Assembly: GCA_014695295.1 (NCBI GenBank)
Contig: JACJNY010000044.1
Coordinates: 1-64,000, forward strand
Origin: Microcoleus sp. FACHB-61
GTDB taxonomy: Bacteria; Cyanobacteriota; Cyanobacteriia; Cyanobacteriales; Microcoleaceae
DNA length: 64,000 nt
Reading direction: 5' to 3'
Shown here: in pieces, positions 1 through 64,000 of the stretch
How positions within the stretch are numbered: position 1 is the first letter of the stretch
How the letters are laid out: each line of letters starts with the position of its first letter
Position numbers and translations under genes: made by a program
The notes under the pieces: model-generated
Databases searched by the model: none
Seen by the model: only the letters and a program-made list of their open reading frames with translations
What the model was told of the DNA's origin: nothing

Positions 1-279
1 GTTTTCAAAATTAGCTGTTTAATCTCCTCCTTCTTGAGTTGTTGAGCAACAGCTTGCCTGATCTTAAAAGGCAGCTACTTTTAGCTGAACTCATTTTTTA
101 GTCTAAACTACAGTGAGTTAGGAAGGCGAGAAGAGTTCAGACAACGCTACATACTAGATTTCTCGATTCAATGGCAAAATCGAAGTCCAACCCTTCGGAT
201 TAACTGGATTATTGAGAATGATTCAGAGATTCCGAGATTAACAACCTACTACCCTCTATAGTGCCTGGAGGTGATAAGA
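1..279. other. Left edge, no confident gene
   Basis: I see no supported gene here. On the minus strand, bases 1-75 read as a short lysine- and glutamate-rich open frame that runs off the left edge, and an AAGGAGGAG motif lies on that strand near base 30. This could be the start or an internal piece of a gene lying to the left, but too little is visible to decide. Confidence 0.3.
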
Positions 280-546
280 GTGGCAAAGAATACAGTCAAA
301 TTGCTAGATGTTGTTGGCTTAAATGTTGACCTTCCTGAATACAACCTGTGGCGCGGACAAGTTGGGACAGTGGTTGAAATGTTGGCTGATGGTGCAGCGT
401 TTGAGGTTGAATTTAGCGATCGCAACGGACGCACTTATGAATCTCTCGGATTGCCAAGAGAGAAAATCATGGTGTTGCACTTCGAGCCAGCATCACCTGA
501 TATCAAGCCTGAGATCGTTCAGGAAGCGACAAGCGCCCCTGAATAG
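280..546 (+). CDS. DUF4926 domain-containing small protein
   Basis: The 88-residue product matches the pattern of the DUF4926 family: an N-terminal LLDVVGLNVDLPE stretch, the RGQVGTVVEML core, then FEVEFSDRNGRTYESLGL. The family is common in cyanobacteria, often near toxin-antitoxin-like genes, and its function is unknown. I set the start at the GTG at 280 and not the GTG at 271: GGAGGTGAT at 267-275 is a near-perfect Shine-Dalgarno sequence, lies four bases before 280, and overlaps the 271 codon. The gene stands alone. The C-terminal 15 or so residues are polar and probably disordered. Confidence 0.8.
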   Translation: MAKNTVKLLDVVGLNVDLPEYNLWRGQVGTVVEMLADGAAFEVEFSDRNGRTYESLGLPREKIMVLHFEPASPDIKPEIVQEATSAPE

Positions 547-652
547 CTCATGATACAGGTAAAGTGTTTGCATCTACATTAGAGAAAAACATATCTGAAA
601 ATAAAAACAAAAAATCTGAAGCTGGAAAATTCCAACTTCAGACTTTTACTAA

Positions 653-1026
653 CTCCCCGGGTAGGATTTGAACCTACGACCAATCGGTTACACTTATCCC
701 AACGTTTCCGAAGGGGGCGGACTATTTCATCATCCCTACAAATCATGTTTGTGATCTGTCGTCGGATGTCGGGCGCTATGAGATTTATTGGTTAGGCTCC
801 TCATCTCTAGTCTCTGCACCTTTCCGGCTACTTGCGATCGTAACCGCTGCCTTTCGCCAGACTTGGCTCAAGATTGCCGCCACCCGAAGTGCTGCGGTTT
901 CCTTGAATTCACCCGATTTTTCAGTATCCGTTACCGGATAGAGCTGCTATGTCACTAGGGCTTTTGGTTGATGCCAAAGGCTTGCATTCATTACAGCCGA
1001 CCGCTCTGCCACTGAGCTACCGAGGA
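653..1026 (-). tRNA. tRNA-Asn(GUU) interrupted by a group I intron
   Basis: The 5' exon (1026 down to 993, 34 nt) and 3' exon (690 down to 653, 38 nt) join into a 72-nt cloverleaf. The acceptor stem is TCCTCGG with CCGGGGA plus discriminator G. The D arm is GCTC/GAGC. The anticodon stem GTCGG/CCGAT closes the loop CUGUUAA, giving anticodon GUU. The T arm is GTAGG-TTCAAAT-CCTAC. CCA is not encoded. The split falls in the anticodon between U35 and U36, and the junction is unique because neither intron end supplies the second U. No second tRNA-Asn copy is visible in the window. Confidence 0.93.
691..992 (-). other. Group I self-splicing intron inside tRNA-Asn
   Basis: The 302-nt insert shows the group I core in order on the minus strand: P-like GAATTCAAGGAAACC (910-896), Q-like AATCTTGAGCCAAG (875-862), R GGTGCAGAGACT (820-809) and S ATGAAATAGTCC (730-719). 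R and S pair GACTA with TAGTC to form P7. The 5' exon end GGCUGU can pair with the internal guide GCAAGCC, with one bulged A and a U-G wobble at the splice site. The intron ends in G. The Q, R and S elements resemble those of the cyanobacterial tRNA-Leu(UAA) intron (class IC3). There is no homing-endonuclease frame. Confidence 0.9.
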
Positions 1027-1134
1027 TTGGGGGTTTTTGTTACCCACATTTACTAACAATAGCTGAACTTACTCGATTTGGCAAGGCCTTTGATAAACTT
1101 TTTTTTTTGCCATACCGCAACAGGGTTTCAGCAG

Positions 1135-1689
1135 CTAATGCAGCCCCATTCTTAACTTGGCGAGCCGCTTCTGGGATTCAGGATCGAGGGAACTGGCGAG
1201 AAAGCGACTGGAATTGTGTTTGCGGGATTTGTGCTGGCGCTCGCTGCGGCGGGCGGTGGATTCTACGTCAGCCGCTAGTTGTTCGGCGGACATCCATTCG
1301 GCACCGTAGCCGACTACGGTCAATTGCTGCGCTCGGTCTGATGTTGCGACAATCATGCGACCTTTGCCTTTGACCGATCGCAACTCGTAGCGCAAACTAG
1401 CACAAGATTTTTCAATATAAGTATCTGCTGTCTGACCGAAGTCAGTGTAGTGCACCGATAAATTTTTAGTAATAATTTCTTTAACGCTGGGAGTATCTCG
1501 ATAGTGCGCGTCAAACACCAGTCGAGCCTCAAAATCTTGAACAGCGCTGTAGTTAACTAAAACCTCTATTAACTCGCGGCGAGCTGTTTCGAGTTCGTCG
1601 CGATCGCGCTTCTCTCGGAGTCGAGGCCAAAGTCCAATTATGTTATAGCCGTCTACAAGTAAAACTGCTTGCGATACATAGGTTGACAT
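1135..1689 (-). CDS. NYN-domain (YacP/Rae1-like) ribonuclease
   Basis: The 184-residue protein begins with the NYN/PIN-like signature LLVDGYNIIG near residues 10-19, where the first aspartate is a metal ligand. The family pattern continues with LVFDAHYRD near 58-66, then TADTYIE, and a central IVATSDRAQQ near 113-122 that carries another acidic residue. The family is that of YacP/Rae1, ribosome-associated endoribonucleases; cyanobacterial members are uncharacterised, so mRNA cleavage is inferred. The tail after residue 145 is basic (RRSERQHKSRKH), which would suit RNA binding. It lies downstream of murI on the same strand, separated by about 190 bases that hold a probable terminator, so it is probably not co-transcribed. 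Confidence 0.8.
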   Translation of the reverse strand: MSTYVSQAVLLVDGYNIIGLWPRLREKRDRDELETARRELIEVLVNYSAVQDFEARLVFDAHYRDTPSVKEIITKNLSVHYTDFGQTADTYIEKSCASLRYELRSVKGKGRMIVATSDRAQQLTVVGYGAEWMSAEQLAADVESTARRSERQHKSRKHNSSRFLASSLDPESQKRLAKLRMGLH

Positions 1690-1806
1690 GGTTCAAGGCT
1701 GAATAGCTCCAGCACATATAGGACGTTATTTGCATTGTTCATCAAAGCTTTTCTTCAATAGTATTACCTATTGATGTGTAATTGCTAGGTTCGATCGCAA
1801 TAATTA

Positions 1807-1844
1807 AACCCCCCAGACCCAGCTTTACCGGGGTTTTGGGGGGT
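1807..1844 (-). terminator. Hairpin terminator after murI
   Basis: CCCCCCAGACCC and GGGGTTTTGGGGGG form a strong GC-rich stem around a short loop. It lies just beyond the murI stop codon at 1883, reading on the minus strand. It is followed on that strand by an A/T-rich stretch but not by a clean T run, so its efficiency is uncertain. Confidence 0.5.
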
Positions 1845-1882
1845 GAGATTTGCTCGATCGAACAACAGATAAATTTTCCGGC

Positions 1883-2722
1883 TTATTCCGCAGATTCCAG
1901 GGATACGGGCGATCGTACAACTGTCGGCAGGGATATTTTCTCAACAGCAGGAGTACAACCGAGCCACTGCACCGACAACTCCGCAAACTGCTGCGGAGGG
2001 CCGCTCACGCAAAAACGAGTCGGCAGCGCAGTACCAGCATTCCGCAGCCCCAAAAGCTCCAACTCTGTGGCAGCAGCAGCCACCACCCGCACCGCAGGAT
2101 CGATCAACGTCACCCCAGCAGGCAAAAGCGAGCGCAGCACAGGAGCCAACAGCGGATAATGAGTGCAGCCGTAAATCAGCGTATCGATGCGCTGCTGAAT
2201 CAAAGGAGCCAAATATTCCCGAGCCACCTCACAAGTGTAAGGGTCGTAAATCCGGTTTTGCTCCACCAGCGGCACAAAAGCCGGACAGCTAACCTGCCAC
2301 ACCCGACAAGAATCGTCCATCTCCAAAATCGCATTTCGATAAGCATTGCTAGCAGCCGTAGCAGGAGTTGCGATGACTCCTATCCGCTTGCCTTGCTGCA
2401 CCGCAGCCTGCGCGCCCGGTAGAATTACTCCCAGCACCGGAACATCAAACTCAGCCTGCACCATCTCCATCGCCAAAGCAGAACTGGTGTTGCAGGCCAT
2501 AATCACCATTTTCACATCCTGTTCTACCAGCCAGGCCATAATTTCGCGGACAAACTGCACAATTTCCGACGCCGCGCGAGTGCCGTAAGGCAGCCTCGCC
2601 GTATCTCCAAAATAAAGTATCGATTCGTTGGGCAATTGTCGGTACAACTGGGTCAAAACAGTCAAACCGCCCACGCCGCTGTCAAAAATACCGATTCTTT
2701 TTTGTCCAGAGTCTGTTGTCAT
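1883..2722 (-). CDS. murI: Glutamate racemase
   Basis: The 279-residue enzyme would interconvert L- and D-glutamate in the cytosol and supply D-Glu for peptidoglycan. The N-terminus has IGIFDSGVGGLTVL (residues 10-23), with the conserved Asp-Ser pair. The two catalytic cysteines sit in MACNTSSA (near 75-82) and YGCTHYPLL (near 188-196). FGDTARLPYG (near 38-47) is also diagnostic. The length is normal for the family. It lies downstream of the AMIN-domain amidase gene on the same strand, about 150 bases away across a block of short repeats, a cell-wall pairing seen in many cyanobacteria. Confidence 0.96.
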   Translation of the reverse strand: MTTDSGQKRIGIFDSGVGGLTVLTQLYRQLPNESILYFGDTARLPYGTRAASEIVQFVREIMAWLVEQDVKMVIMACNTSSALAMEMVQAEFDVPVLGVILPGAQAAVQQGKRIGVIATPATAASNAYRNAILEMDDSCRVWQVSCPAFVPLVEQNRIYDPYTCEVAREYLAPLIQQRIDTLIYGCTHYPLLAPVLRSLLPAGVTLIDPAVRVVAAAATELELLGLRNAGTALPTRFCVSGPPQQFAELSVQWLGCTPAVEKISLPTVVRSPVSLESAE

Positions 2723-2873
2723 TTGTTAATTGTCAATAGTCGGTTGTCAATAGTCAGCAGGCATCAGCCATCAGTCCTCAGCCATCAGTCATTAGCGATC
2801 GGCCATCAGTCATTAGGGAAATTTACCAATTACCAATTACTAATTACCAATTACCAATCCCTCCGGCAATATA
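2723..2873. repeat. Block of short degenerate repeats between murI and the amidase gene
   Basis: Two families of short repeats fill the gap: CATCAGTCATTAG/CAATAGTC-type units (about 2730-2815), then ACCAATT units (about 2823-2860). The same kinds of units recur near 8041-8100, 30720 and 32160-32250. They are non-coding and typical of Oscillatoriales intergenic DNA. Confidence 0.75.
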
Positions 2874-4664
2874 TTATCTTTGTTGAAGATAAACTAAAAT
2901 GCCGCGAGCGATCGAAGCCGCCATTTGACTTCGGTAAGCTGGGTCAGAAAGCCTAGCAGCATCCTCAGCACCCGTGACAAAACCCACCTCCAGCAAAACA
3001 GAAGGCATAGAAGTCTTTCTCAAAACGTAAAATCTCGCCTGCCGCACTCGGCGGTCCGCCGCCCCCGTCCCCTCCAAAATACTGGCGTGAATCACCCGGG
3101 CCAAATATTCCCCGTTATTGAAATAATAAGTCTCAATCCCGCTAATATCCGGCCGACTCATATTAATCGCATTAGCGTGAATGCTCACAAACAAACTAGA
3201 ATTCACCCGTTCTGCCAAAGAAACTCTGGGTTCCAGGTCGATTTCGCTGTCGTCAGTCCGAGTCATCACCACCTGCACCCCCTGCTGTTCCAGCAGCCTC
3301 GCCACCTGAAACGAGATATCCAAAACAATCTCCTTCTCCTGAATGCCCTGAATCCCGACTGCACCAGGATCGCGGCCGCCGTGGCCGGGATCGATCGTTA
3401 CCACAGCGCGGCGGTTAGAAACCTGGGGCAAATCACCGGTTCCGACAGTCCTTCTCGGCAAAGGCTGCAAATTGGGAGTGCGAGTCAAAGGCGGCTGCGC
3501 GCTAGCATTCGATAGCAACTGCAAAGACAGCAACTGCGGGCTCTGCCTCGTCACCCTGCCTACCTGTACCCCCGATCGCGGCTGCACCCAAACCACCACA
3601 GTCTCCCCATCTTCTTGGCTGGCAGTAAACGATACAGGACTGTTGGCATCGAGCTGAGGAATTTCTCCCGTCAGGACACTAGAGGCGATCCTGATCCAGT
3701 AAGCTCTCGACGCCTGATCCCACCCGCTGGTATAGGAGACTTGGCGGTCAGTTCTCACCACCAGTTGCGTGCCGTTACTGGCTAAATCAATTGACTGAAC
3801 TCTCGCTAAATTTCCTTGAGATTGTCTCGCCGGAGGAGCTACAGTCAGGCTGCGGGAAACCGAGGGCTGTCTTACACTTCCAGGCAATAGCACCACCCCG
3901 CCCAAATTGCTCACAGACGCCCGCCACTGAGTATTAGAACTCTTCATCCGCAAAGTCACGCGGGTAACGGGCGGGTCTGTGGGTAGTTGCCGGACTTCAA
4001 TCTTGTCAACCCCGTGCTTGCCGTTCGTTTGAGGCTGTTGGCTGCTCTGGCCGGGAGCTAAAGTAGCTCCTTCAATATCGAGGGTGGCGATGTCCCCGGC
4101 CCGACTTTGTTGAAAATTAATTTGGGGGCTGCCGCCCGCAGTGCGGACTAAAAAACCGTCCGCCGTCACCTGAACGTTCTGAACTACAGTCGCCTCGGCC
4201 GACTGGGCGATGGGTGGTGAAGGTTCAACGGATAACCTTTCTCCCCCTGGCTCTGAAATCGGATTTTGAGTTCCTCCCCGCACCGGCGTTGGCAAATCGA
4301 CTGTCCACTCGCTCGGAGATATCCCCCGGAATTTTACTTGCTCGGGGTCTAGAGTAAACCCGTCTCTGATCTCGACCACAATTCTAGTCGTATCGTTGTC
4401 AAACTGCCCTACCCGCACCGATTCGATCGCCCCTGAGAGCGGTTTGGTGACCGAGGGACGGCCCAGACTCGTCCCCGGCAAGTCAATCACCAACCGCGTC
4501 GGGTTGAAAATCAGTTGAGCCTTGGGTTGTACTCCCCCGTCTGTTGTAATGTAGAGCCGGTTCTCTGAATCATCAAACCGCCAAGATTGCAGTCTAGCTG
4601 CTTCGGCGGCCCCGGCGAGCAAAAATACACTTAAGAAACTCGGTAGTAGCCAGTGGAATTTCAC
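2874..4664 (-). CDS. N-acetylmuramoyl-L-alanine amidase with AMIN domain
   Basis: This 596-residue exported enzyme cleaves the amide bond between muramic acid and the stem peptide, as AmiC does in cell separation and septal nanopore formation. A signal peptide (residues 1-22, hydrophobic core ending AGAAEA) is followed by an AMIN domain (about 24-125). A second beta-rich AMIN-like region spans roughly 160-400. The Amidase_3 domain runs from about 421 to the end. Zinc ligands appear as DPGHGG (His near 428), the Glu of IQEKEI, and SIHANA. The catalytic Glu is in VLLEVGF. The start is GTG, with GAGGA ten bases upstream. Confidence 0.93.
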   Translation of the reverse strand: MKFHWLLPSFLSVFLLAGAAEAARLQSWRFDDSENRLYITTDGGVQPKAQLIFNPTRLVIDLPGTSLGRPSVTKPLSGAIESVRVGQFDNDTTRIVVEIRDGFTLDPEQVKFRGISPSEWTVDLPTPVRGGTQNPISEPGGERLSVEPSPPIAQSAEATVVQNVQVTADGFLVRTAGGSPQINFQQSRAGDIATLDIEGATLAPGQSSQQPQTNGKHGVDKIEVRQLPTDPPVTRVTLRMKSSNTQWRASVSNLGGVVLLPGSVRQPSVSRSLTVAPPARQSQGNLARVQSIDLASNGTQLVVRTDRQVSYTSGWDQASRAYWIRIASSVLTGEIPQLDANSPVSFTASQEDGETVVVWVQPRSGVQVGRVTRQSPQLLSLQLLSNASAQPPLTRTPNLQPLPRRTVGTGDLPQVSNRRAVVTIDPGHGGRDPGAVGIQGIQEKEIVLDISFQVARLLEQQGVQVVMTRTDDSEIDLEPRVSLAERVNSSLFVSIHANAINMSRPDISGIETYYFNNGEYLARVIHASILEGTGAADRRVRQARFYVLRKTSMPSVLLEVGFVTGAEDAARLSDPAYRSQMAASIARGILVYLQQR

Positions 4665-5221
4665 GACAGTTTTTTCCTCGTTTGCGTTACTGCCAAAAGC
4701 TGGAAGGGCGCTGCTTGCTCGATCGGCTTTCAGCAGTTAGCCGCCAGCAGACCGGGGGCTTGGGGCCGTCAGTTGTTGGCTAAATTGACTTTTTTATGTG
4801 TTAACAGGCTCCAAAATGCCAGATCCTGGCATTTTTGAACTTTCCCGTATACTTGGGGGCGATCGGTTATAAGGTGACTGAAAGATTGCTTGTACAAGGG
4901 AAGGTATTTATTTTAGGAAGAAGAAACAAGGCGTCTCTTGAAGCTAGAAGGTACAAGTTAGGGGGTAGAATTTTACGGATCTTCAAGGGAGGGGTTTCAT
5001 AGCTCTTTAATATTGGCGAAGCTCGTTACGGCAAGGGTTATAATCCGCTTTACATTTGCGTTTTATTCTAACTTTTCATAAAGCACCCCAACAACTTAAC
5101 AACCTACCTGGGAAACAATCCGGATTTCCAAGATTAATTCGACTTTTGAGGGCAGCCCAAGTTAGTCCCAGACCAACTGGCATATCCTTTTGGACAAGCC
5201 TTGTTGCTGAAACCTTGACAG
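4665..5221. other. Gene-free stretch upstream of the amidase
   Basis: No convincing coding frame was found on either strand. The stretch should hold the amidase promoter near its left end and a run of A/T-rich sequence. I see no repeat family or clear terminator here. Confidence 0.5.
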
Positions 5222-5593
5222 TCAAGTACAACTACATAGCGCCCCTTCTATCTTTTTTTTCTTTTTTATAGTCAGGGATTTTCGGTGCTGCTTGAAACTT
5301 TGTTGGGCGATCGCGACGACGCCCGCCAAGGTGACACTATGATAGCTAGTCCATGCTGTCAGCAGTAACCGGAGAGCGTTGTGTCTTACTTTGGCGGACA
5401 ATGCTTTGTCATTAACACCCTTTTTGAGTGCACGATCGCCAGCCAGAGCATTGGTTGGTTGACGGGAGAAAAAGTTTTGACAGTAGATATAGTTATCGCA
5501 GTTGTAAAGTTTTTTGGACAGCAAAAACAATCGATCGGCTTCTGGATAAAACCTGTCATTTGGTTTGATGATCTGCCTTTCGACTAACTGCAT
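5222..5593 (-). pseudogene. Truncated TnpB/OrfB-like transposase remnant
   Basis: The first 40 or so residues (MQLVERQIIKP, then RLFLLSKKLYNCDNY) match the usual N-terminus of cyanobacterial IS200/IS605 OrfB (TnpB-like) proteins. A short segment is then missing, and the match resumes with KALSAKVRHNALRLLLTAW, equivalent to the KALPAKV region near residue 70-90 of intact copies. After that the frame drifts into low-complexity lysines and ends at 123 residues. The RuvC-like catalytic core and zinc finger are absent. It is a decayed fragment, and no TnpA partner or element end is recognisable. Confidence 0.7.
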
Positions 5594-6058
5594 GGCTTAT
5601 ATATATACTACCAGTTAGAGAAGATACACTATCTTGGCGATTGTGTCAATCTCTGACTTTCTGAAAAAAGCGACCCTAAAAAAAGTAGATAAATCAGATC
5701 ACTGAAAGAGGGAAACTTGCTTTGCCAAAGGATTTGCCTCAAGCAAAAAGGTTGTTGGGGTTAGTCCAAGCCTCCATGAGCGACCCTAAAGTGAATCTCA
5801 AATCTCAAATCTCAAATCTCAAATCGACTGACTCTCCAGTGAGGGAAGTTTTGTAATATAGCAACCACACCTGACGGTTAGGACGTTCTTAATTGCTCAA
5901 ACATAAAAGGTCGATTGCAACTTCGGTCTTCCTTCTTGCTTCAACATCTGCTATACCATACCACCGAGTGCGATCGAGTTCTAACCACTTTATTTTTGAG
6001 CAGGATAGATACTCGCAAGTTATTTTTGCCCATTAGGAACGCACCGCCCCGTGTCTAA
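5594..6058. other. Gene-free stretch with a heptamer repeat
   Basis: No gene was seen. The phrase GAGCGACCCTAAA or a close variant occurs twice (about 5668 and 5778), and AAATCTC heptamers run in tandem at about 5794-5825. This is flanking debris of the transposase remnant plus the leader side of the next gene. Confidence 0.5.
5794..5826. repeat. AAATCTC tandem heptamer
   Basis: Four consecutive copies of AAATCTC followed by AAATCGACTGACT. Short tandemly repeated heptamers are a hallmark of filamentous cyanobacteria. The same AAATCGA(C/T)(C/T)GAC ending follows the heptamer arrays near 8225 and 15220. Confidence 0.85.
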
Positions 6059-7117
6059 TCAACATAGCTGCAATTCGCTCTCGCCCATAGGTGCAAAATT
6101 CCGGCTCATCCAGTTCAAAATTGCTTGATTTACTTGTTCCGGGCATTCATCCTGCGGACAGTGGCCCGCATTGTCTAATTCAACTAGCTCTACATAATTG
6201 GGATTGCATTCGACAAATTGATGGGGTCGGGCGAACCGAGGGGGAATCATCCGGTCTTGTTTGCCCCAAATTAACAGCATCGGGATTCTTAAATTTCGCA
6301 GCACTGTCTTGACACTCGGGCAAAATTGTGAGCTGCCTACAGCTTTAAATAAAGCGCAGAAGGCGCGGGCGGCTCCCCGATCGCCTGCTGGCCCTGCTAG
6401 AATTTCCACTAATTCGTCGGTAACAGCTTCGGGGCTGGCGTAGGCAAAGGAAACCCAGCGGCGGACAAAGGAAGGCTTGCGGGCCAAATAAAACAGAGGC
6501 CTGAGTACGATCGGGGAAACAAATAAACTTTCAACAGCTTCGATCGCCGGGAGCAGCCATCCGGGCACCGCCTCGGCTCGCACAGAGGGGTCTGGGAGGC
6601 TAATCATCACCGTGCCGGCCACCATATCCGGGTGAGCCGCCGCGACGGCCAGACAAATCAACGATCCGATCGAGTTTCCTGCCAAAACTACCGGCTCTCT
6701 GATAAAAGTCAGCCAAAAATCATAAACTTGATCGACCCACAAAGACACAGAGTAGTCGATCGGAGCTTTTTGCGAAGCGCCAAAGCCCAACAAATCCAAG
6801 GCGTAAACTGTTTGGTTTTCGGCGAGTTGGGCGAGATTTTGTCGCCAGTGACCGATCGAAGCTCCAAACCCGTGCAGTAAAATAATCGGCGTTCCCGATG
6901 CGCGCGGGGCAATTCCCTGGGCCGCAGAATCTTGAGATTCGAGCGCGCCTTGATTTCGCCCCAAAACCGGCCGCAAATAAGTGTAGCGAGTTTGCCAACC
7001 CCGCCACATCCAGTCTCGTTGAGTTCCCACCCGTTGGTGCCACAGCAGAGAATTTGTCAATTTTTCCTCAGAGCGCAACATAAATTTACACTTGCTTATA
7101 CCTATTCTACAAGGCAA
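6059..7117 (-). CDS. Alpha/beta-fold hydrolase
   Basis: The 352-residue protein is a standard alpha/beta hydrolase. The oxyanion motif LLHGFGAS is followed by the nucleophile elbow LAGNSIGS, which supplies the catalytic serine. The acid is the Asp in IWGKQDRMIP and the histidine is in NAGHCPQDE. A lid region lies between strands 6 and 7. The first 12 residues may not be translated: the Met of MLRSEEKL is a plausible alternative start. Plant and cyanobacterial relatives include pheophytinase and chlorophyll-dephytylase-type esterases, but the substrate cannot be read from the sequence. It stands alone, divergent from infC. Confidence 0.85.
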   Translation of the reverse strand: MPCRIGISKCKFMLRSEEKLTNSLLWHQRVGTQRDWMWRGWQTRYTYLRPVLGRNQGALESQDSAAQGIAPRASGTPIILLHGFGASIGHWRQNLAQLAENQTVYALDLLGFGASQKAPIDYSVSLWVDQVYDFWLTFIREPVVLAGNSIGSLICLAVAAAHPDMVAGTVMISLPDPSVRAEAVPGWLLPAIEAVESLFVSPIVLRPLFYLARKPSFVRRWVSFAYASPEAVTDELVEILAGPAGDRGAARAFCALFKAVGSSQFCPSVKTVLRNLRIPMLLIWGKQDRMIPPRFARPHQFVECNPNYVELVELDNAGHCPQDECPEQVNQAILNWMSRNFAPMGESELQLC

Positions 7118-7498
7118 ATCCGGCGACTTGGGGGACTTGCCAGGCCGGGCGAGATGGGCCAGGAAAAGCTGTTTTACCTCATCCTTAACCTTTTAACCTG
7201 AATTTTTGACCGTTTTGTCATAAATCGGGCAAGCGGGCGGGCGATCGTGATGTGAAGTTAAAATAAAACTAGACAGAAACTCAGCCAGACTGAGTAGAAT
7301 AGCAAGTATTGTAAGAATTCATTTACGATCGTCCAAATATTCCCCAACGCTTTAGCGGAGGGGAGACAGGGCGCGATAGTACGTCCGGTAAGGGTAACAC
7401 CTTACAAAACAGTTCGCTCGTCCAACTGAAATATTGGTCGTTGAAACCTGTAACTATCAAGAAGCTTCGCTATTAAACTACTGCTTGTAAAACCATTC
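7118..7498. other. Divergent intergenic region upstream of infC
   Basis: No gene was seen. The region must hold the promoters of the hydrolase (minus) and infC (plus). GC-rich segments at about 7350-7400 could fold in a long infC leader. I could not identify an L20- or IF3-type autoregulatory structure with confidence. Confidence 0.4.
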
Positions 7499-8035
7499 AT
7501 GCCTGTGATTGAAAGAAGACAAAATCGCAACCTACCCCAGATCAACGAAAACATTCGATACCCCAAAATCCGGGTGATCGATACCGACGGCGCGCAACTA
7601 GGCATATTGACGCCTGCAGAAGCGCTGCGCCTCGCAGAGGAAAAAGAACTCGATCTCGTACTTGTCAGCGACAAAGCTGACCCGCCCGTATGCCGGGTCA
7701 TGGACTATGGGAAGTACAAATTCGAGCAGGAAAAGAAAGCGCGAGAAGCAAAGCGGAAGCAGCACACTGCCGACGTGAAGGAAGTGAAGATGCGCTACAA
7801 AATTGAAGAACACGACTACCAAGTGCGCCTCAAACTAGCAGACCGCTTTATCAAATCTGGGGACAAAGTAAAAGCCACGATCATGTTCAGAGGTCGGGAA
7901 ATCCAACACAGCAACCTAGCAGAGGACTTGCTTAAGCGCATGGCCACAGATTTGCAGGAAATCGCAGAAGTGCAGCAAGCCCCGAAAAAAGAAGGACGCA
8001 GTATGATGATGCTGCTGTCGCCGAAGAAAGTATAA
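7499..8035 (+). CDS. infC: Translation initiation factor IF-3
   Basis: The 178-residue product covers both IF3 domains. The N-domain has [14 protein letters not shown] and the [16 protein letters not shown] pattern. A basic linker ([10 protein letters not shown]) follows, and the C-domain carries [16 protein letters not shown] and [10 protein letters not shown]3 binds the 30S subunit, keeps it apart from 50S and checks initiator tRNA pairing. The start is an ordinary ATG, unlike the AUU used in enterobacterial infC, and no strong Shine-Dalgarno sequence precedes it. It is monocistronic here: rpmI and rplT do not follow within the next kilobase. Confidence 0.96.
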
Positions 8036-8040
8036 ATAGA

Positions 8041-8234
8041 TAGTCATTAGTCATCAGTCATCAGTCAATAGTAATAGACTGGTGACAGTAGACTAATGAC
8101 TCCGCCCAAAAACGGAGAGAAGTTTCCGACTCCTGTCGTGGAGGGCAAAAAATTTTAGACCCTAGTTCGATCTCCCAGATTCGTCTGTGGAGTAAATCTA
8201 AAATCTAAAATCTAAAATCTAAAATCTAAAATCG
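8041..8234. repeat. Short repeats between infC and the translocase gene
   Basis: TAGTCATCAGTCATCAGTCAATAGTAATAGACT-type units occupy about 8041-8100. A TAAAATC tandem heptamer array then runs from about 8195 to 8233 and ends in the AATCGACCGACTGGCGATCGC phrase. It is non-coding. Confidence 0.8.
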
Positions 8235-8271
8235 ACCGACTGGCGATCGCTCCCCTGGATGCCGGAGATCG

Positions 8272-11200
8272 GTGACAGGCTACCACAAATCGGGATATCA
8301 ACGCACCAGAAGCATGGAAAATTTTCAAATCAGCGCTTGGGCTGGAGCAGGGCAAAAAGTGCTGCGCTCGCTCAACCTGCGATCGGAAGAAGTAGAGCGA
8401 ACCGTACTGATGTTCCTCGTCTACACTCTAACCTCCGTCGGGCTGATCTGGCTGGAACTCAGCACGGTAGGTCTGTTCCTAGACGAGTACGGTGCCGACA
8501 AAATGCCTTATATCTACATAGCCAGCGCCTTTATCGGTTCAGGCTTGGGATTTGTCTACTCGTGGCTGCAAAAAATCCTGCCGCTGAGGCGCACCGTCGT
8601 AGTTGTTCTGGGAATGATGTCGGTACCGCTATTTTTGTTTCGATTCGGCATCGGCTACGAAAATACTAAGATAGCTGGCATCAGCATTGCTTTTATTACT
8701 ATTTTTTTGATGTGGCTGTGGGTGGAAGCTTGCTATGTCCTGAACGACCTTAACACTTCCATCACTTCCAACCAACTGTTTAATATTAGAGAAATCAAGC
8801 GCACCTATCCGCTAGTCAGCAGCGGCTATCTAGTGGCTGGAGTAGTCAGCGGGTTTTCTCTGCCTGTTTTGCTGCACGTAGTCGGACTCAAAAACGTTAC
8901 CCTCATATCGGGGTTGATGGTGGCCACAGGCTCGGTGTTGCTGTACTACCTCACGGAAAAATACCGTCAAGCATTTCCGGAAACAGCTCATTGGACAGAT
9001 GACGACGAAGACGACGACCAACAAGAATTTACCGCTCGCAAAGTTACAGGCCCGCTGCAAAAATACGCCGTACCTCTAGTCAGTTTCTTCGTCCTCGCAG
9101 AAGTCCTCTATGTCCTGGTAGATTTCCAATTCTACAGCCAGCTAGAATACCAAAACCCGGGGGACGGAGCTAGCTGGATCGCTAGCTTCCTGGGCATTTA
9201 CGAAGGCATACAAGGCCTGTTTCAAGTGGCGACTCAGTGGTTCGCATCCAGTCGCTTGGTAGAAAGAATCGGTGTATTCGTGACGGCGGTGATTTTGCCG
9301 GCGGGTATCGCCATACTCGGGGTGCTGACAATAGGAGCATCCCTGGGCCAGCTAGTATCTGTGTTCATCGGACTGATATTGCTGAGATTTTTAGACGAAC
9401 TGCTGCACTACACGCTCTTGGAAACCGTTAGCCCGGTTTTATTCCAACCGATTCCCGACAATATTCGATCGGGCATTCAAACTCTGGTCAACGGTGTGGG
9501 CGAACCTTTGTCCTGCGGAGTGACAGGAGTTGGCATCCTGATTATGCTGTGGGTGACAGACAAGATACTCCCCCACCAAGACGAAAAGGCATTTCACGAC
9601 CAGCAAAGCTTGATATTTATTGGCGCGATCGTGGTGTTGGCGCTGGTGTGGGTGTTTGTGGTGTGGCTGATCCGCTCTCAATACGTGGGTTTGTTGGTCA
9701 AAAGTGCGGAACGGGGGCGCTTGGGCGTCACAGACGTTGACCTCAAAGCTCTCAAGCGCGCAGTGGTGGAAACTCTACAAAAGCCGGGCGGCGAAGATGA
9801 AAAGCGCTCTTGCATAGAACTCCTGACGCAAATTGACCCCAAAAATGTCGGAGAAGTTCTGGCTCCCATCCTCGATTCGCTGTCCCCAAGTTTGCAGCGC
9901 CAGAGCTTGGAAACGATGCTGCAACACCCGAACCCGGCATATTTACAAGCTGTCCGCGCACTTTCGCAGCAATCCTTGCCGCCGGAGGTGCTGGCCTTGG
10001 CTTTGCGCTACATCTGGCTGACGGAAGCTGAACCGAATATTGACAGCTTGCGGCCTTACTTGCAGCCGACCGTCGATCCGGTGGTGCGGGGTACGGCGGC
10101 TGCTTTAATTATGAGAAGGGGCGATCGCCAGCAAAAGGCAGAGGCTACTAACACGCTGCGCCAAATGCTGACACACAAGCAAGAGCGGGAACGTGTTATG
10201 GGGACGCGGGCTCTGGGAGAAGCTGATTATTTGCAAGGACTGCGGCTGCACATCCCCAATCTGTTGCAAGATGAATCTCTGCGAGTGCGCTGCGCTCTGC
10301 TAGACGTGATTTCGTCTACTCATTCGGAAGAATATTATCCTTCGCTGCTGCGCGGACTCGGCTACAAATCGACTAGGGAAGCGGCTTTGCAGGCTATAGT
10401 CAAACTTCACAACGACGCCATTCCTTTGCTCGTGTATTTGGCTGAGGACATCCACAAGTCGGATTTGGTCAGGTTGCAAGCTTGGACGGCTCTGGGTCAA
10501 ATAGGGACTCCGGAGGCGATCGACATTTTGGTCAGCAATTTGATGACGGCTTGGGGAACTACCAGGCGCAACATCCTCCGCATCCTGTTGAAAATGCCTT
10601 CGGAAGCGGGGATAGAAGGGGTTCTAGACCGCATCGGCCGCAGCGGCTTGGAAACTCTCATCGAACAGGAGTTAATGTTTATCGGTCAAATTTATGCAGG
10701 TCTAGTAGATTTGTCTGGGGTAACAACCTACGGCAATTTCTCGGAGCGGGATGCCCACAGCACCGGGGCACCTGGGAACAATACGGCTCTATTGTTGCAG
10801 CGGGCTCTGGCGGGGCTGGAAGCTGATGCTAAGGAGCGGTGTTTTTTGCTGATGAAGTTTCTTTATCCGCTGGACACAGTACAAGCCGCTGCTTTCAACC
10901 TCGCTTCTGGCCAACCTTCTATGGTTGCTAGGGGATTGGAAATTCTCGACAATACTGTGGATATAGCTAGGAAACGATCGCTGATCAATTTGTTGGATCA
11001 GCACTCGGAAAGAGAAAAATTGACCAATCTCTCCGAATTAATGGTTTACAAACCTCTAGCCCCTAGCGATCGCTTGCGTCGCTTGCTAGAATTGCGCCAC
11101 TTCCTTTCGGATTGGGCTTTGGCGTGCTGCTTTCACTTGGCGAGGGAAGCGCGGTGGAGCCTTACCGCTCAACAAACTCTCGTCTGTCTGCAGCACCCGA

Positions 11201-11358
11201 CGGGTTTTGTCCGCGAAGCAGTGTTAGCCTATTTGAAAATAGCCTCGCCGCGGGCTTTGGTCGAATTGTTGCCGAGGCTGCAAAATGACCCCGATAATTT
11301 GGTATCCGCTCAAGTTGAAGAGATGATGGCCGAGTTGGGGAGTAGCCCAAAAAGGTAA
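8272..11358 (+). CDS. ATP/ADP-translocase-like membrane protein fused to HEAT repeats
   Basis: The 1028-residue protein has two halves. Residues about 40-490 contain roughly eleven hydrophobic helices and resemble the nucleotide (Tlc/NTT-type) transporter fold and related MFS-like proteins. Residues about 500-1028 are soluble helical repeats of the HEAT/PBS-lyase type, with units such as VRGTAAALIMR, RVRCALLDVIS and VREAVLAYLKI. The start is taken as GTG at 8272, because GGAG lies five bases upstream; ATG at 8314 is the alternative. Transport of nucleotides is only inferred. The HEAT half would lie in the cytosol and could bind a partner. The next gene, on the same strand, encodes a cyclic-nucleotide-binding protein. 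Confidence 0.75.
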   Translation: MTGYHKSGYQRTRSMENFQISAWAGAGQKVLRSLNLRSEEVERTVLMFLVYTLTSVGLIWLELSTVGLFLDEYGADKMPYIYIASAFIGSGLGFVYSWLQKILPLRRTVVVVLGMMSVPLFLFRFGIGYENTKIAGISIAFITIFLMWLWVEACYVLNDLNTSITSNQLFNIREIKRTYPLVSSGYLVAGVVSGFSLPVLLHVVGLKNVTLISGLMVATGSVLLYYLTEKYRQAFPETAHWTDDDEDDDQQEFTARKVTGPLQKYAVPLVSFFVLAEVLYVLVDFQFYSQLEYQNPGDGASWIASFLGIYEGIQGLFQVATQWFASSRLVERIGVFVTAVILPAGIAILGVLTIGASLGQLVSVFIGLILLRFLDELLHYTLLETVSPVLFQPIPDNIRSGIQTLVNGVGEPLSCGVTGVGILIMLWVTDKILPHQDEKAFHDQQSLIFIGAIVVLALVWVFVVWLIRSQYVGLLVKSAERGRLGVTDVDLKALKRAVVETLQKPGGEDEKRSCIELLTQIDPKNVGEVLAPILDSLSPSLQRQSLETMLQHPNPAYLQAVRALSQQSLPPEVLALALRYIWLTEAEPNIDSLRPYLQPTVDPVVRGTAAALIMRRGDRQQKAEATNTLRQMLTHKQERERVMGTRALGEADYLQGLRLHIPNLLQDESLRVRCALLDVISSTHSEEYYPSLLRGLGYKSTREAALQAIVKLHNDAIPLLVYLAEDIHKSDLVRLQAWTALGQIGTPEAIDILVSNLMTAWGTTRRNILRILLKMPSEAGIEGVLDRIGRSGLETLIEQELMFIGQIYAGLVDLSGVTTYGNFSERDAHSTGAPGNNTALLLQRALAGLEADAKERCFLLMKFLYPLDTVQAAAFNLASGQPSMVARGLEILDNTVDIARKRSLINLLDQHSEREKLTNLSELMVYKPLAPSDRLRRLLELRHFLSDWALACCFHLAREARWSLTAQQTLVCLQHPTGFVREAVLAYLKIASPRALVELLPRLQNDPDNLVSAQVEEMMAELGSSPKR

Positions 11359-11441
11359 TGCAAGACATTAAAAGTTAAAAATGAGTCCTCGGGAAGTAGA
11401 AGGCTGTTAATTAGGCAAGGGCAAAAAACATAGTATCTTGT

Positions 11442-11505
11442 AGGGCGGGTGAGAGCTAATAATCTATGATACAAACGAGTTTAGGAACGCTCTCGCCCGC
11501 CCTCC
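11442..11505. repeat. Long inverted repeat, AGGGCGGG type
   Basis: AGGGCGGGTGAGAGC and GCTCTCGCCCGCCCT form a 15-bp stem with one G-U pair around a loop of about 34 bases. No T run follows. It may be an mRNA-processing or termination element between the two genes, or a small mobile palindrome. Confidence 0.6.
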
Positions 11506-11640
11506 CATCTAATGTTTATTTGTAACCACCTACTTATATAGAAGGCATAAGGCAGAATAGAATGAAAAAAATTCTGCCGATCGCCTTTTTCTTCCCCTTC
11601 CCCTTCCCTTTCCCCTTTAAATAAATCACTGCATCTCATT

Positions 11641-12117
11641 ATGTTAACCAGCGTCGAACGCCTATTGTTGGTCAGGGAGGTTCCGATTTTTAAGGAACTG
11701 CGGGATGATTTTCTCGTGCGTCTAGCATCGGTAATGGATGAACTTTCGTTTCCTTCCAAGCACAGAATTTTTACGGAAGGACAAGAAGGTCGATCGCTCT
11801 ATATTTTGGTATCGGGAACGGTGCGGGTTCATATAGGCGATCGGGATTTGGCACAGTTGAAATCGGGGGCTTGTTTCGGGGAAATGTCGCTGTTTGATGC
11901 GGAACCTCGATCGGCTTCTATTTCTACTATCGAACAATCCGAGTGTTTGATGCTGACTCAAATGCAGCTCTACGATGCGATTGATGAAACGCCGGGAATT
12001 GCTGTGAATATTATTCGCTTGCTGTCGCGCCGGATTCGCGAGTTGAATCAAAAGTTGAATGCTAAAGAGGCAGTTATGCCGCCGACAGAGACTGCGAGAG
12101 TTGCTGAAATGCGATGA
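11641..12117 (+). CDS. Cyclic nucleotide-binding domain protein
   Basis: The 158 residues are almost entirely one cNMP-binding domain: PIFKELRDDFL at the N-terminus, the GQEGRSLYILVSGTVRVH core, then FGEMSLFDAEPRSASIS, which is the phosphate-binding cassette with the conserved Gly-Glu and Arg-Ser. There is no helix-turn-helix, so it is not a CRP-type regulator. It may act by binding a partner, and the HEAT-repeat protein encoded upstream on the same strand is the obvious candidate (inference). An inverted repeat and a pyrimidine-rich tract separate the two genes by about 280 bases. Confidence 0.87.
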   Translation: MLTSVERLLLVREVPIFKELRDDFLVRLASVMDELSFPSKHRIFTEGQEGRSLYILVSGTVRVHIGDRDLAQLKSGACFGEMSLFDAEPRSASISTIEQSECLMLTQMQLYDAIDETPGIAVNIIRLLSRRIRELNQKLNAKEAVMPPTETARVAEMR

Positions 12118-12177
12118 AAGTTGGGAATTAGGTAATTGTGTTTCAGTCGATCTGTAATTCTGCACAATTTATCTTCT

Positions 12178-12247
12178 GTAGGGTGCCCAATGCGTACCTT
12201 AAGAATCGCAAAATTTCTCTTGGTAGGGTTTGCAGTGCGCACCTTAC
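12178..12247. repeat. Two copies of the GTAGGGTGCGCAATGCGCACC dispersed repeat
   Basis: TGTAGGGTGCCCAATGCGTACC (about 12178) and TAGGGTTTGCAGTGCGCACC (about 12221) are diverged copies of an imperfect palindrome. Other copies lie near 46188 and 57427. All are intergenic. Confidence 0.75.
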
Positions 12248-12280
12248 ACTGACTTTTTTGTGAGTTATAAAACAATTAAA

Positions 12281-12310
12281 AACCCGGTTTCTTCTTGAAA
12301 AAACCGGGTT
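12281..12310. terminator. AACCCGGTTT hairpin between convergent genes
   Basis: AACCCGGTTT and AAACCGGGTT pair perfectly around a short loop, between the cNMP-domain gene (plus) and the DUF4870 gene (minus). It fits a bidirectional terminator. The same hairpin sequence recurs near 23774, 25335, 25786 and 30763. Confidence 0.65.
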
Positions 12311-12342
12311 GTTGAAATCGATGCTGAAGGGCGATTTATTGT

Positions 12343-12687
12343 CTAAACTATTCGGAAAATAAAAGGGTAGCGGTAAGGTTGGTTAGGATCTTGCAAAATG
12401 TGGAGAATAGCCATTATTGTCAGTCCCCAGTGCACCAGATAACCTATTGGCACTAAAATAAAGCCAGCAAGACCGAGAGTGATGACAGTTAAGACCCCAA
12501 TCACCAGGCTGTAAAACCATACATTAAGGTGAAAATTGATCGCTTCTGTGGCGTTTTCTTTGACAACGGGGTCATCTGATACTAACAATACAGCGATCGG
12601 CGCTCCGATCGAGAACAGTAACGTGCTGAAAAAAATCGCCCCGTGGCACACCAGTGATAGTAGCTTTCGCTTGTCAGAGTCGTACAT
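12343..12687 (-). CDS. DUF4870 membrane protein
   Basis: From the ATG at 12687 the protein has 114 residues with three hydrophobic helices and the DUF4870 pattern: LVCHGAIFFS, the VKENATEAINFHLN block, and the C-terminal IMAILHILQDPNQPYRYPFIFRI. An upstream in-frame start would add 18 residues, but AAGGAAAAG just ahead of 12687 is a good ribosome site, and the extra residues are not family-like. The function is unknown; members are small inner-membrane proteins. Confidence 0.87.
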   Translation of the reverse strand: MYDSDKRKLLSLVCHGAIFFSTLLFSIGAPIAVLLVSDDPVVKENATEAINFHLNVWFYSLVIGVLTVITLGLAGFILVPIGYLVHWGLTIMAILHILQDPNQPYRYPFIFRIV

Positions 12688-12786
12688 ATTACTTTTCCTT
12701 GACTTTAGTGATAATTTTACCTTTAATAGCAACTGTAGCACAGGCTATAATGGCGATCGGGTGATGATTCCCCTACCTAATTTGTG

Positions 12787-14415
12787 ATGACAACTGAACT
12801 CGAAACTGAACTGCTAACTGCTGTTGAGCGCCGGCGCAACTTTGCTATTATCTCGCACCCCGACGCGGGTAAAACTACTTTGACAGAGAAGCTGCTGCTG
12901 TACGGAGGTGCAATTCACGAAGCAGGTTCTGTGAAAGCGCGGCGGGCTCAGCGACACGCTACGTCTGACTGGATGGCGATGGAACAGCAGCGGGGAATTT
13001 CTATTACTTCTACTGTTTTGCAGTTTGAGTATCAAAATTATCACATTAATCTGCTCGATACTCCGGGACACCAAGATTTTAGCGAAGATACTTATCGAAC
13101 TCTGGCGGCGGCTGACAATGCGGTGATGCTTGAGGATGCTGCTAAGGGTTTGGAACCGCAAACTCGGAAGTTATTTGAAGTTTGTAAGCTGCGAAGTCTG
13201 CCTATTTTTACTTTCTTTAATAAGCTCGATCGCCCTAGCAGAGAACCTTTGGATTTGTTGGACGAAATTGAGAAGGAATTGGGGTTGCAGACTTATCCGG
13301 TAAATTGGCCCATAGGTACGGGCGATCGCTTTAAAGGTGTTTTCGATCGCAGAGGGCGCAAAATTCACTTATTCGAGCGCACTAAACACGGTTCTCGCGC
13401 TGCTGTTGATACGGTCATCGAATTGGGCGATCCGCGCATTGAAGATTTGTTGGAACAAGACCTTTACTATCAGCTCAAAGAAGAGTTGGAACTGCTTGAT
13501 GAGTTGGGAACTGAACTCGATTTAGATTTAGTTCGGGCTGGAAAAATGACGCCTGTTTTCTTTGGCAGCGCCATGAGCAATTTTGGGGTCGAACTGTTTT
13601 TAGATGCGTTTTTAGATTACGCAATGAAGCCGATCGCCCGCAAGAGCAGCGCCGGAGATTTGCCGCCAACTTATGAAGATTTTACCGGGTTTGTGTTTAA
13701 ATTGCAAGCGAATATGGACCCGAGACATCGCGATCGGGTTGCGTTTATTCGGGTTTGTACGGGCAAGTTTGAAAAGGACATGAACGTGACTCACGCTCGC
13801 AGTGGTAAAACGGTGCGTTTGTCAAGGCCTCAAAAGTTATTTGCTCAGGATCGCGAGTCGATCGAGGTTGCTTATCCAGGCGATGTGATCGGTTTGAACA
13901 ATCCGGGGGTATTTGCGATCGGCGATACTATTTACACCGGCCAAAAACTGGAATATGAAGGGATTCCCTGTTTTTCTCCCGAACTTTTTGCTTTTTTGAG
14001 AAATCCCAATCCTTCTAAGTTTAAGCAGTTCCGCAAGGGCGTTTCGGAGTTGCAGGAAGAAGGCGCAGTGCAAATTATGTACTCGGTTGATGAGTCGAAA
14101 CGCGAGCCAATTTTGGCGGCTGTCGGACAGTTGCAATTTGAAGTTGTGCAGTTCAGAATGCAGTCGGAATATAATGTGGAAACGACGATCGATATGTTGC
14201 CTTACAGTGTAGCTCGTTGGGTTGACGGCGGTTGGGATGCGCTGGAAAAAGTTGGGCGGCTGTTTAATACGGTGACGGTGAAAGATACTTGGGGAAGGCC
14301 GGTTTTGCTGTTTAGAAATGAGTGGAATTGCCGACAGGTGGAAGGGGAGCATCCTGTGTTGAAGTTAAATGCGATCGCCCCTGTGGTTTCTGGTTTGGCT
14401 GTTAGCGAGGAGTGA
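12787..14415 (+). CDS. prfC: Peptide chain release factor 3
   Basis: This 542-residue GTPase recycles RF1/RF2 from the ribosome after peptide release. G1 is [13 protein letters not shown], the switch I region has GISITSTV, G3 is [12 protein letters not shown], and G4 is FNKLDRP. The extra signatures [14 protein letters not shown] and the C-terminal [13 protein letters not shown] separate RF3 from EF-G. The length is typical. GTG at 12784 is immediately followed by ATG at 12787, which I take as the start. It is a single-gene unit that starts about 100 bases from the divergent DUF4870 gene. Confidence 0.96.
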
Positions 14416-14442
14416 GATTACCGCAGGCAAAGGACACAACAA

Positions 14443-14463
14443 GGACACAACACTGTTGTGTCC
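14443..14463. terminator. GGACACAAC hairpin after prfC
   Basis: GGACACAAC and GTTGTGTCC form a perfect nine-base stem with a three-base loop. The first arm is also repeated once directly upstream. No T run follows, so its termination role is uncertain. Confidence 0.45.
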
Positions 14464-14514
14464 ATACAAATGATATTTATTCGGCTTAAATACCCCGGAT
14501 ATAAGAAGTTACAA

Positions 14515-14841
14515 TCAGGGATCTAACAGTTTTTCTAAGATGGTGTAAATGTCTTTTTTGTCACCATCTTTACGCCTCCCTAATCCCACGACAACAACTA
14601 GAACTCGATCTTGTTCGACTTGATAAACTATACGATAGCGCTGTCCAACAGCTCGGATGCTGCGAAATCCTGATAGGTTATCTACAAGGGCTTTGCCTTG
14701 CTTTTGTGGTTCAAATTTTAGTTGATCAATGCGATCGCGCAATTTTTCCTGTTCTCGTCGATCTTTGACTGCCTCCAACATTTCCAGTGCCAGTGGCGTA
14801 AGCTGGATCTCATATTCGATCGCATTTTCTTCGTGATTCAT
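14515..14841 (-). CDS. RelE/ParE-family toxin
   Basis: This 108-residue protein has the RelE/ParE fold pattern: an N-terminal YEIQLTPLALEML, a helix with LRDRIDQLKFEPQ, then FRSIRAVGQRYRIVYQVEQDRVLVVVVGLGRRKDGD. The Arg and Tyr cluster near residues 60-75 and the GLGRRKD motif resemble ribosome-dependent mRNA interferases. Its start overlaps the antitoxin stop by four bases (ATGA), so the two are translationally coupled. The target and activity are inferred from the family. Confidence 0.88.
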   Translation of the reverse strand: MNHEENAIEYEIQLTPLALEMLEAVKDRREQEKLRDRIDQLKFEPQKQGKALVDNLSGFRSIRAVGQRYRIVYQVEQDRVLVVVVGLGRRKDGDKKDIYTILEKLLDP

Positions 14842-15101
14842 AGTCCCAATTTTGCTTTGGCATTTTCCCAGGAAATAGTTTCCCCTTGGCGTGCTTGGGT
14901 GATGCTTTGGCGCAATTTGGCAACGAATTCTGTATCGGTGAGAATATCTAAGGTTTCTAACAGTTCAGTCAAATGCGTGTAGCTCATTGCAGCCATAACG
15001 GGAACGCCATCTTGAGTGATGATGATAGGCTCATTGATAAGTTCTTGGGGTAGGTTTGGAAGCTGCTGCTGTGCTTGGGCAATGGTGAGTCGTTTGGACA
15101 T
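14838..15101 (-). CDS. Phd/YefM-like antitoxin
   Basis: The 87-residue protein has the Phd/YefM layout. The N-terminal DNA-binding half contains TIAQAQQQLPNLPQELINEPIIITQDGVPVMAAMSY, in segments that match the family. The acidic, helical C-terminal half (LTDTEFVAKLRQSITQ) would wrap the toxin. It precedes the toxin gene and overlaps it by four bases. Phd-family proteins autorepress their operon. I could not pick out a clear operator upstream. Confidence 0.88.
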   Translation of the reverse strand: MSKRLTIAQAQQQLPNLPQELINEPIIITQDGVPVMAAMSYTHLTELLETLDILTDTEFVAKLRQSITQARQGETISWENAKAKLGL

Positions 15102-15171
15102 GGTTGTACTAAAGCAACATTACTTTTAATTTAGCATTTCGGCCCAACTAACTGGTTTGCAGCCGCTGACG

Positions 15172-15225
15172 CTGGTAACGAGTAAATCCAAAATCTAAGA
15201 TCCAAAATCTAAAATCCAAAATCGA
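15172..15225. repeat. AAAATC(C/T) heptamer array
   Basis: Degenerate tandem heptamers (AAATCCA, AAATCTA and similar) run from about 15184 to 15222 and end in AATCGATTGACGGCGG, much like the arrays near 5800 and 8200. Confidence 0.75.
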
Positions 15226-15412
15226 TTGACGGCGGCCCCCCTCTGCGGCTACGCTTTGAAGTGAGAGGTTGCTTGCTTGTAGAGGAGGCAGCCCGCGTCG
15301 CCCAAAAATCTAGTTGCACTGCCCAAAGCTGCTGGTAACAGCAATGGACAGCATAACCGCCAAACTGGGACTAGCAGTCTGGAGGCTAACGGAGTATCTT
15401 AACATCCTCTGT

Positions 15413-15485
15413 AGCCGCCCTGCTATGTGTTGAAATGCGGGGCGGCTGGGTTTTTGGGTTTTTCTAGAAAACCCAAAACCAGGAG
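15413..15485 (+). promoter_or_regulatory. Two stacked hairpins in the leader of the next gene
   Basis: AGCCGCCC (15413-15420) pairs with GGGCGGCT (15440-15447) and is followed by TTTTT and TTTTT tracts, as in an intrinsic terminator. Directly after it, GGGTTTT (15456-15462) pairs with AAAACCC (15468-15474), extended by outer GGTTTT/AAAACC pairs. This second hairpin ends right before the Shine-Dalgarno AGGAG (15481-15485). The layout fits an attenuator or a translation-control element. Confidence 0.5.
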
Positions 15486-15493
15486 AACATATT

Positions 15494-15784
15494 ATGTCAC
15501 AGGAATTCGTGCCTGACGACAACTTTTCCGTTAGCGAAGCCCTCGAAGAGGATCGCCCAAATGACGACTCAGCAGCAGTATGCGAACAGGAAGTGGTGCT
15601 GTTAACGGTTGTCGGTTCGCCCAAAGGTGTCCGGGAAACCATACTCACTTTGTACCGGCTGGGATTTGCAGAAGTGGGCGATTGGAGTCCCGTACAGCGT
15701 GCCGCTAATCCGAAGCAGGTGATGAGCGTGCTGATCCGTCGGAAGCGGGCTGAGGGTACATCGCCGAGACAATCTGGGCGGTAA
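15494..15784 (+). CDS. Small conserved cyanobacterial protein, function unknown
   Basis: This is a 96-residue acidic-then-basic protein. The first 35 residues are acidic and probably disordered. The core EVVLLTVVGSPKGVRETILTLYRLGF, followed by VGDWSPVQ and VMSVLIRRKR, is a small alpha/beta domain with a look familiar from cyanobacterial proteins of unknown role. The ATG at 15494 has AGGAG eight bases upstream. No domain of known function is recognisable, and the long structured leader suggests regulated expression. Confidence 0.75.
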   Translation: MSQEFVPDDNFSVSEALEEDRPNDDSAAVCEQEVVLLTVVGSPKGVRETILTLYRLGFAEVGDWSPVQRAANPKQVMSVLIRRKRAEGTSPRQSGR

Positions 15785-15868
15785 GCTGCAAGGTTAAATA
15801 GCTAAATTCGAGGGCGGGCTTTTAACGCTCTGTCCCTGAGTCCGGCAGGGGTTGAAACCCCTGCCTCA

Positions 15869-15930
15869 AAACTAAAGTCCTCAGTTGAGGACTAATGAAT
15901 TCTTCAGTCCTCGACCGAGGACTTTTGCTA
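15869..15930. repeat. AGTCCTCAACTGAGGACT dispersed palindromes
   Basis: AGTCCTCAGTTGAGGACT and AGTCCTCGACCGAGGACT lie close together. Related AGTCCTCA...GAAGACT or AAGGACTTTAG phrases recur near 19232, 23697, 35990-36040 and 44560-44625. They are a dispersed intergenic palindrome family. Confidence 0.75.
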
Positions 15931-15940
15931 AAAGCCCCGT

Positions 15941-15989
15941 GGAATTCATTCCCTGGCGACCTTTCGGTTTAAGGCAGGGAATGAATTCC
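15941..15989. terminator. Perfect 15-bp inverted repeat after the STAND gene
   Basis: GGAATTCATTCCCTG (15941-15955) and CAGGGAATGAATTCC (15975-15989) are exact inverted copies with a 19-base spacer, 25 bases beyond the stop codon of the NTPase gene. It may stabilise or end that transcript. No T run was seen. Confidence 0.55.
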
Positions 15990-16013
15990 GCGTCTTTACT
16001 CATTTCGATCGAG

Positions 16014-19000
16014 CTAACTGCTGACAGTATCGTCACCCAAATTATTGAGAAATTCTTGCAGCGCATCGCGCAAAGTGCGAAGGCGATCGTTGTTAGGAGC
16101 AATGGCTAAACATCGATTCCATGTTTCCAGCGCCTCTTGCCAATTCTTGAGTGCTTCATGTTGCTCAGATAATTCTGCCTGTAATACACCCAGTCTTAGC
16201 AGCGAAGCCCCTTTGTTGTTGAGAGCTGAGATATAATCCGGTGCAATAAGTAAAGCACAATTAAAGGCTGTGATTGCATCAGAGTAAGATAGTTTTGCTG
16301 CCTCAAATTCACTTAGCTCTGCCTGTAACTCACCCAGACATCGCAGCGCACTACCTTTGTTGTTGAGAGCCATGATAAAATTAGGTGCAATTCCTAAAGC
16401 CGAATTATAGGCAGCGCTCGCCTCTGAGTAAGACTGTTTTGCATCCTCAAATTCACTTAGCCCTGCTTGCAAATTACCCAGACATCGCAGCGCAATCCCT
16501 TTGTTGTTGAGATCATGGATATTATTCGGTGCAATAAGTAAAGCAGAATTCAACGCTGCGATCGCCTCTGAGTAAGACTGTTTTGCCGCCTCAAATTCAC
16601 TTAGCTCTGCCTGTAACTCACCCAGACATCGCAGCGCAATCCCTTTGTTGTTGAGAGCATAGTTATCATCCGGTGCACTTAGTAAAGCTGAATTCAAGAC
16701 AGCGATCGCCTCTGAGTAAGACTGTTTTGCTGCCTCAAATTCACTTAGCTTTGCTTGCAAATCACCCAGACATCGCAGCGCAATCCCTTTGTTGTTGAGA
16801 GCATAGTTATCATCCGGTGCAATTAGTAAAGCAGAATTCAACGCTTCGATCGCCTCTGAGTAAGACTGTTTTGCCGCCTCAAATTCACTTAGCTTTGCTT
16901 GCAAATCACCCAAACTTTGCAGCGCAATCCCTTTGTTGTTGAGAGCCTGGATATCATCCGGTGCAATTAGTAAAGCAGAATTCAACGCTTCGATCGCCTC
17001 TGAGTAAGACTGTTTTGCCGCCTCAAATTCACTTAACTTTGCTTGCAAATCACCCAGACATCGCAGCGCAATCCCTTTGTTAATGAGAGCAGCGATATCA
17101 TCCGGTGCAATAAGTAAAGCTGAATTCAAGACAGCGCTCGCCTCTGAGTAAGACTGTTTTGCATCCTCAAATTCACTTAGCCCTGCTTGCAAACTACCCA
17201 GCCATTGCAGCGCAATCCCTTTGTTGTTGAGCGTAGCTTTACGATCGGGAGTTAGAATGAGTTCCCGATCGTAAACTCTAACTGCCTCTAAATATTCCTG
17301 TTTTGCCTCTGCGTATCGAGCCAACCGATCATAGTATTTTCCCTCCGAGCATGAAATTCTACCAAGCGAAAAATCACTTTTAATCCACAACTCACCTCTA
17401 ACTGCCAGCAGCGACTCGCATTCCCCGTAACGACTCAGCCGCGACGCTTCCTCAAACACTGTTACCCATTCATCTACACCCCGCTCCCAATCCAAGCGAT
17501 TAGCATGATAAATTGCCTCAGTCGCATTCCCTAATTCCCGGTAATAGCCCTCTAAAACTTTATGAGTTCTGCGAGTTTTATCGTTATCCCTATCCGCATC
17601 CAAGCGCCGCAATAAATCGTGAATTCGATACCACTTTTCACCCCGCTGCGGCTCTTTCCACACAAAGGAAAAACTCGTCAAAATCTCAAAATTTGCACTA
17701 CTTGCCTGGAAGTGGCAACCTGCTCCCAATTTTAAGTACAAATCCTCATCAAAAGCGCGACACGCACTCAGCGAATGCACCGCCGATCGCACTTCGCGAT
17801 CGACATAGCTGAGCAAGAGATCCGTTAATTCCTCTGTCTTATTTTCCAACTTCGGAATCCGCGCAAAATCCGACGACAGCAACTCAATTCCCCGCTTTCT
17901 TTCTGCCAGCACCACATCCGCGCACAAACCCAAATAAAACGGATGTACCTGCAAATTTTCCCAACTATCATCAGGATTGACGCTGGCATATCTCATCACA
18001 GCATCAGCCAAATCTGCCTTGTAAATCTCGACTTTGTGCAGGTAATCCCTAGCATCGGCGGCAGACAAATGCCCAACCAATTGTGCATCTATATAATCTT
18101 CGGGAATTGGAAACTTCGACGCATTCGGCCACCGCAGTTGTGTGACAGGACAATCTCGCCCCGCAACCGCAACCACAATTCCCGCTTTGCAATCGATCGC
18201 CCTCAGCAACCGCCGAAACCACTCATCTTGATACCAAAATTTTATTCCCTGAAAACTGCGTTTTTCATCCCACAATTTCTCGTGAGTATCGAACAGCATG
18301 ACGAGGCGTTCTGGTTTATTTCTGCCAGCCATTGCCGCATTCAAATCACCTGCAAACAATGTCGGCAAACAGTCTATTAACTCAGTATCAATATCTTTGC
18401 TGCGAATTTCCTTCGCCTTGTCGTCGCTGACACCCAAGCTATTTTTAATTAATTGCATCGCTCGCTCAATGCCGCCAAATTTATCTAGCAATTTGAGAAA
18501 TCCTACACCTAGCCCCATCGGCATTCCTCCGAAAGCTTCAATCGCAGATGTAAACCATTCCATTACATCATGATGAGGGAAAAGTTGTTCGAGAGTTGCG
18601 TTTGACTCGCCTTTGTTCAGCAAATACCAAAAGCAAGCAAAATCATAATTGGGAAACTTAAACTTGTATTTCTTTGCTGCTTCTGCCAGATTGCGCCGCA
18701 ACATCAGCAAGCCATAAAATCTATCTTGCGGTTTATCTTTAATCGATCCCGCGAAATCGTGCCTGACTACGGGTATGGGAGTATAGGTTTTAGGTTCAGC
18801 GTGGCGGACGAAATTAGCAACTTCAGCGGCTTGTGATTCTGGGAGTGCGCGCAATTGTTGCCAAACCTGCGACGAAAATCTTTTGCAGCAGTTAACCTGC
18901 AAGTGTTTTAGCAGCAATGACTTGCCGTTGCCTCCATCGCCGTAAAAATACAAAATTTGTTCGCGGGGCGGGTCTTCGTTTAAATAAAAGGCAAATAGGC

Positions 19001-19088
19001 GGGTAAATTTGTGTCTGCCTGTGAATAGTTCTAATTGGCGATCGCCGCTAATAGATTTGCTTTCAAAATCTTCGTCGTCAATTGGCAT
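16014..19088 (-). CDS. STAND-like P-loop NTPase with C-terminal TPR array
   Basis: The 1024-residue protein opens almost directly with a P-loop (GDGGNGKS, residues 50-57). It has a Walker-B-like LVMLFDTHE near 262-270 and a winged-helix-like region with YRIHDLLRRLD near 485. This is the STAND/NACHT-type layout of sensor ATPases. The C-terminus (617-1000) holds eight TPR-like units of exactly 48 residues with the consensus LNNKGIALRCLGDLQ, LSEFEAAKQSYSEA and NSALLIAPDD. There is no enzymatic effector domain at either end, unlike typical Avs or NLR-like defence proteins. Its role could be signalling or defence; the target is unknown. It lies between dispersed palindromes in an accessory-looking region. 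Confidence 0.78.
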   Translation of the reverse strand: MPIDDEDFESKSISGDRQLELFTGRHKFTRLFAFYLNEDPPREQILYFYGDGGNGKSLLLKHLQVNCCKRFSSQVWQQLRALPESQAAEVANFVRHAEPKTYTPIPVVRHDFAGSIKDKPQDRFYGLLMLRRNLAEAAKKYKFKFPNYDFACFWYLLNKGESNATLEQLFPHHDVMEWFTSAIEAFGGMPMGLGVGFLKLLDKFGGIERAMQLIKNSLGVSDDKAKEIRSKDIDTELIDCLPTLFAGDLNAAMAGRNKPERLVMLFDTHEKLWDEKRSFQGIKFWYQDEWFRRLLRAIDCKAGIVVAVAGRDCPVTQLRWPNASKFPIPEDYIDAQLVGHLSAADARDYLHKVEIYKADLADAVMRYASVNPDDSWENLQVHPFYLGLCADVVLAERKRGIELLSSDFARIPKLENKTEELTDLLLSYVDREVRSAVHSLSACRAFDEDLYLKLGAGCHFQASSANFEILTSFSFVWKEPQRGEKWYRIHDLLRRLDADRDNDKTRRTHKVLEGYYRELGNATEAIYHANRLDWERGVDEWVTVFEEASRLSRYGECESLLAVRGELWIKSDFSLGRISCSEGKYYDRLARYAEAKQEYLEAVRVYDRELILTPDRKATLNNKGIALQWLGSLQAGLSEFEDAKQSYSEASAVLNSALLIAPDDIAALINKGIALRCLGDLQAKLSEFEAAKQSYSEAIEALNSALLIAPDDIQALNNKGIALQSLGDLQAKLSEFEAAKQSYSEAIEALNSALLIAPDDNYALNNKGIALRCLGDLQAKLSEFEAAKQSYSEAIAVLNSALLSAPDDNYALNNKGIALRCLGELQAELSEFEAAKQSYSEAIAALNSALLIAPNNIHDLNNKGIALRCLGNLQAGLSEFEDAKQSYSEASAAYNSALGIAPNFIMALNNKGSALRCLGELQAELSEFEAAKLSYSDAITAFNCALLIAPDYISALNNKGASLLRLGVLQAELSEQHEALKNWQEALETWNRCLAIAPNNDRLRTLRDALQEFLNNLGDDTVSS
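16089..17240 (-). repeat. Eight tandem 144-bp units (48-residue TPRs)
   Basis: Inside the NTPase gene, eight in-frame 144-bp units without gaps encode 48-residue TPR-like motifs. Units 2-5 are nearly identical at DNA level. The outermost copies are the most diverged, the pattern left by recent unequal crossing-over or gene conversion. Confidence 0.9.
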
Positions 19089-19451
19089 AAATGTGCAGAT
19101 GAGGTGTTAATTTAATTATAAGCAAAAATTAGATGGGCTCGGTGATTGAAATCGCCTCTCCACAAACTTTAGTTTCTCTCTCACAGACTAAGAGATTGAG
19201 GAAATCTTTAACCCGGATTTAGCATAATTATTCAGTCCTCATAGCGAAGACTTTAGCTTTGAGGCAGGGGTTTAAACTCCTGCCCGATCGTTGCGATCGT
19301 CCGCTTGGAATGGCCGAAAGTTTGACTATTAAGCGGTTTCAACCGCCGCAGAAACTGCAACAAATAGTGACAGAGAAATAGAGCTGTGTTAGAACAGCTA
19401 TCGATCGACCAGCCAAGCTATCTTAGAAAGGACGCTAGCGAAAGCACAGTC
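19089..19451. other. Intergenic region with dispersed repeats
   Basis: No gene was seen. CAGTCCTCATAGCGAAGACTTTAG (in part a copy of the AGTCCTC palindrome family) lies near 19232. GGCAGGGGTTTAAACTCCTGCC near 19263 and AAGCGGTTTCAACCGCC near 19330 are also palindromic; the last recurs near 51200. The GTG at 19386 could extend the next frame by 22 residues. Confidence 0.5.
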
Positions 19452-21941
19452 ATGGCACCTCCCACTACTCCAAATCCGGCGGATTCATCTGCAAAACAGT
19501 CTCTAGAGGCTGGGCTAGCAGCTTTGAAACAGCAGGATTACCCCACCGCGATCGCCCTTTTAGAATCCGTTACCCAAACTGCAGCTAATCAGCCGTCGGG
19601 AATCCGCGCGCAGATGGGGTTAGTGGCTGCGTACAAAGCAACCGGTAATGTGAAAAAGGCGATCGCCCTGTGCTCTTCCCTCGCCAAAAGTCCCAACCCT
19701 CAAGTCAAAACTTGGGCCGCTCGCGCTTTAACAGAATTAACCCCCCCTCGACCCCCAAAACCACCGGAAAATAAACCAAAATCCGCAGAAACTCCCCCCG
19801 AAACAGGCTTTGTTGCCTTTGATGCCGGAACAAAATCGCCGAAACAATCGATTGGGGGCGATCGACCGACCGCAGATAAAAAAACAGGATTTTTACCTTT
19901 AGAGCCTGCTGCCGCGCCTGGAAACGCCAAATCGCAACCGATTTCCCCGCCGCCTCCACCTCCCACAGGCCAGACTTCTGAACCAGAAAACTCGACAGCA
20001 ACTGCACCGGATACCGCAGAAATTAGCAGCGAAAATAGTTCCGGTTCCCCAACAGATATCCCCGGAGTCGCCAGCCCAGCTACTTACCAACTCACTTGGC
20101 GCGAAGCAGGGCGCGCCGCGAAAAGCCCGCGCCCGCTCAAACCGCTGAAGTTGCTCGATTTTCGGGTGCAAGCCGTTGCAAGTGCGATCGCCCTATTTTT
20201 CCTAGCCCGGTTTGTCCTGCAATTCCTGCTGACAAACACTAATTCTCTGTTGGTTCAGCTTTACATATTCAGTAGACTGCCTATTTTCGCGCCGATTCAG
20301 CTTTTTTACCGAGATCCAACTCCGTTTGTTCAGATGGTTTTTGGATTGCTTTTGGCCTCGTCTCCGTGGCTGATAGACGCGCTGCTGAAACTGTTTTGCG
20401 GCATCGAAACTCTGCGCGGGTCAGTTTTATCCAAGCACAGCAAGGAAGCTAGTCGGGTACTGCGAAGTTATTGTACGAAGCAAAATATGCCGGTGCCGGT
20501 GCTGAAACTCTTGCCGCTGAATGTTCCTGTAGCTTTCAGTTACGGCTGTTTGCCCCGTTTTGCTCGGATTGCTGTGAGTCGCGGGCTTTTGGAACAGTTG
20601 ACGGATGATGAAATTGCTACTATTTTCGCGCGGGAGTTGGCCCATATCTCTCACTGGGATTTTGCGCCGATGTCCCTGGCGCTGCTGCTGATTCAGATTC
20701 CTTACCTGATTTATTGGCAGGTGGCGCACTGGCAAGAGCGGTTGTGTGATTTAATGACGATCGAGTTTTTTCGTTCTGCTGTCAAATTTGTCGCCGCTGC
20801 AATTTCTGCTATTAGTTACGGGATTTATAAGTTGTTGCGCTGGCCGATGTTGTGGGTGTCGCGCCGCAGAGTGTATTTTAGCGATCGCACTGCAGCAGAA
20901 ATTACGGGTAATCCTAACGGTTTGACGCGGGCACTGGCTAAAATTGCGATCGGCATTGCTGATAATATCGAACAGCAAAAACAAACTAGCTTTTTTCTGG
21001 AAAGTTTCGATCTATTGTTACCCGTAGGTGTTGGACAAGCTGTAACCCTTGGTTCTGCTGCATTACACGCGCCGCTGGAACAGATTTTGCTGTGGGATGT
21101 CAGCAATCGCGAGCGCAATTGGTTGACGGTTAACCGCGCGCATCCTTTGCTGGGAGAGCGTTTGAAGTTGTTGGCTCTTTATGCTCAATTCTGGCAACTG
21201 GAGACAGAGTTAGATTTGGCAAACGCGGGAGTGCAAGAACAACCCAGGAAAGGAAAATTGTCTCTGTTTAAGTCAATACTCGAATTTAAAGACTCAAAAC
21301 TATTTTTACAGGGTGCGCCGTTTTTTGGAATTCCGATGAGTTTGGCGATAGTCGGGGTGCTTTGGCTGATTGGGGGGATTTTTTCGAGGACGAATATTTG
21401 GCAGTTGGATTGGCTTTGGGGCGATCGATCGATTATTTGGGGCTGTTTGCCGATCGGATTTAGCATCGGTACTTTGATGCGGATCAATTATTTCTTCCCG
21501 GATATTATACCGCGAGAAACCGCTTCGCCGAGTTTGCCGGAAATTTTGTCAAATCCCGAGAGTTTGCCGCTGGATGCTGAACCGGTGCGGCTGGAAGGGC
21601 AACTTTTGGGTCGATCGGGTATGAGTAATTGGCTGGGACAAGATTTGATTTTGCAAACGGCGACGGGTTTGGTGAGGTTGCACTATGTTTCGAGGTTTGG
21701 CTACATTGGCTCTTTGTGGCCATTTTTGTTCAAAGAGACTACTCGCCCTAGTGATTTGATCGGAACATCTGTTGTGGCGACTGGTTGGCTGCGCCGGGGT
21801 GCTACTGTGGCGATCGACCTTGAAAGTCTCCGCAGTCAAGGAGGGAGAGTCAGTGAGAGCGGACATCCGATTTGGTCTGCGGTTTTGGCCTTTGCTGCTG
21901 CTATTTGGGGCGCATACATCATTATCCAGGGCCCAAGGTGA
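19452..21941 (+). CDS. M48-like membrane protein lacking zinc ligands
   Basis: The frame opens at a GTG at 19386, but I prefer the ATG at 19452, since the first 22 residues look untranslated. A TPR-like N-terminus (SLEAGLAALKQQDYPTAIAL) is followed by a long proline-rich linker, membrane helices, and an M48-type peptidase region. The expected HExxH reads RELAH (codon CGG at 20631-20633), and the downstream ExxxD ligand reads VYFSD, so two of three zinc ligands are missing while the catalytic Glu and second His remain. A C-terminal beta domain (VRLEGQLLGR to LRLHYVSRFG-like) ends with a membrane helix. Proteolysis is therefore doubtful; a scaffold role is more likely. Confidence 0.75.
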   Translation: MAPPTTPNPADSSAKQSLEAGLAALKQQDYPTAIALLESVTQTAANQPSGIRAQMGLVAAYKATGNVKKAIALCSSLAKSPNPQVKTWAARALTELTPPRPPKPPENKPKSAETPPETGFVAFDAGTKSPKQSIGGDRPTADKKTGFLPLEPAAAPGNAKSQPISPPPPPPTGQTSEPENSTATAPDTAEISSENSSGSPTDIPGVASPATYQLTWREAGRAAKSPRPLKPLKLLDFRVQAVASAIALFFLARFVLQFLLTNTNSLLVQLYIFSRLPIFAPIQLFYRDPTPFVQMVFGLLLASSPWLIDALLKLFCGIETLRGSVLSKHSKEASRVLRSYCTKQNMPVPVLKLLPLNVPVAFSYGCLPRFARIAVSRGLLEQLTDDEIATIFARELAHISHWDFAPMSLALLLIQIPYLIYWQVAHWQERLCDLMTIEFFRSAVKFVAAAISAISYGIYKLLRWPMLWVSRRRVYFSDRTAAEITGNPNGLTRALAKIAIGIADNIEQQKQTSFFLESFDLLLPVGVGQAVTLGSAALHAPLEQILLWDVSNRERNWLTVNRAHPLLGERLKLLALYAQFWQLETELDLANAGVQEQPRKGKLSLFKSILEFKDSKLFLQGAPFFGIPMSLAIVGVLWLIGGIFSRTNIWQLDWLWGDRSIIWGCLPIGFSIGTLMRINYFFPDIIPRETASPSLPEILSNPESLPLDAEPVRLEGQLLGRSGMSNWLGQDLILQTATGLVRLHYVSRFGYIGSLWPFLFKETTRPSDLIGTSVVATGWLRRGATVAIDLESLRSQGGRVSESGHPIWSAVLAFAAAIWGAYIIIQGPR

Positions 21942-22237
21942 GGAATAGCGATCGGATTGTGGCGTGAGTCGCTCTCAACGCGCATCCTCGATCGATTGTG
22001 AGTTAAACAGTAGATGGGCGATCCTCTACCAGGGCTTCGCTAACGATGTTCTCGGTGCTGGTGGCGCACCCTACCCGATGTTCTCGGTGCTTGTCGCGCA
22101 CCCTACACTCTTCTTCCTTCTTCCTTCTTCCCTCTTCCTTCTTCCTTCATAAAGAAAAGTTGCTTTTTTGCAGACATCCTGTTACATTTATTTACATGAA
22201 TTGGATTGAACCAAATAGCGCGATAACTTCTGTTGGC
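21942..22237. other. Non-coding stretch with tandem and CTT-rich repeats
   Basis: A 32-bp unit beginning GATGTTCTCGGTGCT is repeated twice in tandem (22045 and 22077). A polypyrimidine tract of CTTCTTC units runs from about 22108 to 22150. No gene was seen. Confidence 0.6.
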
Positions 22238-22319
22238 TAAAATCGATAAGGCATTGCGTAAAAATTGTCAACATCCCAACACAGCAAGTACAGCCAGCCG
22301 CTTGTCGGCTGTTTTTTTT
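22238..22319 (+). ncRNA. Candidate small RNA ending in a strong terminator
   Basis: CAGCCG-CTTGT-CGGCTG (22295-22311) followed by eight T's (22312-22319) is the cleanest intrinsic terminator in the window, yet no coding gene ends there. A TAAAAT -10-like box at 22238-22243 would give a transcript of roughly 70 nt. The -35 element is weak. It lacks the Yfr1 signature ACUCCUCAC. The terminator is seen directly; the RNA is inferred. Confidence 0.45.
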
Positions 22320-22958
22320 CAACCGCTATTTTTGCTGTGCGGAATGAATTCACAAAAGTGATTCAGATGTAGTTTCCGTGAAATTCAGCCTGAAATCTTC
22401 CTAAATAACTAGCTCTGTTACCAAGGCTGTGATACCTTTAAAGAATGGTCGGACGCTGCCGGGCCCAATTTAAGGGATACCGGGTAAGTGAGTAGTTCTC
22501 AGCATTAGGAGCGAGATTAGGAGCGAGGTAAGATTACTGGCTAAAAAAATGTTAGCAATTTTACCCATCACTGTATTAAACTGAATACTGGCATTCCGAT
22601 CGCTTGCAATTGACACATCCTTGGACATAAATTTCTACACGGCGCTGGCTATAAACATTCTGAATCAAAACCGGAAGCAAGTAATACAGAATAGCCAATA
22701 GCCTCAACATTTGAGTGATGACTAAAAGTTTACACAACAACCTGAGATTTAAAAGCTCTCTGCATAGGCGGTTAAGTTCCTGCCTTATCAGAGTAAATCA
22801 TCTTTTTGTATTAAAAGGTGGGGGGAGCTGTCAAGGTTGGTGGGAGGAATGTGCAAATTCTCCGGTTATGTGGTGTTTGCCTGCGGTTAACATTCAGTTG
22901 ACTTCAGCTAATGCTGTTCGAGCAAATTAATTAAAATCCAAGTCTGGAGGAATTTTTC
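22320..22958 (+). other. Long leader region of the RRM gene
   Basis: There is no supported coding frame in about 640 bases. The last 200 bases are rich in A/T and G-runs and probably form the long untranslated leader typical of cold-inducible cyanobacterial rbp genes. GGAGG at 22946-22950 is the ribosome site. Promoter positions cannot be fixed. Confidence 0.45.
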
Positions 22959-23525
22959 ATGTCTATTCGTCTTTATGTTGGCAACCTACCGAAGGAACTC
23001 GATCGCCAAGAATTGCAAGAAGTTTTTGCGCCGGAAGGCGAATCTGTTACCACAAAGGTAATTACAGACCGCAAAACTGGTAAATGCAGAGGATTTGGTT
23101 TTGTGACGGTGCTAACCGACGAACAAGCCGACCAAGTTATTGAGAAATACAACGGCTTGATGTTCAAAGAAAACCCGCTGAAAATAGAGAAGGCACTGCC
23201 CCGCTCTAAGGGTAAATCTGAGAAGGGCGAAGAAGATCAGCAGCAGTCGTCGCCGCAGTCACCGCAGTTGGTGTCGGCATCGGCGTCGCCGTCGTTGCCA
23301 GTGCCGGTGCCGCAGCCACAGCAGCGCGAGGGTTCCCCTACCCAAGGTGGAGGAGGTTCCAGCAAAAGCAATCGCCGTCGGGGTGACAACAACAAGTCTC
23401 GCCGCAATCAGTCAGCAGCAACGGTGTCGAGCGCAGATTCCGGCTCGGTGCAGCCAGATCCGCGCTGGGCGAGCGCTCTGGAAGAACTCAAGCAAAGATT
23501 GGTGGAAGCTCAGACTACTAATTAG
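22959..23525 (+). CDS. Single-RRM RNA-binding protein (Rbp type)
   Basis: The 188-residue protein begins with one RNA-recognition motif: RNP2 is RLYVGNLP (residues 4-11) and RNP1 is KCRGFGFVTV (near 43-52). The rest is a low-complexity tail of Ser, Pro, Gln and Val with a basic SNRRRGDNNKSRRN patch. Most cyanobacterial Rbp proteins have shorter glycine-rich tails, so this long Pro/Ser/Gln tail is distinct. The family is cold-induced, binds RNA, and has been linked to mRNA localisation at thylakoid membranes. The ATG has GGAGG eight bases upstream. Confidence 0.93.
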   Translation: MSIRLYVGNLPKELDRQELQEVFAPEGESVTTKVITDRKTGKCRGFGFVTVLTDEQADQVIEKYNGLMFKENPLKIEKALPRSKGKSEKGEEDQQQSSPQSPQLVSASASPSLPVPVPQPQQREGSPTQGGGGSSKSNRRRGDNNKSRRNQSAATVSSADSGSVQPDPRWASALEELKQRLVEAQTTN

Positions 23526-23863
23526 TCGAAAATGGCGGCTAATTGCTGCTGTCTCTCGACTGCTGTTGACTGAATGTATCTGGAAGTGCGATGGAGAACC
23601 GGTCAAAAAAGCCTGTTCTCGATCGCACTATTTTATTGTAAAAAACCTCTAATATCTAGCAGTGCGGTAAAATAACCGCGATCGGGCAAGTAGCGAGGAC
23701 TCAAGTCCTCAGTAAAAACCAGTTGGATTTTGGTCGATCGACCGGACACGATGTAATATCAATAGGATGCTTAGCAAAAAAACCCAGTTTCTCTGAAAAT
23801 ATCGGGTTGAACAGCAAGACATCTAGAAAGAAACCGGGTTTTTATCCCCTAAATAAGTCCTGT
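23526..23863. other. Intergenic region between convergent genes
   Basis: No gene. It holds a dispersed AGTCCTC copy (23697-23712) and a diverged tandem pair of the AAACCGGGTTT hairpin (about 23774-23853), which could terminate both flanking genes. Confidence 0.55.
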
Positions 23864-24871
23864 TTATTCGAGTGCCGAGAATTCGATAGTCTCAATAAAC
23901 TCGAAAATCTTGTTCAAAATTCCCTCCACTTCCGACTCAAGGGAACCCAATTCGTCCCCCTCCTGATAAATTCGCTGAGAGCTTACCGTGTAGCAAAAAT
24001 CGTCAGCGATAAAAGCCAGAAGTCCCCGGTAAGCATCCAGCCGAGTAACAGTGCCCTGGTTTTTCTGCACGCTCATAGTTGCACCTGCAGGCAAATCGAC
24101 TACCGCGAAATAAGCTTCTTCATCTTCTAAATATTCCGTGTGAAGTAACTTAGAGTTGGCAATATTAGTAAGAATTGCCTGAGAAACAAAATTGTCTAAA
24201 AAAGACTTGAGATAAGCTTCCTCGCCAACCGACTCGATAGTTTCTTCCACTTCACCAGCAATAGAGAAATAATCAATTTTCAGCAAAACACCAAAGTCGT
24301 CAGAAAAAGCAACAGAGCCTTCTTCCTCGTCAATTCTACCCCCTCGTTCCTCCTCAACAGGAATGGGGACGCTAAAATTGCCTTCAGGAGATACGTACAA
24401 ATCCCCTTCTACATCAGACTCTTCGACATATTCTTGAGAGTATGCAACAATTACCTCCTCAAGAATTGCCTCAGCTTCCTCATCTTCCAAGCCTAATGCT
24501 TGCTGGAATTCCTGCAAAAAACCCCTGTGCTTGTCAGACACTTCCCCATCTAGGACAAACATTGCTGCTGTTATGGCAAAAGTATCTAAAACTAACTCAT
24601 CTGGTAGTGACTCCCAAGCAGCATTAAATAATGCTCCTAAACTGTCTTGGGTAGCAATACCTGAGAGCCTTTGAAGCATTGCTGACATATCATCTTCCGA
24701 GTATTCTGCAAATATTTCTGATTCCCAAAGTATGCTTTCTAAGATATCAGCATCCGTGTCAGGGGAATTTGCCAAGGCTGCGACAAGTGCTACCGCCGCT
24801 ACGGATTCTTCTGGAGTGAAGCTTGCTTCGGATTTGTCTTCTGAATTGAATATTTTATCAAACTTGCCCAC
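23864..24871 (-). CDS. TerB-like acidic protein
   Basis: The 335-residue protein is strongly acidic. Residues about 20-150 form an all-helical region of the TerB/DjlA-N type, with paired TPEESVAAVALVAA and LDGEVSDKHRGFLQEF segments, the latter carrying the family's acidic metal-site-like DGE. After a Glu-rich linker (150-195) comes a second domain with SVAFSDDFGVLLKID and an alpha/beta pattern I cannot name. The start is GTG. TerB-family proteins bind metals and often sit in stress-response complexes, but no other ter gene is nearby, so tellurite resistance should not be assumed. Confidence 0.6.
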   Translation of the reverse strand: MGKFDKIFNSEDKSEASFTPEESVAAVALVAALANSPDTDADILESILWESEIFAEYSEDDMSAMLQRLSGIATQDSLGALFNAAWESLPDELVLDTFAITAAMFVLDGEVSDKHRGFLQEFQQALGLEDEEAEAILEEVIVAYSQEYVEESDVEGDLYVSPEGNFSVPIPVEEERGGRIDEEEGSVAFSDDFGVLLKIDYFSIAGEVEETIESVGEEAYLKSFLDNFVSQAILTNIANSKLLHTEYLEDEEAYFAVVDLPAGATMSVQKNQGTVTRLDAYRGLLAFIADDFCYTVSSQRIYQEGDELGSLESEVEGILNKIFEFIETIEFSALE

Positions 24872-24950
24872 AGGTTTTGCCCCGCTAGTGTTTAGTTTTG
24901 CTATTCATAGCAAATATATGGCATAAAAAGATAGTAGTCGTCGTTACTCT

Positions 24951-25033
24951 GGGCGCCGGACAGGGCGCCGTGCCGTTTCCCTACAGATATCGCGCCGGAA
25001 ACGGCGCCGTGCCGTTTCCCTCAAGATATCGCC
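24951..25033. repeat. GC-rich 39-bp direct repeat
   Basis: GGCGCCGTGCCGTTTCCCT plus AGATATCGC occurs at 24964 and again at 25003 (period 39 bp), preceded by a partial copy, GGGCGCCGGA, at 24951. It is intergenic and much richer in G+C than its surroundings. Confidence 0.85.
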
Positions 25034-25035
25034 TA

Positions 25036-25332
25036 TTACCAAGGGCTGCCAATGATTGTGAATCCGGCCCAAAACTTCGGGTTAGAGAAATCTGCATTTG
25101 GTACGTGTGTAGCTTGATTAATGTCGATCGCGCCTTGAGTTCCCCGCAATTGACCGTCTTTTACTACAATTTGTTTGTGGATCATTGCCAGTTGAGCTTT
25201 TCTGAGCGCTTCAGCTTTAATTGGCTGCGATCGCAAATTGCCATAAAACTGCGTCATCAGCGCTAAAGTGGCGACATCCTTAAGGCTGTAAGGTCGATCT
25301 GCCTTAAATCCTATCGTCCTGGACGCATCCAA
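25036..25332 (-). pseudogene. C-terminal fragment of a CHAT-domain protein
   Basis: From about 25278 downward the frame reads VATLALMTQFYGNLRSQPIK, then AEALRKAQLAMI and finally FSNPKFWAGFTIIGSPW, which is the hallmark C-terminus of CHAT caspase-like domains. The catalytic His and Cys regions and everything N-terminal are gone. The beginning of the open frame (MDASRTIGFK) does not resemble CHAT. It is a relic of a larger caspase-like gene, probably broken by recombination at the neighbouring repeat. Confidence 0.75.
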
Positions 25333-25349
25333 ACCAAAGAAACCGGGTT

Positions 25350-25752
25350 TTTTGCGGTTTTTGCTGTTAGTCAGCCAAATAACACGACTCCCGCGCCCGC
25401 AACTCTCAGCTTACAGCCGTCAACAGCAGCGACTAATCCAGGTAGTTTGACAGTAAATTCTGCCAATACTATCCCCAATGACATCTTGCTAAACGGCGGT
25501 TCAATTCCAACGATGAACAGCTTTAGCGGCATTGATAATGATATTCTCATCTACGACTCTAACAGCTTGTTAACATCTTTAACCAGAACTCAAACTCAGC
25601 AAATTCAGCCTTTGCAAGCCGCGAGTTTGAGTGGCGCGATCGATTCTAATGCTAAGCCTTCTGATAATGAAGCTAACCTTTTAGTTAGTGCGAATCCGAG
25701 TCCCAGCCAGCTACCAACAAGTAGCAATTTAAGTGGCACTTCTACCAAGTAA
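25350..25752 (+). pseudogene. Adhesin-like protein fragment
   Basis: The plus-strand frame stays open from about 25350 to 25752 but has no normal start; the longest option begins at TTG 25447 and gives 101 residues. The sequence is Ser/Thr/Asn-rich (PNDILLNGGSIP and SLTRTQTQQIQPLQ), like low-complexity tails of filamentous-haemagglutinin or two-partner-secreted surface proteins. Cyanobacterial CHAT genes often neighbour such proteins, so this and the CHAT relic may be two ends of one lost locus. The assignment is tentative. Confidence 0.4.
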
Positions 25753-25785
25753 TTGTAGGTTTGGTTGAGGGCTATCGACCAAATA

Positions 25786-25816
25786 AAAACCCGATTTGTT
25801 CAAGAAAGCGGGTTTT
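25786..25816 (+). terminator. AAAACCCG/CGGGTTTT hairpin with T run
   Basis: AAAACCCG (25786-25793) pairs with CGGGTTTT (25809-25816), which runs into further T's. It is an intrinsic-terminator-like copy of the dispersed AAACCGGGTTT family, just beyond the adhesin-like fragment. Confidence 0.6.
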
Positions 25817-25943
25817 TTGTATTTTTTAAGGGCTACACTTCATCTTGCAGTCTAACGTTGCCCATCACCCGCCGCAGATAACCTTTCGATCTCATAGATA
25901 ACCTTAATACGGTCGGGTGCATGGGTGTTGTTAGCTGGCGTTT

Positions 25944-26213
25944 CTAGAGTTGATCAAGCAGTATGTCGTATTCTGCATGAGAACCGACCCAGAACCAGAT
26001 TACCGTGTCTTCATCTAATTGACCGACTGCCCAGTAGTCTCTATTGATTCGTGCAGAGTAAATTGGCAGTTTGGGATGAACTTTCTTGAACCGCAAACTG
26101 AGATATCTGGGATCTTGCTTGAATTGCCGATAAGCCTTGCGAGTCTGTTCCTGAATCTGCTCTAGTAGTTCAGCAAACATTTGAAGAAATTGAACGGTTG
26201 TACGGGACTTCAC
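25944..26213 (-). CDS. RelE/ParE-like toxin
   Basis: The 89-residue protein has the RelE-superfamily pattern of cyanobacterial toxins: QARKAYRQFKQDP-like helix (TRKAYRQFKQDPRYLSLRFKKV), then YSARINRDYWAVGQLDEDTVIWFWVGSHAEYD in sections, with the conserved Arg-Asp-Tyr-Trp-Ala and the closing GSHAEYD. The aromatic IWFWVGSHAEYD end is diagnostic. It overlaps the upstream antitoxin by four bases. The start may be internal, since the first Met is close to the antitoxin stop. mRNA cleavage is the family's known activity. Confidence 0.88.
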   Translation of the reverse strand: MKSRTTVQFLQMFAELLEQIQEQTRKAYRQFKQDPRYLSLRFKKVHPKLPIYSARINRDYWAVGQLDEDTVIWFWVGSHAEYDILLDQL

Positions 26214-26428
26214 AATGTTTCTGGATCTAATTCCTGAGTTTTGCCCGCATGATATTCAGCCATTGCCTCGGCTGCAACTTTAGCCAGCAAATCCGGGGAG
26301 CGCGCAAATGACTCATCCCACCGCTGATCATCTTCGAGTTCTTCTAGAATCAGGGTTGCGATCGCATTTTGATCGTTAGGAGTCAGGGTCTTTAATCGGG
26401 AGATCGCTTGTTCGAGTAGCTCCGTCAT
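26210..26428 (-). CDS. Antitoxin partner of the RelE-like toxin
   Basis: The small 72-residue acidic protein begins MTELLEQAISRLKTLTPNDQ, then IATLILEELEDDQRWDESFA, the usual layout of cyanobacterial antitoxins paired with the RelE-type toxin encoded next. It shows no recognised DNA-binding fold, so autorepression cannot be read from it. The gene comes first and overlaps the toxin by four bases, giving translational coupling. It is unrelated in sequence to the Phd-like antitoxin at 14.8 kb. Confidence 0.85.
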   Translation of the reverse strand: MTELLEQAISRLKTLTPNDQNAIATLILEELEDDQRWDESFARSPDLLAKVAAEAMAEYHAGKTQELDPETL

Positions 26429-26479
26429 AACGATTTACTAGAGATGTATTTTTCTCGATTATTACCTACCGAGCAACCT

Positions 26480-26992
26480 TTAACCACTGATTGCGATACC
26501 CAACGAAACCATCGCTAATACAAGCATTGAGATGAAAGTAAACAGGAACTGTAGCGGTGGTTTTGTAGCTCGCCAAACACCGTAATCGCAGTCTTGGGTT
26601 CTAAATCCCTCCAAGGTTTCTAGCTCTGCTATTCTACAGAGTTCAATTTCACGCTTCTGAGTAAGCTGATTAGAATACTCGATCGCTGGAAAAATTGTTC
26701 TTAAATATCGCTCATAAAGCCAGATTGTTAAGCTTCCAAGCGAGAAGACTGCGACAGCAACTAAACCATGTCTACTCTTGATCACTGATGCTGCCTGCCA
26801 AGCTGCCAGCAAAAATCCTGCAAACGCAGTCCATAACAAAGTCGAGATTCTCCACAACTCGGAGCGGTACCACACAATTCTTTGATAAGCATGTTCATGT
26901 AGATAACGAGCAGTATCTAAAGATGATTCATCGCTTCTTGAAACTACTTGTTCCAATTCATTTGAACTCACTACATTTCCTCGCAACGTCAC
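26480..26992 (-). CDS. Predicted membrane protein, function unknown
   Basis: The 170 residues contain three hydrophobic helices (about 50-68, 75-93 and 147-168). A charged segment lies between the second and third, with YERYLRTIFPAIEYSNQLTQ-like sequence. The layout resembles small RipA- or SLATT-like two-to-four-helix proteins, but I cannot assign it to a family. It sits between two toxin-antitoxin and protease-like modules in a gene-mosaic region. The start ATG is not supported by a strong ribosome site. Confidence 0.6.
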   Translation of the reverse strand: MTLRGNVVSSNELEQVVSRSDESSLDTARYLHEHAYQRIVWYRSELWRISTLLWTAFAGFLLAAWQAASVIKSRHGLVAVAVFSLGSLTIWLYERYLRTIFPAIEYSNQLTQKREIELCRIAELETLEGFRTQDCDYGVWRATKPPLQFLFTFISMLVLAMVSLGIAISG

Positions 26993-27168
26993 TTAACTCA
27001 AAGAATAAACCACCCGATCGCCCTGCCGGTGAGAAAAAGTGACATACTTTTGTAAAGACTTGTAAATGGTAAATTGTCGAGCTAGGAGAAAAAGCGATCC
27101 CCTACCTTTCAGGAACGCTGCGCGAACGGGATAGCTTCGATCGCGCGTACTTGCAACCTTGACGACAG

Positions 27169-27522
27169 CTACAACTCATCGATCGTCACCAATCGGCCTT
27201 CTGTAAACTGAATAACAAGTTCTTGCTCATCCAGCAAGGCAGTTCCAAGTAAAGGTCGCCTTCCTGTCGCAATGACTAGGACTTCTAGCTCTTCACCATC
27301 CCAAAGGACGATCGCTTCGTGAAGTGGTAGCAAGACTTCACTGTTATCTGCCAAATTTGCGGGAATGTCGTGTCTAAAGGTCAAGCCCATCAATCAAACA
27401 GCGTCTAGAGGAAGACACAATTCCCCAGTGAAGCCTGTATCTATGACGAACTCAATAGGGATGCTTGAGCCATTCGGTAGCAAGAAAGTCAGCGTTACAG
27501 TTGCGTGTCTATTTGTCACAAT
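27169..27522 (-). pseudogene. Clan AA aspartic protease gene with an in-frame stop
   Basis: The minus-strand frame encodes a retropepsin-like protein: TVTLTFLLPNGSSIPIEFV, then the active-site DTGFTGELCLP (DTG codons 27433-27441). It continues through GLTFRHDIPANLADNSEV and ends ATGRRPLLGTALLDEQEL. TGA at 27394-27396 interrupts the same frame between LDAV and LMGL, where family members have a sense codon. The 74-residue part after the stop could be re-started at TTG or ATG, but it lacks the catalytic Asp. No good start was found for the upstream part apart from a GTG near 27509. It is probably inactive. Confidence 0.7.
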
Positions 27523-27530
27523 CCCAGAAA

Positions 27531-27803
27531 TTACTTGCAGACACGCTCCATGACACCACCAAATGAGACAGCAACGTTATATCCAATACGAATACCAAAG
27601 AGTCGGGCGTTTGGGTGCTTTTTGCTGAGTTTGCGGGATGCTTGCAATCCAGTTTTATCGACTTCATAATCACCTGTCTCAATGTCGATGATGACCATCT
27701 TGCCGATGTTCTCTTCCACCTCGACCTTTTGGCGGATGTTGCTTTCGTACAATTGCTTTGCACGTTCTGCAACTTCTTCACGGCTTAAAAAGATTGCCTG
27801 CAT
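27531..27803 (-). CDS. Small conserved protein upstream of the aspartic protease
   Basis: This 90-residue basic-acidic protein begins MQAIFLSREEVAERAKQLYE and has a central IGKMVIIDIETGDYEVDK segment. I recognise it as the usual upstream partner of small clan AA aspartic proteases in cyanobacteria, where the two genes are adjacent. No biochemical role is known. The pair may form a toxin-antitoxin-like or accessory module (inference). Its reading frame is intact even though the protease partner is interrupted. Confidence 0.7.
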   Translation of the reverse strand: MQAIFLSREEVAERAKQLYESNIRQKVEVEENIGKMVIIDIETGDYEVDKTGLQASRKLSKKHPNARLFGIRIGYNVAVSFGGVMERVCK

Positions 27804-27980
27804 ATATTGACTCCCGCTCGCTACGCTTTTCTGTGACTCCTTCTATAATAGTGCACGGACAAGCAGGGTGAACATTGCAGTTAATTCAGTAAATTTGTTT
27901 TATTTTGTGAAAAGCAACTCTAACCCATAATAAGATGTAACGGAAAAAATATTACTATTGTGAAAAAAAAGGAAAAACCC

Positions 27981-28349
27981 ATGACCGAATATCGATTAAC
28001 ACCCGCAAAATACCACCATGTACAAGTAGTTGTTTCCCTGAACCGCGTTCACTTAGACAGCTATAAAAACCCTGATGAAGCATTGACAAAACTGCTAGAA
28101 CTTGGTTACACTCCTGAATTGCGTTATCAATGGAATCCAGAGCGAAACGAATTTGATTTATACGCCCTAATTCACGACTTACCGCTAGAAGAATCGCTAA
28201 TGACCGATGAAAAGTGTCAGGAGTTTTTCAAGCATTTCAAACACAGCCAAATATATTCGATCGGGTGCGGTAACGCTGATCCAGATTGGCTATTTGCTTG
28301 GGGTTTTGATGACCCCCGCCGTCCATCGATTTTAGATTTTAGATTTTAG
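27981..28349 (+). CDS. Hypothetical protein whose C-terminus is encoded by a heptamer repeat
   Basis: From ATG 27981 (GTG 27960 is an alternative) the frame gives 122 residues, with an alpha/beta composition and no family I can name. The core YRLTPAKYHHVQVVVSLNRV, then DEALTKLLELGYTPEL and WLFAWGFDD, looks like a real folded domain. The last residues SILDFRF are read from a TTTTAGA tandem heptamer that also supplies the TAG stop, so the true ancestral end was probably altered when the repeat arrived. Confidence 0.6.
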   Translation: MTEYRLTPAKYHHVQVVVSLNRVHLDSYKNPDEALTKLLELGYTPELRYQWNPERNEFDLYALIHDLPLEESLMTDEKCQEFFKHFKHSQIYSIGCGNADPDWLFAWGFDDPRRPSILDFRF

Positions 28350-28360
28350 ATTTTAGATTG
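28326..28360. repeat. ATTTTAG tandem heptamer array
   Basis: About four tandem copies of ATTTTAG, the reverse complement of the CTAAAAT arrays near 8200. It overlaps the 3' end of the hypothetical gene. Confidence 0.85.
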
Positions 28361-28550
28361 AATGAATTGACACCACGGATGAATCCGGGGGCCCCGGACC
28401 AAATTGCTTGAGTGTCACGCCAAGCCAGAAGAAATTGAACCTTTACCAGCAGCTAAAGCAGCAGCTTAATGTGATGAACGCAGACGGAATTCCATCTGCG
28501 TTCATCTGTGTTTATCTGCTAATATCTGCGGTTAAAAACTCCCAATCTAA

Positions 28551-30677
28551 CTACTTCGCCGCAGGTAAAGACAACTGAGGCGAAGTTTTACGGTAGCTTC
28601 CATTCTCGGGAATCGCAGCGGGTTCCTGCGAAAGCAAAAACTCACGAATTACCCTAGCAACAGCTCTTTGAGCTAAACCGCCGACAATTTTCTGGCCCAT
28701 ATTCTGCACTTCTGGTTTCACCAACAACTGCGGAAGTAGCTGCAATACTTTCGTCCCGTCAAAACCAGGAGTTGATTGCAAAATATCCCAAATCCGTTTG
28801 ATGTGTTCTAGATTGTTTTTTTCTGTTTGTGAAACCACCGGTTGATTTGCCTTGACTCCAAACCATTCGCCCACGACTGCTTTGGCGTTAGCAAAAGCAT
28901 TGCTGGAAAGTGTGTCGAGACTTTTGACTAATTCCAGGACAATACGATCGCGAATGAAATCTCCTCTTTCGGAAAATAAATATTCTAATGCTTGGTTCAA
29001 GATTTTGCTGACATCGTAATCCTCGCTCTCGCGGGCATTTTTGAGCAAGTTTTCTAAGCGGTTCCAGCGGAATTCGCCTTGTTTGAACAGCAAGTCTTGC
29101 AGGGATGCTCTCAGTTCCGGTGCGGGGTCGCTCAACAGCCGTTTTGCTACGTAAGGATAAGCTTTGCTCAGCACTTTGAATTCTGGATCGACATTAATGG
29201 CAATCCCTTCTAACGTGACGAGCGATCGAATAATCAAAGCATAGTAAGCTGGAACTCGGAAAGGATATTCGTACATCACCGCCGAAAGCTCGTCAGTAAT
29301 GCTTTTGAAATTGAGTTCGGCAACGCTAGCACCCAAAGCATTGTTAAACACGCTAGCCAAAGCTGGAATAATTGGCGTCAAATCCGTGTCTGGTGTTAAA
29401 AACTCCAACTTCACGTAATCTTTTGCCAAACCTTCAAAGTCGCGGTTCACCAAATGCACCACAGCTTCTAACAAGCCGTACCGCTGATAAGGTTTCACTT
29501 CGCTCATCATCCCGAAATCGAGATAAGCCAACTGACCGTCAAGAGTAGCCAAAAGATTGCCGGGGTGCGGGTCTGCGTGAAAGAAACCGTGTTCTAGCAG
29601 TTGTCTGAGAGAACACTGCACCCCCACTTCAATTAAGTAAGGAGCGTCAATTCCTTGAGCCTTAACTGCTTCTAAATTAGTGAGTTTGACGCCGGTGATC
29701 CATTCCATTGTTAAGACACGGCGGCGGGTATATTCCCAGTAGATGCTGGGAACGTAAATGTCTTTGATGTGGCCGTATAGTTGGGCAAACCGTTCGGCAT
29801 TTTGACCTTCGTGGGTATAGTCCATTTCTTCGTAAATTCGCTCGCCCAACTCGTCCATAATGCTTGCGAGGTCACTGCGAATTATTTTGAAGTTGTTTTG
29901 TGCCCAAACTGCAACGCGCCGCAGGATGTAGATATCTAAGCCGATGTTCTCGGCTAAACCTGGTCGCTGCACTTTGATTGCGACTGTTTCCCCGGTTTTG
30001 AGTTTGCCTTTGTAGACTTGTCCGAGGGAAGCTGCGGCGATCGGATCTGGGGTGATTTCTGCGTAAATTTCGTTGGGGTGGCCGCCCAATTCTTCTTGGA
30101 TGAATTGATATGCTACTTCGTTAGGAAACGCTGGCAATTGGTCTTGCAGCGTTGTTAGTTCTTCTAAATATACTGGCGGTACTAAATCGGGGCGTGTTGA
30201 GAGTGCTTGTCCGATTTTGATGAAAGCTGGGCCGAGTTGGGCGAGAATTTCTCTGAGTCGGGCGGCGCGACGCTTTTCGTTAGTGGCGGTTTTGCCTCTT
30301 TTGCCATCCCACCACAAGCTGAGGGCAAAGCTAAAAAATGTCCAAAGAACGCTCGACAGCCGTCCCCAGACTTGGAGGGGGCGATTTCGGTACTCGGCTG
30401 CGATCGCGACTGGATCGTAGCGCACAGCATCTCCTGCCAACTCATAAGCTATGTCTCTGGCTGATTTGAGCGGTTCGGGAGTGGCCGCCACTGTCTCTAG
30501 TTCTACTTGTACAGCTTGCAGGGGAACTGTTTCTACCTCTTTGAGATTGCCTAGTGCAGCGTGAGTCCCTGAATTTGAGTAAGTTAGCGGGGAGGCTGGC
30601 GATACCGTCTTGACATCCATAAAACTCAGACCTGTGAACCTTTGTAAAGACATTGTAACAATTTGTCGCCTTCTCAC
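28551..30677 (-). CDS. ABC1/UbiB-family atypical kinase
   Basis: This 708-residue protein is a member of the ABC1 (AarF/UbiB/COQ8) family. Motifs appear in order: KIGQALSTRPDLVPP (KxGQ), AAASLGQVYKG (the Ala-rich loop replacing the P-loop), VAIKVQRP (Lys), YEEMDYTHEG, then HGFFHADPHPGNLL (catalytic loop) and LAYLDFGMM. Plastid and cyanobacterial relatives act on prenylquinone and tocopherol metabolism. The C-terminus has about 150 extra residues. The first 8 to 19 residues may not be translated: MSLQRF and MDVKTV are alternative starts. It stands alone. Confidence 0.93.
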   Translation of the reverse strand: MRRRQIVTMSLQRFTGLSFMDVKTVSPASPLTYSNSGTHAALGNLKEVETVPLQAVQVELETVAATPEPLKSARDIAYELAGDAVRYDPVAIAAEYRNRPLQVWGRLSSVLWTFFSFALSLWWDGKRGKTATNEKRRAARLREILAQLGPAFIKIGQALSTRPDLVPPVYLEELTTLQDQLPAFPNEVAYQFIQEELGGHPNEIYAEITPDPIAAASLGQVYKGKLKTGETVAIKVQRPGLAENIGLDIYILRRVAVWAQNNFKIIRSDLASIMDELGERIYEEMDYTHEGQNAERFAQLYGHIKDIYVPSIYWEYTRRRVLTMEWITGVKLTNLEAVKAQGIDAPYLIEVGVQCSLRQLLEHGFFHADPHPGNLLATLDGQLAYLDFGMMSEVKPYQRYGLLEAVVHLVNRDFEGLAKDYVKLEFLTPDTDLTPIIPALASVFNNALGASVAELNFKSITDELSAVMYEYPFRVPAYYALIIRSLVTLEGIAINVDPEFKVLSKAYPYVAKRLLSDPAPELRASLQDLLFKQGEFRWNRLENLLKNARESEDYDVSKILNQALEYLFSERGDFIRDRIVLELVKSLDTLSSNAFANAKAVVGEWFGVKANQPVVSQTEKNNLEHIKRIWDILQSTPGFDGTKVLQLLPQLLVKPEVQNMGQKIVGGLAQRAVARVIREFLLSQEPAAIPENGSYRKTSPQLSLPAAK

Positions 30678-30762
30678 GACTGCTTTAAGGCATAATACCG
30701 AAGGCAGAAGTTATTAGTCCTCTGTCATTAGTCAATAGTCCAAGACTTATGCACTACGACCA

Positions 30763-30826
30763 AAGAAACCGGGTTTTTTACTGGTTCTGGGGGTTGTAAC
30801 GTGTCTTTTGGCGAAAAACCCGGTTC
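30763..30826. repeat. Paired AAACCGGGTTTTTT copies
   Basis: GAAACCGGGTTTTTT (about 30767-30781) and GAAAAACCCGG (30813-30823) are inverted copies of the dispersed family and can form a long stem, between two minus-strand genes. Confidence 0.7.
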
Positions 30827-30883
30827 TGGCTACTCGTGCGTCCACTCGATCGCCTCACGTGAACGCACTACAATATCATTCGT

Positions 30884-31306
30884 TTATTCGCCGCCGGCTT
30901 TGAGGAGTCGATCGCGAATTCCTGACAATTGCGACTTTGTGCTGACGGGCGATCGAGGTTGGGGCATTTCGGTATCGGGCCAGTTCGGTAAGTCGTGACA
31001 GGGACAGGACTCTGGGGGCATTCCGGTTTTTTTGAACACTACGGGCATAGCGCAGCGCGCGCAGCCACTGATTTCCCATCCTGGTGTCAGCAGTTGGGCA
31101 ATTGTTTCGTTTGTGCCTTGCAGGTAGCAGTCTCCGCTGTCGGGGGAGAGGATTTTTTGCCAGCATTCTTCAAATTCGCGGCTGTAGCGATCGCCCGCAA
31201 TTACGGATTTGGGCAGCAGCGCTTCGGAACCGCTGCGAATTAATACTTTTTTGCCTAACTGAAACCAGTAAGCAATATATTTTCTCACTTCACTTTCTGA
31301 TGCCAT
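30884..31306 (-). CDS. Conserved cyanobacterial protein with a cysteine cluster
   Basis: From the ATG at 31306 the product has 140 residues; a start at 31327 adds seven. N-terminal SEVRKYIAYWFQLGKKVL is followed by LPKSVIAGDRYSREFEECWQ. A CxxC (GCARCAMPV) and a CPCHDLP motif follow, with another Cys in GDCYLQG, which could bind a metal. The protein looks like a conserved cyanobacterial orphan family. I know of no function. The fragmentary match to a metal site is only suggestive. It is monocistronic. Confidence 0.7.
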   Translation of the reverse strand: MASESEVRKYIAYWFQLGKKVLIRSGSEALLPKSVIAGDRYSREFEECWQKILSPDSGDCYLQGTNETIAQLLTPGWEISGCARCAMPVVFKKTGMPPESCPCHDLPNWPDTEMPQPRSPVSTKSQLSGIRDRLLKAGGE

Positions 31307-31583
31307 AATTTTTAGCCAGCCCTTCAACTAATTGGTGATTTGAGACTTTTAATTTGAAATTTGCACTCTTTCTCAAGAGACATTTTATATTTTACATTTT
31401 TTCAAAATTTGGCTATTCCTCGTGTCAAATTGTTGTGCTGGTTGCCCGAGGGAGTATGTTTTTTGAGTAATTTATGTAAGTTTTTAGTTTTCAATCTTAG
31501 TTAGGATTATACCTGATTTTCAGTTAAAATTGTCCATCGGGAAACCGAGATTTTTTCTCCCTTATCGATCGCGACTCCGGCTG

Positions 31584-32159
31584 TTAATTTTTCGCAGCAG
31601 GCGGCAGCGGCGTACCCAGAGCGCTCAGATTCAAGGCGTAACCGCCGGTGGCCAGATAAACAGTATCGGCGATCGCCCCGATCTGGCGCACGAGAGTGCC
31701 GAGGCGATCGCGAAACAGCCGCCCCGCCGGATAAGCAGGCACAACGCCCCATCCGGTTTCTTCCCCTACCAAAATCACATCAGCCGCCGCCGACTTCAAA
31801 CTAGCCAGCAAATCTTGCTGCGCAGTAGCCCAAACAGCCGCTTCTTGTTCCAAAAGATTCGCCGTCCAAGTTCCCAGGGAATCAATCAACAAACAATCCG
31901 ACGGCTTGCTTGCTCGCACAACGGCCGATAATTCGATCGGCACTTCTAGAGTTGCCCAATCAACTGGACGGCGATTTTGGTGCTGTTCGAGGCGACGAAG
32001 CCACTCCAAATCGGCTTCATCAACCCGACCCGTAGCCACATAGATTACTTGTTTTCCCGAACCCGCAGCCAGAGTTTCGGCCCATTCACTTTTGCCAGAG
32101 CGGGCCGGCCCAGTTACTAAGATTAATTGTCTCGATGCAGTTGGTTCTGAGTTAGTCAT
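31584..32159 (-). CDS. cobU: Adenosylcobinamide kinase/guanylyltransferase
   Basis: This 191-residue bifunctional enzyme phosphorylates adenosylcobinamide and then attaches GMP, a late step in B12 assembly. The P-loop GPARSGKSEWAE is near residues 17-28. IYVATGRVDEADLEW carries the second motif. The conserved CLLIDSLGTWTANLL and EETGWGVVPAYPAGRLFRD regions hold the residues around the guanylylated His in other members; here I see no obvious His in the usual place, so the nucleotide-transfer half deserves checking. The length is normal and it is monocistronic. Confidence 0.93.
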   Translation of the reverse strand: MTNSEPTASRQLILVTGPARSGKSEWAETLAAGSGKQVIYVATGRVDEADLEWLRRLEQHQNRRPVDWATLEVPIELSAVVRASKPSDCLLIDSLGTWTANLLEQEAAVWATAQQDLLASLKSAAADVILVGEETGWGVVPAYPAGRLFRDRLGTLVRQIGAIADTVYLATGGYALNLSALGTPLPPAAKN

Positions 32160-32250
32160 TAGTCATTAGTCAGCAATCATTAGTCAGCAGTCACATACAA
32201 AGGATTAAACACAATTGCAAATTACCAATTACCCATTACCCACTACCCAC
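32160..32250. repeat. TTAGTCAGCAGTCA and ATTACCCATTACC short repeats
   Basis: Degenerate AGTCATTAGTCAGCA units followed by ATTACCCATTACCCACTACC units, the same families as at 2730-2860, lie upstream of the glycosyltransferase gene. Confidence 0.75.
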
Positions 32251-32358
32251 TACGATTTAAACTGCTAACTACCAAATGCTTTTTAAGCGATAATAGCATT
32301 GATGAGACAATATCAGAGTAAGTCGATCTAGTTCCCAGCATTTGCCAAGCTGTTATTT

Positions 32359-33330
32359 ATGCCACAACATCCTCAGATATCAGCGATAATTTGCACCCAC
32401 AATCGTCACACCTATCTAGGTGCTGCGATCGACAGCTTGCTGATACAGGATTTTCCCGACAACTTTGAAGTAGTTGTAGTGGATAACGCTTCTAGCGATT
32501 ATGCGAGCCCGGAAAGTTCCACTTCCCGCACCCGCGAGGTGGTAGAAGCAAGACTGGGGGATGGCCGCCTCAAGTACGTCTGGGAGCCCGAAATCGGTCT
32601 GTCAGTAGCCCGGAACACCGGCGCTTCTGAAGCTCGCAGCGAAATATTAGCTTATCTCGACGACGACGCTGTTGCTGACCCGAATTGGCTCAGGGTGCTG
32701 CACAGCGCTTATCAAAGCAATCAAAAACTAGCCGTAGCCGGCGGCAAAGTCAACTTGGCCTGGCCTTGTGGAGTCTCTCCGCCCGAATGGCTGTCACCGG
32801 GATTAGCCCAGAACTTGGGAGCTTACGATTTGGGGGAAAGTTGCGTTTACGTGACTGCTGCCGGTTTGACTCCCAGGGGTGTAAACTATTCAATCCGGCG
32901 CGCTTTTCTGGAAAAAATTGGCGGTTTCGATGCCAAACTCGGTAGAGTGGGCAAAAAATTGCTGTCAAATGAAGAATTGCGCGCCACAGAATTAGCATTA
33001 GAGTTAGGTTGGCAAGTAGTTTATCTACCGGAAGCCGTGGTGCTTCACAATGTCGCTGCAGAACGGCTCAAAAAAGCTTGGTTTCTAGAGCGCGGGTGGT
33101 GGCAAGGCATCAGCGAGTGTTATCGGGAACAATTGTCTGATCGAGCCGGTATTGCTCAGCTTGGGCGGGGGGGTGAAAGAATCTTGAGGGGTGTCTGGAA
33201 GTCTTTTAAATATATTAGAGATCCGGCGCTGCGCTTTGAAAATTTCGTTTTTGCCTGGGGTCAAATCGGTTATTTGAGCGCAGCCGTCCGCGGCCTGATT
33301 TTTGCACCGAAATCGACCACTAGGCATTAG
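32359..33330 (+). CDS. Family 2 glycosyltransferase (exopolysaccharide type)
   Basis: This 323-residue GT-A enzyme begins ISAIICTHNRHTYLGAAIDS. It has the nucleotide-sugar pocket VVDNASSDY, the DDDA metal-binding region (LAYLDDDAVADPNW, residues about 95-108), and a C-terminal acceptor part with GGFDAKLGRVGKKLLSNEE, where the ED-like pair appears as NEE. No membrane helix is obvious. It is probably involved in surface polysaccharide (possibly the hormogonium polysaccharide) synthesis, because a second GT2 and an HpsU-like acetyltransferase follow within 3 kb. The sugar specificity is unknown. Confidence 0.88.
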   Translation: MPQHPQISAIICTHNRHTYLGAAIDSLLIQDFPDNFEVVVVDNASSDYASPESSTSRTREVVEARLGDGRLKYVWEPEIGLSVARNTGASEARSEILAYLDDDAVADPNWLRVLHSAYQSNQKLAVAGGKVNLAWPCGVSPPEWLSPGLAQNLGAYDLGESCVYVTAAGLTPRGVNYSIRRAFLEKIGGFDAKLGRVGKKLLSNEELRATELALELGWQVVYLPEAVVLHNVAAERLKKAWFLERGWWQGISECYREQLSDRAGIAQLGRGGERILRGVWKSFKYIRDPALRFENFVFAWGQIGYLSAAVRGLIFAPKSTTRH

Positions 33331-33431
33331 GCTATAGGCAATATCCCTCGCTGCTCAAGTCGTCGGCGCGGCTGTGCCGATCGCACTTCATCTACAAAAA
33401 CTCGACCGCATTCAGGTTCAAGCACTCGATT

Positions 33432-34388
33432 ATGACATCTAGTTCATCCAAGATTCCGGTTTCAGTTCTCATTCCGGCAAAAGACGAAGAACTTAATCTA
33501 CCTGCGTGTCTGGCCAGCATTGCCAGGGCGGATGAAGTTTTCATGGTTGATTCCCAAAGCAGCGATCGCACGGTGGAAATTGCCATCAGCACCGGCGCAA
33601 AAGTAGTGCAATTCTACTTCGACAACCGCTGGCCGAAAAAGAAAAATTGGTCATTGGACAACCTGCCCTTTCGCAACGAATGGGTATTAATTGTCGATTG
33701 CGACGAGCGCATTCCGCCGGAACTTTGGGACGAAATCGCGCGGGCGATCGAAGACCCCAATTTTGACGGCTACTACCTCAACCGCAAAGTCTTCTTTTTA
33801 GGCCAGTGGCTGCGTTACGGCGGTCGATATCCCGACTGGAATTTGCGTTTGTTCAAGCATCAAAAAGGCCGTTACGAAAATCTCGGCACTGAATCCGTCC
33901 CCAATACTGGCGACAACGAAGTTCACGAACACGTCATTTTAGCCGGTCAAGTCGGCTACTTAAAAACTGACATGATCCACGAGGATTACCGCGATTTATT
34001 TCACTGGATAGAACGGCACAACCGCTATTCAAATTGGGAAGCTCGCGTTTATTACAATATTATTGAAGGGCGCGACGACAGCGGCACTATTGGCGCTCAC
34101 CTATTTGGAGATGCCGTACAGCGGAAGCGATTTCTCAAAAAAGTTTGGGTGTGGCTGCCTTTTAAACCAATGCTCAGATTTATTTTATTTTACTTCATTC
34201 AGTTAGGCTTTTTGGATGGAAAAGCTGGCTATATTTATGCAAGGCTATTGAGTCAGTACGAGTATCAAATTAATGCAAAACTTTACGAGTTGCGTTGTTG
34301 TGGCGGTCAGTTGAATGTGGCTGAATCTCAGCCGCCTTTGTCGCCATCAGTAGTTATCAGTCAGGAGACAGAAGTTAAATTGCCTTAA
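33432..34388 (+). CDS. Family 2 glycosyltransferase (WaaE/KdtX-like)
   Basis: The 318-residue protein starts VSVLIPAKDEELNLPACLAS and has VDSQSSDRTVEIA, FDNRWPKKKNWSLDNLPF and VDCDERIPPELW, the hallmark order of WaaE/KdtX-type GT2 enzymes. VDCDER carries the metal-binding DxD-like pair. A hydrophobic segment near residues 245-265 (FILFYFIQLGFLDG) resembles the membrane contact of this group. It lies in the same direction as the preceding GT2 with about 100 bases between them, so the two may share a transcript. The acceptor is probably a cell-surface glycan. Confidence 0.9.
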   Translation: MTSSSSKIPVSVLIPAKDEELNLPACLASIARADEVFMVDSQSSDRTVEIAISTGAKVVQFYFDNRWPKKKNWSLDNLPFRNEWVLIVDCDERIPPELWDEIARAIEDPNFDGYYLNRKVFFLGQWLRYGGRYPDWNLRLFKHQKGRYENLGTESVPNTGDNEVHEHVILAGQVGYLKTDMIHEDYRDLFHWIERHNRYSNWEARVYYNIIEGRDDSGTIGAHLFGDAVQRKRFLKKVWVWLPFKPMLRFILFYFIQLGFLDGKAGYIYARLLSQYEYQINAKLYELRCCGGQLNVAESQPPLSPSVVISQETEVKLP

Positions 34389-34396
34389 TATTTTCG

Positions 34397-34433
34397 AGAA
34401 ATTGGGAATTGGGAATTGGGAATTGGGAATTAG
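34397..34433. repeat. AATTGGG tandem heptamer
   Basis: Four to five tandem copies of AATTGGG between the glycosyltransferase stop codon and the 3' end of the convergent CDF gene. Confidence 0.85.
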
Positions 34434-34475
34434 AAAGTAGGAAAGCCAGCCCCTACTGAGTGGCTGGAGGGATTT

Positions 34476-35273
34476 TCATTTAATAAGTTCTTCGAGGGAT
34501 GGAAAAAGTAATTTTTCGGCGCTCACTTTTTCGCAATCACAAGGCTGTTGAATGGCGGATATAGCTGATACTTTGCCTAGCAGCAATTGGATGCTTTCTA
34601 TTAGCAGCGGTAGAGTTAATAAAATTATTGATGCCGAGACTAGCAAGCTAATTAAGCCGTCAGCCCAATTCCAGTGCAGCCACGCGACGGCGATCGCAGC
34701 TAGAATTACTCCAACCGAGGAAAATATGTCGGCGACTGCGTGCAGAAAGGCGCTTTTGAGATTTAAGTCGCCGTGACAGCAGGAATGCAAGCAACAAGCA
34801 TTAATCGAGTTGATGCTTAAACCGACAATGGCGGTAATTAACATCGGGAGTCCTTCTACTTCGGGGGTTGGGGATAGCAAACGGGCGATCGACTCGGCGG
34901 CAATCCAAAGGGCGATCGCTACTAAACTGATACTATTAATTAAAGCAGCAATGATTTCTCCTCGTTCAGGGATTGGCGATTGTGCGATCGTACAATCTAC
35001 GGATTTACTTTTGCCTTTGACTGAGGAGTACCAAGTGGCTGTCAAAGTTATTGCTAAAGCTGCTACATCTGAAAAAACGTGACCCGCATCTGCTAATAGG
35101 GACAAACTATGAGAATTAAGTGCAGCGATTAACTCTGCTACAAAAAAGCTGCTAAGCAGTACCAATGCTGTCTGTAAAAGCTGCACTTTGGCAATTCTGG
35201 GATTTGTATTCTCGCATTGTGCGAGTTCCTTGGCGTTTTGAGAGTCAAAATTGTCCCTAACTGGAAATGTCAT
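34476..35273 (-). CDS. Cation diffusion facilitator-like transporter
   Basis: This 265-residue protein has about six membrane helices with the CDF signature: LLADAGHVFSDVAALA in TM2 (His-xxx-Asp metal site) and FLHAVADIFSSVGVIL in TM5. It lacks the usual soluble C-terminal dimerisation domain and ends soon after TM6 with a short tail containing CDCEK. The loop before TM5 has CCLHSCCHGD, an unusual cluster of Cys and His that may capture the metal. Zinc or a similar divalent ion is the likely substrate, exported in exchange for protons. Confidence 0.85.
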   Translation of the reverse strand: MTFPVRDNFDSQNAKELAQCENTNPRIAKVQLLQTALVLLSSFFVAELIAALNSHSLSLLADAGHVFSDVAALAITLTATWYSSVKGKSKSVDCTIAQSPIPERGEIIAALINSISLVAIALWIAAESIARLLSPTPEVEGLPMLITAIVGLSINSINACCLHSCCHGDLNLKSAFLHAVADIFSSVGVILAAIAVAWLHWNWADGLISLLVSASIILLTLPLLIESIQLLLGKVSAISAIQQPCDCEKVSAEKLLFPSLEELIK

Positions 35274-35317
35274 GCAGCAGTCCTTAAAGCTAAACTCGAT
35301 TTTAAATTAAACATTAG

Positions 35318-35995
35318 ATGACTTATTATACGCCAACTCCCGACCCGGAACCGCAAAATCAGATCGCAAATTCCCCAAATCCTGAAATAAACGATCGTCC
35401 AATTAGCGACAACCAGGCAAATATTTTAACAGGCGAATCTTTGGTTGATTTGCGGCTGTACAACCAATCAAATTTCGATCGGGGAAGGCCCGGTTGGCTA
35501 ATTTTGGTTTGGTGGTTGGTGCAGGCGATCGCATTTCCCCTCACTCCACACCCTTTTAACGGCATCAGAAGCGGGTTGTTGCGGTTATTTGGAGCGAAAA
35601 TAGGTTGTGGTGTGATTATCCGCCCTACGGCTCGTTTTACCTATCCTTGGAAAATTGAAATCGGAGACTACAGTTGGATCGGAGATGATGTTGTATTGTA
35701 CAGTCTCGATCGAATTGCGATCGGCAAACACTGCGTCATTTCTCAAAAAAGTTACCTCTGCACCGGCACTCACGACCCCCAAGACCCCGCCTTTGGCTTA
35801 ATAACAGCATCTGTGATCGTTAATAACGGCGTTTGGATTGCCGCCGACTGCTTCATTGGCCCTGGTGTCGAAATCGGTGCAAATGCCTTAATTGGAGCTC
35901 GCAGCAGCGTCTTTAAAAATATGCCTGCTGGCTTTGTTTGTACGGGTAGTCCCTGTCGTCCGCGCGATCGGCGAGAAATTAACAAAAGTTTGTAG
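35318..35995 (+). CDS. hpsU: HpsU-like left-handed beta-helix acetyltransferase
   Basis: The 225-residue protein has a disordered N-terminus (about 45 residues), a hydrophobic patch (WLILVWWLVQAIAF) and a left-handed beta-helix with hexapeptide turns: IGCGVIIRPTARFTYP, IEIGDYSWIGDDVVLYS, IAIGKHCVISQ, VWIAADCFIGPGVEIGANALIG. The catalytic His is likely in CTGTHDPQD. This is the WcaF/HpsU-type pattern, and HpsU is the name used for cyanobacterial hormogonium polysaccharide acetyltransferases. I assign the symbol from pattern recall, not a search. It fits the adjacent glycosyltransferases. Confidence 0.8.
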   Translation: MTYYTPTPDPEPQNQIANSPNPEINDRPISDNQANILTGESLVDLRLYNQSNFDRGRPGWLILVWWLVQAIAFPLTPHPFNGIRSGLLRLFGAKIGCGVIIRPTARFTYPWKIEIGDYSWIGDDVVLYSLDRIAIGKHCVISQKSYLCTGTHDPQDPAFGLITASVIVNNGVWIAADCFIGPGVEIGANALIGARSSVFKNMPAGFVCTGSPCRPRDRREINKSL

Positions 35996-36346
35996 TATGG
36001 ACTTCAATCTTGTCAAAAGTTCGTAGTAAGGACTTAAATTTTTTCTTTTCCAACTGTGAAAACGCGAGTTAAACAAATTTTAAGCCCAAATAGAGCATCG
36101 AACTCGCTTTATATGCAGCTTGGGCGTCATGTTTTATCCTTACCAGCGAACAAATCTATAAGATATATAGCAACCGCCAAGGTTATTAGGACGTTTACGT
36201 TGGGAGTAAGTTGTTACTATCCCTTCAGTCGTTGCTTTATCGGTGACAGCATTAGTCACTAAATAATCAACTTCTGTCTGGAACGAAAAAGTCGGATCAT
36301 TCATAACGATAGCTATTGATAACCAAAGAGACATTGCGCCGGGAAA
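35996..36346. other. Intergenic region with a possible short gene remnant
   Basis: AGTTTGTAGTATGGACTT and AGTTCGTAGTAAGGACTT are tandem dispersed repeats (35985-36035). On the minus strand, 36190-36300 reads MNDPTFSFQTEVDYLVTNAV and continues in frame for about 20 residues, which looks coding, but the rest is generic sequence. I treat it as a possible remnant, not a gene. Confidence 0.4.
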
Positions 36347-37675
36347 CTAAGCAGCTTGACAAGCTTGTGCCCGAATAGGAATTTCAATGACAAATTCTAT
36401 GCCTCTTCCTGATACAGGCTGGCAGTATAATCTTCCCCCATGCTTTTCAACGATAATTTGGTAACTGATAGATAACCCCAACCCAGTTCCTTTACCGATA
36501 GGTTTGGTGGTAAAAAAAGGATCGAATAGCTTGGGTTCTATGGTTTCGCAAACTCCTCGACCGTTGTCACTAATATAAATTGCCACCCAATTATCGTCAA
36601 TTACTTTTGTACAAATCCGGATGCGGTTCGGGTGTTGTTTGATTTCTGCAAAGGAACGCTGCTGATTAGATTCATCCAAAGCATCAATGGCATTAGAAAT
36701 AATATTCATGAACACTTGATTGAGTTGTCCGGCATGGCATTCTACTTGTGGAAGCAGACCGTAGTCTTTTATTATTGTAATCTCAGGATGCTCGGGTTTT
36801 GCTTTTAAACGATGATGCAGGATGGTGAGTGTACTATCAATTCCTTCATGGATATTTACTGCTTTCACCTCTGCCTCATCCACGCGAGAAAAAATTCGCA
36901 TAGACTTGACAATCTCCTGGATGCGGTGCGTTCCTAAATTGATTGAGTTAAGAACTTTTATAAAATCTTCCTCCATAAATTCCAGTTCTATTTCATCCAT
37001 TGCTGCTTGAATCCGAGGGGTGGGATTTACATAATCTTCTTGATAGAGGTGTATAATTTTTAGTAAATTATGAGCGTATTCTTGGGCATAACCCAGATTG
37101 CCCGAGATAAAATTTATCGGGTTATTAATTTCATGAGCAATCCCAGCAGCCATTTGCCCTAAGCCGGACATTTTCTCGCTTTGGATTAACTTAATTTGCA
37201 TTAATTGCAAATCATCATAGGCTCGGCTTACTTCTCGAACTTTTTGCTCCAATAACGTATTTTTTTCCTCTAATTTCTCAGCTAGAACATGAAGCTTTAA
37301 ATGCAGCTTGACGCGAGCTAATACTTCCTCCTGTTGGAAGGGTTTGGTAATATAATCTACAGCCCCTAGCTGAAAACCTTCAACTTTATTAGCGGTATCT
37401 GAGAGAGCCGTCATAAATATAATGGGAATCTGTTTAGTTTCTGGATTAGCCTGTAATCGACGACAGGTTTCAAATCCATCAATCTCTGGCATCATGACAT
37501 CTAGCAAAATTAAATCTGGTAGAGCATATTTGACTCGCTCTAGTGCCATCTTTCCAGATTTCGCAACCCGAACTTCAAATCCTTCCTGACTTAAGGCATC
37601 AGATAAAACACCCAAGTTGGCGGAATTGTCATCAACTATAAGAATTGTACCATTTGGTTGAATTTCTAAATTCAT
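36347..37675 (-). CDS. Receiver-histidine kinase, second gene of a signalling operon
   Basis: This 442-residue cytosolic protein has an N-terminal receiver (residues about 12-128, phospho-acceptor Asp in LILLDVMMPE, conserved Lys in YITKPF). A coiled-coil linker (AEKLEEKNTLLEQKVREV) is followed by a histidine kinase with H-box GIAHEINNPINF, N-box NIISNAIDAL, G1 DNGRGV and G2 GKGTGLGLSIS. The REC-first layout is common in cyanobacteria for kinases that act after a partner phosphorylates them. It starts five bases after the stop of the giant PAS kinase gene, so the two are certainly co-transcribed and probably form one phosphorelay. Confidence 0.92.
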   Translation of the reverse strand: MNLEIQPNGTILIVDDNSANLGVLSDALSQEGFEVRVAKSGKMALERVKYALPDLILLDVMMPEIDGFETCRRLQANPETKQIPIIFMTALSDTANKVEGFQLGAVDYITKPFQQEEVLARVKLHLKLHVLAEKLEEKNTLLEQKVREVSRAYDDLQLMQIKLIQSEKMSGLGQMAAGIAHEINNPINFISGNLGYAQEYAHNLLKIIHLYQEDYVNPTPRIQAAMDEIELEFMEEDFIKVLNSINLGTHRIQEIVKSMRIFSRVDEAEVKAVNIHEGIDSTLTILHHRLKAKPEHPEITIIKDYGLLPQVECHAGQLNQVFMNIISNAIDALDESNQQRSFAEIKQHPNRIRICTKVIDDNWVAIYISDNGRGVCETIEPKLFDPFFTTKPIGKGTGLGLSISYQIIVEKHGGRLYCQPVSGRGIEFVIEIPIRAQACQAA

Positions 37676-37680
37676 AAACC

Positions 37681-40600
37681 TTATTTGTAGGATTGAATAA
37701 AGGTTAAAATCTCTTCGTCTTGAAAGTCCTTTGCCATCTGATGCAATCTTTGAGCAAAGGGAATGTATTTGGGATCGATTTCTTCAAGTAATACCGCCTG
37801 CTTAACTATTTCTAGGAAGTTTCCTTTCATGACCAGCTCGTATAGTATTTCCATTTCCCTAGCAGGCGGGGCAATTAGCTCATTCGTGTCTGAGCCGATC
37901 GCGACTGGAGCTTCATTAGCTTCGTAAAGCCATTCTAAATCAAGATACTGTTGCAATTTTTGTAGGAGTTCCGTTGCCTGAATAGGTTTGGGAATAAAGG
38001 TGTTACCTCCTGCTTCTAAACTTCTGTATTGATCGGTTTCAAATACGCTGGCCGAAGAGACAATAATCACGGTGTCTTTGAAATTTTCCGATTCTCGAAC
38101 CCGCTTAATCACCTCGAAGCCATCTAGTTCGGGCATTAATAGGTCGGTAACAATTAAATCTGGCTGCACCTCTAGAATTTTTTCCCAGCCTTCCTGCCCA
38201 TCGTTCGCTTCAAACACCTCAAAGCCGATCGGACTGAGCAAATTGTTAATTACCGAACGGTTAGCCCATTTGTCATCAATAACCACAATCTTAGGTTGGC
38301 GGTCTTTGATGCCGATAATCTGCCCGTGATGGTCGATTTGAGAGGTCTTTACCCATTCATCGGCTTGAGGCAGACTAACATCAAACCAGAAAATACTACC
38401 AACATTCATCTCACTTTGAACCTGGATGCTACTGCCCATTAGTTCTACAATCCTTTGACTAATTGCCAATCCCAGCCCGGTGCCCTCCGTCTGCCGTTTG
38501 CGATCTCCAACCTGCTCGAAGGGCTGAAAGATAGCTTGGAGTTGCTCTTGGGGAATGCCGGTACCTGTATCGCGTACTTCAAAGCGAATTTTTTCTTCTG
38601 TTGCAAAACTGACTATAAAAGTAACACTGCCCTCATCCGTAAATTTAATAGCGTTGCTCAAAAGATTAAATAACACTTGTCGCAAGCGTTTTTCATCCGC
38701 ACGAATACCGATCGGGAGTTCGGGGCTTGATGGAAAATGGAACTGAATTCCCTTAATTTCAGCTCGGATGCGACACATTTCTGCTACACCTTGCAGGAAC
38801 GCCGGGAAATGAAAATCTGTGGGCATGAGTTCCACTTTCTGCGCTTCAATCTTCGACAAATCGAGAATATCATTGATTAAGGTTAGTAAATGCGAACCGC
38901 ACTGATAAATAACATCAATGCGCGATCGCTCTTCTTCATTCAAGGCTTTGGAACGCTGAAGAATCTGCGCGTAGCCCATAATGCCATTAAGCGGAGTTCG
39001 CAACTCGTGGCTCATGTTGGCAAGGAATTCACTTTTGGCCCGACTAGCTGCTTCTGCAGCTTCCCTGGCTTTTGCCTGTACGATTTCTGTTTGTTTGCGA
39101 TCGTGGATATCGGTGCAAGTGCCAACCCACTCCCGGAGGCTGCCATCTTCATTTAGAATTGGCACCCCTCTAGCTTGAAAATAACGATAGTTTCCATCCG
39201 CTCCCCGGAGTCGATATTCTATGTCATACACGCTGTTCGTTTGCGCTGCTTCCATCCACACCTGAATTGTTCGTTCGAGATCGTCCGGGTGAATTGCCTC
39301 TAACCAGCCAGAACCAACGACCTCAGCTTCGGTTTGTCCGGTGTAAGCTCTCAGACTCGGTTGATCTGGGGATCTTCCTTCAGCATCCGCTGTCCAGACA
39401 ATTTGGGACGTAGCAGCGATTAGCGATCGATAGCGTTCTTCGCTTTGTTTGATCGCATCTTCGGCTTGTTTGCGATCGTGGATATCGGTGCAAGTGCCAA
39501 CCCACTCCCGGATGCTGCCATCTTCATTCAGAATTGGCACCCCTCTAGCTTGAAAATAACGATAGTTTCCGTCTGAAGAGCGGAGTGGATATTCTATCTC
39601 AAACAGGCTTTTCGTTTGCACTGCTTCCATCCACACCTGAATTGTTCGTTCGCGATCGTCCGGGTGAATTGCATCTAACCAGCCAAAACCAACCACCTCA
39701 GCCTCGGTTTGTCCGGTGTAAGCTCTCATACTCGGTGTATCCTGGCATCTTCCTTCAGCATCCGTTGTCCAGACAATTTGGGACGTAGCAGCGATTAGCG
39801 ATCGATAGCGTTCTTCGCTTTGTTTGATAGCATCTTCGGCTTGTTTGCGATCGTGGATATCGGTGCAAGTGCCGACCCACTCCCGGATGCTGCCATCTTC
39901 ATTCAGAATTGGTACCCCTCTAGCTTGAAAATAACGATAGTTTCCATCCGCTCCCCGGATTCGATATTCTATGTCATACAGGCTTCTCGTTTTCACTGCT
40001 TCCATCCAGACCTGATTCGTTCGTTCGCAATCGTCCGGGTGAATTGCATCTAACCAGCGCAAACCAATTACCTCAGCTTCCGTTTGTCCGGTGTAAGCTC
40101 TCCAACTCGGTAGATCCGGGCATCTTCCTTCAGCATCCGCTGTCCAGGCAATTTGGGATGTGGCAACTATTAGCGATCTATAGCGTTCTTCGCTTTGTTT
40201 GATAGCATCTTCGGCTTGTTTGCGATCGTGGATATCGGTGCAAGTGCCAACCCACTCCCGGAGGCTGCCATCTTCATTTAGAATTGGCACCCCTCTAGCT
40301 TGAAAATAACGATAGTTTCCATCCGCTCCCCGGAGTCGATATTCTATGTCATACAGGCTGTTCGTTTGCGCTGCTTCCATCCACACCTGATTCGTTCGCT
40401 CGATATCGTCCGGGTGAATTGCATCTAACCAGCCCAAACCAATTACCTCAGCTTCGGTTTGTCCGGTGTAAGCTCTCAGACTCGGTATATCTGGGTTTCT
40501 TCCTTCACCATCCGCTGTCCAGACAATTTGGGACGTAGCAGCGATTAGCGAACGATAGCGTTCTTCGCTTTGTTTTAGAGCATCTTCGGCTTGTTTGCGA

Positions 40601-43600
40601 TCGTGGATATCGCTACAAGTGCCAATCCATTCCTGGAGGCTGCCATCTTCATCAAGAATTGGTACGCCTCTAAGTTGAAAATAACGATAGTTTCCATCCG
40701 CTCCCCGGATTCGATATTGTACGTCATACAGGGTTTTCGTTTGCACTGCTTCCATCCACACCTGAGTCGTTCGTTCGCGATCGTCCGGGTGAATTGCATC
40801 TAACCAGCCAAAACCATCAGCCATCTCAGCTTCGGTTTGTCCGGTGTAAGCTCTCCAACCCGGTTGATCCACGCATCTTCCTTCAGCATCCGCTGTCCAG
40901 ACAAGTTGGGACGTAGCAGCGATTAGCGAACGATAGCGTCCTTCGCTTTGTTTGATAGCATCTTCGGCTTGTTTGCGATCGCTAATGTCATTATTAATTT
41001 CGAGTTGGGCACAAGGCTTTCCTTCCCCGTCGCGCTGTAATGTCCAGCGACTTGCCACAATAATATGCCGACCATCACTGGTGGTGTGCTGCAGTTCTCC
41101 TTCCCAACTTGCCTGCTGAAAAAACTCTGCCGTTACGGTTTCTAACGGTTGAGGGAAGACGGTTTCTAAGAATGTGTGAATGTACTGCCCGAATACTTCC
41201 GCTTTTGTCCAACCATAGAGCTTTTCTGCACCTTGGTTCCAGTAGATGATGCGGTCATCCATATCGCGAATAATGATACCATCGCTGGCTAAGTCCAGTA
41301 TTTCTAGGGTTTGACGGAGTGTTTGCTCGACTTTTTTGCGATCGCTAATATCTCGTGTTGTGGCGATGATGCCGAGGATATTGCCCTGATTATCCCGCCA
41401 AGGAGCCTTTGTAGTAAAAAAGGTCGTAGGGCTTTCATCATCAGAAGAAATATCTTCCTCGTAAGTCTCAGTGATTCCTGCTGCCATGATGTGGCGATCT
41501 TTTGCCATAAGTTCACGGGCACTGTCAGGCGACATTAATTCTAAATCATCTTTGCCGATGATTTCCTCAACTGGCTTGCCTAAGAAGTTTGCCAAATTGG
41601 AGTTAATGGCAACATAACGCCCTTCCCGGTCTTTAACGACAATGAAGTCGGGTGTACTTTCCAAAATAGAGTTTAGCAGTGCGTTGCGATCGCGCAGCTC
41701 AGCTTCGGCTTTTTTGCGATCGTTAATGTTTCGTGCTATGCCGATGATGCCGAGGATATTGCTGTGATTATCCCGCCAAGGAGCTTTTGTAGTGAAAAAA
41801 GTCGCGGTTTTTTTACCGTCAGAGACATCTTCCTCGTAAGTCTCACTGATGCCTGCTGCCATGACTTGACGATCTTTTGCCATAATTGCACAGGCACTGT
41901 CAGGCGGCAGTAATTCCAAATCATCTTTGCCGATGATTTCCTCAATTGGCTTGCCCATGAAGTTTGCCAAATTCGAGTTAAGGGCAACATGACGCCCTTC
42001 CCGATCTTTAACGAAAATGAAGTCGGGTGTACTTTCCAAAATAGAGTTTAGCAGTGCGTTGCGATCGCGCAGCGCAGCTTGCTGTTGGCGCAGAGCTTCT
42101 TCAGCTTGTTTGCGATCGGTAATATCTGTATTAGCCCCAACCCATTCTCGAATTGAACCATCCGCGTTCAGAATTGGTACACCACGACAACTCATGTAGC
42201 GATATTCCCCGTCATGACGGCGCCTACGAAATTCAACTTCATAGAGCGAGCCATTGGTCAAGGCAGCCGACCAGACGCTAGCAACATGAGCGCGATCGTC
42301 TGGATGGATAGCGTTGAGCCAACCCCAACCCTTGTATTCATCAAATGTTTGTCCCGTAAATGCACTGCAACCGGGTTGCTCGGTGACAAGTTCGCCGTTG
42401 GCATTGGTGTTCCAAATAATTTGAGCGCTAGCTTCAACCAGAGAACGAAATCGTTCTTCGCTTTGTTTGAGGACATCTTCTGCGGTTTTGCGATCGCGAA
42501 TATCCCGTGTAATAGTGGCTATTCCTACGGGTTCATTAGTCTCTGGATGGTTGACCAGAAATAGGGTGCAATCTACCGCGATGGGTTGACCTGTGACGAA
42601 ATGTCTGAAGCGGAAATCACTCCGCCAACTTCCCTCTTTCATCACTGCAGGCAGAATAGACTGCTGTACCAAGCCCAAATCTTCTGGCATGAAGAAGTCG
42701 GTAATGTGTTTGGTTCGGGCTTCGTCCAAACTACTGAGTCCAACCAAATCCAGACCAGCCTGATTCACGAGTAGAGGGCGACCATCTGTTGAGGCAACGC
42801 CAATAAAGTCACTGCTGTTCTCGATCGTTGTAACAAGCAATTGCCGCTCTTCCTCAGCTTTTTTGCGATCGCGAATATCCCGCACAATAGTGGAGATAAA
42901 CTCGACTTCGCCCGCTTCGTTTTTGTGAACGATCAAAACCTGGGAGACTGGAACTTCTTGCCCATCGCGTGACAAAAACAGGATTTCACCAGCCCAGCTA
43001 CCCTCTCGTAAGGCGGTTGGAAAGGCTTCGTTGTGGAATTTTGCCCTTACCGAGGGAGCTAACACAGAATCTATACTAAACGAAGAGAGTGCTTCTTCTG
43101 GGGACATCCCCAGCAATTTCTGTCCGGCTTTGTTGATGTAGACGCTATGCCCAGTCGCATCCGCAACTCCTACTAAGTCGGAAGTTGCTTCCAAAATTGC
43201 CGTCAGTCGTGCCTGCTCTTTCTCTGCCCGCTTGCGATCGCTAATTTCAACCACAATCCCACCAACACCAAAAACCAGGCCATTTTCGTCCAGCAAAGGA
43301 TAGTAAGATGCTTGCCAGTAGCGGACGATACCTGGTTGTTTCGGCGTTTCACCCACTAATTCATAGTCGAGAATTGGCTTGCCTGTATCCAGAATGCCTT
43401 GCAGCATCGGTTCCAGAGTCGGAGCCAATTCTGGCAGCACTTCACGCACTGACCTACCAATATGGTCTGCCACACAAACGCCATTGGTTTCTGCCAAAAC
43501 TTCGTTAATTTGGACGTACCGGAGTTGGCGGTCAAAAATCAGCATTCCGGCGTTTGCACCTGCAAAAAAAGCGTCGAAGTGAGCCTGCCGCAATACCTGT

Positions 43601-43656
43601 GCTGTTGTGCTCTCTTGCTGTGGCGGTTGGGTTTTCTCTGGTGGGAATTTGCTCAT
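37681..43656 (-). CDS. Giant multi-PAS hybrid histidine kinase
   Basis: The 1991 residues form twelve PAS domains (about 20-1526), each ending with an ...DIxDRKxAE linker, then HisKA (H-box [10 protein letters not shown]), HATPase (N-box [10 protein letters not shown]1 DTGTGIP, G2 GTGLGLAIS) and a receiver (Asp in IVTDLLMPE). A C-terminal tail of about 90 residues with no known fold follows. PAS 5-6 are a duplicate pair. PAS 8-12 are nearly identical PAS_3/PAC-type units ([14 protein letters not shown]). No membrane helix or signal peptide was found, so it is cytosolic. No cofactor-binding Cys or His motif stands out, so the ligand is unknown. It heads a two-gene operon. Confidence 0.93.
39079..40956 (-). 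repeat. Five tandem 375-bp PAS units
   Basis: Five head-to-tail copies of 375 bp (the first is 378 bp) encode PAS domains 8-12. The conserved linker sequence recurs at almost exactly this spacing, and the copies are very similar at DNA level, showing recent expansion or ongoing gene conversion. Confidence 0.93.
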
Positions 43657-44589
43657 GTTGGCTCGTGCATTTCAGATTTTATTCTACAACTTCTGTCGAA
43701 TTGGGCGATCGTAATGTTTTCGTTCCCTGCAATTTGGGTACTGAAGAAAAGGTTCAGTAGCGCGACCCTTAGGCTTTCAATCTGCGATCTATGTATCCCC
43801 TGCGACACTATTTTCCTTAATTATTCGGATCGATCGCGCTGAATTTCTATTGCTCATCAATTCTATCGGTAGAACATTGGTGACAACATAAGCTAGGGAA
43901 GCATTTGTCAATCAGTAATTCTGCTGATAATTTACTCAGATTTTGCGTGGAAAACTTAGATGTGGGCGATCGAGGAATCATGCCGATCGCCATATCTATG
44001 CCCGCCCCCAAATCGCGAATTTTTCACTCCTAAACAAGCAGTGTTTTCAGTAATTTTACTGATTGACAAATGCAACTAAGTCTTATTTTGTCAGCCATGT
44101 CGGTAGAATGTTAACTATTCTTGGAACGTTCTCAATTTTAGCTATTATATCCATGAAATTTTCAGTTAGATATTCTCAGATATAAACAGGACTGACGAAC
44201 TGGCACAGTGGTAGCAATATCTCTCGCACCCGTTAAAGTTATTGTAATACTTCGATATTTGAGTTGTCCATTTAAATAGTCATTGAAGAATCTCTGCTTA
44301 AGCTTATAATTGGACTTTTACAAAAAATCAGTTGCAAGTATGATAAAATCGAATAAAGTTAACTTTGACTAAAGTTAGTAGGGTTGGCTTTAATAATAGA
44401 TGATTCTGGTTTCTAGAAAAAGTGGCACACTAACCGCAGGAATGGGAAGACAATGTATCCGAGAAATTTGCAAAACTGATAACGGCGTAGTCTGAGTAAT
44501 CGCACATCTATGTAAGGGCTTCAGTTTTTTCTTACCCTGAAAACCCATCTAAAGTTCGTTGTAACGAGTTTAGTCCTTTATTTCTTCAC
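43657..44589. other. Long gene-free region
   Basis: I see no gene in about 930 bases. The right end holds a dispersed AAGGACTTTAG-type repeat (44560-44625) that reaches into the start of the next frame. The rest is A/T-rich and without recognisable structure, and presumably contains promoters for the kinase operon and possibly the channel gene. Confidence 0.5.
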
Positions 44590-44666
44590 TTGATACTAAG
44601 GACTTTAGCCCTTACTACCAAATGCTTAAAGTCTGATCCCAACAAAATATTATTTACCGAAACTAA

Positions 44667-46155
44667 ATTGAATACAATACCTGAAGAATTATTGACACAA
44701 ATCTCCCAACTGTTTACAGCGACCTTATTTAAAATAGGTGATAATCCTGTATCGCTGCAGTCAATTGTGGAACTGATTGTATTGTTCATAGCTATCCTCG
44801 TCATATCGCGTTCTTTTACTGGCTTTCTTAAGGAACGCTTGCTAGTGAGACTGGGAATTGACGAGGGAAACCGGGAAGCGATCGCCGTAATTATAGGGTA
44901 TTTAATGGTAGCTTTGGGAGCGATCGTTGCCATCCAAAGTATCGGCTTCAACCTCGCTTCTTTTGCCGTAGTTGCGGGGGGGTTGGGAGTTGGAATTGGC
45001 TTCGGAATACAGGATTTAACAACCAATTTTGTCAGCGGCTTAACGCTGCTTTTAGATAGACCTGTGAAAGTCGGAGACTTTGTGGAATTAGAAGGATTAA
45101 TGGGAATTGTCAAAAAAATCTCGATTCGATCGACCATCATCCAAACCAATGACGACTCCAGCGTCATAGTTCCCAACAGCAACATGATTAGCAACAAAAT
45201 TGTTAACTGGAGTTACGAAAACTCGCTACTCTGTCTGCGAGTTCCCGTAGAAGTAGCTGAGAATAGTAACCCGCTGTTAGTAACAGAAACTCTGTTAAAT
45301 ATTGCTTACGCGGAAGCAGGAGTTTTGTACAAACCGAATCCGAAAGTATTGTTTGTCGAGTTTGGCGATGATAGTTTTAAATTTGAACTTTTAGTTTGGA
45401 CGGACAGGCCGACTGAAAGAGAAGTAATTAAAAGTTCTTTGAATTTTGCGATTGAATACAATTTCCGCCAGCAAAAAATCGAATTTCCGTTCAATGACAG
45501 AGAAATATATTTGCAAAATCCCGAAGTTTTGTTGTCAATGTTCAACAAAAAAGAAACTGCTATTGACCTTACAAAAAGTTCTTATGAAAACGAGCAAAAA
45601 ATGTCGAATTTTGCAAATGAACAGAAAAAGCGATCGTCCCTTAGCTGTTTGCTGCGAGAGGTGGAATACTTTGAAAATCTGACGGATCTCGAATTGCGGC
45701 AATTGATTGAAGTTGGATACCGCCAACGGCTGCGACCCCAAGAATTTTTATTTCGCGAAAACGACCCGGGAGATGCTTTTTACATGATTCTTTCCGGTTC
45801 AGTCGAAGTTTTTGTGGAAGCTATTGATAAACATCTGAATAACCTCGGTACGGGTAAGTTTTTGGGGGAACTTTCTTTGATGTTGGGAATCCCCAGAACT
45901 GCTTCGGTGAGAGCTTTGGAAGAAACAATTTTGTTTGCTATCAATAAAGAAGGATTCCAAAAAATTTTAACAGAACAGCCGGATTTATCTGAACAGATTA
46001 TTCAAGAGATAGTGAAACACAAAGAAGAGCTAAGCGAGAGACACCAGCAACTTCGAGAAATGGAATTGGTAGATGCAGCGGAAGACGATGAAAATCCAGT
46101 AGAATGGGTGAGAAAACGGCTCAAAAATCTATTTAGTGTGGAAAGTGAAAATTAA
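44667..46155 (+). CDS. MscS-type mechanosensitive channel with cNMP-binding domain
   Basis: The open frame begins at 44590, but its first 25 or so codons lie in a dispersed repeat, so I suggest a start near the TTG at 44667 (not certain). Two to three membrane helices are followed by the MscS pore and beta domain: VAGGLGVGIGFGIQDLTTNF, then RPVKVGDFVELEG and DSSVIVPNSNMISNKIVNWS. After about 310 residues comes a cyclic-nucleotide domain (FRENDPGDAFYMILSGSVEV, LGELSLMLGIPRTASVR). Fusions of this kind are known as cyclic-nucleotide-gated MscS-like (bCNG) channels. It releases ions on hypo-osmotic shock or in response to the nucleotide. Confidence 0.87.
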
Positions 46156-46187
46156 CCTAAACATTCCTGGACGCATCAACTAATTCT

Positions 46188-46216
46188 GTAGGGTGCGCAA
46201 TGCGCATCTTACCACA
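46188..46216. repeat. GTAGGGTGCGCAATGCGCATC dispersed repeat
   Basis: A near-consensus copy of the imperfect palindrome also present near 12178, 12221 and 57427. It lies between the channel gene and the next one. Confidence 0.8.
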
Positions 46217-46376
46217 AGCTGTCCCGCATCTAAGTTGTATTTTTCGGGCGGGCGGGACACCCCACAAGAATTTCATAAAACTTGACTGTAAAATTTAGAT
46301 GCGCCTGGGCTTACTCACCTAAATCAAAAGCGTGTAGGTATGCTAGCATTCACTGATAAAATTAATCATAATTTCT

Positions 46377-47537
46377 ATGACGCGATTTATTCACGATCGC
46401 TTTGCAAAAGAATTTCTGGAAGAATTGCTTTCGCCGCTCGGAACAGTTAATATCGGGCGCGATGTGACTTCCGAAGTTCGAGAAATCGATGTTTACTTCA
46501 CTCCCAGCACCGCAATTCCCGAATACTCCGAAACCCTGGGACTGTTGGGAAAAATGGCAAACACAACTGCAATTTTTGAACCGTTTCGCAATCCGGCAAA
46601 CGTCAGCGAAATTTGTAGCTGTCTGGGTAAGTTATTGGATGTGCGAGGTGAATTAGAGCGAAAATTTAGGAGAGAAAACACTCGCTATGATGACGCTCAG
46701 TTACCAAAACTGTGGATTTTGATGCCCACAGCATCGAAAGCATTGGTAGATAGCTTTAATGCGATACCAGACCCAGAGAATTGGATGCAGGGAATCTATT
46801 TTTTGGGTGAATCTTTGCGGACTGCAATTGTGGCCATTCACCAGTTGCCAGAAACTCCAGAAACTCTGTGGTTGAGGATTTTGGGCAAAGGGGGAGTGCA
46901 GCAAAGGGCTATTTCCCAATTAAGCGCTTTAGCAACAGACGATCCGTTGCGAATTATCGCGCTAGAATTGCTGTATCGGTTACAGTCAAATTTAGTAACC
47001 GATGTGCCACAAGAATTAGAGCCAGAAGAGCGGGAGTTAATTATGGCCATTGCACCACTTTTTCAACAACAAATACAAGCAGCACAGCAACAAGCTAGAG
47101 AAGAAGGATTAGAACAGGGACTAGAAGAAGGACTAGAACGAGGACTAGAACAAGGGCTAGAACAAGGGCTAGAACAAGGCCGACAAGAACAACAGCGCTT
47201 AATCTTAGAAAACTTTCTGCGAGTTCGATTTGGAGAATTAAGCCCGAAAATGACTGCTTTTCTATCTCCAATATCAAAGTTGTCTGCTGCGGAATTTACC
47301 GTGTTGTTGCTAGCTATATCGATGTTAACCGTTGATGAATCTGGACGGGAATCAGCAGTGAAATTGCTGGCTGAAAGTGTCTTGCAAATGCGATCGCCTG
47401 AATTGGGCGCTATTCTGCCTACAGCCGTTACTAATTTATTGGCGTTGCCTGTGGCAGAATTGACATTGTTTGTAGAACAACTGCCGCAGTTATCGGCGGA
47501 GGAATTGAGGGAGAGGTTAGGGAAAACACCTGAATAG
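46377..47537 (+). CDS. DUF4351-like / Rpn-type protein with Gly-Leu-Glu repeats
   Basis: The 386-residue protein belongs to the large cyanobacterial family often misannotated as flagellar assembly protein H. The N-terminal half contains FAKEFLEELLSPLG and EVREIDVYFTP, resembling the PD-(D/E)XK core of Rpn/YhgA-type nucleases; the ExxDVYF region is the candidate active site. A tandem run of LEQG units (about 235-262) links it to a C-terminal helical domain with RLILENFLRVRFGELSPKM, typical of DUF4351. It contains no flagellar motif. It may have come from a mobile element (inference). Confidence 0.75.
   Translation: MTRFIHDRFAKEFLEELLSPLGTVNIGRDVTSEVREIDVYFTPSTAIPEYSETLGLLGKMANTTAIFEPFRNPANVSEICSCLGKLLDVRGELERKFRRENTRYDDAQLPKLWILMPTASKALVDSFNAIPDPENWMQGIYFLGESLRTAIVAIHQLPETPETLWLRILGKGGVQQRAISQLSALATDDPLRIIALELLYRLQSNLVTDVPQELEPEERELIMAIAPLFQQQIQAAQQQAREEGLEQGLEEGLERGLEQGLEQGLEQGRQEQQRLILENFLRVRFGELSPKMTAFLSPISKLSAAEFTVLLLAISMLTVDESGRESAVKLLAESVLQMRSPELGAILPTAVTNLLALPVAELTLFVEQLPQLSAEELRERLGKTPE
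47106..47190 (+). repeat. 12-bp units encoding Gly-Leu-Glu-Gln
   Basis: Tandem GGACTAGAACAA-like 12-bp units encode the (G-L-E-Q/E/R)n stretch inside the DUF4351-like gene. Copy number probably varies between strains. Confidence 0.85.
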
Positions 47538-47625
47538 AACCTGCGATCGCAGCCATAAAGGGATCTCGCTCTTTATGGCATTTAAATAATTATCCAATAA
47601 AATTCCTAAATTCTGTCGCTCGCAC

Positions 47626-48237
47626 TTAGGAATTGGACTGCGGGCCTAAAATCAAGTGCAGCAGACCCTCGATCAATCGATCGCGCTCCATTGGGATAAT
47701 ATCTTTGCCGTGCATCATGTGCTGCGTTAACTGAAAATATACCAGCGAGCCAATAAAAATCCGCGCCGTTGCCTCCGGATCGGGCAATTTTAACTCTGGA
47801 TGCGATGCCAAATATTGAGTAAGCCGCTCAATCCCCGGTTTAGCTAAGTTTCTCACAAATGTCTGCGCTAACTGGGGAAAACGCCCTGATTCCGCAATCA
47901 CTAACCTCACAAAATTGAGAAATTCAGGTTCCTGGGTAGTCTGATCCAATATAGTTGTGGCAACGAATCGCAGCGCTACGGCCGGTTCTTCATCCAGAAC
48001 TGTAAAATGGACTTTTTTTTGCGCCAGCCGCTGTACCAAGGCCACGAATAATCCTTCTTTATCTGCAAAATAGCTGTAAACCGTGGCTTTGGAAACTCCT
48101 CCCGTCTTCGCTACCTTGTCCATACTCGTCCCCGCGTAGCCGTGGGTTAAAAATTCTTGCATCGCACCTTGCAGGATTTGCTCGGTTTTGTCACTTGCTG
48201 CGGCGCTGTCTGGTTCGATCGGTTTTGTCCTGGCCAT
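47626..48237 (-). CDS. TetR/AcrR-family regulator of the devBCA exporter
   Basis: This 203-residue repressor has an N-terminal helix-turn-helix: ILQGAMQEFLTHGYAGTSMD and KVAKTGGVSKATVYSYFADKEGLF (residues about 20-65). The all-helical C-terminal ligand domain has TTILDQTTQEPEFLNFVRLV. It is divergent from devB, with two palindromic sites between them, so I infer that it represses devBCA and itself. The inducer is unknown. The family is typical of efflux regulators. Confidence 0.93.
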   Translation of the reverse strand: MARTKPIEPDSAAASDKTEQILQGAMQEFLTHGYAGTSMDKVAKTGGVSKATVYSYFADKEGLFVALVQRLAQKKVHFTVLDEEPAVALRFVATTILDQTTQEPEFLNFVRLVIAESGRFPQLAQTFVRNLAKPGIERLTQYLASHPELKLPDPEATARIFIGSLVYFQLTQHMMHGKDIIPMERDRLIEGLLHLILGPQSNS

Positions 48238-48267
48238 CGCTTATCTTTGTAATTTTTGCTTGGGGTC

Positions 48268-48322
48268 TTGACATCATTATACTGAACGGTTTAGTATCTA
48301 TTTATAACTAAACCGTTTAGTT
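48268..48322 (+). promoter_or_regulatory. devB promoter with twin TetR-type operators
   Basis: A TTGACA -35 (48268-48273) and a TAGTAT -10 (48292-48297) have an 18-base spacer. ACTGAACGGTTTAGTA (48281-48296) covers the spacer and -10. AACTAAACCGTTTAGTT (48306-48322) is an almost perfect palindrome just downstream. The two sites share the core AAC-GTTTAGT and lie about 25 bases apart, centre to centre. Binding would block both divergent genes. Confidence 0.65.
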
Positions 48323-48349
48323 TTATTAACCTAAATGATGAGGTGTGTC

Positions 48350-49777
48350 ATGGTACACCGAGCAACAGCGGACGGCTTATCCTCAACTCCATCCCTAGTT
48401 AAACAACTCCTAGTTGTGGCAGCAGTAGCAACCCTGGCGGCAGGGGGAACCACAGGCTACACGATCTGGCGATCGCGCATACCCGATCCCAACGCAGTAG
48501 CCGCAGCAGCAGCCGTCGCAGCATCCCAATTAACAACAGTTACAGCCTTGGGACGACTCGAACCCAGAGGAGAAGTAATTAAAGTCTCCGCCTCCGGTGC
48601 GACGGAAGGAAACCGGATCGATCGACTCTTAGTAAAAGAGGGAGACAGGGTGAAAACAGGTCAGGCGATCGCAATTTTGGACAGTCGCGATCGCCTCTCG
48701 GCCGCCCTCGACCAAGCTCAAGAACAAGTGCGCGTCGCCGAAGCAAACCTAGCAAAAGTGAAAGCCGGAGCCAAAAACGGCGAAATCCAAGCCCAGAAAG
48801 CCACCATTGCCCGCTTACAAGCCGATCGCAGCAACGAAATCACAGCGCAACAGGCGATCGTTGCCCGTCTAGAAATCGATCGCAGCACCGAAATAGCAGC
48901 GCAACAAGCCACAATTGCGCGCTTGAGGGCCGAACAGCAAGGAGAAATTCAAACCCAACAAGCCACAATTGCCCGTCTACAAGCCGAACTCCGCAACGCC
49001 AGAAGCGAAGATCAGCGGTACTCCCAACTGTATGAACAGGGAGCAATTTCCGCCTCAACTAGCGAAAGCAAAAGCCTCGCCGCCGAAACAGCCCAACAGC
49101 AAATCAACGAAGGAAAGGCAAAACTGAATCAAATTCGCCAATCCCGCCAACAACAAATTAACGAAGCCCAAGCCAAACTAAATCAAATTCAACAATCCCG
49201 CCAACAGCAGATTAACGAAGCGCAAGCCAAACTCAGCCAAGTTGAGCAATCTCGACACCAGCAAATCGACGAAGCCAAAGCAAATCTCGATCGCATCGCC
49301 GAAGTGCGTCCCGTTGACATAGCAGCCGCCGCTGCCGAAGTCAGTTCCGCCGCTTCAGCAGCCAAACAAGCCAAAGCCAATCTCGATCTAGCTTACATCC
49401 GTGCTCCCAGAGACGCCCAAGTCCTGAAAATTCACACGCATCCGGGGGAAAGGGTAGGAAACGACGGCATTGTCGAACTCGGACAAACTCGCGAGATGCT
49501 GGCTGTTGCGGAAATCTACGAAAGCGATGTGGACAAAGTACGCCTCGGACAAACCGCCAAAATTACTAGCGATGCTTTGACTGGCGAATTGCGGGGAACT
49601 GTCGAACATATTGGTTTGCAAGTGCAGCGGCAAAACATTGTTAACACCGATCCTTCTGCGAATATTGATAGTCGAATTGTGGAAGTAAAAGTGCGCTTAG
49701 ATGAAGCTTCCAGCCAGAAAGTAGCGGGATTAACCAATTTGCAAGTCAAGGTGGCGATCGGCGAAATTAAAGATTAA
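48350..49777 (+). CDS. devB: DevB-type membrane fusion protein
   Basis: This is the periplasmic adaptor of a DevBCA-type ABC exporter. I choose ATG 48350 (GAGG ahead of it) over ATG 48335, the start of the open frame. One N-terminal membrane anchor (VVAAVATLAAGGTTGYTIW) is followed by a lipoyl half-motif (VTALGRLEPRGEVIKVS). A long coiled-coil hairpin is built from repeats such as QQATIARLQA and QQQINEAQAKLNQ, then the second lipoyl half and beta-barrel domain (IRAPRDAQVLKIHTHPGE). In heterocyst formers DevBCA exports glycolipids through TolC/HgdD; this organism may use it for another lipid. Confidence 0.92.
   Translation: MVHRATADGLSSTPSLVKQLLVVAAVATLAAGGTTGYTIWRSRIPDPNAVAAAAAVAASQLTTVTALGRLEPRGEVIKVSASGATEGNRIDRLLVKEGDRVKTGQAIAILDSRDRLSAALDQAQEQVRVAEANLAKVKAGAKNGEIQAQKATIARLQADRSNEITAQQAIVARLEIDRSTEIAAQQATIARLRAEQQGEIQTQQATIARLQAELRNARSEDQRYSQLYEQGAISASTSESKSLAAETAQQQINEGKAKLNQIRQSRQQQINEAQAKLNQIQQSRQQQINEAQAKLSQVEQSRHQQIDEAKANLDRIAEVRPVDIAAAAAEVSSAASAAKQAKANLDLAYIRAPRDAQVLKIHTHPGERVGNDGIVELGQTREMLAVAEIYESDVDKVRLGQTAKITSDALTGELRGTVEHIGLQVQRQNIVNTDPSANIDSRIVEVKVRLDEASSQKVAGLTNLQVKVAIGEIKD
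48870..49290 (+). repeat. Internal coiled-coil repeats of devB
   Basis: The coiled-coil region has tandem repeats encoding QQATIARLQA-like units (ascending helix) and QQQINEAQAKLNQ-like units (descending helix), the latter with period about 54 bp. The helix length of the adaptor probably changes by repeat gain or loss. Confidence 0.8.
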
Positions 49778-49950
49778 GTAAAAAATGTTAGTCGCTTCCC
49801 GGTAGAAAACTCTCTACTTCTTCTTTTCTCTTCCTTCGTGTCCTTTGCGTCTTCGCGGTTCAATAATTACATATTCTTTCAGTACGAAGAGAGTAAACCA
49901 TCAGTCCTATCTCTTCAATCCCAAATCCCAAATCCAAAATCTAAAATCCT
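49778..49950. repeat. Heptamer-rich spacer between devB and devC
   Basis: CAAATCC/AAAATC(T/C) tandem heptamers run from about 49917 to 49950 and abut the devC start codon at 49951, so no normal ribosome site precedes it. Confidence 0.75.
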
Positions 49951-51135
49951 ATGCTTGGACTCATCCAACCCTTACAACAATTAAGACGCAGAACTCCCCT
50001 CGGATGGCTGCAACTGAGTCACGACAAAGGGCGAATGCTCGTTGCAGTAGCAGGAATTGCCTTTGCTGACGTTTTGATGTTCATGCAGTTAGGCTTTCAA
50101 AATGCGCTTTACACCAGCAATACGCGATTGCATCAAGCCTTGCAAACAGACTTAGTTTTGATTCACCCCCAAGCGCGAAATTTGATTAATTTGTCTTCCT
50201 TCCCCAGGCGCAGATTGTATCAAGCAATGAACGTACCGGGCGTGAAATCAGCAGAGCCGCTTTACGTGAAAATTGCTAACTGGAAAAATCCCGAAACTCG
50301 GCGCGAAACGTCGCTGATGGTGGTGGGTTTCAATCCGAATCGCCCTGCGTTTGCGCTTCCAGAAGTTAACCAAAATTTGAGCGCGATTAAATTGCCGGAT
50401 ACCGTGTTGTTCGATCGAGCTTCTAGGGGAGACTACCAAGGGACGATCGCGCAAATCGATCGAGGAAAAGCCGTTAAAGCTGAGGTCGAGCGACGCACGA
50501 TTAACGTCAGCGGTTTATTCACAGTTGGAGCATCTTTTGCCGCCGACGGTATTTTGATGACTAGCGATCAAAATTACCTGCGCCTGTTTGCGAGACAAAA
50601 CGCCGCGAGTGTTAATGCCGGATTAATTCAACTGCAACCCGGTGCTGACCCCGTGGAAGTTCAACAAGTTTTGAAAGCATACTTGCCGCCCGATGTCAAG
50701 GTACTAACCAAACAAGAATTTATCGATTTTGAGAAAAACTATTGGGCTAAGAATACTGCGATCGGCTTTGTGTTTAATTTAGGCGTCGCGATGGGTTTTG
50801 TAGTAGGCGTCATTATTGTTTATCAAGTTCTCTCAACCGATGTCAGCGACCACATGGGAGAATACGCTACTTTCAAAGCGATGGGCTACCGCAATGTTTA
50901 TTTACTCGGCATCGTTTTTGAAGAAGCTCTAATTCTTTCCGTTCTCGGTTTTTTGCCGGGAGTAGGAGTTTCTTTCGGACTCTACTCTTTAACTCGCCAA
51001 GCTACAAATTTACCCCTTTATATGACGCTGCTTAGAGCATTTATAGTATTACTTTTGAACGTAATTATGTGCACTATTTCGGGAGCAATTGCCACTCGCA
51101 AACTGCAAGCAGCAGATCCAGCAGATATGTTTTAA
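49951..51135 (+). CDS. devC: DevC-type ABC transporter permease
   Basis: The 394-residue permease belongs to the FtsX/MacB-like superfamily, with four membrane helices: one near the N-terminus (MLVAVAGIAFADVLMFMQLG) and three at the C-terminus. The large periplasmic domain lies between. FKAMGYRNVYLLGIVFEEAL is the coupling-helix region and the C-terminal RKLQAADPADMF is typical for DevC. It works with DevB and DevA. The start codon sits next to a tandem heptamer array, so the start is plausible but not proven by a ribosome site. Confidence 0.92.
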   Translation: MLGLIQPLQQLRRRTPLGWLQLSHDKGRMLVAVAGIAFADVLMFMQLGFQNALYTSNTRLHQALQTDLVLIHPQARNLINLSSFPRRRLYQAMNVPGVKSAEPLYVKIANWKNPETRRETSLMVVGFNPNRPAFALPEVNQNLSAIKLPDTVLFDRASRGDYQGTIAQIDRGKAVKAEVERRTINVSGLFTVGASFAADGILMTSDQNYLRLFARQNAASVNAGLIQLQPGADPVEVQQVLKAYLPPDVKVLTKQEFIDFEKNYWAKNTAIGFVFNLGVAMGFVVGVIIVYQVLSTDVSDHMGEYATFKAMGYRNVYLLGIVFEEALILSVLGFLPGVGVSFGLYSLTRQATNLPLYMTLLRAFIVLLLNVIMCTISGAIATRKLQAADPADMF

Positions 51136-51189
51136 GGAAAAATGAAGAAAAGAGTTTTAAGGAAGCTAAATTCTGGTTAGAAACCTCTT

Positions 51190-51260
51190 TATAAGACTCG
51201 GCGGTTGAAACCGCTACTACACAAACGAAGTCCGCCTCCGCAGACTAAAGAATAAAGGGG
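51190..51260. repeat. Dispersed GGCGGTTGAAACCGC palindrome
   Basis: The palindrome GGCGGTTGAAACCGCTACTACAC plus a GTCCGCCTCCGCAGAC arm lies in the devC-devA gap. A related phrase is at about 19330. Confidence 0.7.
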
Positions 51261-51374
51261 ATATTAAAGCCAGATTTTGTAAAAAGTCCTGACTACACAC
51301 AGATTTTTTTTAATCCTTCTCTGCGAAGAAAGCGGTTTATTCTTCAATCTAAAACCTCAAATCAATAAAAAGTT

Positions 51375-52091
51375 ATGAATTCTACTACTGTCTACCCAAC
51401 AACCAACGCCTTACAGATTTCTGAACCTATAATTTCCGCGCACCAACTCGACCACTACTTCGGTCAAGGTCAACTGCGAAAACAGGTACTTTTTGACATT
51501 AATCTCGAAATTAATGCAGGTGAAATCGTGCTGATGACGGGACCTTCTGGTTCGGGAAAAACCACGCTTTTAACTTTGATTGGCGGACTGAGATCCGGTC
51601 AATCGGGAAGTCTCAAAATTCTCGGTCAAGAAATGTGCAAAGCGAGTCCCGACCAATTGGTAAAGGCGCGGCGCAAAATAGGCTATATTTTTCAGGCGCA
51701 CAATTTACACCGCAGTTTGACGGCGCTGCAAAACGTGCAAATGGGTTTGGAAGTTCACGGCAATTTGTCGCGTTCCCAAATGCGCGATCGCTCTGCAAAA
51801 ATGCTAGAGTTAGTAGGGCTGGAACAGCGGATTAACTATTATCCAGATGACTTGTCAGGCGGACAAAAACAAAGAGTTGCGATCGCCCGGGCTTTGGTCA
51901 GTCAACCGCAAATTGTTTTGGCTGACGAACCAACAGCCGCCCTCGACAGCAAATCCGGTCGCGAAGTGGTGAATTTGATGCAGCAACTGGCTAAAGAGCA
52001 GGGCTGTACTATTCTGTTAGTAACCCACGATAACCGAATTTTGGATATTGCCGATCGCATAGTTCACATGGAAGACGGAAAATTAGCCTAA
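51375..52091 (+). CDS. devA: DevA-type ABC transporter ATPase
   Basis: This 238-residue nucleotide-binding subunit has a Walker A GPSGSGKTT, Q-loop region GYIFQAHNLH, signature LSGGQKQRVAIARAL, Walker B IVLADEPTAALD and H-switch LVTHD. It completes the devBCA transporter. The dispersed palindrome upstream might separate its expression from that of devC. The orientation and order B-C-A match characterised clusters. Confidence 0.95.
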   Translation: MNSTTVYPTTNALQISEPIISAHQLDHYFGQGQLRKQVLFDINLEINAGEIVLMTGPSGSGKTTLLTLIGGLRSGQSGSLKILGQEMCKASPDQLVKARRKIGYIFQAHNLHRSLTALQNVQMGLEVHGNLSRSQMRDRSAKMLELVGLEQRINYYPDDLSGGQKQRVAIARALVSQPQIVLADEPTAALDSKSGREVVNLMQQLAKEQGCTILLVTHDNRILDIADRIVHMEDGKLA

Positions 52092-52207
52092 TTTTTAACT
52101 TCCCGAAGAATCGACATCACCCATAACTCCCCCATTCTCAATTTTGGATGTCAAAATTTAATCCAAAATTGCCAAACTCGAATCTAAACTCGTCCTGGGA
52201 ATGTTGA

Positions 52208-53263
52208 CTAATTGCTAACAACCAATCCTTCCCGGTAAATCCCCAAATTTTGCAGGTACATTGCTTCGAGTGTGGGCATCGACGATTCCACGGAACCGCC
52301 ATAACGCCGAAAAGAAGGCCAGATGTAAGCGAGTTTTCTGACTGCTGGCTCCAATCGACCCGCTTCTATATCTTCTAATGCACCTTTTTCTCGGATTAAC
52401 TCTATAGCCATCAAATCTTGATTTTGAGGGCTGAAATCGCGGACGCCAAATTTTTTGGCAAATCTGTCCCAAGTTGTGCTGAGAAACTGATATCGCCCCG
52501 CTGCGTCGGAACAGAGTTTTTTGCCGTAGCGGCGGCCGCACCTCATTTCTCTGGGATGATCTTGAAAGCTGACAAATTGCGTGCCGGTGTACTGGGTGCG
52601 GTAGCCGTCGGGGCTAGCGGTTCCTTCGGCGGCTGCGATGGTGTCTAGAAAGGCTTTGACTCGACGTTCGGGCCCGATGCTATCGAGTCTGCTATCGAGT
52701 CTGGGCTCTGGTGAATTCAGGGTTGCAGTTTCCGGTGCTCGATCGCCCTCAATGTTATCCTCTCTGGGGTCTGGTAAGTCGATCGCTGCAACTTCCGGCA
52801 GCCGTTTCGAGGCGGGCGAGGTTTCTGCCCCGACTGATTGCCCCCACAGTCTCGGGGTCATTCGACCCAAAAAAAAGCACAAACAGATTAACAAAGTCCC
52901 AGAGATTCTCAAACGGAGGCGTTTGGACAGTTGCCTGCGCTGCCGCACCGGCCACCCGTGCAGGGGGATGGCTGCGGGCAAGATTCCCGTTTGCTGGCCG
53001 AAGGCGAACAGCGATTTCAGCGCTAGCAAGGTTTGCTTGTAGAAACGGGGTGCAACTTTTCTCACCCTCATTGCAGCAGCGAAAGTCTCGACATCTGTCA
53101 GAGTCACTTCTGCCAGCGGTTTTTCTACAAACAGCCGAAAACGGTGGGCCGCCTGCCAGCTAAAGCGCTTGCTGCGGGGGGATTTGCGCTCCACCCACAG
53201 GCGAATTAGCTCGATGTCTGAAATGGGTTGTAGATGGCTTCCCAGATGTTCTGGTGCGTACAA
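52208..53263 (-). CDS. Integrase SAM-like domain fused via a membrane helix to a lambda-R-like lysin
   Basis: The 351 residues have three parts. Residues about 20-98 match the core-binding (SAM-like) domain of tyrosine recombinases: KSPRSKRFSWQAAHRFRLFV, KPLAEVTLTDVETF and KQTLLALKSLFAFGQQTGIL. A basic stretch then leads to one membrane helix (118-136, GTLLICLCFFLG). After a Pro/Glu/Asp-rich linker, residues 203-345 form a GH104 (phage lambda R-type) domain, with AFLDTIAAAEGT (catalytic Glu213), AGRYQFLSTTWDRF, DFSPQNQDLMAIELI and GALEDIEAGR. The orientation puts the lysin in the periplasm. The recombinase catalytic domain is absent. Confidence 0.82.
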   Translation of the reverse strand: MYAPEHLGSHLQPISDIELIRLWVERKSPRSKRFSWQAAHRFRLFVEKPLAEVTLTDVETFAAAMRVRKVAPRFYKQTLLALKSLFAFGQQTGILPAAIPLHGWPVRQRRQLSKRLRLRISGTLLICLCFFLGRMTPRLWGQSVGAETSPASKRLPEVAAIDLPDPREDNIEGDRAPETATLNSPEPRLDSRLDSIGPERRVKAFLDTIAAAEGTASPDGYRTQYTGTQFVSFQDHPREMRCGRRYGKKLCSDAAGRYQFLSTTWDRFAKKFGVRDFSPQNQDLMAIELIREKGALEDIEAGRLEPAVRKLAYIWPSFRRYGGSVESSMPTLEAMYLQNLGIYREGLVVSN

Positions 53264-53366
53264 GAGTACCTCCTGATATCACTGATAGTTGAAGGTTCCC
53301 AGTTAGAACGGATGAGTGAAACAGGGGCTCAAGGGAAACTGGCTTCAACTATACTAAGTGATACTA

Positions 53367-54632
53367 CTAAGCGCTCACGGGGTCAAGCTGAACGGCCGAT
53401 TGTTCGAGCAGTTGAGTGTAAAGTTGACTGAGTTGGGAGCCGATACCGTCCCAACTGAAATAGGTTTCGACGCGCCGGCGGCCTGTGTGTCCGAGTTGCT
53501 GGCGCCATATTGAGTCAAGTAACAAGCGATCGAGCGCCTCGGCAAAGGCTGCTTCATTTTTCGGCGGCGCGAGCAAACCTGTTTGTTGCGGCACTACAGT
53601 ATATTTGAGCCCTCCCACGTCGGAGGCGATTACGGGCGTGCCGCAGGCCATCGCTTCAATGGCTACTAAACCGAAGGGTTCGTAGTGGCTGGGAACGACG
53701 CACACATCGGCGGCGGCGTAGTAGGCGGGGAGAATTTCTCGGCTCAAGCCGCCGGGAAAACTGGTAATGTCGCTCAGACCGAGTTCTTCAACGATGCTGC
53801 CGATACGATCGCGCTCTTTGCCGTCGCTTTCCCCCGCACGCCACCCACCGCCAATGATGAGTTTTAAATCGGCTTTGGGCACCGCCGACCGACTGACGGC
53901 GCGGACTAAGGTTTCAATGCCCTTGCGGGGGTCGAAACGGCCGACGTACAACACGACTTTGGTTTCGGGGGCTATTCCCAACCGGCGGCGTGCCGTCGAT
54001 CGGGCGATCGAGCCGAACCATTCAAGGTCGGTACCGCAGGGAATGATGTCAATATTGCCTTTTGAGGAAACCAGAGACCTCATGTGTTCTTTTTCTTGGG
54101 GACTGGTAGCCACGACGCGATCGGCTGTTTCCAAAACAGTTTTTTCGACTTGCAACCTGGTTTTGGCAATCATCGGAATTGTCGAAACCGACTTGTATTT
54201 AACTGCTGCCAAAGAATGGTAAGTGTGAACTTGCTGCAGGGGTTGCGATTTTTTCAACTCCATTCCCACCCAAGAAGAAAGCCAGTAATTTGTGTGAACT
54301 AAGGGATATTGAAAGCCTGACTCTAACTGAAACTTCTGAAATTCTTGAACAAAGATTGGTAAATATCCGTAGAGTTCGTCGCGGGGAATAAATTCTTGCG
54401 GCCCTGCTACTAGCCGAATTGTCCGGCAATTGGGACTGTGCTGTACAATCCTTGCTTGTTGCCGATCGGATGAGCGGGTGAACATATCTACTTGCCACCC
54501 CTGTTTAGCCAGAGCTTCGCCTACTTGACGCACGTAAACATTTTGCCCGCCCGCTTCTTCTTTGCCGATTTCCACAGAGGGATCGCCGTGTACTGAGATG
54601 AGAGCGATTCGTTTTTTAGTTAATGAAACCAT
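53367..54632 (-). CDS. Family 4 glycosyltransferase
   Basis: This 421-residue GT-B enzyme has the N-terminal acceptor domain (EEAGGQNVYVRQVGEALAK, the Gly-rich loop also seen in sucrose-phosphate-synthase and MshA relatives). The C-terminal donor domain has PCGTDLEWF, VGRFDPRKGIETLVRA, then PSHYEPFGLVAIEAMACGTP, the EX7E motif. The GGQNVYV start is typical of GT4 enzymes acting on UDP-Glc or UDP-GlcNAc with a sugar-phosphate acceptor. Sucrose synthesis or a surface glycan are both possible. No neighbour points to sucrose metabolism. Confidence 0.9.
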   Translation of the reverse strand: MVSLTKKRIALISVHGDPSVEIGKEEAGGQNVYVRQVGEALAKQGWQVDMFTRSSDRQQARIVQHSPNCRTIRLVAGPQEFIPRDELYGYLPIFVQEFQKFQLESGFQYPLVHTNYWLSSWVGMELKKSQPLQQVHTYHSLAAVKYKSVSTIPMIAKTRLQVEKTVLETADRVVATSPQEKEHMRSLVSSKGNIDIIPCGTDLEWFGSIARSTARRRLGIAPETKVVLYVGRFDPRKGIETLVRAVSRSAVPKADLKLIIGGGWRAGESDGKERDRIGSIVEELGLSDITSFPGGLSREILPAYYAAADVCVVPSHYEPFGLVAIEAMACGTPVIASDVGGLKYTVVPQQTGLLAPPKNEAAFAEALDRLLLDSIWRQQLGHTGRRRVETYFSWDGIGSQLSQLYTQLLEQSAVQLDPVSA

Positions 54633-55202
54633 GATTGTTTACCAAAATTTAAAAATAATTTAGAAGAAGATTAAAAGTGCAATTTTGGCTGCTGCGCCGG
54701 GACTGGAATCTTCTAGCTAATTAGTATTAAAGTCAAATTGCGGGTTCTATAAATCATCCTTCCGGGATAAGTTGCAGGTAAAAATTGAAAGACTACTTCC
54801 TTCTGCTGACAGAGACGTGCAGCACCTCAAACTTTAGATAATCAAAATGGAAATGAACGAGGGTGAAGGGAATTTTCCGTATTCTGGCCGCTGTCAAACT
54901 CGCACCTCCCAACCATATCTAAGTCGAGCCTGCTTTCAGCTTGCGGCTAGAGATGCGAGGTCAACCGAAGGTAGAATTTTACCCATCTGGATAAATAAGT
55001 AGGGCTTTCTCGAAAGCAGAAGTCGGTCGTCCCGAAGACTGAATGTTGCAGGGCAAGCGAAAAAAAAAGCAAAATTATTGCTTTCAAAATTTTTATTTTC
55101 TTCCGCTTTCCGCCTTCCTTCTTGCTTATTCCTTCTGGCTTCTTCCTTCTTCTGTCAAACCAGGAGTGCGAGTTTAACCTCAAATTTCCCGTTTGTTTAG
55201 TG
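54633..55202. other. Gene-free stretch
   Basis: No supported gene. A pyrimidine-rich tract of TTCCTTCT units lies at about 55095-55160, similar to the one at 22108-22150. The rest is unremarkable. Confidence 0.5.
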
Positions 55203-56120
55203 TTAAGACTTTTTCCGAGGTTTGCGTGCGGAGGATTCCCCGTTTTCGCTGTTGAGGATATTGTTTCGCGAACCAGGCATTCTGGAGCCGTATCGGTTAG
55301 CCCAAACTTGGGTAAACTCGGCACCTAAGAAGAGAATTTGAGCGGAATAATTAATCCAAAGCAGGATAATCACGAACGATCCCGCAGCACCGTAGGTAGA
55401 GGCAATACCGCTACCTCCGAGGTAAACTCCTATTATCGATTTGCCGATCGTAAACAGCACTGAGGTGATGGCGGCGCCGATCCAAACATCATTCCAGGCA
55501 AGATGGACATCGGGCAAAAGTTTGTAAATTAAGGCAAAAAGCAGCGTAACTACGCCAAAGGAGAGAGCAAAGTCCACAATCTGCCAAATGCCGACTGGTA
55601 ATTGCAGCCTGTCGTTCAACCAATAGCTGACTGCGGCTAAAATGCCACTAATTACTAAAGATACTAGCAGTAGAAAGCCTATGCCTAAAATCATGGCAAA
55701 AGACAATACGCGGTCTTGGAGGAATCCCCAGATGCCTCGTCCGGGGGGCGGTGTAACATTCCAAATAGTATTGAGGGCTTCTTTGAGATTAGTAAACACG
55801 TTGGAAGCGCCCCACAAAAGTGTAGCGACACCGACTAGAGTAGCAATCATTCCCGACTTGGGTTCGGAGGCTTTGAGGATTAGTTCTTGGACAGTTTGGG
55901 CGCCATCTTTGCCGATTAAACTTTGGAGTTGGCCGACGATTTGACCTTGGGCTGCCTCTGGACCAAAGACTAAACCGACGATCGCAATTACGATAATTAG
56001 CAGCGGGGCGAGGGAGAAGACTGTGTAATAGGCTAGAGCGGCGGCTAGGGTTGGCGCTTTATCTTCTTGCCATTCAGTAAAAGTTTGTTTGAGCAGCGAT
56101 ATGACTGTTTTTAAGTTCAC
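55203..56120 (-). CDS. YihY/BrkB-family inner-membrane protein
   Basis: The 305-residue protein shows the YihY (BrkB) family pattern: TLAAALAYYTVFSLAPLLI in the first helix, LLWGASNVFTNLKEALNTIWNV, then LPVGIWQIVDFALSFGVV and KSIIGVYLGGSGIASTYGAAGS with ILLWINYSAQILFLGAEF. Six or so helices are predicted. The C-terminal tail is basic (SSARKPRKKS). The family was once called ribonuclease BN by error and has no proven activity; its role at the membrane is unknown. It is divergent from the next gene, about 115 bases away. Confidence 0.93.
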   Translation of the reverse strand: MNLKTVISLLKQTFTEWQEDKAPTLAAALAYYTVFSLAPLLIIVIAIVGLVFGPEAAQGQIVGQLQSLIGKDGAQTVQELILKASEPKSGMIATLVGVATLLWGASNVFTNLKEALNTIWNVTPPPGRGIWGFLQDRVLSFAMILGIGFLLLVSLVISGILAAVSYWLNDRLQLPVGIWQIVDFALSFGVVTLLFALIYKLLPDVHLAWNDVWIGAAITSVLFTIGKSIIGVYLGGSGIASTYGAAGSFVIILLWINYSAQILFLGAEFTQVWANRYGSRMPGSRNNILNSENGESSARKPRKKS

Positions 56121-56234
56121 GACATTTGGTTTCCTTATACTTATCGTTCACCAAGGGATGGTAATAGATTAAGAGTTTTTTAGCGTCGGCCACAAGATAG
56201 ATTTATCGATTAGCAAATTCGGAAAATTACTTTT

Positions 56235-57320
56235 ATGTCTGATTCCCACACAACTGTTAACAGCACTGATGTAAAATTGTCCAAAAAAGCAATTTCTTGG
56301 GCAAAATTGAGCGCATTAGTAGCGGTGGTCAACTTCTTGCTGGTGCTTTTCCATTTCAGTTACCTTCAGTTGCGCCCTGTTTATGAGAGCTTTTTTCCGG
56401 GTTTAGTTAAAATTTATGACCCAATTAAAGGCATTAATTCGAGTTTGCCGAATCCCGAATATTTGAAAAGCGCTGACCAATTTTGGCGAATTGATACGTT
56501 TTTTATTTGTTTTTTTGGGGCGGAATTTTTGATGAAAAGTCTGTTCCACACCCGCCGTAAACCGGGGGTAACTTGGTTTGATTTTGTGTTGAGGCGCTGG
56601 TACGAGGTGTTTCTGGTGATGCCGATTTGGCAGGGGTGGCGGATTCTGCCGGTATTGGTGCGGCTTCACAAGTCTGGTTTGGTGAATCTCGATCGTGTAG
56701 TTGCTCAAGTTACCTACGAACCGGTGGCTTATTTAGCCAATACGATGTCGGAATACATGATGGTGCGGTTTATCAATCAAGCTAAAACTTCCATCAAACA
56801 GGGCGACGCGGCGCAGATGTTGCTGGCGCAGCAGCCGTACCTTCACGTCAATCAGGATAATACGATCGAACAAATTACCAAGCGGATTTTGGATCTGACA
56901 ATTTACAAAGTTTTGCCGCAGGTGCAACCGGATTTGGAAGAATTGCTGCACCACAATTTGGAAACAACAATCAAACAGTCGGATTTCTATCAAATCCTGC
57001 AAAATTTCTCTCCGATTAACATTTTGCCTACTGAGATGACGGAACAGTTAGCGAATTATTTGGCTCAAACTGCTGTTGATGTGGTATCTACTACTTATGA
57101 AGACGATAAAGGTCGAAAAATTCTAGATAATTTCAGCCAAGAATTTAATCAAAGTTTGCGGCGGGAATTGCAAGATGAGAAAACTCTCGGGGAATTGCAG
57201 TCGCTGCTGTCGGATTTGTTGGAAGAAGTGAAGTTGAATTACATTCAAGGCGGGTTGAAGTCCGATCCGGTGCAGACTTTTACGGAAATTAACTCGCTGC
57301 GGGGAGCAAGGGAGAGTTGA
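56235..57320 (+). CDS. Cyanobacterial membrane protein of unknown function
   Basis: This 361-residue protein has a hydrophobic N-terminal helix (WAKLSALVAVVNFLLVLFHF), a second one (FFICFFGAEFLMKSLF) and a short amphipathic segment (YEVFLVMPIWQGWRILPVLV). The remaining 220 residues are soluble and helical with a repeated VQPDLEELLHHNLET-like pattern. It resembles an ion-channel-like two-helix membrane anchor followed by a large cytosolic helical domain. I recognise it as a conserved cyanobacterial orphan, without a known family name. It begins with ATG, about 115 bases from the divergent BrkB gene. Confidence 0.7.
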   Translation: MSDSHTTVNSTDVKLSKKAISWAKLSALVAVVNFLLVLFHFSYLQLRPVYESFFPGLVKIYDPIKGINSSLPNPEYLKSADQFWRIDTFFICFFGAEFLMKSLFHTRRKPGVTWFDFVLRRWYEVFLVMPIWQGWRILPVLVRLHKSGLVNLDRVVAQVTYEPVAYLANTMSEYMMVRFINQAKTSIKQGDAAQMLLAQQPYLHVNQDNTIEQITKRILDLTIYKVLPQVQPDLEELLHHNLETTIKQSDFYQILQNFSPINILPTEMTEQLANYLAQTAVDVVSTTYEDDKGRKILDNFSQEFNQSLRRELQDEKTLGELQSLLSDLLEEVKLNYIQGGLKSDPVQTFTEINSLRGARES

Positions 57321-57426
57321 TACAGCAATTATTGCGGCAGCCAGTGGATTAGATTCTTTTTTTCAACGAACCGCTTTCGTGGCGAAGGACGGGAAGGAGG
57401 AGAAAAGAAAGACTTCACAAGTTGTA

Positions 57427-57455
57427 CAGGTAAGGTGTGCAATGCGCACCCTACG
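57427..57455. repeat. GTAAGGTGTGCAATGCGCACCCTAC dispersed repeat
   Basis: The most nearly palindromic copy of the family seen near 12178, 12221 and 46188, in the gap before the DUF21 gene. Confidence 0.8.
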
Positions 57456-57578
57456 AATACTGTTGTCCGCAGCGACTGCAGAGTGCGGATCTCCGCAATG
57501 TCTGGCGCTCAAGCTATCTGAATCGCAAGCTAAAATAAAAGAATTAACCTAAAACCTCTATCATATTAGATATCTATC

Positions 57579-58472
57579 TTGAACAACCTTACTTGCTTGG
57601 AACTAGAAGTAGCCCAAACACTGCTGAGGTTAGCAATGTTGCTCGGGTTAACACTTTTAATCGCCTTTTTTGTGGCGTCAGAACTAGCATTAGTATCAGC
57701 AGATCGCCATCAAATCCGCCAACTTGCCCAGTTGTCCGATCGCCCTACCGCCAAAACCGCCGAACTCGTCCACCAAGCTCAAAACAACATACCGCATTAC
57801 CTGTCTGTGACTCAAACTGGCACAACTGCAGGGAGTTTGCTGTTGGGTTGGTTGGGTGAGGGAGCGACTGTACACTGGATCGAACCGTGGATCGACAAAT
57901 TGCCGATCGATCATTTGTCGGCCGTGCTGACTGCTCATTCGATCGCAGTTCCCGCAGCTTTTATCTTAGTAACTTACGTAGAAATAGTCTTAGGAGAACT
58001 AATCCCCAAAGTATTAGCAACCCACGCCCCAGAACGCACCGCTTTGCTGCTGATGCCAGCCCTCGAACTCTGCTCAAAATTACTGTGGCCGCTGCTAGCA
58101 ATTCTCAACGCTACTGTGCGGCTGCTGACCAGTTGGATTACCAGTAAAGAGTCTCAACCCCTGGTGTCACCTTCCCAGGCAACTTTCGTTCCAAAAGATG
58201 CTCATTCGGCACTAATTTCTGGCCTATGGGAAGTGACAGCAGTTAACGAAAAACTCGGGTTAAACCTGCCGACTGACCAAGCTTACCAAACAATCGCGGG
58301 ATTCGTGATCCACAATTTAGGTAAAATGCCAAATCAAGGCGATCGGCTATTGTGGGGCGAGTTGGAAATAGAAGCTACAAATGTAGTAGAAGGCAGTTTA
58401 GAAAAAGTGCTGCTGCGTCAGGTAACTCGCCCCTTATTTGAGACTCAGCAGCCAGAATTTGTGTTGAATTGA
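57579..58472 (+). CDS. DUF21/CNNM-like membrane protein lacking CBS domains
   Basis: The 297-residue protein starts at TTG (or at a later ATG near 57633). Three to four helices form the DUF21 domain (VASELALVSADRHQIRQLAQ, then VTQTGTTAGSLLLGWLGE and VEIVLGELIPKVLATHAPER). The usual CBS pair is missing: the sequence goes from helix 4 through a linker with ISGLWEVTAVNEKLGLNLP straight to the C-terminal CorC/HlyC domain (IAGFVIHNLGKMPNQGDRL). Family members export Mg2+ or related ions, with CBS domains sensing nucleotides, so this protein has lost its regulatory part. Confidence 0.85.
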   Translation: MNNLTCLELEVAQTLLRLAMLLGLTLLIAFFVASELALVSADRHQIRQLAQLSDRPTAKTAELVHQAQNNIPHYLSVTQTGTTAGSLLLGWLGEGATVHWIEPWIDKLPIDHLSAVLTAHSIAVPAAFILVTYVEIVLGELIPKVLATHAPERTALLLMPALELCSKLLWPLLAILNATVRLLTSWITSKESQPLVSPSQATFVPKDAHSALISGLWEVTAVNEKLGLNLPTDQAYQTIAGFVIHNLGKMPNQGDRLLWGELEIEATNVVEGSLEKVLLRQVTRPLFETQQPEFVLN

Positions 58473-58533
58473 ATTAACCTTTTTTAACATCCAGGCTCTG
58501 CCTGGAAGAAGCTACAGGAATTATTTAGGGTGG

Positions 58534-60384
58534 CTAGATCGCACCTGCCAATTTCATCATATTTAATAACGCAGCAATATTGACTAAAATATCTTCAAAT
58601 ACGTAGTGAATTTGTTCCCCTCCCTCCTGCTGGCTGTGCGAGTCAATATCGAGAACCCTTTCGCCGATAAATTCCCAGTATTCGAGACCAACTTGACTGC
58701 TAAGTTTGCGGTAACAAGGGTTTACATAATCAGGTGCAAATATTTCTATAACTTTAGTAGCTGGACTGCAAAACACTGTGTTAGTCAGAGCCGCACCGTG
58801 AGATCCGATTACAACTTCAGCAGCAGCAAACAGCGATATTTGTTCGGCAACAGACATTGATTCGGGCGCGATACTCTTAAAGCCAAACTCACTTAAAACT
58901 GCGACTAATTCATCTTCATTAATCACTCTCCGTCTTTCTTTGCGAGATATAAAAATTCGCTGTTTTTTCTCCAAGCCAATGATGGAATCATGCAAGAATT
59001 CTTTCCTGAGAAAATCGCAGGCCCATTTTGTACTTTCTCTGATGACACTGCTCACCAGTAATTGACGAGCTTGAATGTGATTATTATTATTATCGGTTTC
59101 TACAATTTTTTCTAACGGAATACCCAACAAGCTGACTGTTTCTCTTTGAAACGGGAAGCAACAATGATTGACGGCAAATTTATCGATACTACCTATATCT
59201 ATACCCGATCGGCGGAGCAGTTCAATCTGTGGCAAAAACTCAAACATCCAGTGATAATAATTGTGACAGTAGTTTTTCGCTAAAAAAGCTACTGTTCCTT
59301 CAATGGCAACCGGGGGAGGCAACCGATCTGAAGAGATAATCAAACTGGGACTACCTGTAGATATATCCTCTAACAGCCGATCGTCTGAAGTAATGACGGC
59401 CCGAGTAAATTTATCTCCCCAAGCACGTCCGTTAGGGATAACAGCTACAAATGGCTGTGCGTTTTCACCATCAGTTTCTCTGAAATTAGAGTCAAGGTTT
59501 TCGCTGGGTAGAAATTGCGAGGATAGAACAGATATTTTCGCCTTTGATGTATAGGTAACTAACTCACTATCGACGGTTGAAGGACAAAATTCACGAATCA
59601 GGTGCAGAGGAATTGCGCTGTAGTAACAAGCCATCGCCTCATCTTTTCTACCTAAATTTGTGAATAATTTGAATAAATAGTAGTAAGCTTCATCCACAGA
59701 CGGCAGAATTTGAAGGAGTTGAATACAAGTAGCGATCGCTTCTGGGATTTTTCCTTGCTTTTTGAGGACAACTCCTAAGTTTAAGTAACCCAACTTACAG
59801 TCGGGTTTCAGAGAGATCGACTGGCGGTAACAAGCGCTCGCCAGCTCTAACCTACCTTGAGTAAAATGAAAATTCCCTAAATCTACGAATGACTCGGCAC
59901 TAACGCTTGTCGGAGCGATTTTAGCAATCTTAAGCCAACAATCTAAAGCTTCCTCCCAGCGGTTTTGCTGACTCAATAGGTTGCCCATTCTCAAATAAAT
60001 ATCAGCCCAATTCGGGTTTAACTGAAGGGCTTTTTGGTAAGTAGTTATTGCTTCATCCAGTCGCCCCTCTGCAACCAAACAATAGCCTAATTTGGCAAGG
60101 ATTTGTGCTGAGTTAGGATTGATTGCTAGGGCTTGAGAAAACGAGCGAATAGCCGGACCTACTTTTTTCTGTGACATGAGAGCAGCACCCAGAATATCGT
60201 AGGCTACAGGGCAATCCGGTTTGATCATGATGACTTGATGGCAAAGTGCGATCGCTTCTGCAAACTTCCCCTGAGTAAAATAGACAGCAGCTTGGCGGTT
60301 GAGCGCTGAAATATCCTTGCTGGCGATCGCTCCTGCATCCGAATTGCTGTTGGAATTGGAGTCTCGATCGCTGGTGCTGTTCAT
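58534..60384 (-). CDS. TPR protein fused to a GT61-type glycosyltransferase
   Basis: The 616-residue protein has at least five TPR units (about 30-270, e.g. AYDILGAALMSQKKVGPAIR and LGYCLVAEGRLDEAITTYQK). A C-terminal domain (about 330-600) follows with the GT61/DUF563 features: FLAKNYCHNYYHWMFEFLPQ, then IFISRKERRRVINEDELV and VIGSHGAALTNTVFCSPATK. Domains of this type transfer xylose or GlcNAc in eukaryotes and act in bacterial glycan assembly. The TPRs probably recruit other enzymes. It precedes, on the same strand, the composite glycosyltransferase described next in this list (the two lie 86 bases apart). Confidence 0.87.
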   Translation of the reverse strand: MNSTSDRDSNSNSNSDAGAIASKDISALNRQAAVYFTQGKFAEAIALCHQVIMIKPDCPVAYDILGAALMSQKKVGPAIRSFSQALAINPNSAQILAKLGYCLVAEGRLDEAITTYQKALQLNPNWADIYLRMGNLLSQQNRWEEALDCWLKIAKIAPTSVSAESFVDLGNFHFTQGRLELASACYRQSISLKPDCKLGYLNLGVVLKKQGKIPEAIATCIQLLQILPSVDEAYYYLFKLFTNLGRKDEAMACYYSAIPLHLIREFCPSTVDSELVTYTSKAKISVLSSQFLPSENLDSNFRETDGENAQPFVAVIPNGRAWGDKFTRAVITSDDRLLEDISTGSPSLIISSDRLPPPVAIEGTVAFLAKNYCHNYYHWMFEFLPQIELLRRSGIDIGSIDKFAVNHCCFPFQRETVSLLGIPLEKIVETDNNNNHIQARQLLVSSVIRESTKWACDFLRKEFLHDSIIGLEKKQRIFISRKERRRVINEDELVAVLSEFGFKSIAPESMSVAEQISLFAAAEVVIGSHGAALTNTVFCSPATKVIEIFAPDYVNPCYRKLSSQVGLEYWEFIGERVLDIDSHSQQEGGEQIHYVFEDILVNIAALLNMMKLAGAI

Positions 60385-60470
60385 CTGTAAAAAATGGAAA
60401 CTTCGGTAGTAATTTTAGATATTATACCAGTGAATAGTACCGATGTAAACAGCAGCGCGATCGCACTTTT

Positions 60471-63400
60471 TCATCCAACAGCCACCTTAACCGCACCCCC
60501 AACCAACTGCTCGTAATCCGCCAACAACCACGGAGGCAAACAAGTATTCGCATCCTGAACCCGCAAATGTCCAGGCCGACAATACAGCATCGCCGCCAAC
60601 AAATTATTCACAGCTTTAGGTGTTCCAAACCCTTTACTCAACTCAACAACCAACGAGTTAAAAAACTCGCGCTCGCTCTCATGCAGCGGCTCGTTAATAA
60701 ACCCGCTGCCCAACATTGCTTTGTAACCCTTGCCAAAATCGCTCCGGTACAGAACTTCTACTTGTTCGCCGGAAACGCTCAGCCACAAATCGGCAATTTG
60801 CTTGCGAATATGCCGCAAATCTGCTATTACCAATTCAGCCGTCGGGTCGATTTCATAGAGATTGACCGCAGCAGTTAATTGATTGAGAAACTGCGGCAGA
60901 TAATCTTGTTTGACAAGTGGTTGTTCTGTTGTCGTAAATGCGCTTTCAAACACCTTTTCGTAATCTTCAAGCAACCACTGCGGCAAGCGGGTGCGAGCAT
61001 CGGGAACCCGCATTTTACCGGGTACAAAATACAGCATCGCACCCAGCAGAGCATTGATAGCTTGAGGCTGCACCAACCCTTTGCTAATTTCGGTCAATTT
61101 CTGCAAAAACTGCTGTTCGGCTTCAGTCATCGATTCTGCTTGCAAGCCGCAGCTAAGAATTGCTTGATATCCCTTGCGAACCTCTCCTCGGTAAAAAGTT
61201 TCTAGTTTCTCTGAAGGAACAGTCAGCCAAAAATCAGCCATTTGTTTTCTGATTTGGCGGAGTTCCAAAACTACCGATTCGTCAGACGGATCAATGCGGT
61301 AAAGATTGACGCATCCTAACAGTTGATTCGCAAATTGCGAGGATTGAATGTATTGAGCTAGCAAGTCAGAAGTTGAATCAGACTTGACAGAGGCTTCCGT
61401 CTCAAAAACTTGTTCGTAATCCCCAATTAACCAGTGCGGCAAACGGTTGCGAGCGTCGGGGATTCGCATGGTTTCCGGCGGGAAATACAGCATCGCGGCA
61501 AGCAAGGCGTTGACAGCTTTGGGATGCACTAATCCTTTGCTAATCTGGGTTAATTGCTGCAAAAATATTTGTTCGCTTTCGATCATCGGTTGACGTTGGA
61601 AGCCGCTCTTGAGCAGGATTTTATAGCTGTTACCTGAAGCGCTTTTGTAGGCGGTTTCGAGGTTTTCGGCGGGAACGTTCAGCCAAAAATCAGCGATTTG
61701 TTTGCGGATTTGACGCAGTTCGGATATTGCTGAGATGTTTGAGGAGTTTCTCTGATAAAGGTTGACGGTGTTCGAGAGAATCTCGTCCAAATCTGGCTGC
61801 TTGGGAATGCTATCCTGTAAGTTGCGCGATGCTTCCAAGTGGCTGCTTTGCCAGTTGCCAAAGAGTTCTTGGAATAATTTGCCGATCGCCCCAGAGTATG
61901 CAACACTGTCAAAACAGCGCGGATTGCCTTGCATTTTTTGCTGAATTTCCTGCCGTTTTTGCTGCCGCAATTGCGGATTAGTGCCGAGGGTAACGGCTAG
62001 CTGAATGTAAGATGCTTCGTCATACGCAATTAAATCAGACATTTGCAGTTCCCGCAGCATCGCCGAACCTTGGCGGAACCGCAAAGCATTTCCTTCCACA
62101 ACCACCGCCGGCAATCCTACTTGCAAAGGATCAATTAACGATGTTGCCCCAGCATAAGGATAGGAATCGAGATAAACATCTGCTAGCTGCAAAAATTCTT
62201 TCACATCCGCGCGACTAGGCAGTTGTTTTACGAACCGCAAGCGGTTGTTATTGACGCCGTATTTAGCGCAGACAGCGTTCAGATTGTTGACAAAAGGTGT
62301 CGCTGGATAGGTGCGAGTCCAAGCCGGCCCGAAGGGATATAAAATCAAGATTGAATCCGGTACAGCAGCTAGAATTTTTACCCAACTCTCCCTCAACTCC
62401 GGCAAAATTTTGTAGAAGTTGGCGCCGGAGATAAAAACGGTTGTATTGTCTGAAATCCCCAGACTTTGGCGGGTAGGTTTAACTGTAGCTACTTCCGATT
62501 CTGTTGCGTATTTGAAACAAAAACCGCTGCCTTGGAGAACAGCCAACTGTTCGCGATATTGTTCTTGATAACTAGCATCCGGCGCGGTAAATTGACCTGC
62601 GATGTAGTAATCCATGTGGCGAATTCCGGTGGTTGTCGGGGAACAAAAAGATGTAGTTTGTACCCGCGCTAGACGGTGAATTGCTAGTGAAGTCAGCGGT
62701 TTGTTAATAGCTGTTAAATTCGTACCGAAAAACAGGATATCTAAGTCGTCGGCGCGGATTGTTTGGACTTGCGATGCAAAGTCTTTCGGGAGTGCAACCA
62801 GTTTGTCGGCGCGACTTTGACAGTATTGTTCTAATGGGTGACCGCTGGTGTTGAGCGCGTACAGGTATATCTCGAACTCGTCGCGGTTTAAATGCTCGAA
62901 AACCGGGATGGTAGCGAAGGTTTCGGTTTGCGGCGCGAAATGGTCGTTGATGATGCCGAGGCGGATTTTTGTCCGATTTGGCGATCGCGCCGGGAAGATA
63001 CAATCAATTGAACTGCCGCGATTTTTGAGCGAAAACTCGATAATTTCCGCCCGTTTGGTGTAAATATCGCGCAGGTTTGCCGTGGTAAAATAAAGCGGAA
63101 TAAAGTTCGCAACTTGCGCGAACAACAAAGCAATATTTTGCCACAGTGGCGAATCTGCATTTTTGAACAAATTAGTATGTAAGTAATCAATCCAGCCTTG
63201 GATGAATTGATAGTAACTGTCTGCTTCTCCTCTGGTTTGAAATACGTTCGGACAAGTAAACATGAATTTGAGATATTCGTTGGCGAACCAATTAGGTACT
63301 GTAGCGCGATCGTACTTGAGCGGCAATTGGTCTGCCCGTCGGTACAGCATGGCTGCGAGCAGGTAATTGATGGCTTTTGGCTCGTCAAATCCTTTCGCCA

Positions 63401-64000
63401 CATTGGCGACTAATTCGCTCACAAAAGTCTCTTCTGTATCGGTTAGCGGTTCATATCTAATGTCGCTGGCTAGCAGTGCTTGGTGCGCTTTTCCTATCTC
63501 GCCAGAATAAGCACTTGCAAGTTGATCTGCTAGTAAATTAAGCCAGATGTCAGCAATTTGTTTTCTCGCTTGGCGCACATTTGCTAATCCTGATGAGTCT
63601 GACTGATTACTTTGATATTGTCCAATAATACTGATTAGCGAAGTCATAGACGCGGGTGCAGCCACAGATTTTTTAGCCGAAAGCTGAGTAGCTGCTATCA
63701 AAGCTGAGCTAACTTTTGTAGCCATTTCAGACCAAGAGAACTTTTTAACTTGTTCCAGACCAGCCGCAATTAATATTTGACGGCGATCAAAATTTTGAAT
63801 GTCAATAAAGGCCTTTGTCAGTTCATCAACATCCTCGCCATTCACATATAAAGCTGCTTGACCCAATACTTCAGGAATGGAGCTATTTGGAGAGGTAATT
63901 ACTGGGCAACCGCAGGCTATGGCTTCCAGCAAGGGCAACCCGAAACCTTCATATTTTGAGGTCTGAACTAATGCTAAAGCGCCCGAATAAGCGCTTCGCA
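60471..64000 (-). CDS. Composite glycosyltransferase (GT4 + OGT/SPINDLY-like), cut by the window edge
   Basis: The gene continues beyond base 64000; the frame is open to the edge, so the true start is not visible. The first visible part is the donor half of a GT4 enzyme (SKYEGFGLPLLEAIACGCPV). An OGT/SPINDLY-like GT41 domain follows, at about 61855-62985, with LGIINDHFAPQTETFA, LQGSGFCFKYA and SYPYAGATSLIDPLQVGLP. A helical module (RKQIADxW...PKAVNxLLAAMLY) occurs four times: once before the GT41-like domain (63245-63583) and three times after it. It is probably a processive or multi-acceptor surface-protein glycosyltransferase. Confidence 0.8.
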   Translation of the reverse strand, partial: RSAYSGALALVQTSKYEGFGLPLLEAIACGCPVITSPNSSIPEVLGQAALYVNGEDVDELTKAFIDIQNFDRRQILIAAGLEQVKKFSWSEMATKVSSALIAATQLSAKKSVAAPASMTSLISIIGQYQSNQSDSSGLANVRQARKQIADIWLNLLADQLASAYSGEIGKAHQALLASDIRYEPLTDTEETFVSELVANVAKGFDEPKAINYLLAAMLYRRADQLPLKYDRATVPNWFANEYLKFMFTCPNVFQTRGEADSYYQFIQGWIDYLHTNLFKNADSPLWQNIALLFAQVANFIPLYFTTANLRDIYTKRAEIIEFSLKNRGSSIDCIFPARSPNRTKIRLGIINDHFAPQTETFATIPVFEHLNRDEFEIYLYALNTSGHPLEQYCQSRADKLVALPKDFASQVQTIRADDLDILFFGTNLTAINKPLTSLAIHRLARVQTTSFCSPTTTGIRHMDYYIAGQFTAPDASYQEQYREQLAVLQGSGFCFKYATESEVATVKPTRQSLGISDNTTVFISGANFYKILPELRESWVKILAAVPDSILILYPFGPAWTRTYPATPFVNNLNAVCAKYGVNNNRLRFVKQLPSRADVKEFLQLADVYLDSYPYAGATSLIDPLQVGLPAVVVEGNALRFRQGSAMLRELQMSDLIAYDEASYIQLAVTLGTNPQLRQQKRQEIQQKMQGNPRCFDSVAYSGAIGKLFQELFGNWQSSHLEASRNLQDSIPKQPDLDEILSNTVNLYQRNSSNISAISELRQIRKQIADFWLNVPAENLETAYKSASGNSYKILLKSGFQRQPMIESEQIFLQQLTQISKGLVHPKAVNALLAAMLYFPPETMRIPDARNRLPHWLIGDYEQVFETEASVKSDSTSDLLAQYIQSSQFANQLLGCVNLYRIDPSDESVVLELRQIRKQMADFWLTVPSEKLETFYRGEVRKGYQAILSCGLQAESMTEAEQQFLQKLTEISKGLVQPQAINALLGAMLYFVPGKMRVPDARTRLPQWLLEDYEKVFESAFTTTEQPLVKQDYLPQFLNQLTAAVNLYEIDPTAELVIADLRHIRKQIADLWLSVSGEQVEVLYRSDFGKGYKAMLGSGFINEPLHESEREFFNSLVVELSKGFGTPKAVNNLLAAMLYCRPGHLRVQDANTCLPPWLLADYEQLVGGAVKVAVG
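60500..61721 (-). repeat. Three C-terminal copies of the helical module
   Basis: Copies at about 60500-60822, 60955-61262 and 61410-61721 (spacing about 457 bp) share RKQIADLW, an EREFFNSL-like acidic patch and PKAVNNLLAAMLY. A fourth, more diverged copy lies at 63245-63583. The module has no family name that I know of. Confidence 0.8.

Follow-up and report, generated by a model that had tools for sequence, protein, structure and literature searches.

A group I intron in the anticodon of a cyanobacterial tRNA-Asn(GUU) gene and introns at the same site in other bacteria

The interrupted tRNA-Asn gene and the fold of its intron

The window, by which we mean the whole 64,000-nucleotide stretch analysed, begins at base 1 of contig C39 in the genome of Microcoleus sp. 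FACHB-61 (6.62 Mb in 81 contigs). It contains, on the reverse strand at 653-1026, a tRNA-Asn(GUU) gene in two exons with a 302-nt insert within the anticodon (Table 1). Run with introns allowed, ARAGORN calls a tRNA-Asn(gtt) with a 302-nt insert in place, which bears out the coordinates, strand, insert length and tRNA identity proposed in a first-pass annotation made from the sequence; in default mode, without introns, the program calls zero tRNAs in the window. The rejoined exons give a full cloverleaf with the anticodon GUU, and the intron must be excised before this tRNA-Asn RNA can read asparagine codons. The group I identity of the insert, also proposed in the first pass, is upheld by covariance search: the Rfam model RF00028 matches at 966-698 with 77 bits (gathering cut-off 50, E 8.1e-18 for the window), in an alignment that covers the whole 253-position model. 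The P3-P8 core with its P7 pseudoknot is present, and the last intron base is G. No homing endonuclease ORF is found in the window intron, the 302 nt of which are filled by ribozyme helices. A hairpin resembling the terminator-like one 3' of the gene is also present in the flanks of relatives.

Table 1. Features of the interrupted tRNA-Asn gene, in coordinates of the window
Feature	Position	Strand	Basis
5' exon of tRNA-Asn(GUU), ending ...GGCUGU (U35)	993..1026	-	ARAGORN with introns; empty-site alleles
Group I intron, 302 nt, first bases AAUGAAUGC, ending ...AUAAGUG (final base G)	691..992	-	RF00028, 77 bits; covariation; empty sites
3' exon of tRNA-Asn(GUU), U36 to discriminator G73; no encoded CCA	653..690	-	ARAGORN with introns
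Terminator-like hairpin and T run, 3' of the tRNA	610..647	-	1 found vs shuffle mean 0.8
Promoter-like hexamers, 5' of the tRNA	1056..1084	-	1 found vs shuffle mean 0.7
Internal guide GCAGC, P1 partner of exon GCUGU 997-993, U.G at the splice site	943..947	-	Conservation in 21 copies
P1 extension, 991-989 with 951-949	949..991	-	Covarying
P2 hairpin, 941-935 with 930-924	924..941	-	Pairing, covariation set
P3, 916-910 with 775-769; encloses P4, P5, P6 and P6a	769..916	-	Pairing, covariation set
P4, 906-901 with 873-868; P5, 897-894 with 880-877	inside P3	-	Pairing, covariation set
P7 pseudoknot strands, 812-808 and 724-720 (guanosine-site helix)	720..812	-	Pairs 5/5, invariant in 21 copies
P7.1-like extra helix, 807-803 with 784-780, loop CCAAUAA	780..807	-	Covarying
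P8, 768-764 with 735-731	731..768	-	Pairing, covariation set
P9 hairpin	698..715	-	Pairing, covariation set

The fold was assessed on 21 cyanobacterial copies of the intron (the ORF-bearing copy L062 and near-duplicates were left out), using a 57-pair structure drawn on one of the 21 sequences counted. Across these copies 97.8% of cells are paired and both-sided changes occur at 15 pairs; 0 of 500 shuffles match the paired percentage, the both-side counts or the covariation score, while the number of pair types is no higher than in the shuffles. When the partners are slid, pairing falls to 30-41%. The helices P3, P6, P7 and P8 are invariant and, showing no variation among the 21 copies, add no covariation support. 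In P1, four of the five pairs are invariant in 21/21 copies and the fifth is kept in 19/21, with the U.G wobble at the 5' splice site present in all 21, and the middle pair of the P1 extension appears as U-A (10 copies), G-C (9) or A-U (2). The covariation measured against shuffles and the conserved P1 together rule out a chance fold. A different P1 guide, GCA at intron position +8, was dropped, being not kept in all copies; the invariant GCAGC fits. The P7.1-like helix follows the 5' strand of P7 and precedes the 3' strand of P3. Helices P7.1/P7.2 are a mark of subgroup IA, and the tRNA-Leu introns (tRNA-Leu/Arg lineage) belong to subgroup IC3; the window intron has a single P7.1-like helix, which may or may not correspond to those of subgroup IA.

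As read from the sequence, no cut other than that between U35 and U36 lets these exons form the seven-base loop CUGUUAA. In five intronless genomes of the genus the locus holds an uninterrupted gene with the precise empty site CTGT^TAACCG (5/5), in shared flanks (upstream pieces 84-91% identical across 504-1520 bases). These precise empty sites fix the cut independently of folding, and the splice point given in the first pass is confirmed by them. An assembly artefact is ruled out by the precise empty alleles and by the recurrence of the intron in 10 further genus members and in other families.

On this anatomy, conserved fold, exact boundaries and empty alleles, the two splicing steps can be modelled by analogy with the known mechanism of the family. 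In the folded transcript, the exon sequence GCUGU would pair with the guide GCAGC to form P1, and an external guanosine bound at P7 would attack after U35. The 3'-OH of U35 would then attack after the last intron G, joining U35 to U36 and making the GUU anticodon. Judged from sequence, the insert is with a probability of about 0.9 a working, ORF-less, self-splicing group I intron in the anticodon of a chromosomal tRNA-Asn(GUU) gene, and it is very probably functional.

Occurrence at the same tRNA-Asn site in cyanobacteria and other bacteria

In a DNA search of 291 genomes of the order, 33 match the intron and 32 are counted (the weak match of ~50 bases in G275 is left out). Thirty loci were fetched from these 32 carriers, the matches in G074 and G108 falling outside that set, and tRNA-Asn exon sequence stands beside the intron in all 30. 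Within the window's genus the intron is carried by 11 of the 16 genomes sampled (own included). The pattern of the chromosomal-type intact tRNA-Asn is matched by 0/11 of these carriers and once by each of the five intronless genomes. A pattern for the broken tRNA-Asn matches at least seven of 386 genomes of the phylum, six in the own genus or family, a count which is a floor since the pattern misses the known carrier G008. In another class of the phylum, a 252-base insert lies at the U35|U36 site of tRNA-Asn (L406, G329:C222). At the cyanobacterial locus L188, RF00028 gives no match above cut-off. No match to the intron was found in plasmids, and the phages searched gave only a 68-base match to the group I core, in two records of Vibrio phage 11895-B1. 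The phage segment (NC_020843.1:100337-100405) is 84% like the window intron and lies under an annotation of terminase large subunit.

Beyond the phylum, a pattern search for tRNA-Asn genes broken after CUGU, covering contigs from 84,980 species, found at least 117 such loci; those listed comprise, by record titles, 76 archaeal, 6 cyanobacterial and 35 other bacterial loci, a list not usable for frequencies. Tychonema sp. LEGE 06208 and Microcoleus sp. LEGE 07076 are among the strains in which such an insert is seen. Among the listed non-cyanobacterial bacterial loci, 34 of the 35 were scanned with Rfam (L103 left out), and RF00028 scores above cut-off in 30/34, on the same strand and within ~600 bases of the broken 5' exon (18/20 plus 12/17, the 17 including two repeats and one cyanobacterial locus). 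The scan gives no match above cut-off at L101, L129, L163 and L186. A script rejoins 26 of the 34 listed loci into a tRNA-Asn with a seven-base anticodon loop and five pairs in both the anticodon stem and the T stem; in these the acceptor stem is paired 7/7 in 25/25 readable cases, and the last intron base is G in 26/26. The remaining eight (L098, L101, L116, L160, L163, L165, L178 and L180) are not rejoined by the script, and L165 rejoins in ARAGORN. By title, the 34 loci belong to Nitrospirota, 'Deltaproteobacteria' (some of them Myxococcota), Omnitrophota, Patescibacteria lineages, Planctomycetota, Chloroflexota, Bipolaricaulota, Cloacimonadota and others, labels which may err since the sources are mostly metagenome bins. 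In the genus of Nitrospira genome G587 the pattern finds its site in 6/32 genomes, the introns of which measure 250-260 or 556-559 nt. In Nitrospira sp. CG24E (L096, G587:C14:193334-194967), two interrupted 5' halves of tRNA-Asn lie 1.6 kb apart, the second with no 3' exon within 900 bases.

Several of these introns carry reading frames. The 898-nt intron of G032 (L062) encodes a 215-aa LAGLIDADG_2 protein (PF03161, E 1.4e-25), the ORF being located in the P7.1 region (equivalent to window 780..807), and the intron at L188 has the same length of 898 nt. The longer introns L089 and L134 (Nitrospira), L105 (a 'Deltaproteobacteria' bin) and L186 (a Cloacimonadota bin) contain ORFs near the 5' splice site that are alike by eye; Pfam HNH falls below cut-off in the ORFs of L089, L105 and L134 (E 0.0018-0.0084), and the L186 ORF has no Pfam HNH match. 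The window intron is one of many that share a single tRNA-Asn site across several bacterial phyla, and some of these introns carry homing endonuclease genes.

The second tRNA-Asn, the need for splicing and the origin of the intron

The first pass had asked whether the interrupted gene is the only tRNA-Asn of its genome, and the genome search answers with one more copy, a tRNA-Asn(GUU) that is intact but divergent, has an encoded CCA and lies in a tRNA array on contig C3. This array (G000:C3:80005-83365, L063) comprises 29 closely packed tRNA calls in ~3.4 kb. Because of this second tRNA-Asn(GUU), splicing need not be essential in the own genome, where it may be dispensable. Each of the 11 genus carriers has one or more additional tRNA-Asn-like matches, which fall into two sequence types (the array position was checked in the own genome only). 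For some other carriers, gene content makes it very probable that asparagine codons cannot be read without splicing. No other match to the tRNA-Asn pattern is found in five carriers outside the genus (G008, G047, G055, G167 and G180), and among the 46 tRNA hits of G055, a genome rated 100% complete (150 contigs), there is no intact Asn(gtt); likewise 16 of 18 non-cyanobacterial carriers, for which genome completeness is not given, have no other match to the pattern. One odd tRNA of G055, with the anticodon AUU (Asn), lies near other tRNA hits (G055:C147, L395).

The intact array tRNA-Asn of the own genome and the further matches in all genus carriers would also fit a dying or silent intron-bearing copy, with the array tRNA-Asn doing the work. 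Against such decay, the exons and the intron core are strongly conserved across the 21 copies, the five carriers outside the genus have no second match to fall back on, and 4/5 intronless genomes of the genus retain the chromosomal gene beside a second tRNA-Asn match; we therefore hold it to be quite improbable that the gene is silent. Excision by a protein endonuclease, the route taken by archaeal tRNA introns, can draw on the fact that the same pattern matches interrupted archaeal tRNA genes, which make up 76 of the 117 loci listed, but here the group I model covers the insert from one end to the other, P1, P3-P9 and the terminal G are all present, and this explanation can practically be set aside in favour of a working group I intron.

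Where such an intron came from was addressed by comparison with other group I introns of the order, in which RF00028 finds at least one match in 96 of 120 genomes. Typed by exon motif, 94 matches are divided between tRNA-Leu(UAA) (56, one row of which, L271, is mistyped), tRNA-Arg(CCU) (14), tRNA-Asn (1) and other or unresolved hosts (23), in a set which mostly omits matches already known as tRNA-Asn. The own genome has a second group I intron, in tRNA-Arg(CCU) (G000:C47:32034-32281, L002 1501-1748; RF00028, 59.8 bits). A careful tree was built from 75 of 140 rows, leaving out 20 from other hosts, 37 Leu, 1 Arg and 7 long-branch Asn rows. In this tree, the bootstrap of which was not settled, the cyanobacterial Asn introns form one clade (96/99); it adjoins (91/92) a set of nine Asn introns from Nitrospirota, Chloroflexota and Bipolaricaulota, and a branch supported at 98/90 parts all Asn rows from Leu and Arg. 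When the tree is rooted at its midpoint, three Asn introns from Omnitrophota (L098, L116 and L157) join the Leu and Arg side (92/94), so that a single common Asn intron family is not proven. In a quick tree of all 140 rows, the cyanobacterial Asn introns are again one clade (89), within an open group (86) that also takes in other-host introns and four Asn introns from elsewhere; the other Asn introns need 5 changes, and this quick tree is the less clear of the two.

The first-pass annotation saw in the intron a likeness to that of tRNA-Leu and suggested a move between anticodon loops; a move from tRNA-Leu is not supported. In the AU test a clade of cyanobacterial Asn and Leu introns is rejected (p 0.003), the core of the window intron is closer to Asn introns of other phyla (up to 65% identity among the careful-tree rows) than to those of Arg (58%) or Leu (57% at most), and the intron has an extra helix that is absent from the Leu introns shown. 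The CCAATAA element of this helix, a pattern written after the sequences had been seen, is present in 20/22 cyanobacterial and 9/30 other Asn introns and in 3/20 introns of other hosts, but in 0/54 Leu (one of them mistyped) and 0/14 Arg introns. In addition, the tRNA-Leu(UAA) of the own genome (L071, G000:C40; L063) is intronless, though 55/94 typed introns of the order occupy that gene. An origin by transfer from cyanobacterial tRNA-Leu(UAA) or tRNA-Arg(CCU) to tRNA-Asn retains in its favour the group I core common to all, a forced clade of cyanobacterial Asn, Leu and Arg introns that is not rejected (p 0.27), and the three Omnitrophota introns, by which the Asn introns are not all far from those of Leu and Arg; on balance we regard it as unlikely.

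We are instead inclined, with some reserve, to see a set of group I introns, spread across the bacteria, that is dedicated to U35|U36 of tRNA-Asn(GUU). The set would cross phyla (Cyanobacteriota, Nitrospirota, Myxococcota, Omnitrophota, Chloroflexota, Planctomycetota, Bipolaricaulota and Patescibacteria lineages), would be equipped with LAGLIDADG or HNH-like endonucleases and would be largely distinct from the tRNA-Leu/Arg introns. In many hosts it would make every asparagine codon ribozyme-dependent, and it would have been overlooked by standard tRNA annotation. The three Omnitrophota rows make this reading slightly less likely.

Relation to known tRNA introns

A 2025 preprint reportedly describes tRNA introns in Patescibacteria (by its title), possibly at the same or a similar site, and it may overlap part of the present findings. 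The literature search, with preprints and most subscription papers outside its scope, found no paper on a bacterial tRNA-Asn intron, in line with the first pass, which knew of no documented case. No bacterial tRNA-Asn group I intron is named in the available parts of seven related papers (PMC5733544, PMC3984707, PMC8450103, PMC4033280, PMC12641178, PMC8155191 and PMC10226581). A 2017 survey of 61 cyanobacterial genomes lists, in the part available, Leu and fMet as earlier cases and claims short inserts in Arg, Gly and Lys, with Asn not named there (PMC5733544). The tRNAscan-SE 2.0 paper, in its available part, explains some missing fMet and Ile2 genes by group I introns, and states that the program is not designed for detecting them (PMC8450103).

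The tRNA-Asn intron adds a host tRNA and a site of insertion to those given for bacterial tRNA introns in the literature found, and gives the testable claim that the reading of AAU/AAC depends on self-splicing in some bacteria. Such introns would account for 'missing' tRNA-Asn genes, since default ARAGORN finds no tRNA here and tRNAscan-SE 2.0 was not made for such introns. The interest lies less in this gene than in the same-site tRNA-Asn introns across phyla: one site common to distant phyla, with two kinds of endonuclease among relatives, makes a case for studying the spread of tRNA introns.

Among known systems, the introns of tRNA-fMet and tRNA-Ile(CAU) are also group I introns of the anticodon loop according to the available parts of two papers (PMC5733544, PMC8450103), with a different host tRNA and a place outside our tree. 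The tRNA-Arg(CCU) intron shares with the window intron a group I core in the anticodon loop, but is cut after U36, as read from the exons, and groups with the Leu introns (98/90); in some Arg introns an insert of other sequence stands where the window intron has its P7.1-like helix. The tRNA-Leu intron likewise has a group I core in the anticodon loop and a cut after U. Its cut, as read from the exons, is U34|A35, in contrast to U35|U36 in the window intron, and the five tRNA-Leu introns shown have no helix between the P7 5' and P3 3' strands, where the window intron has one.
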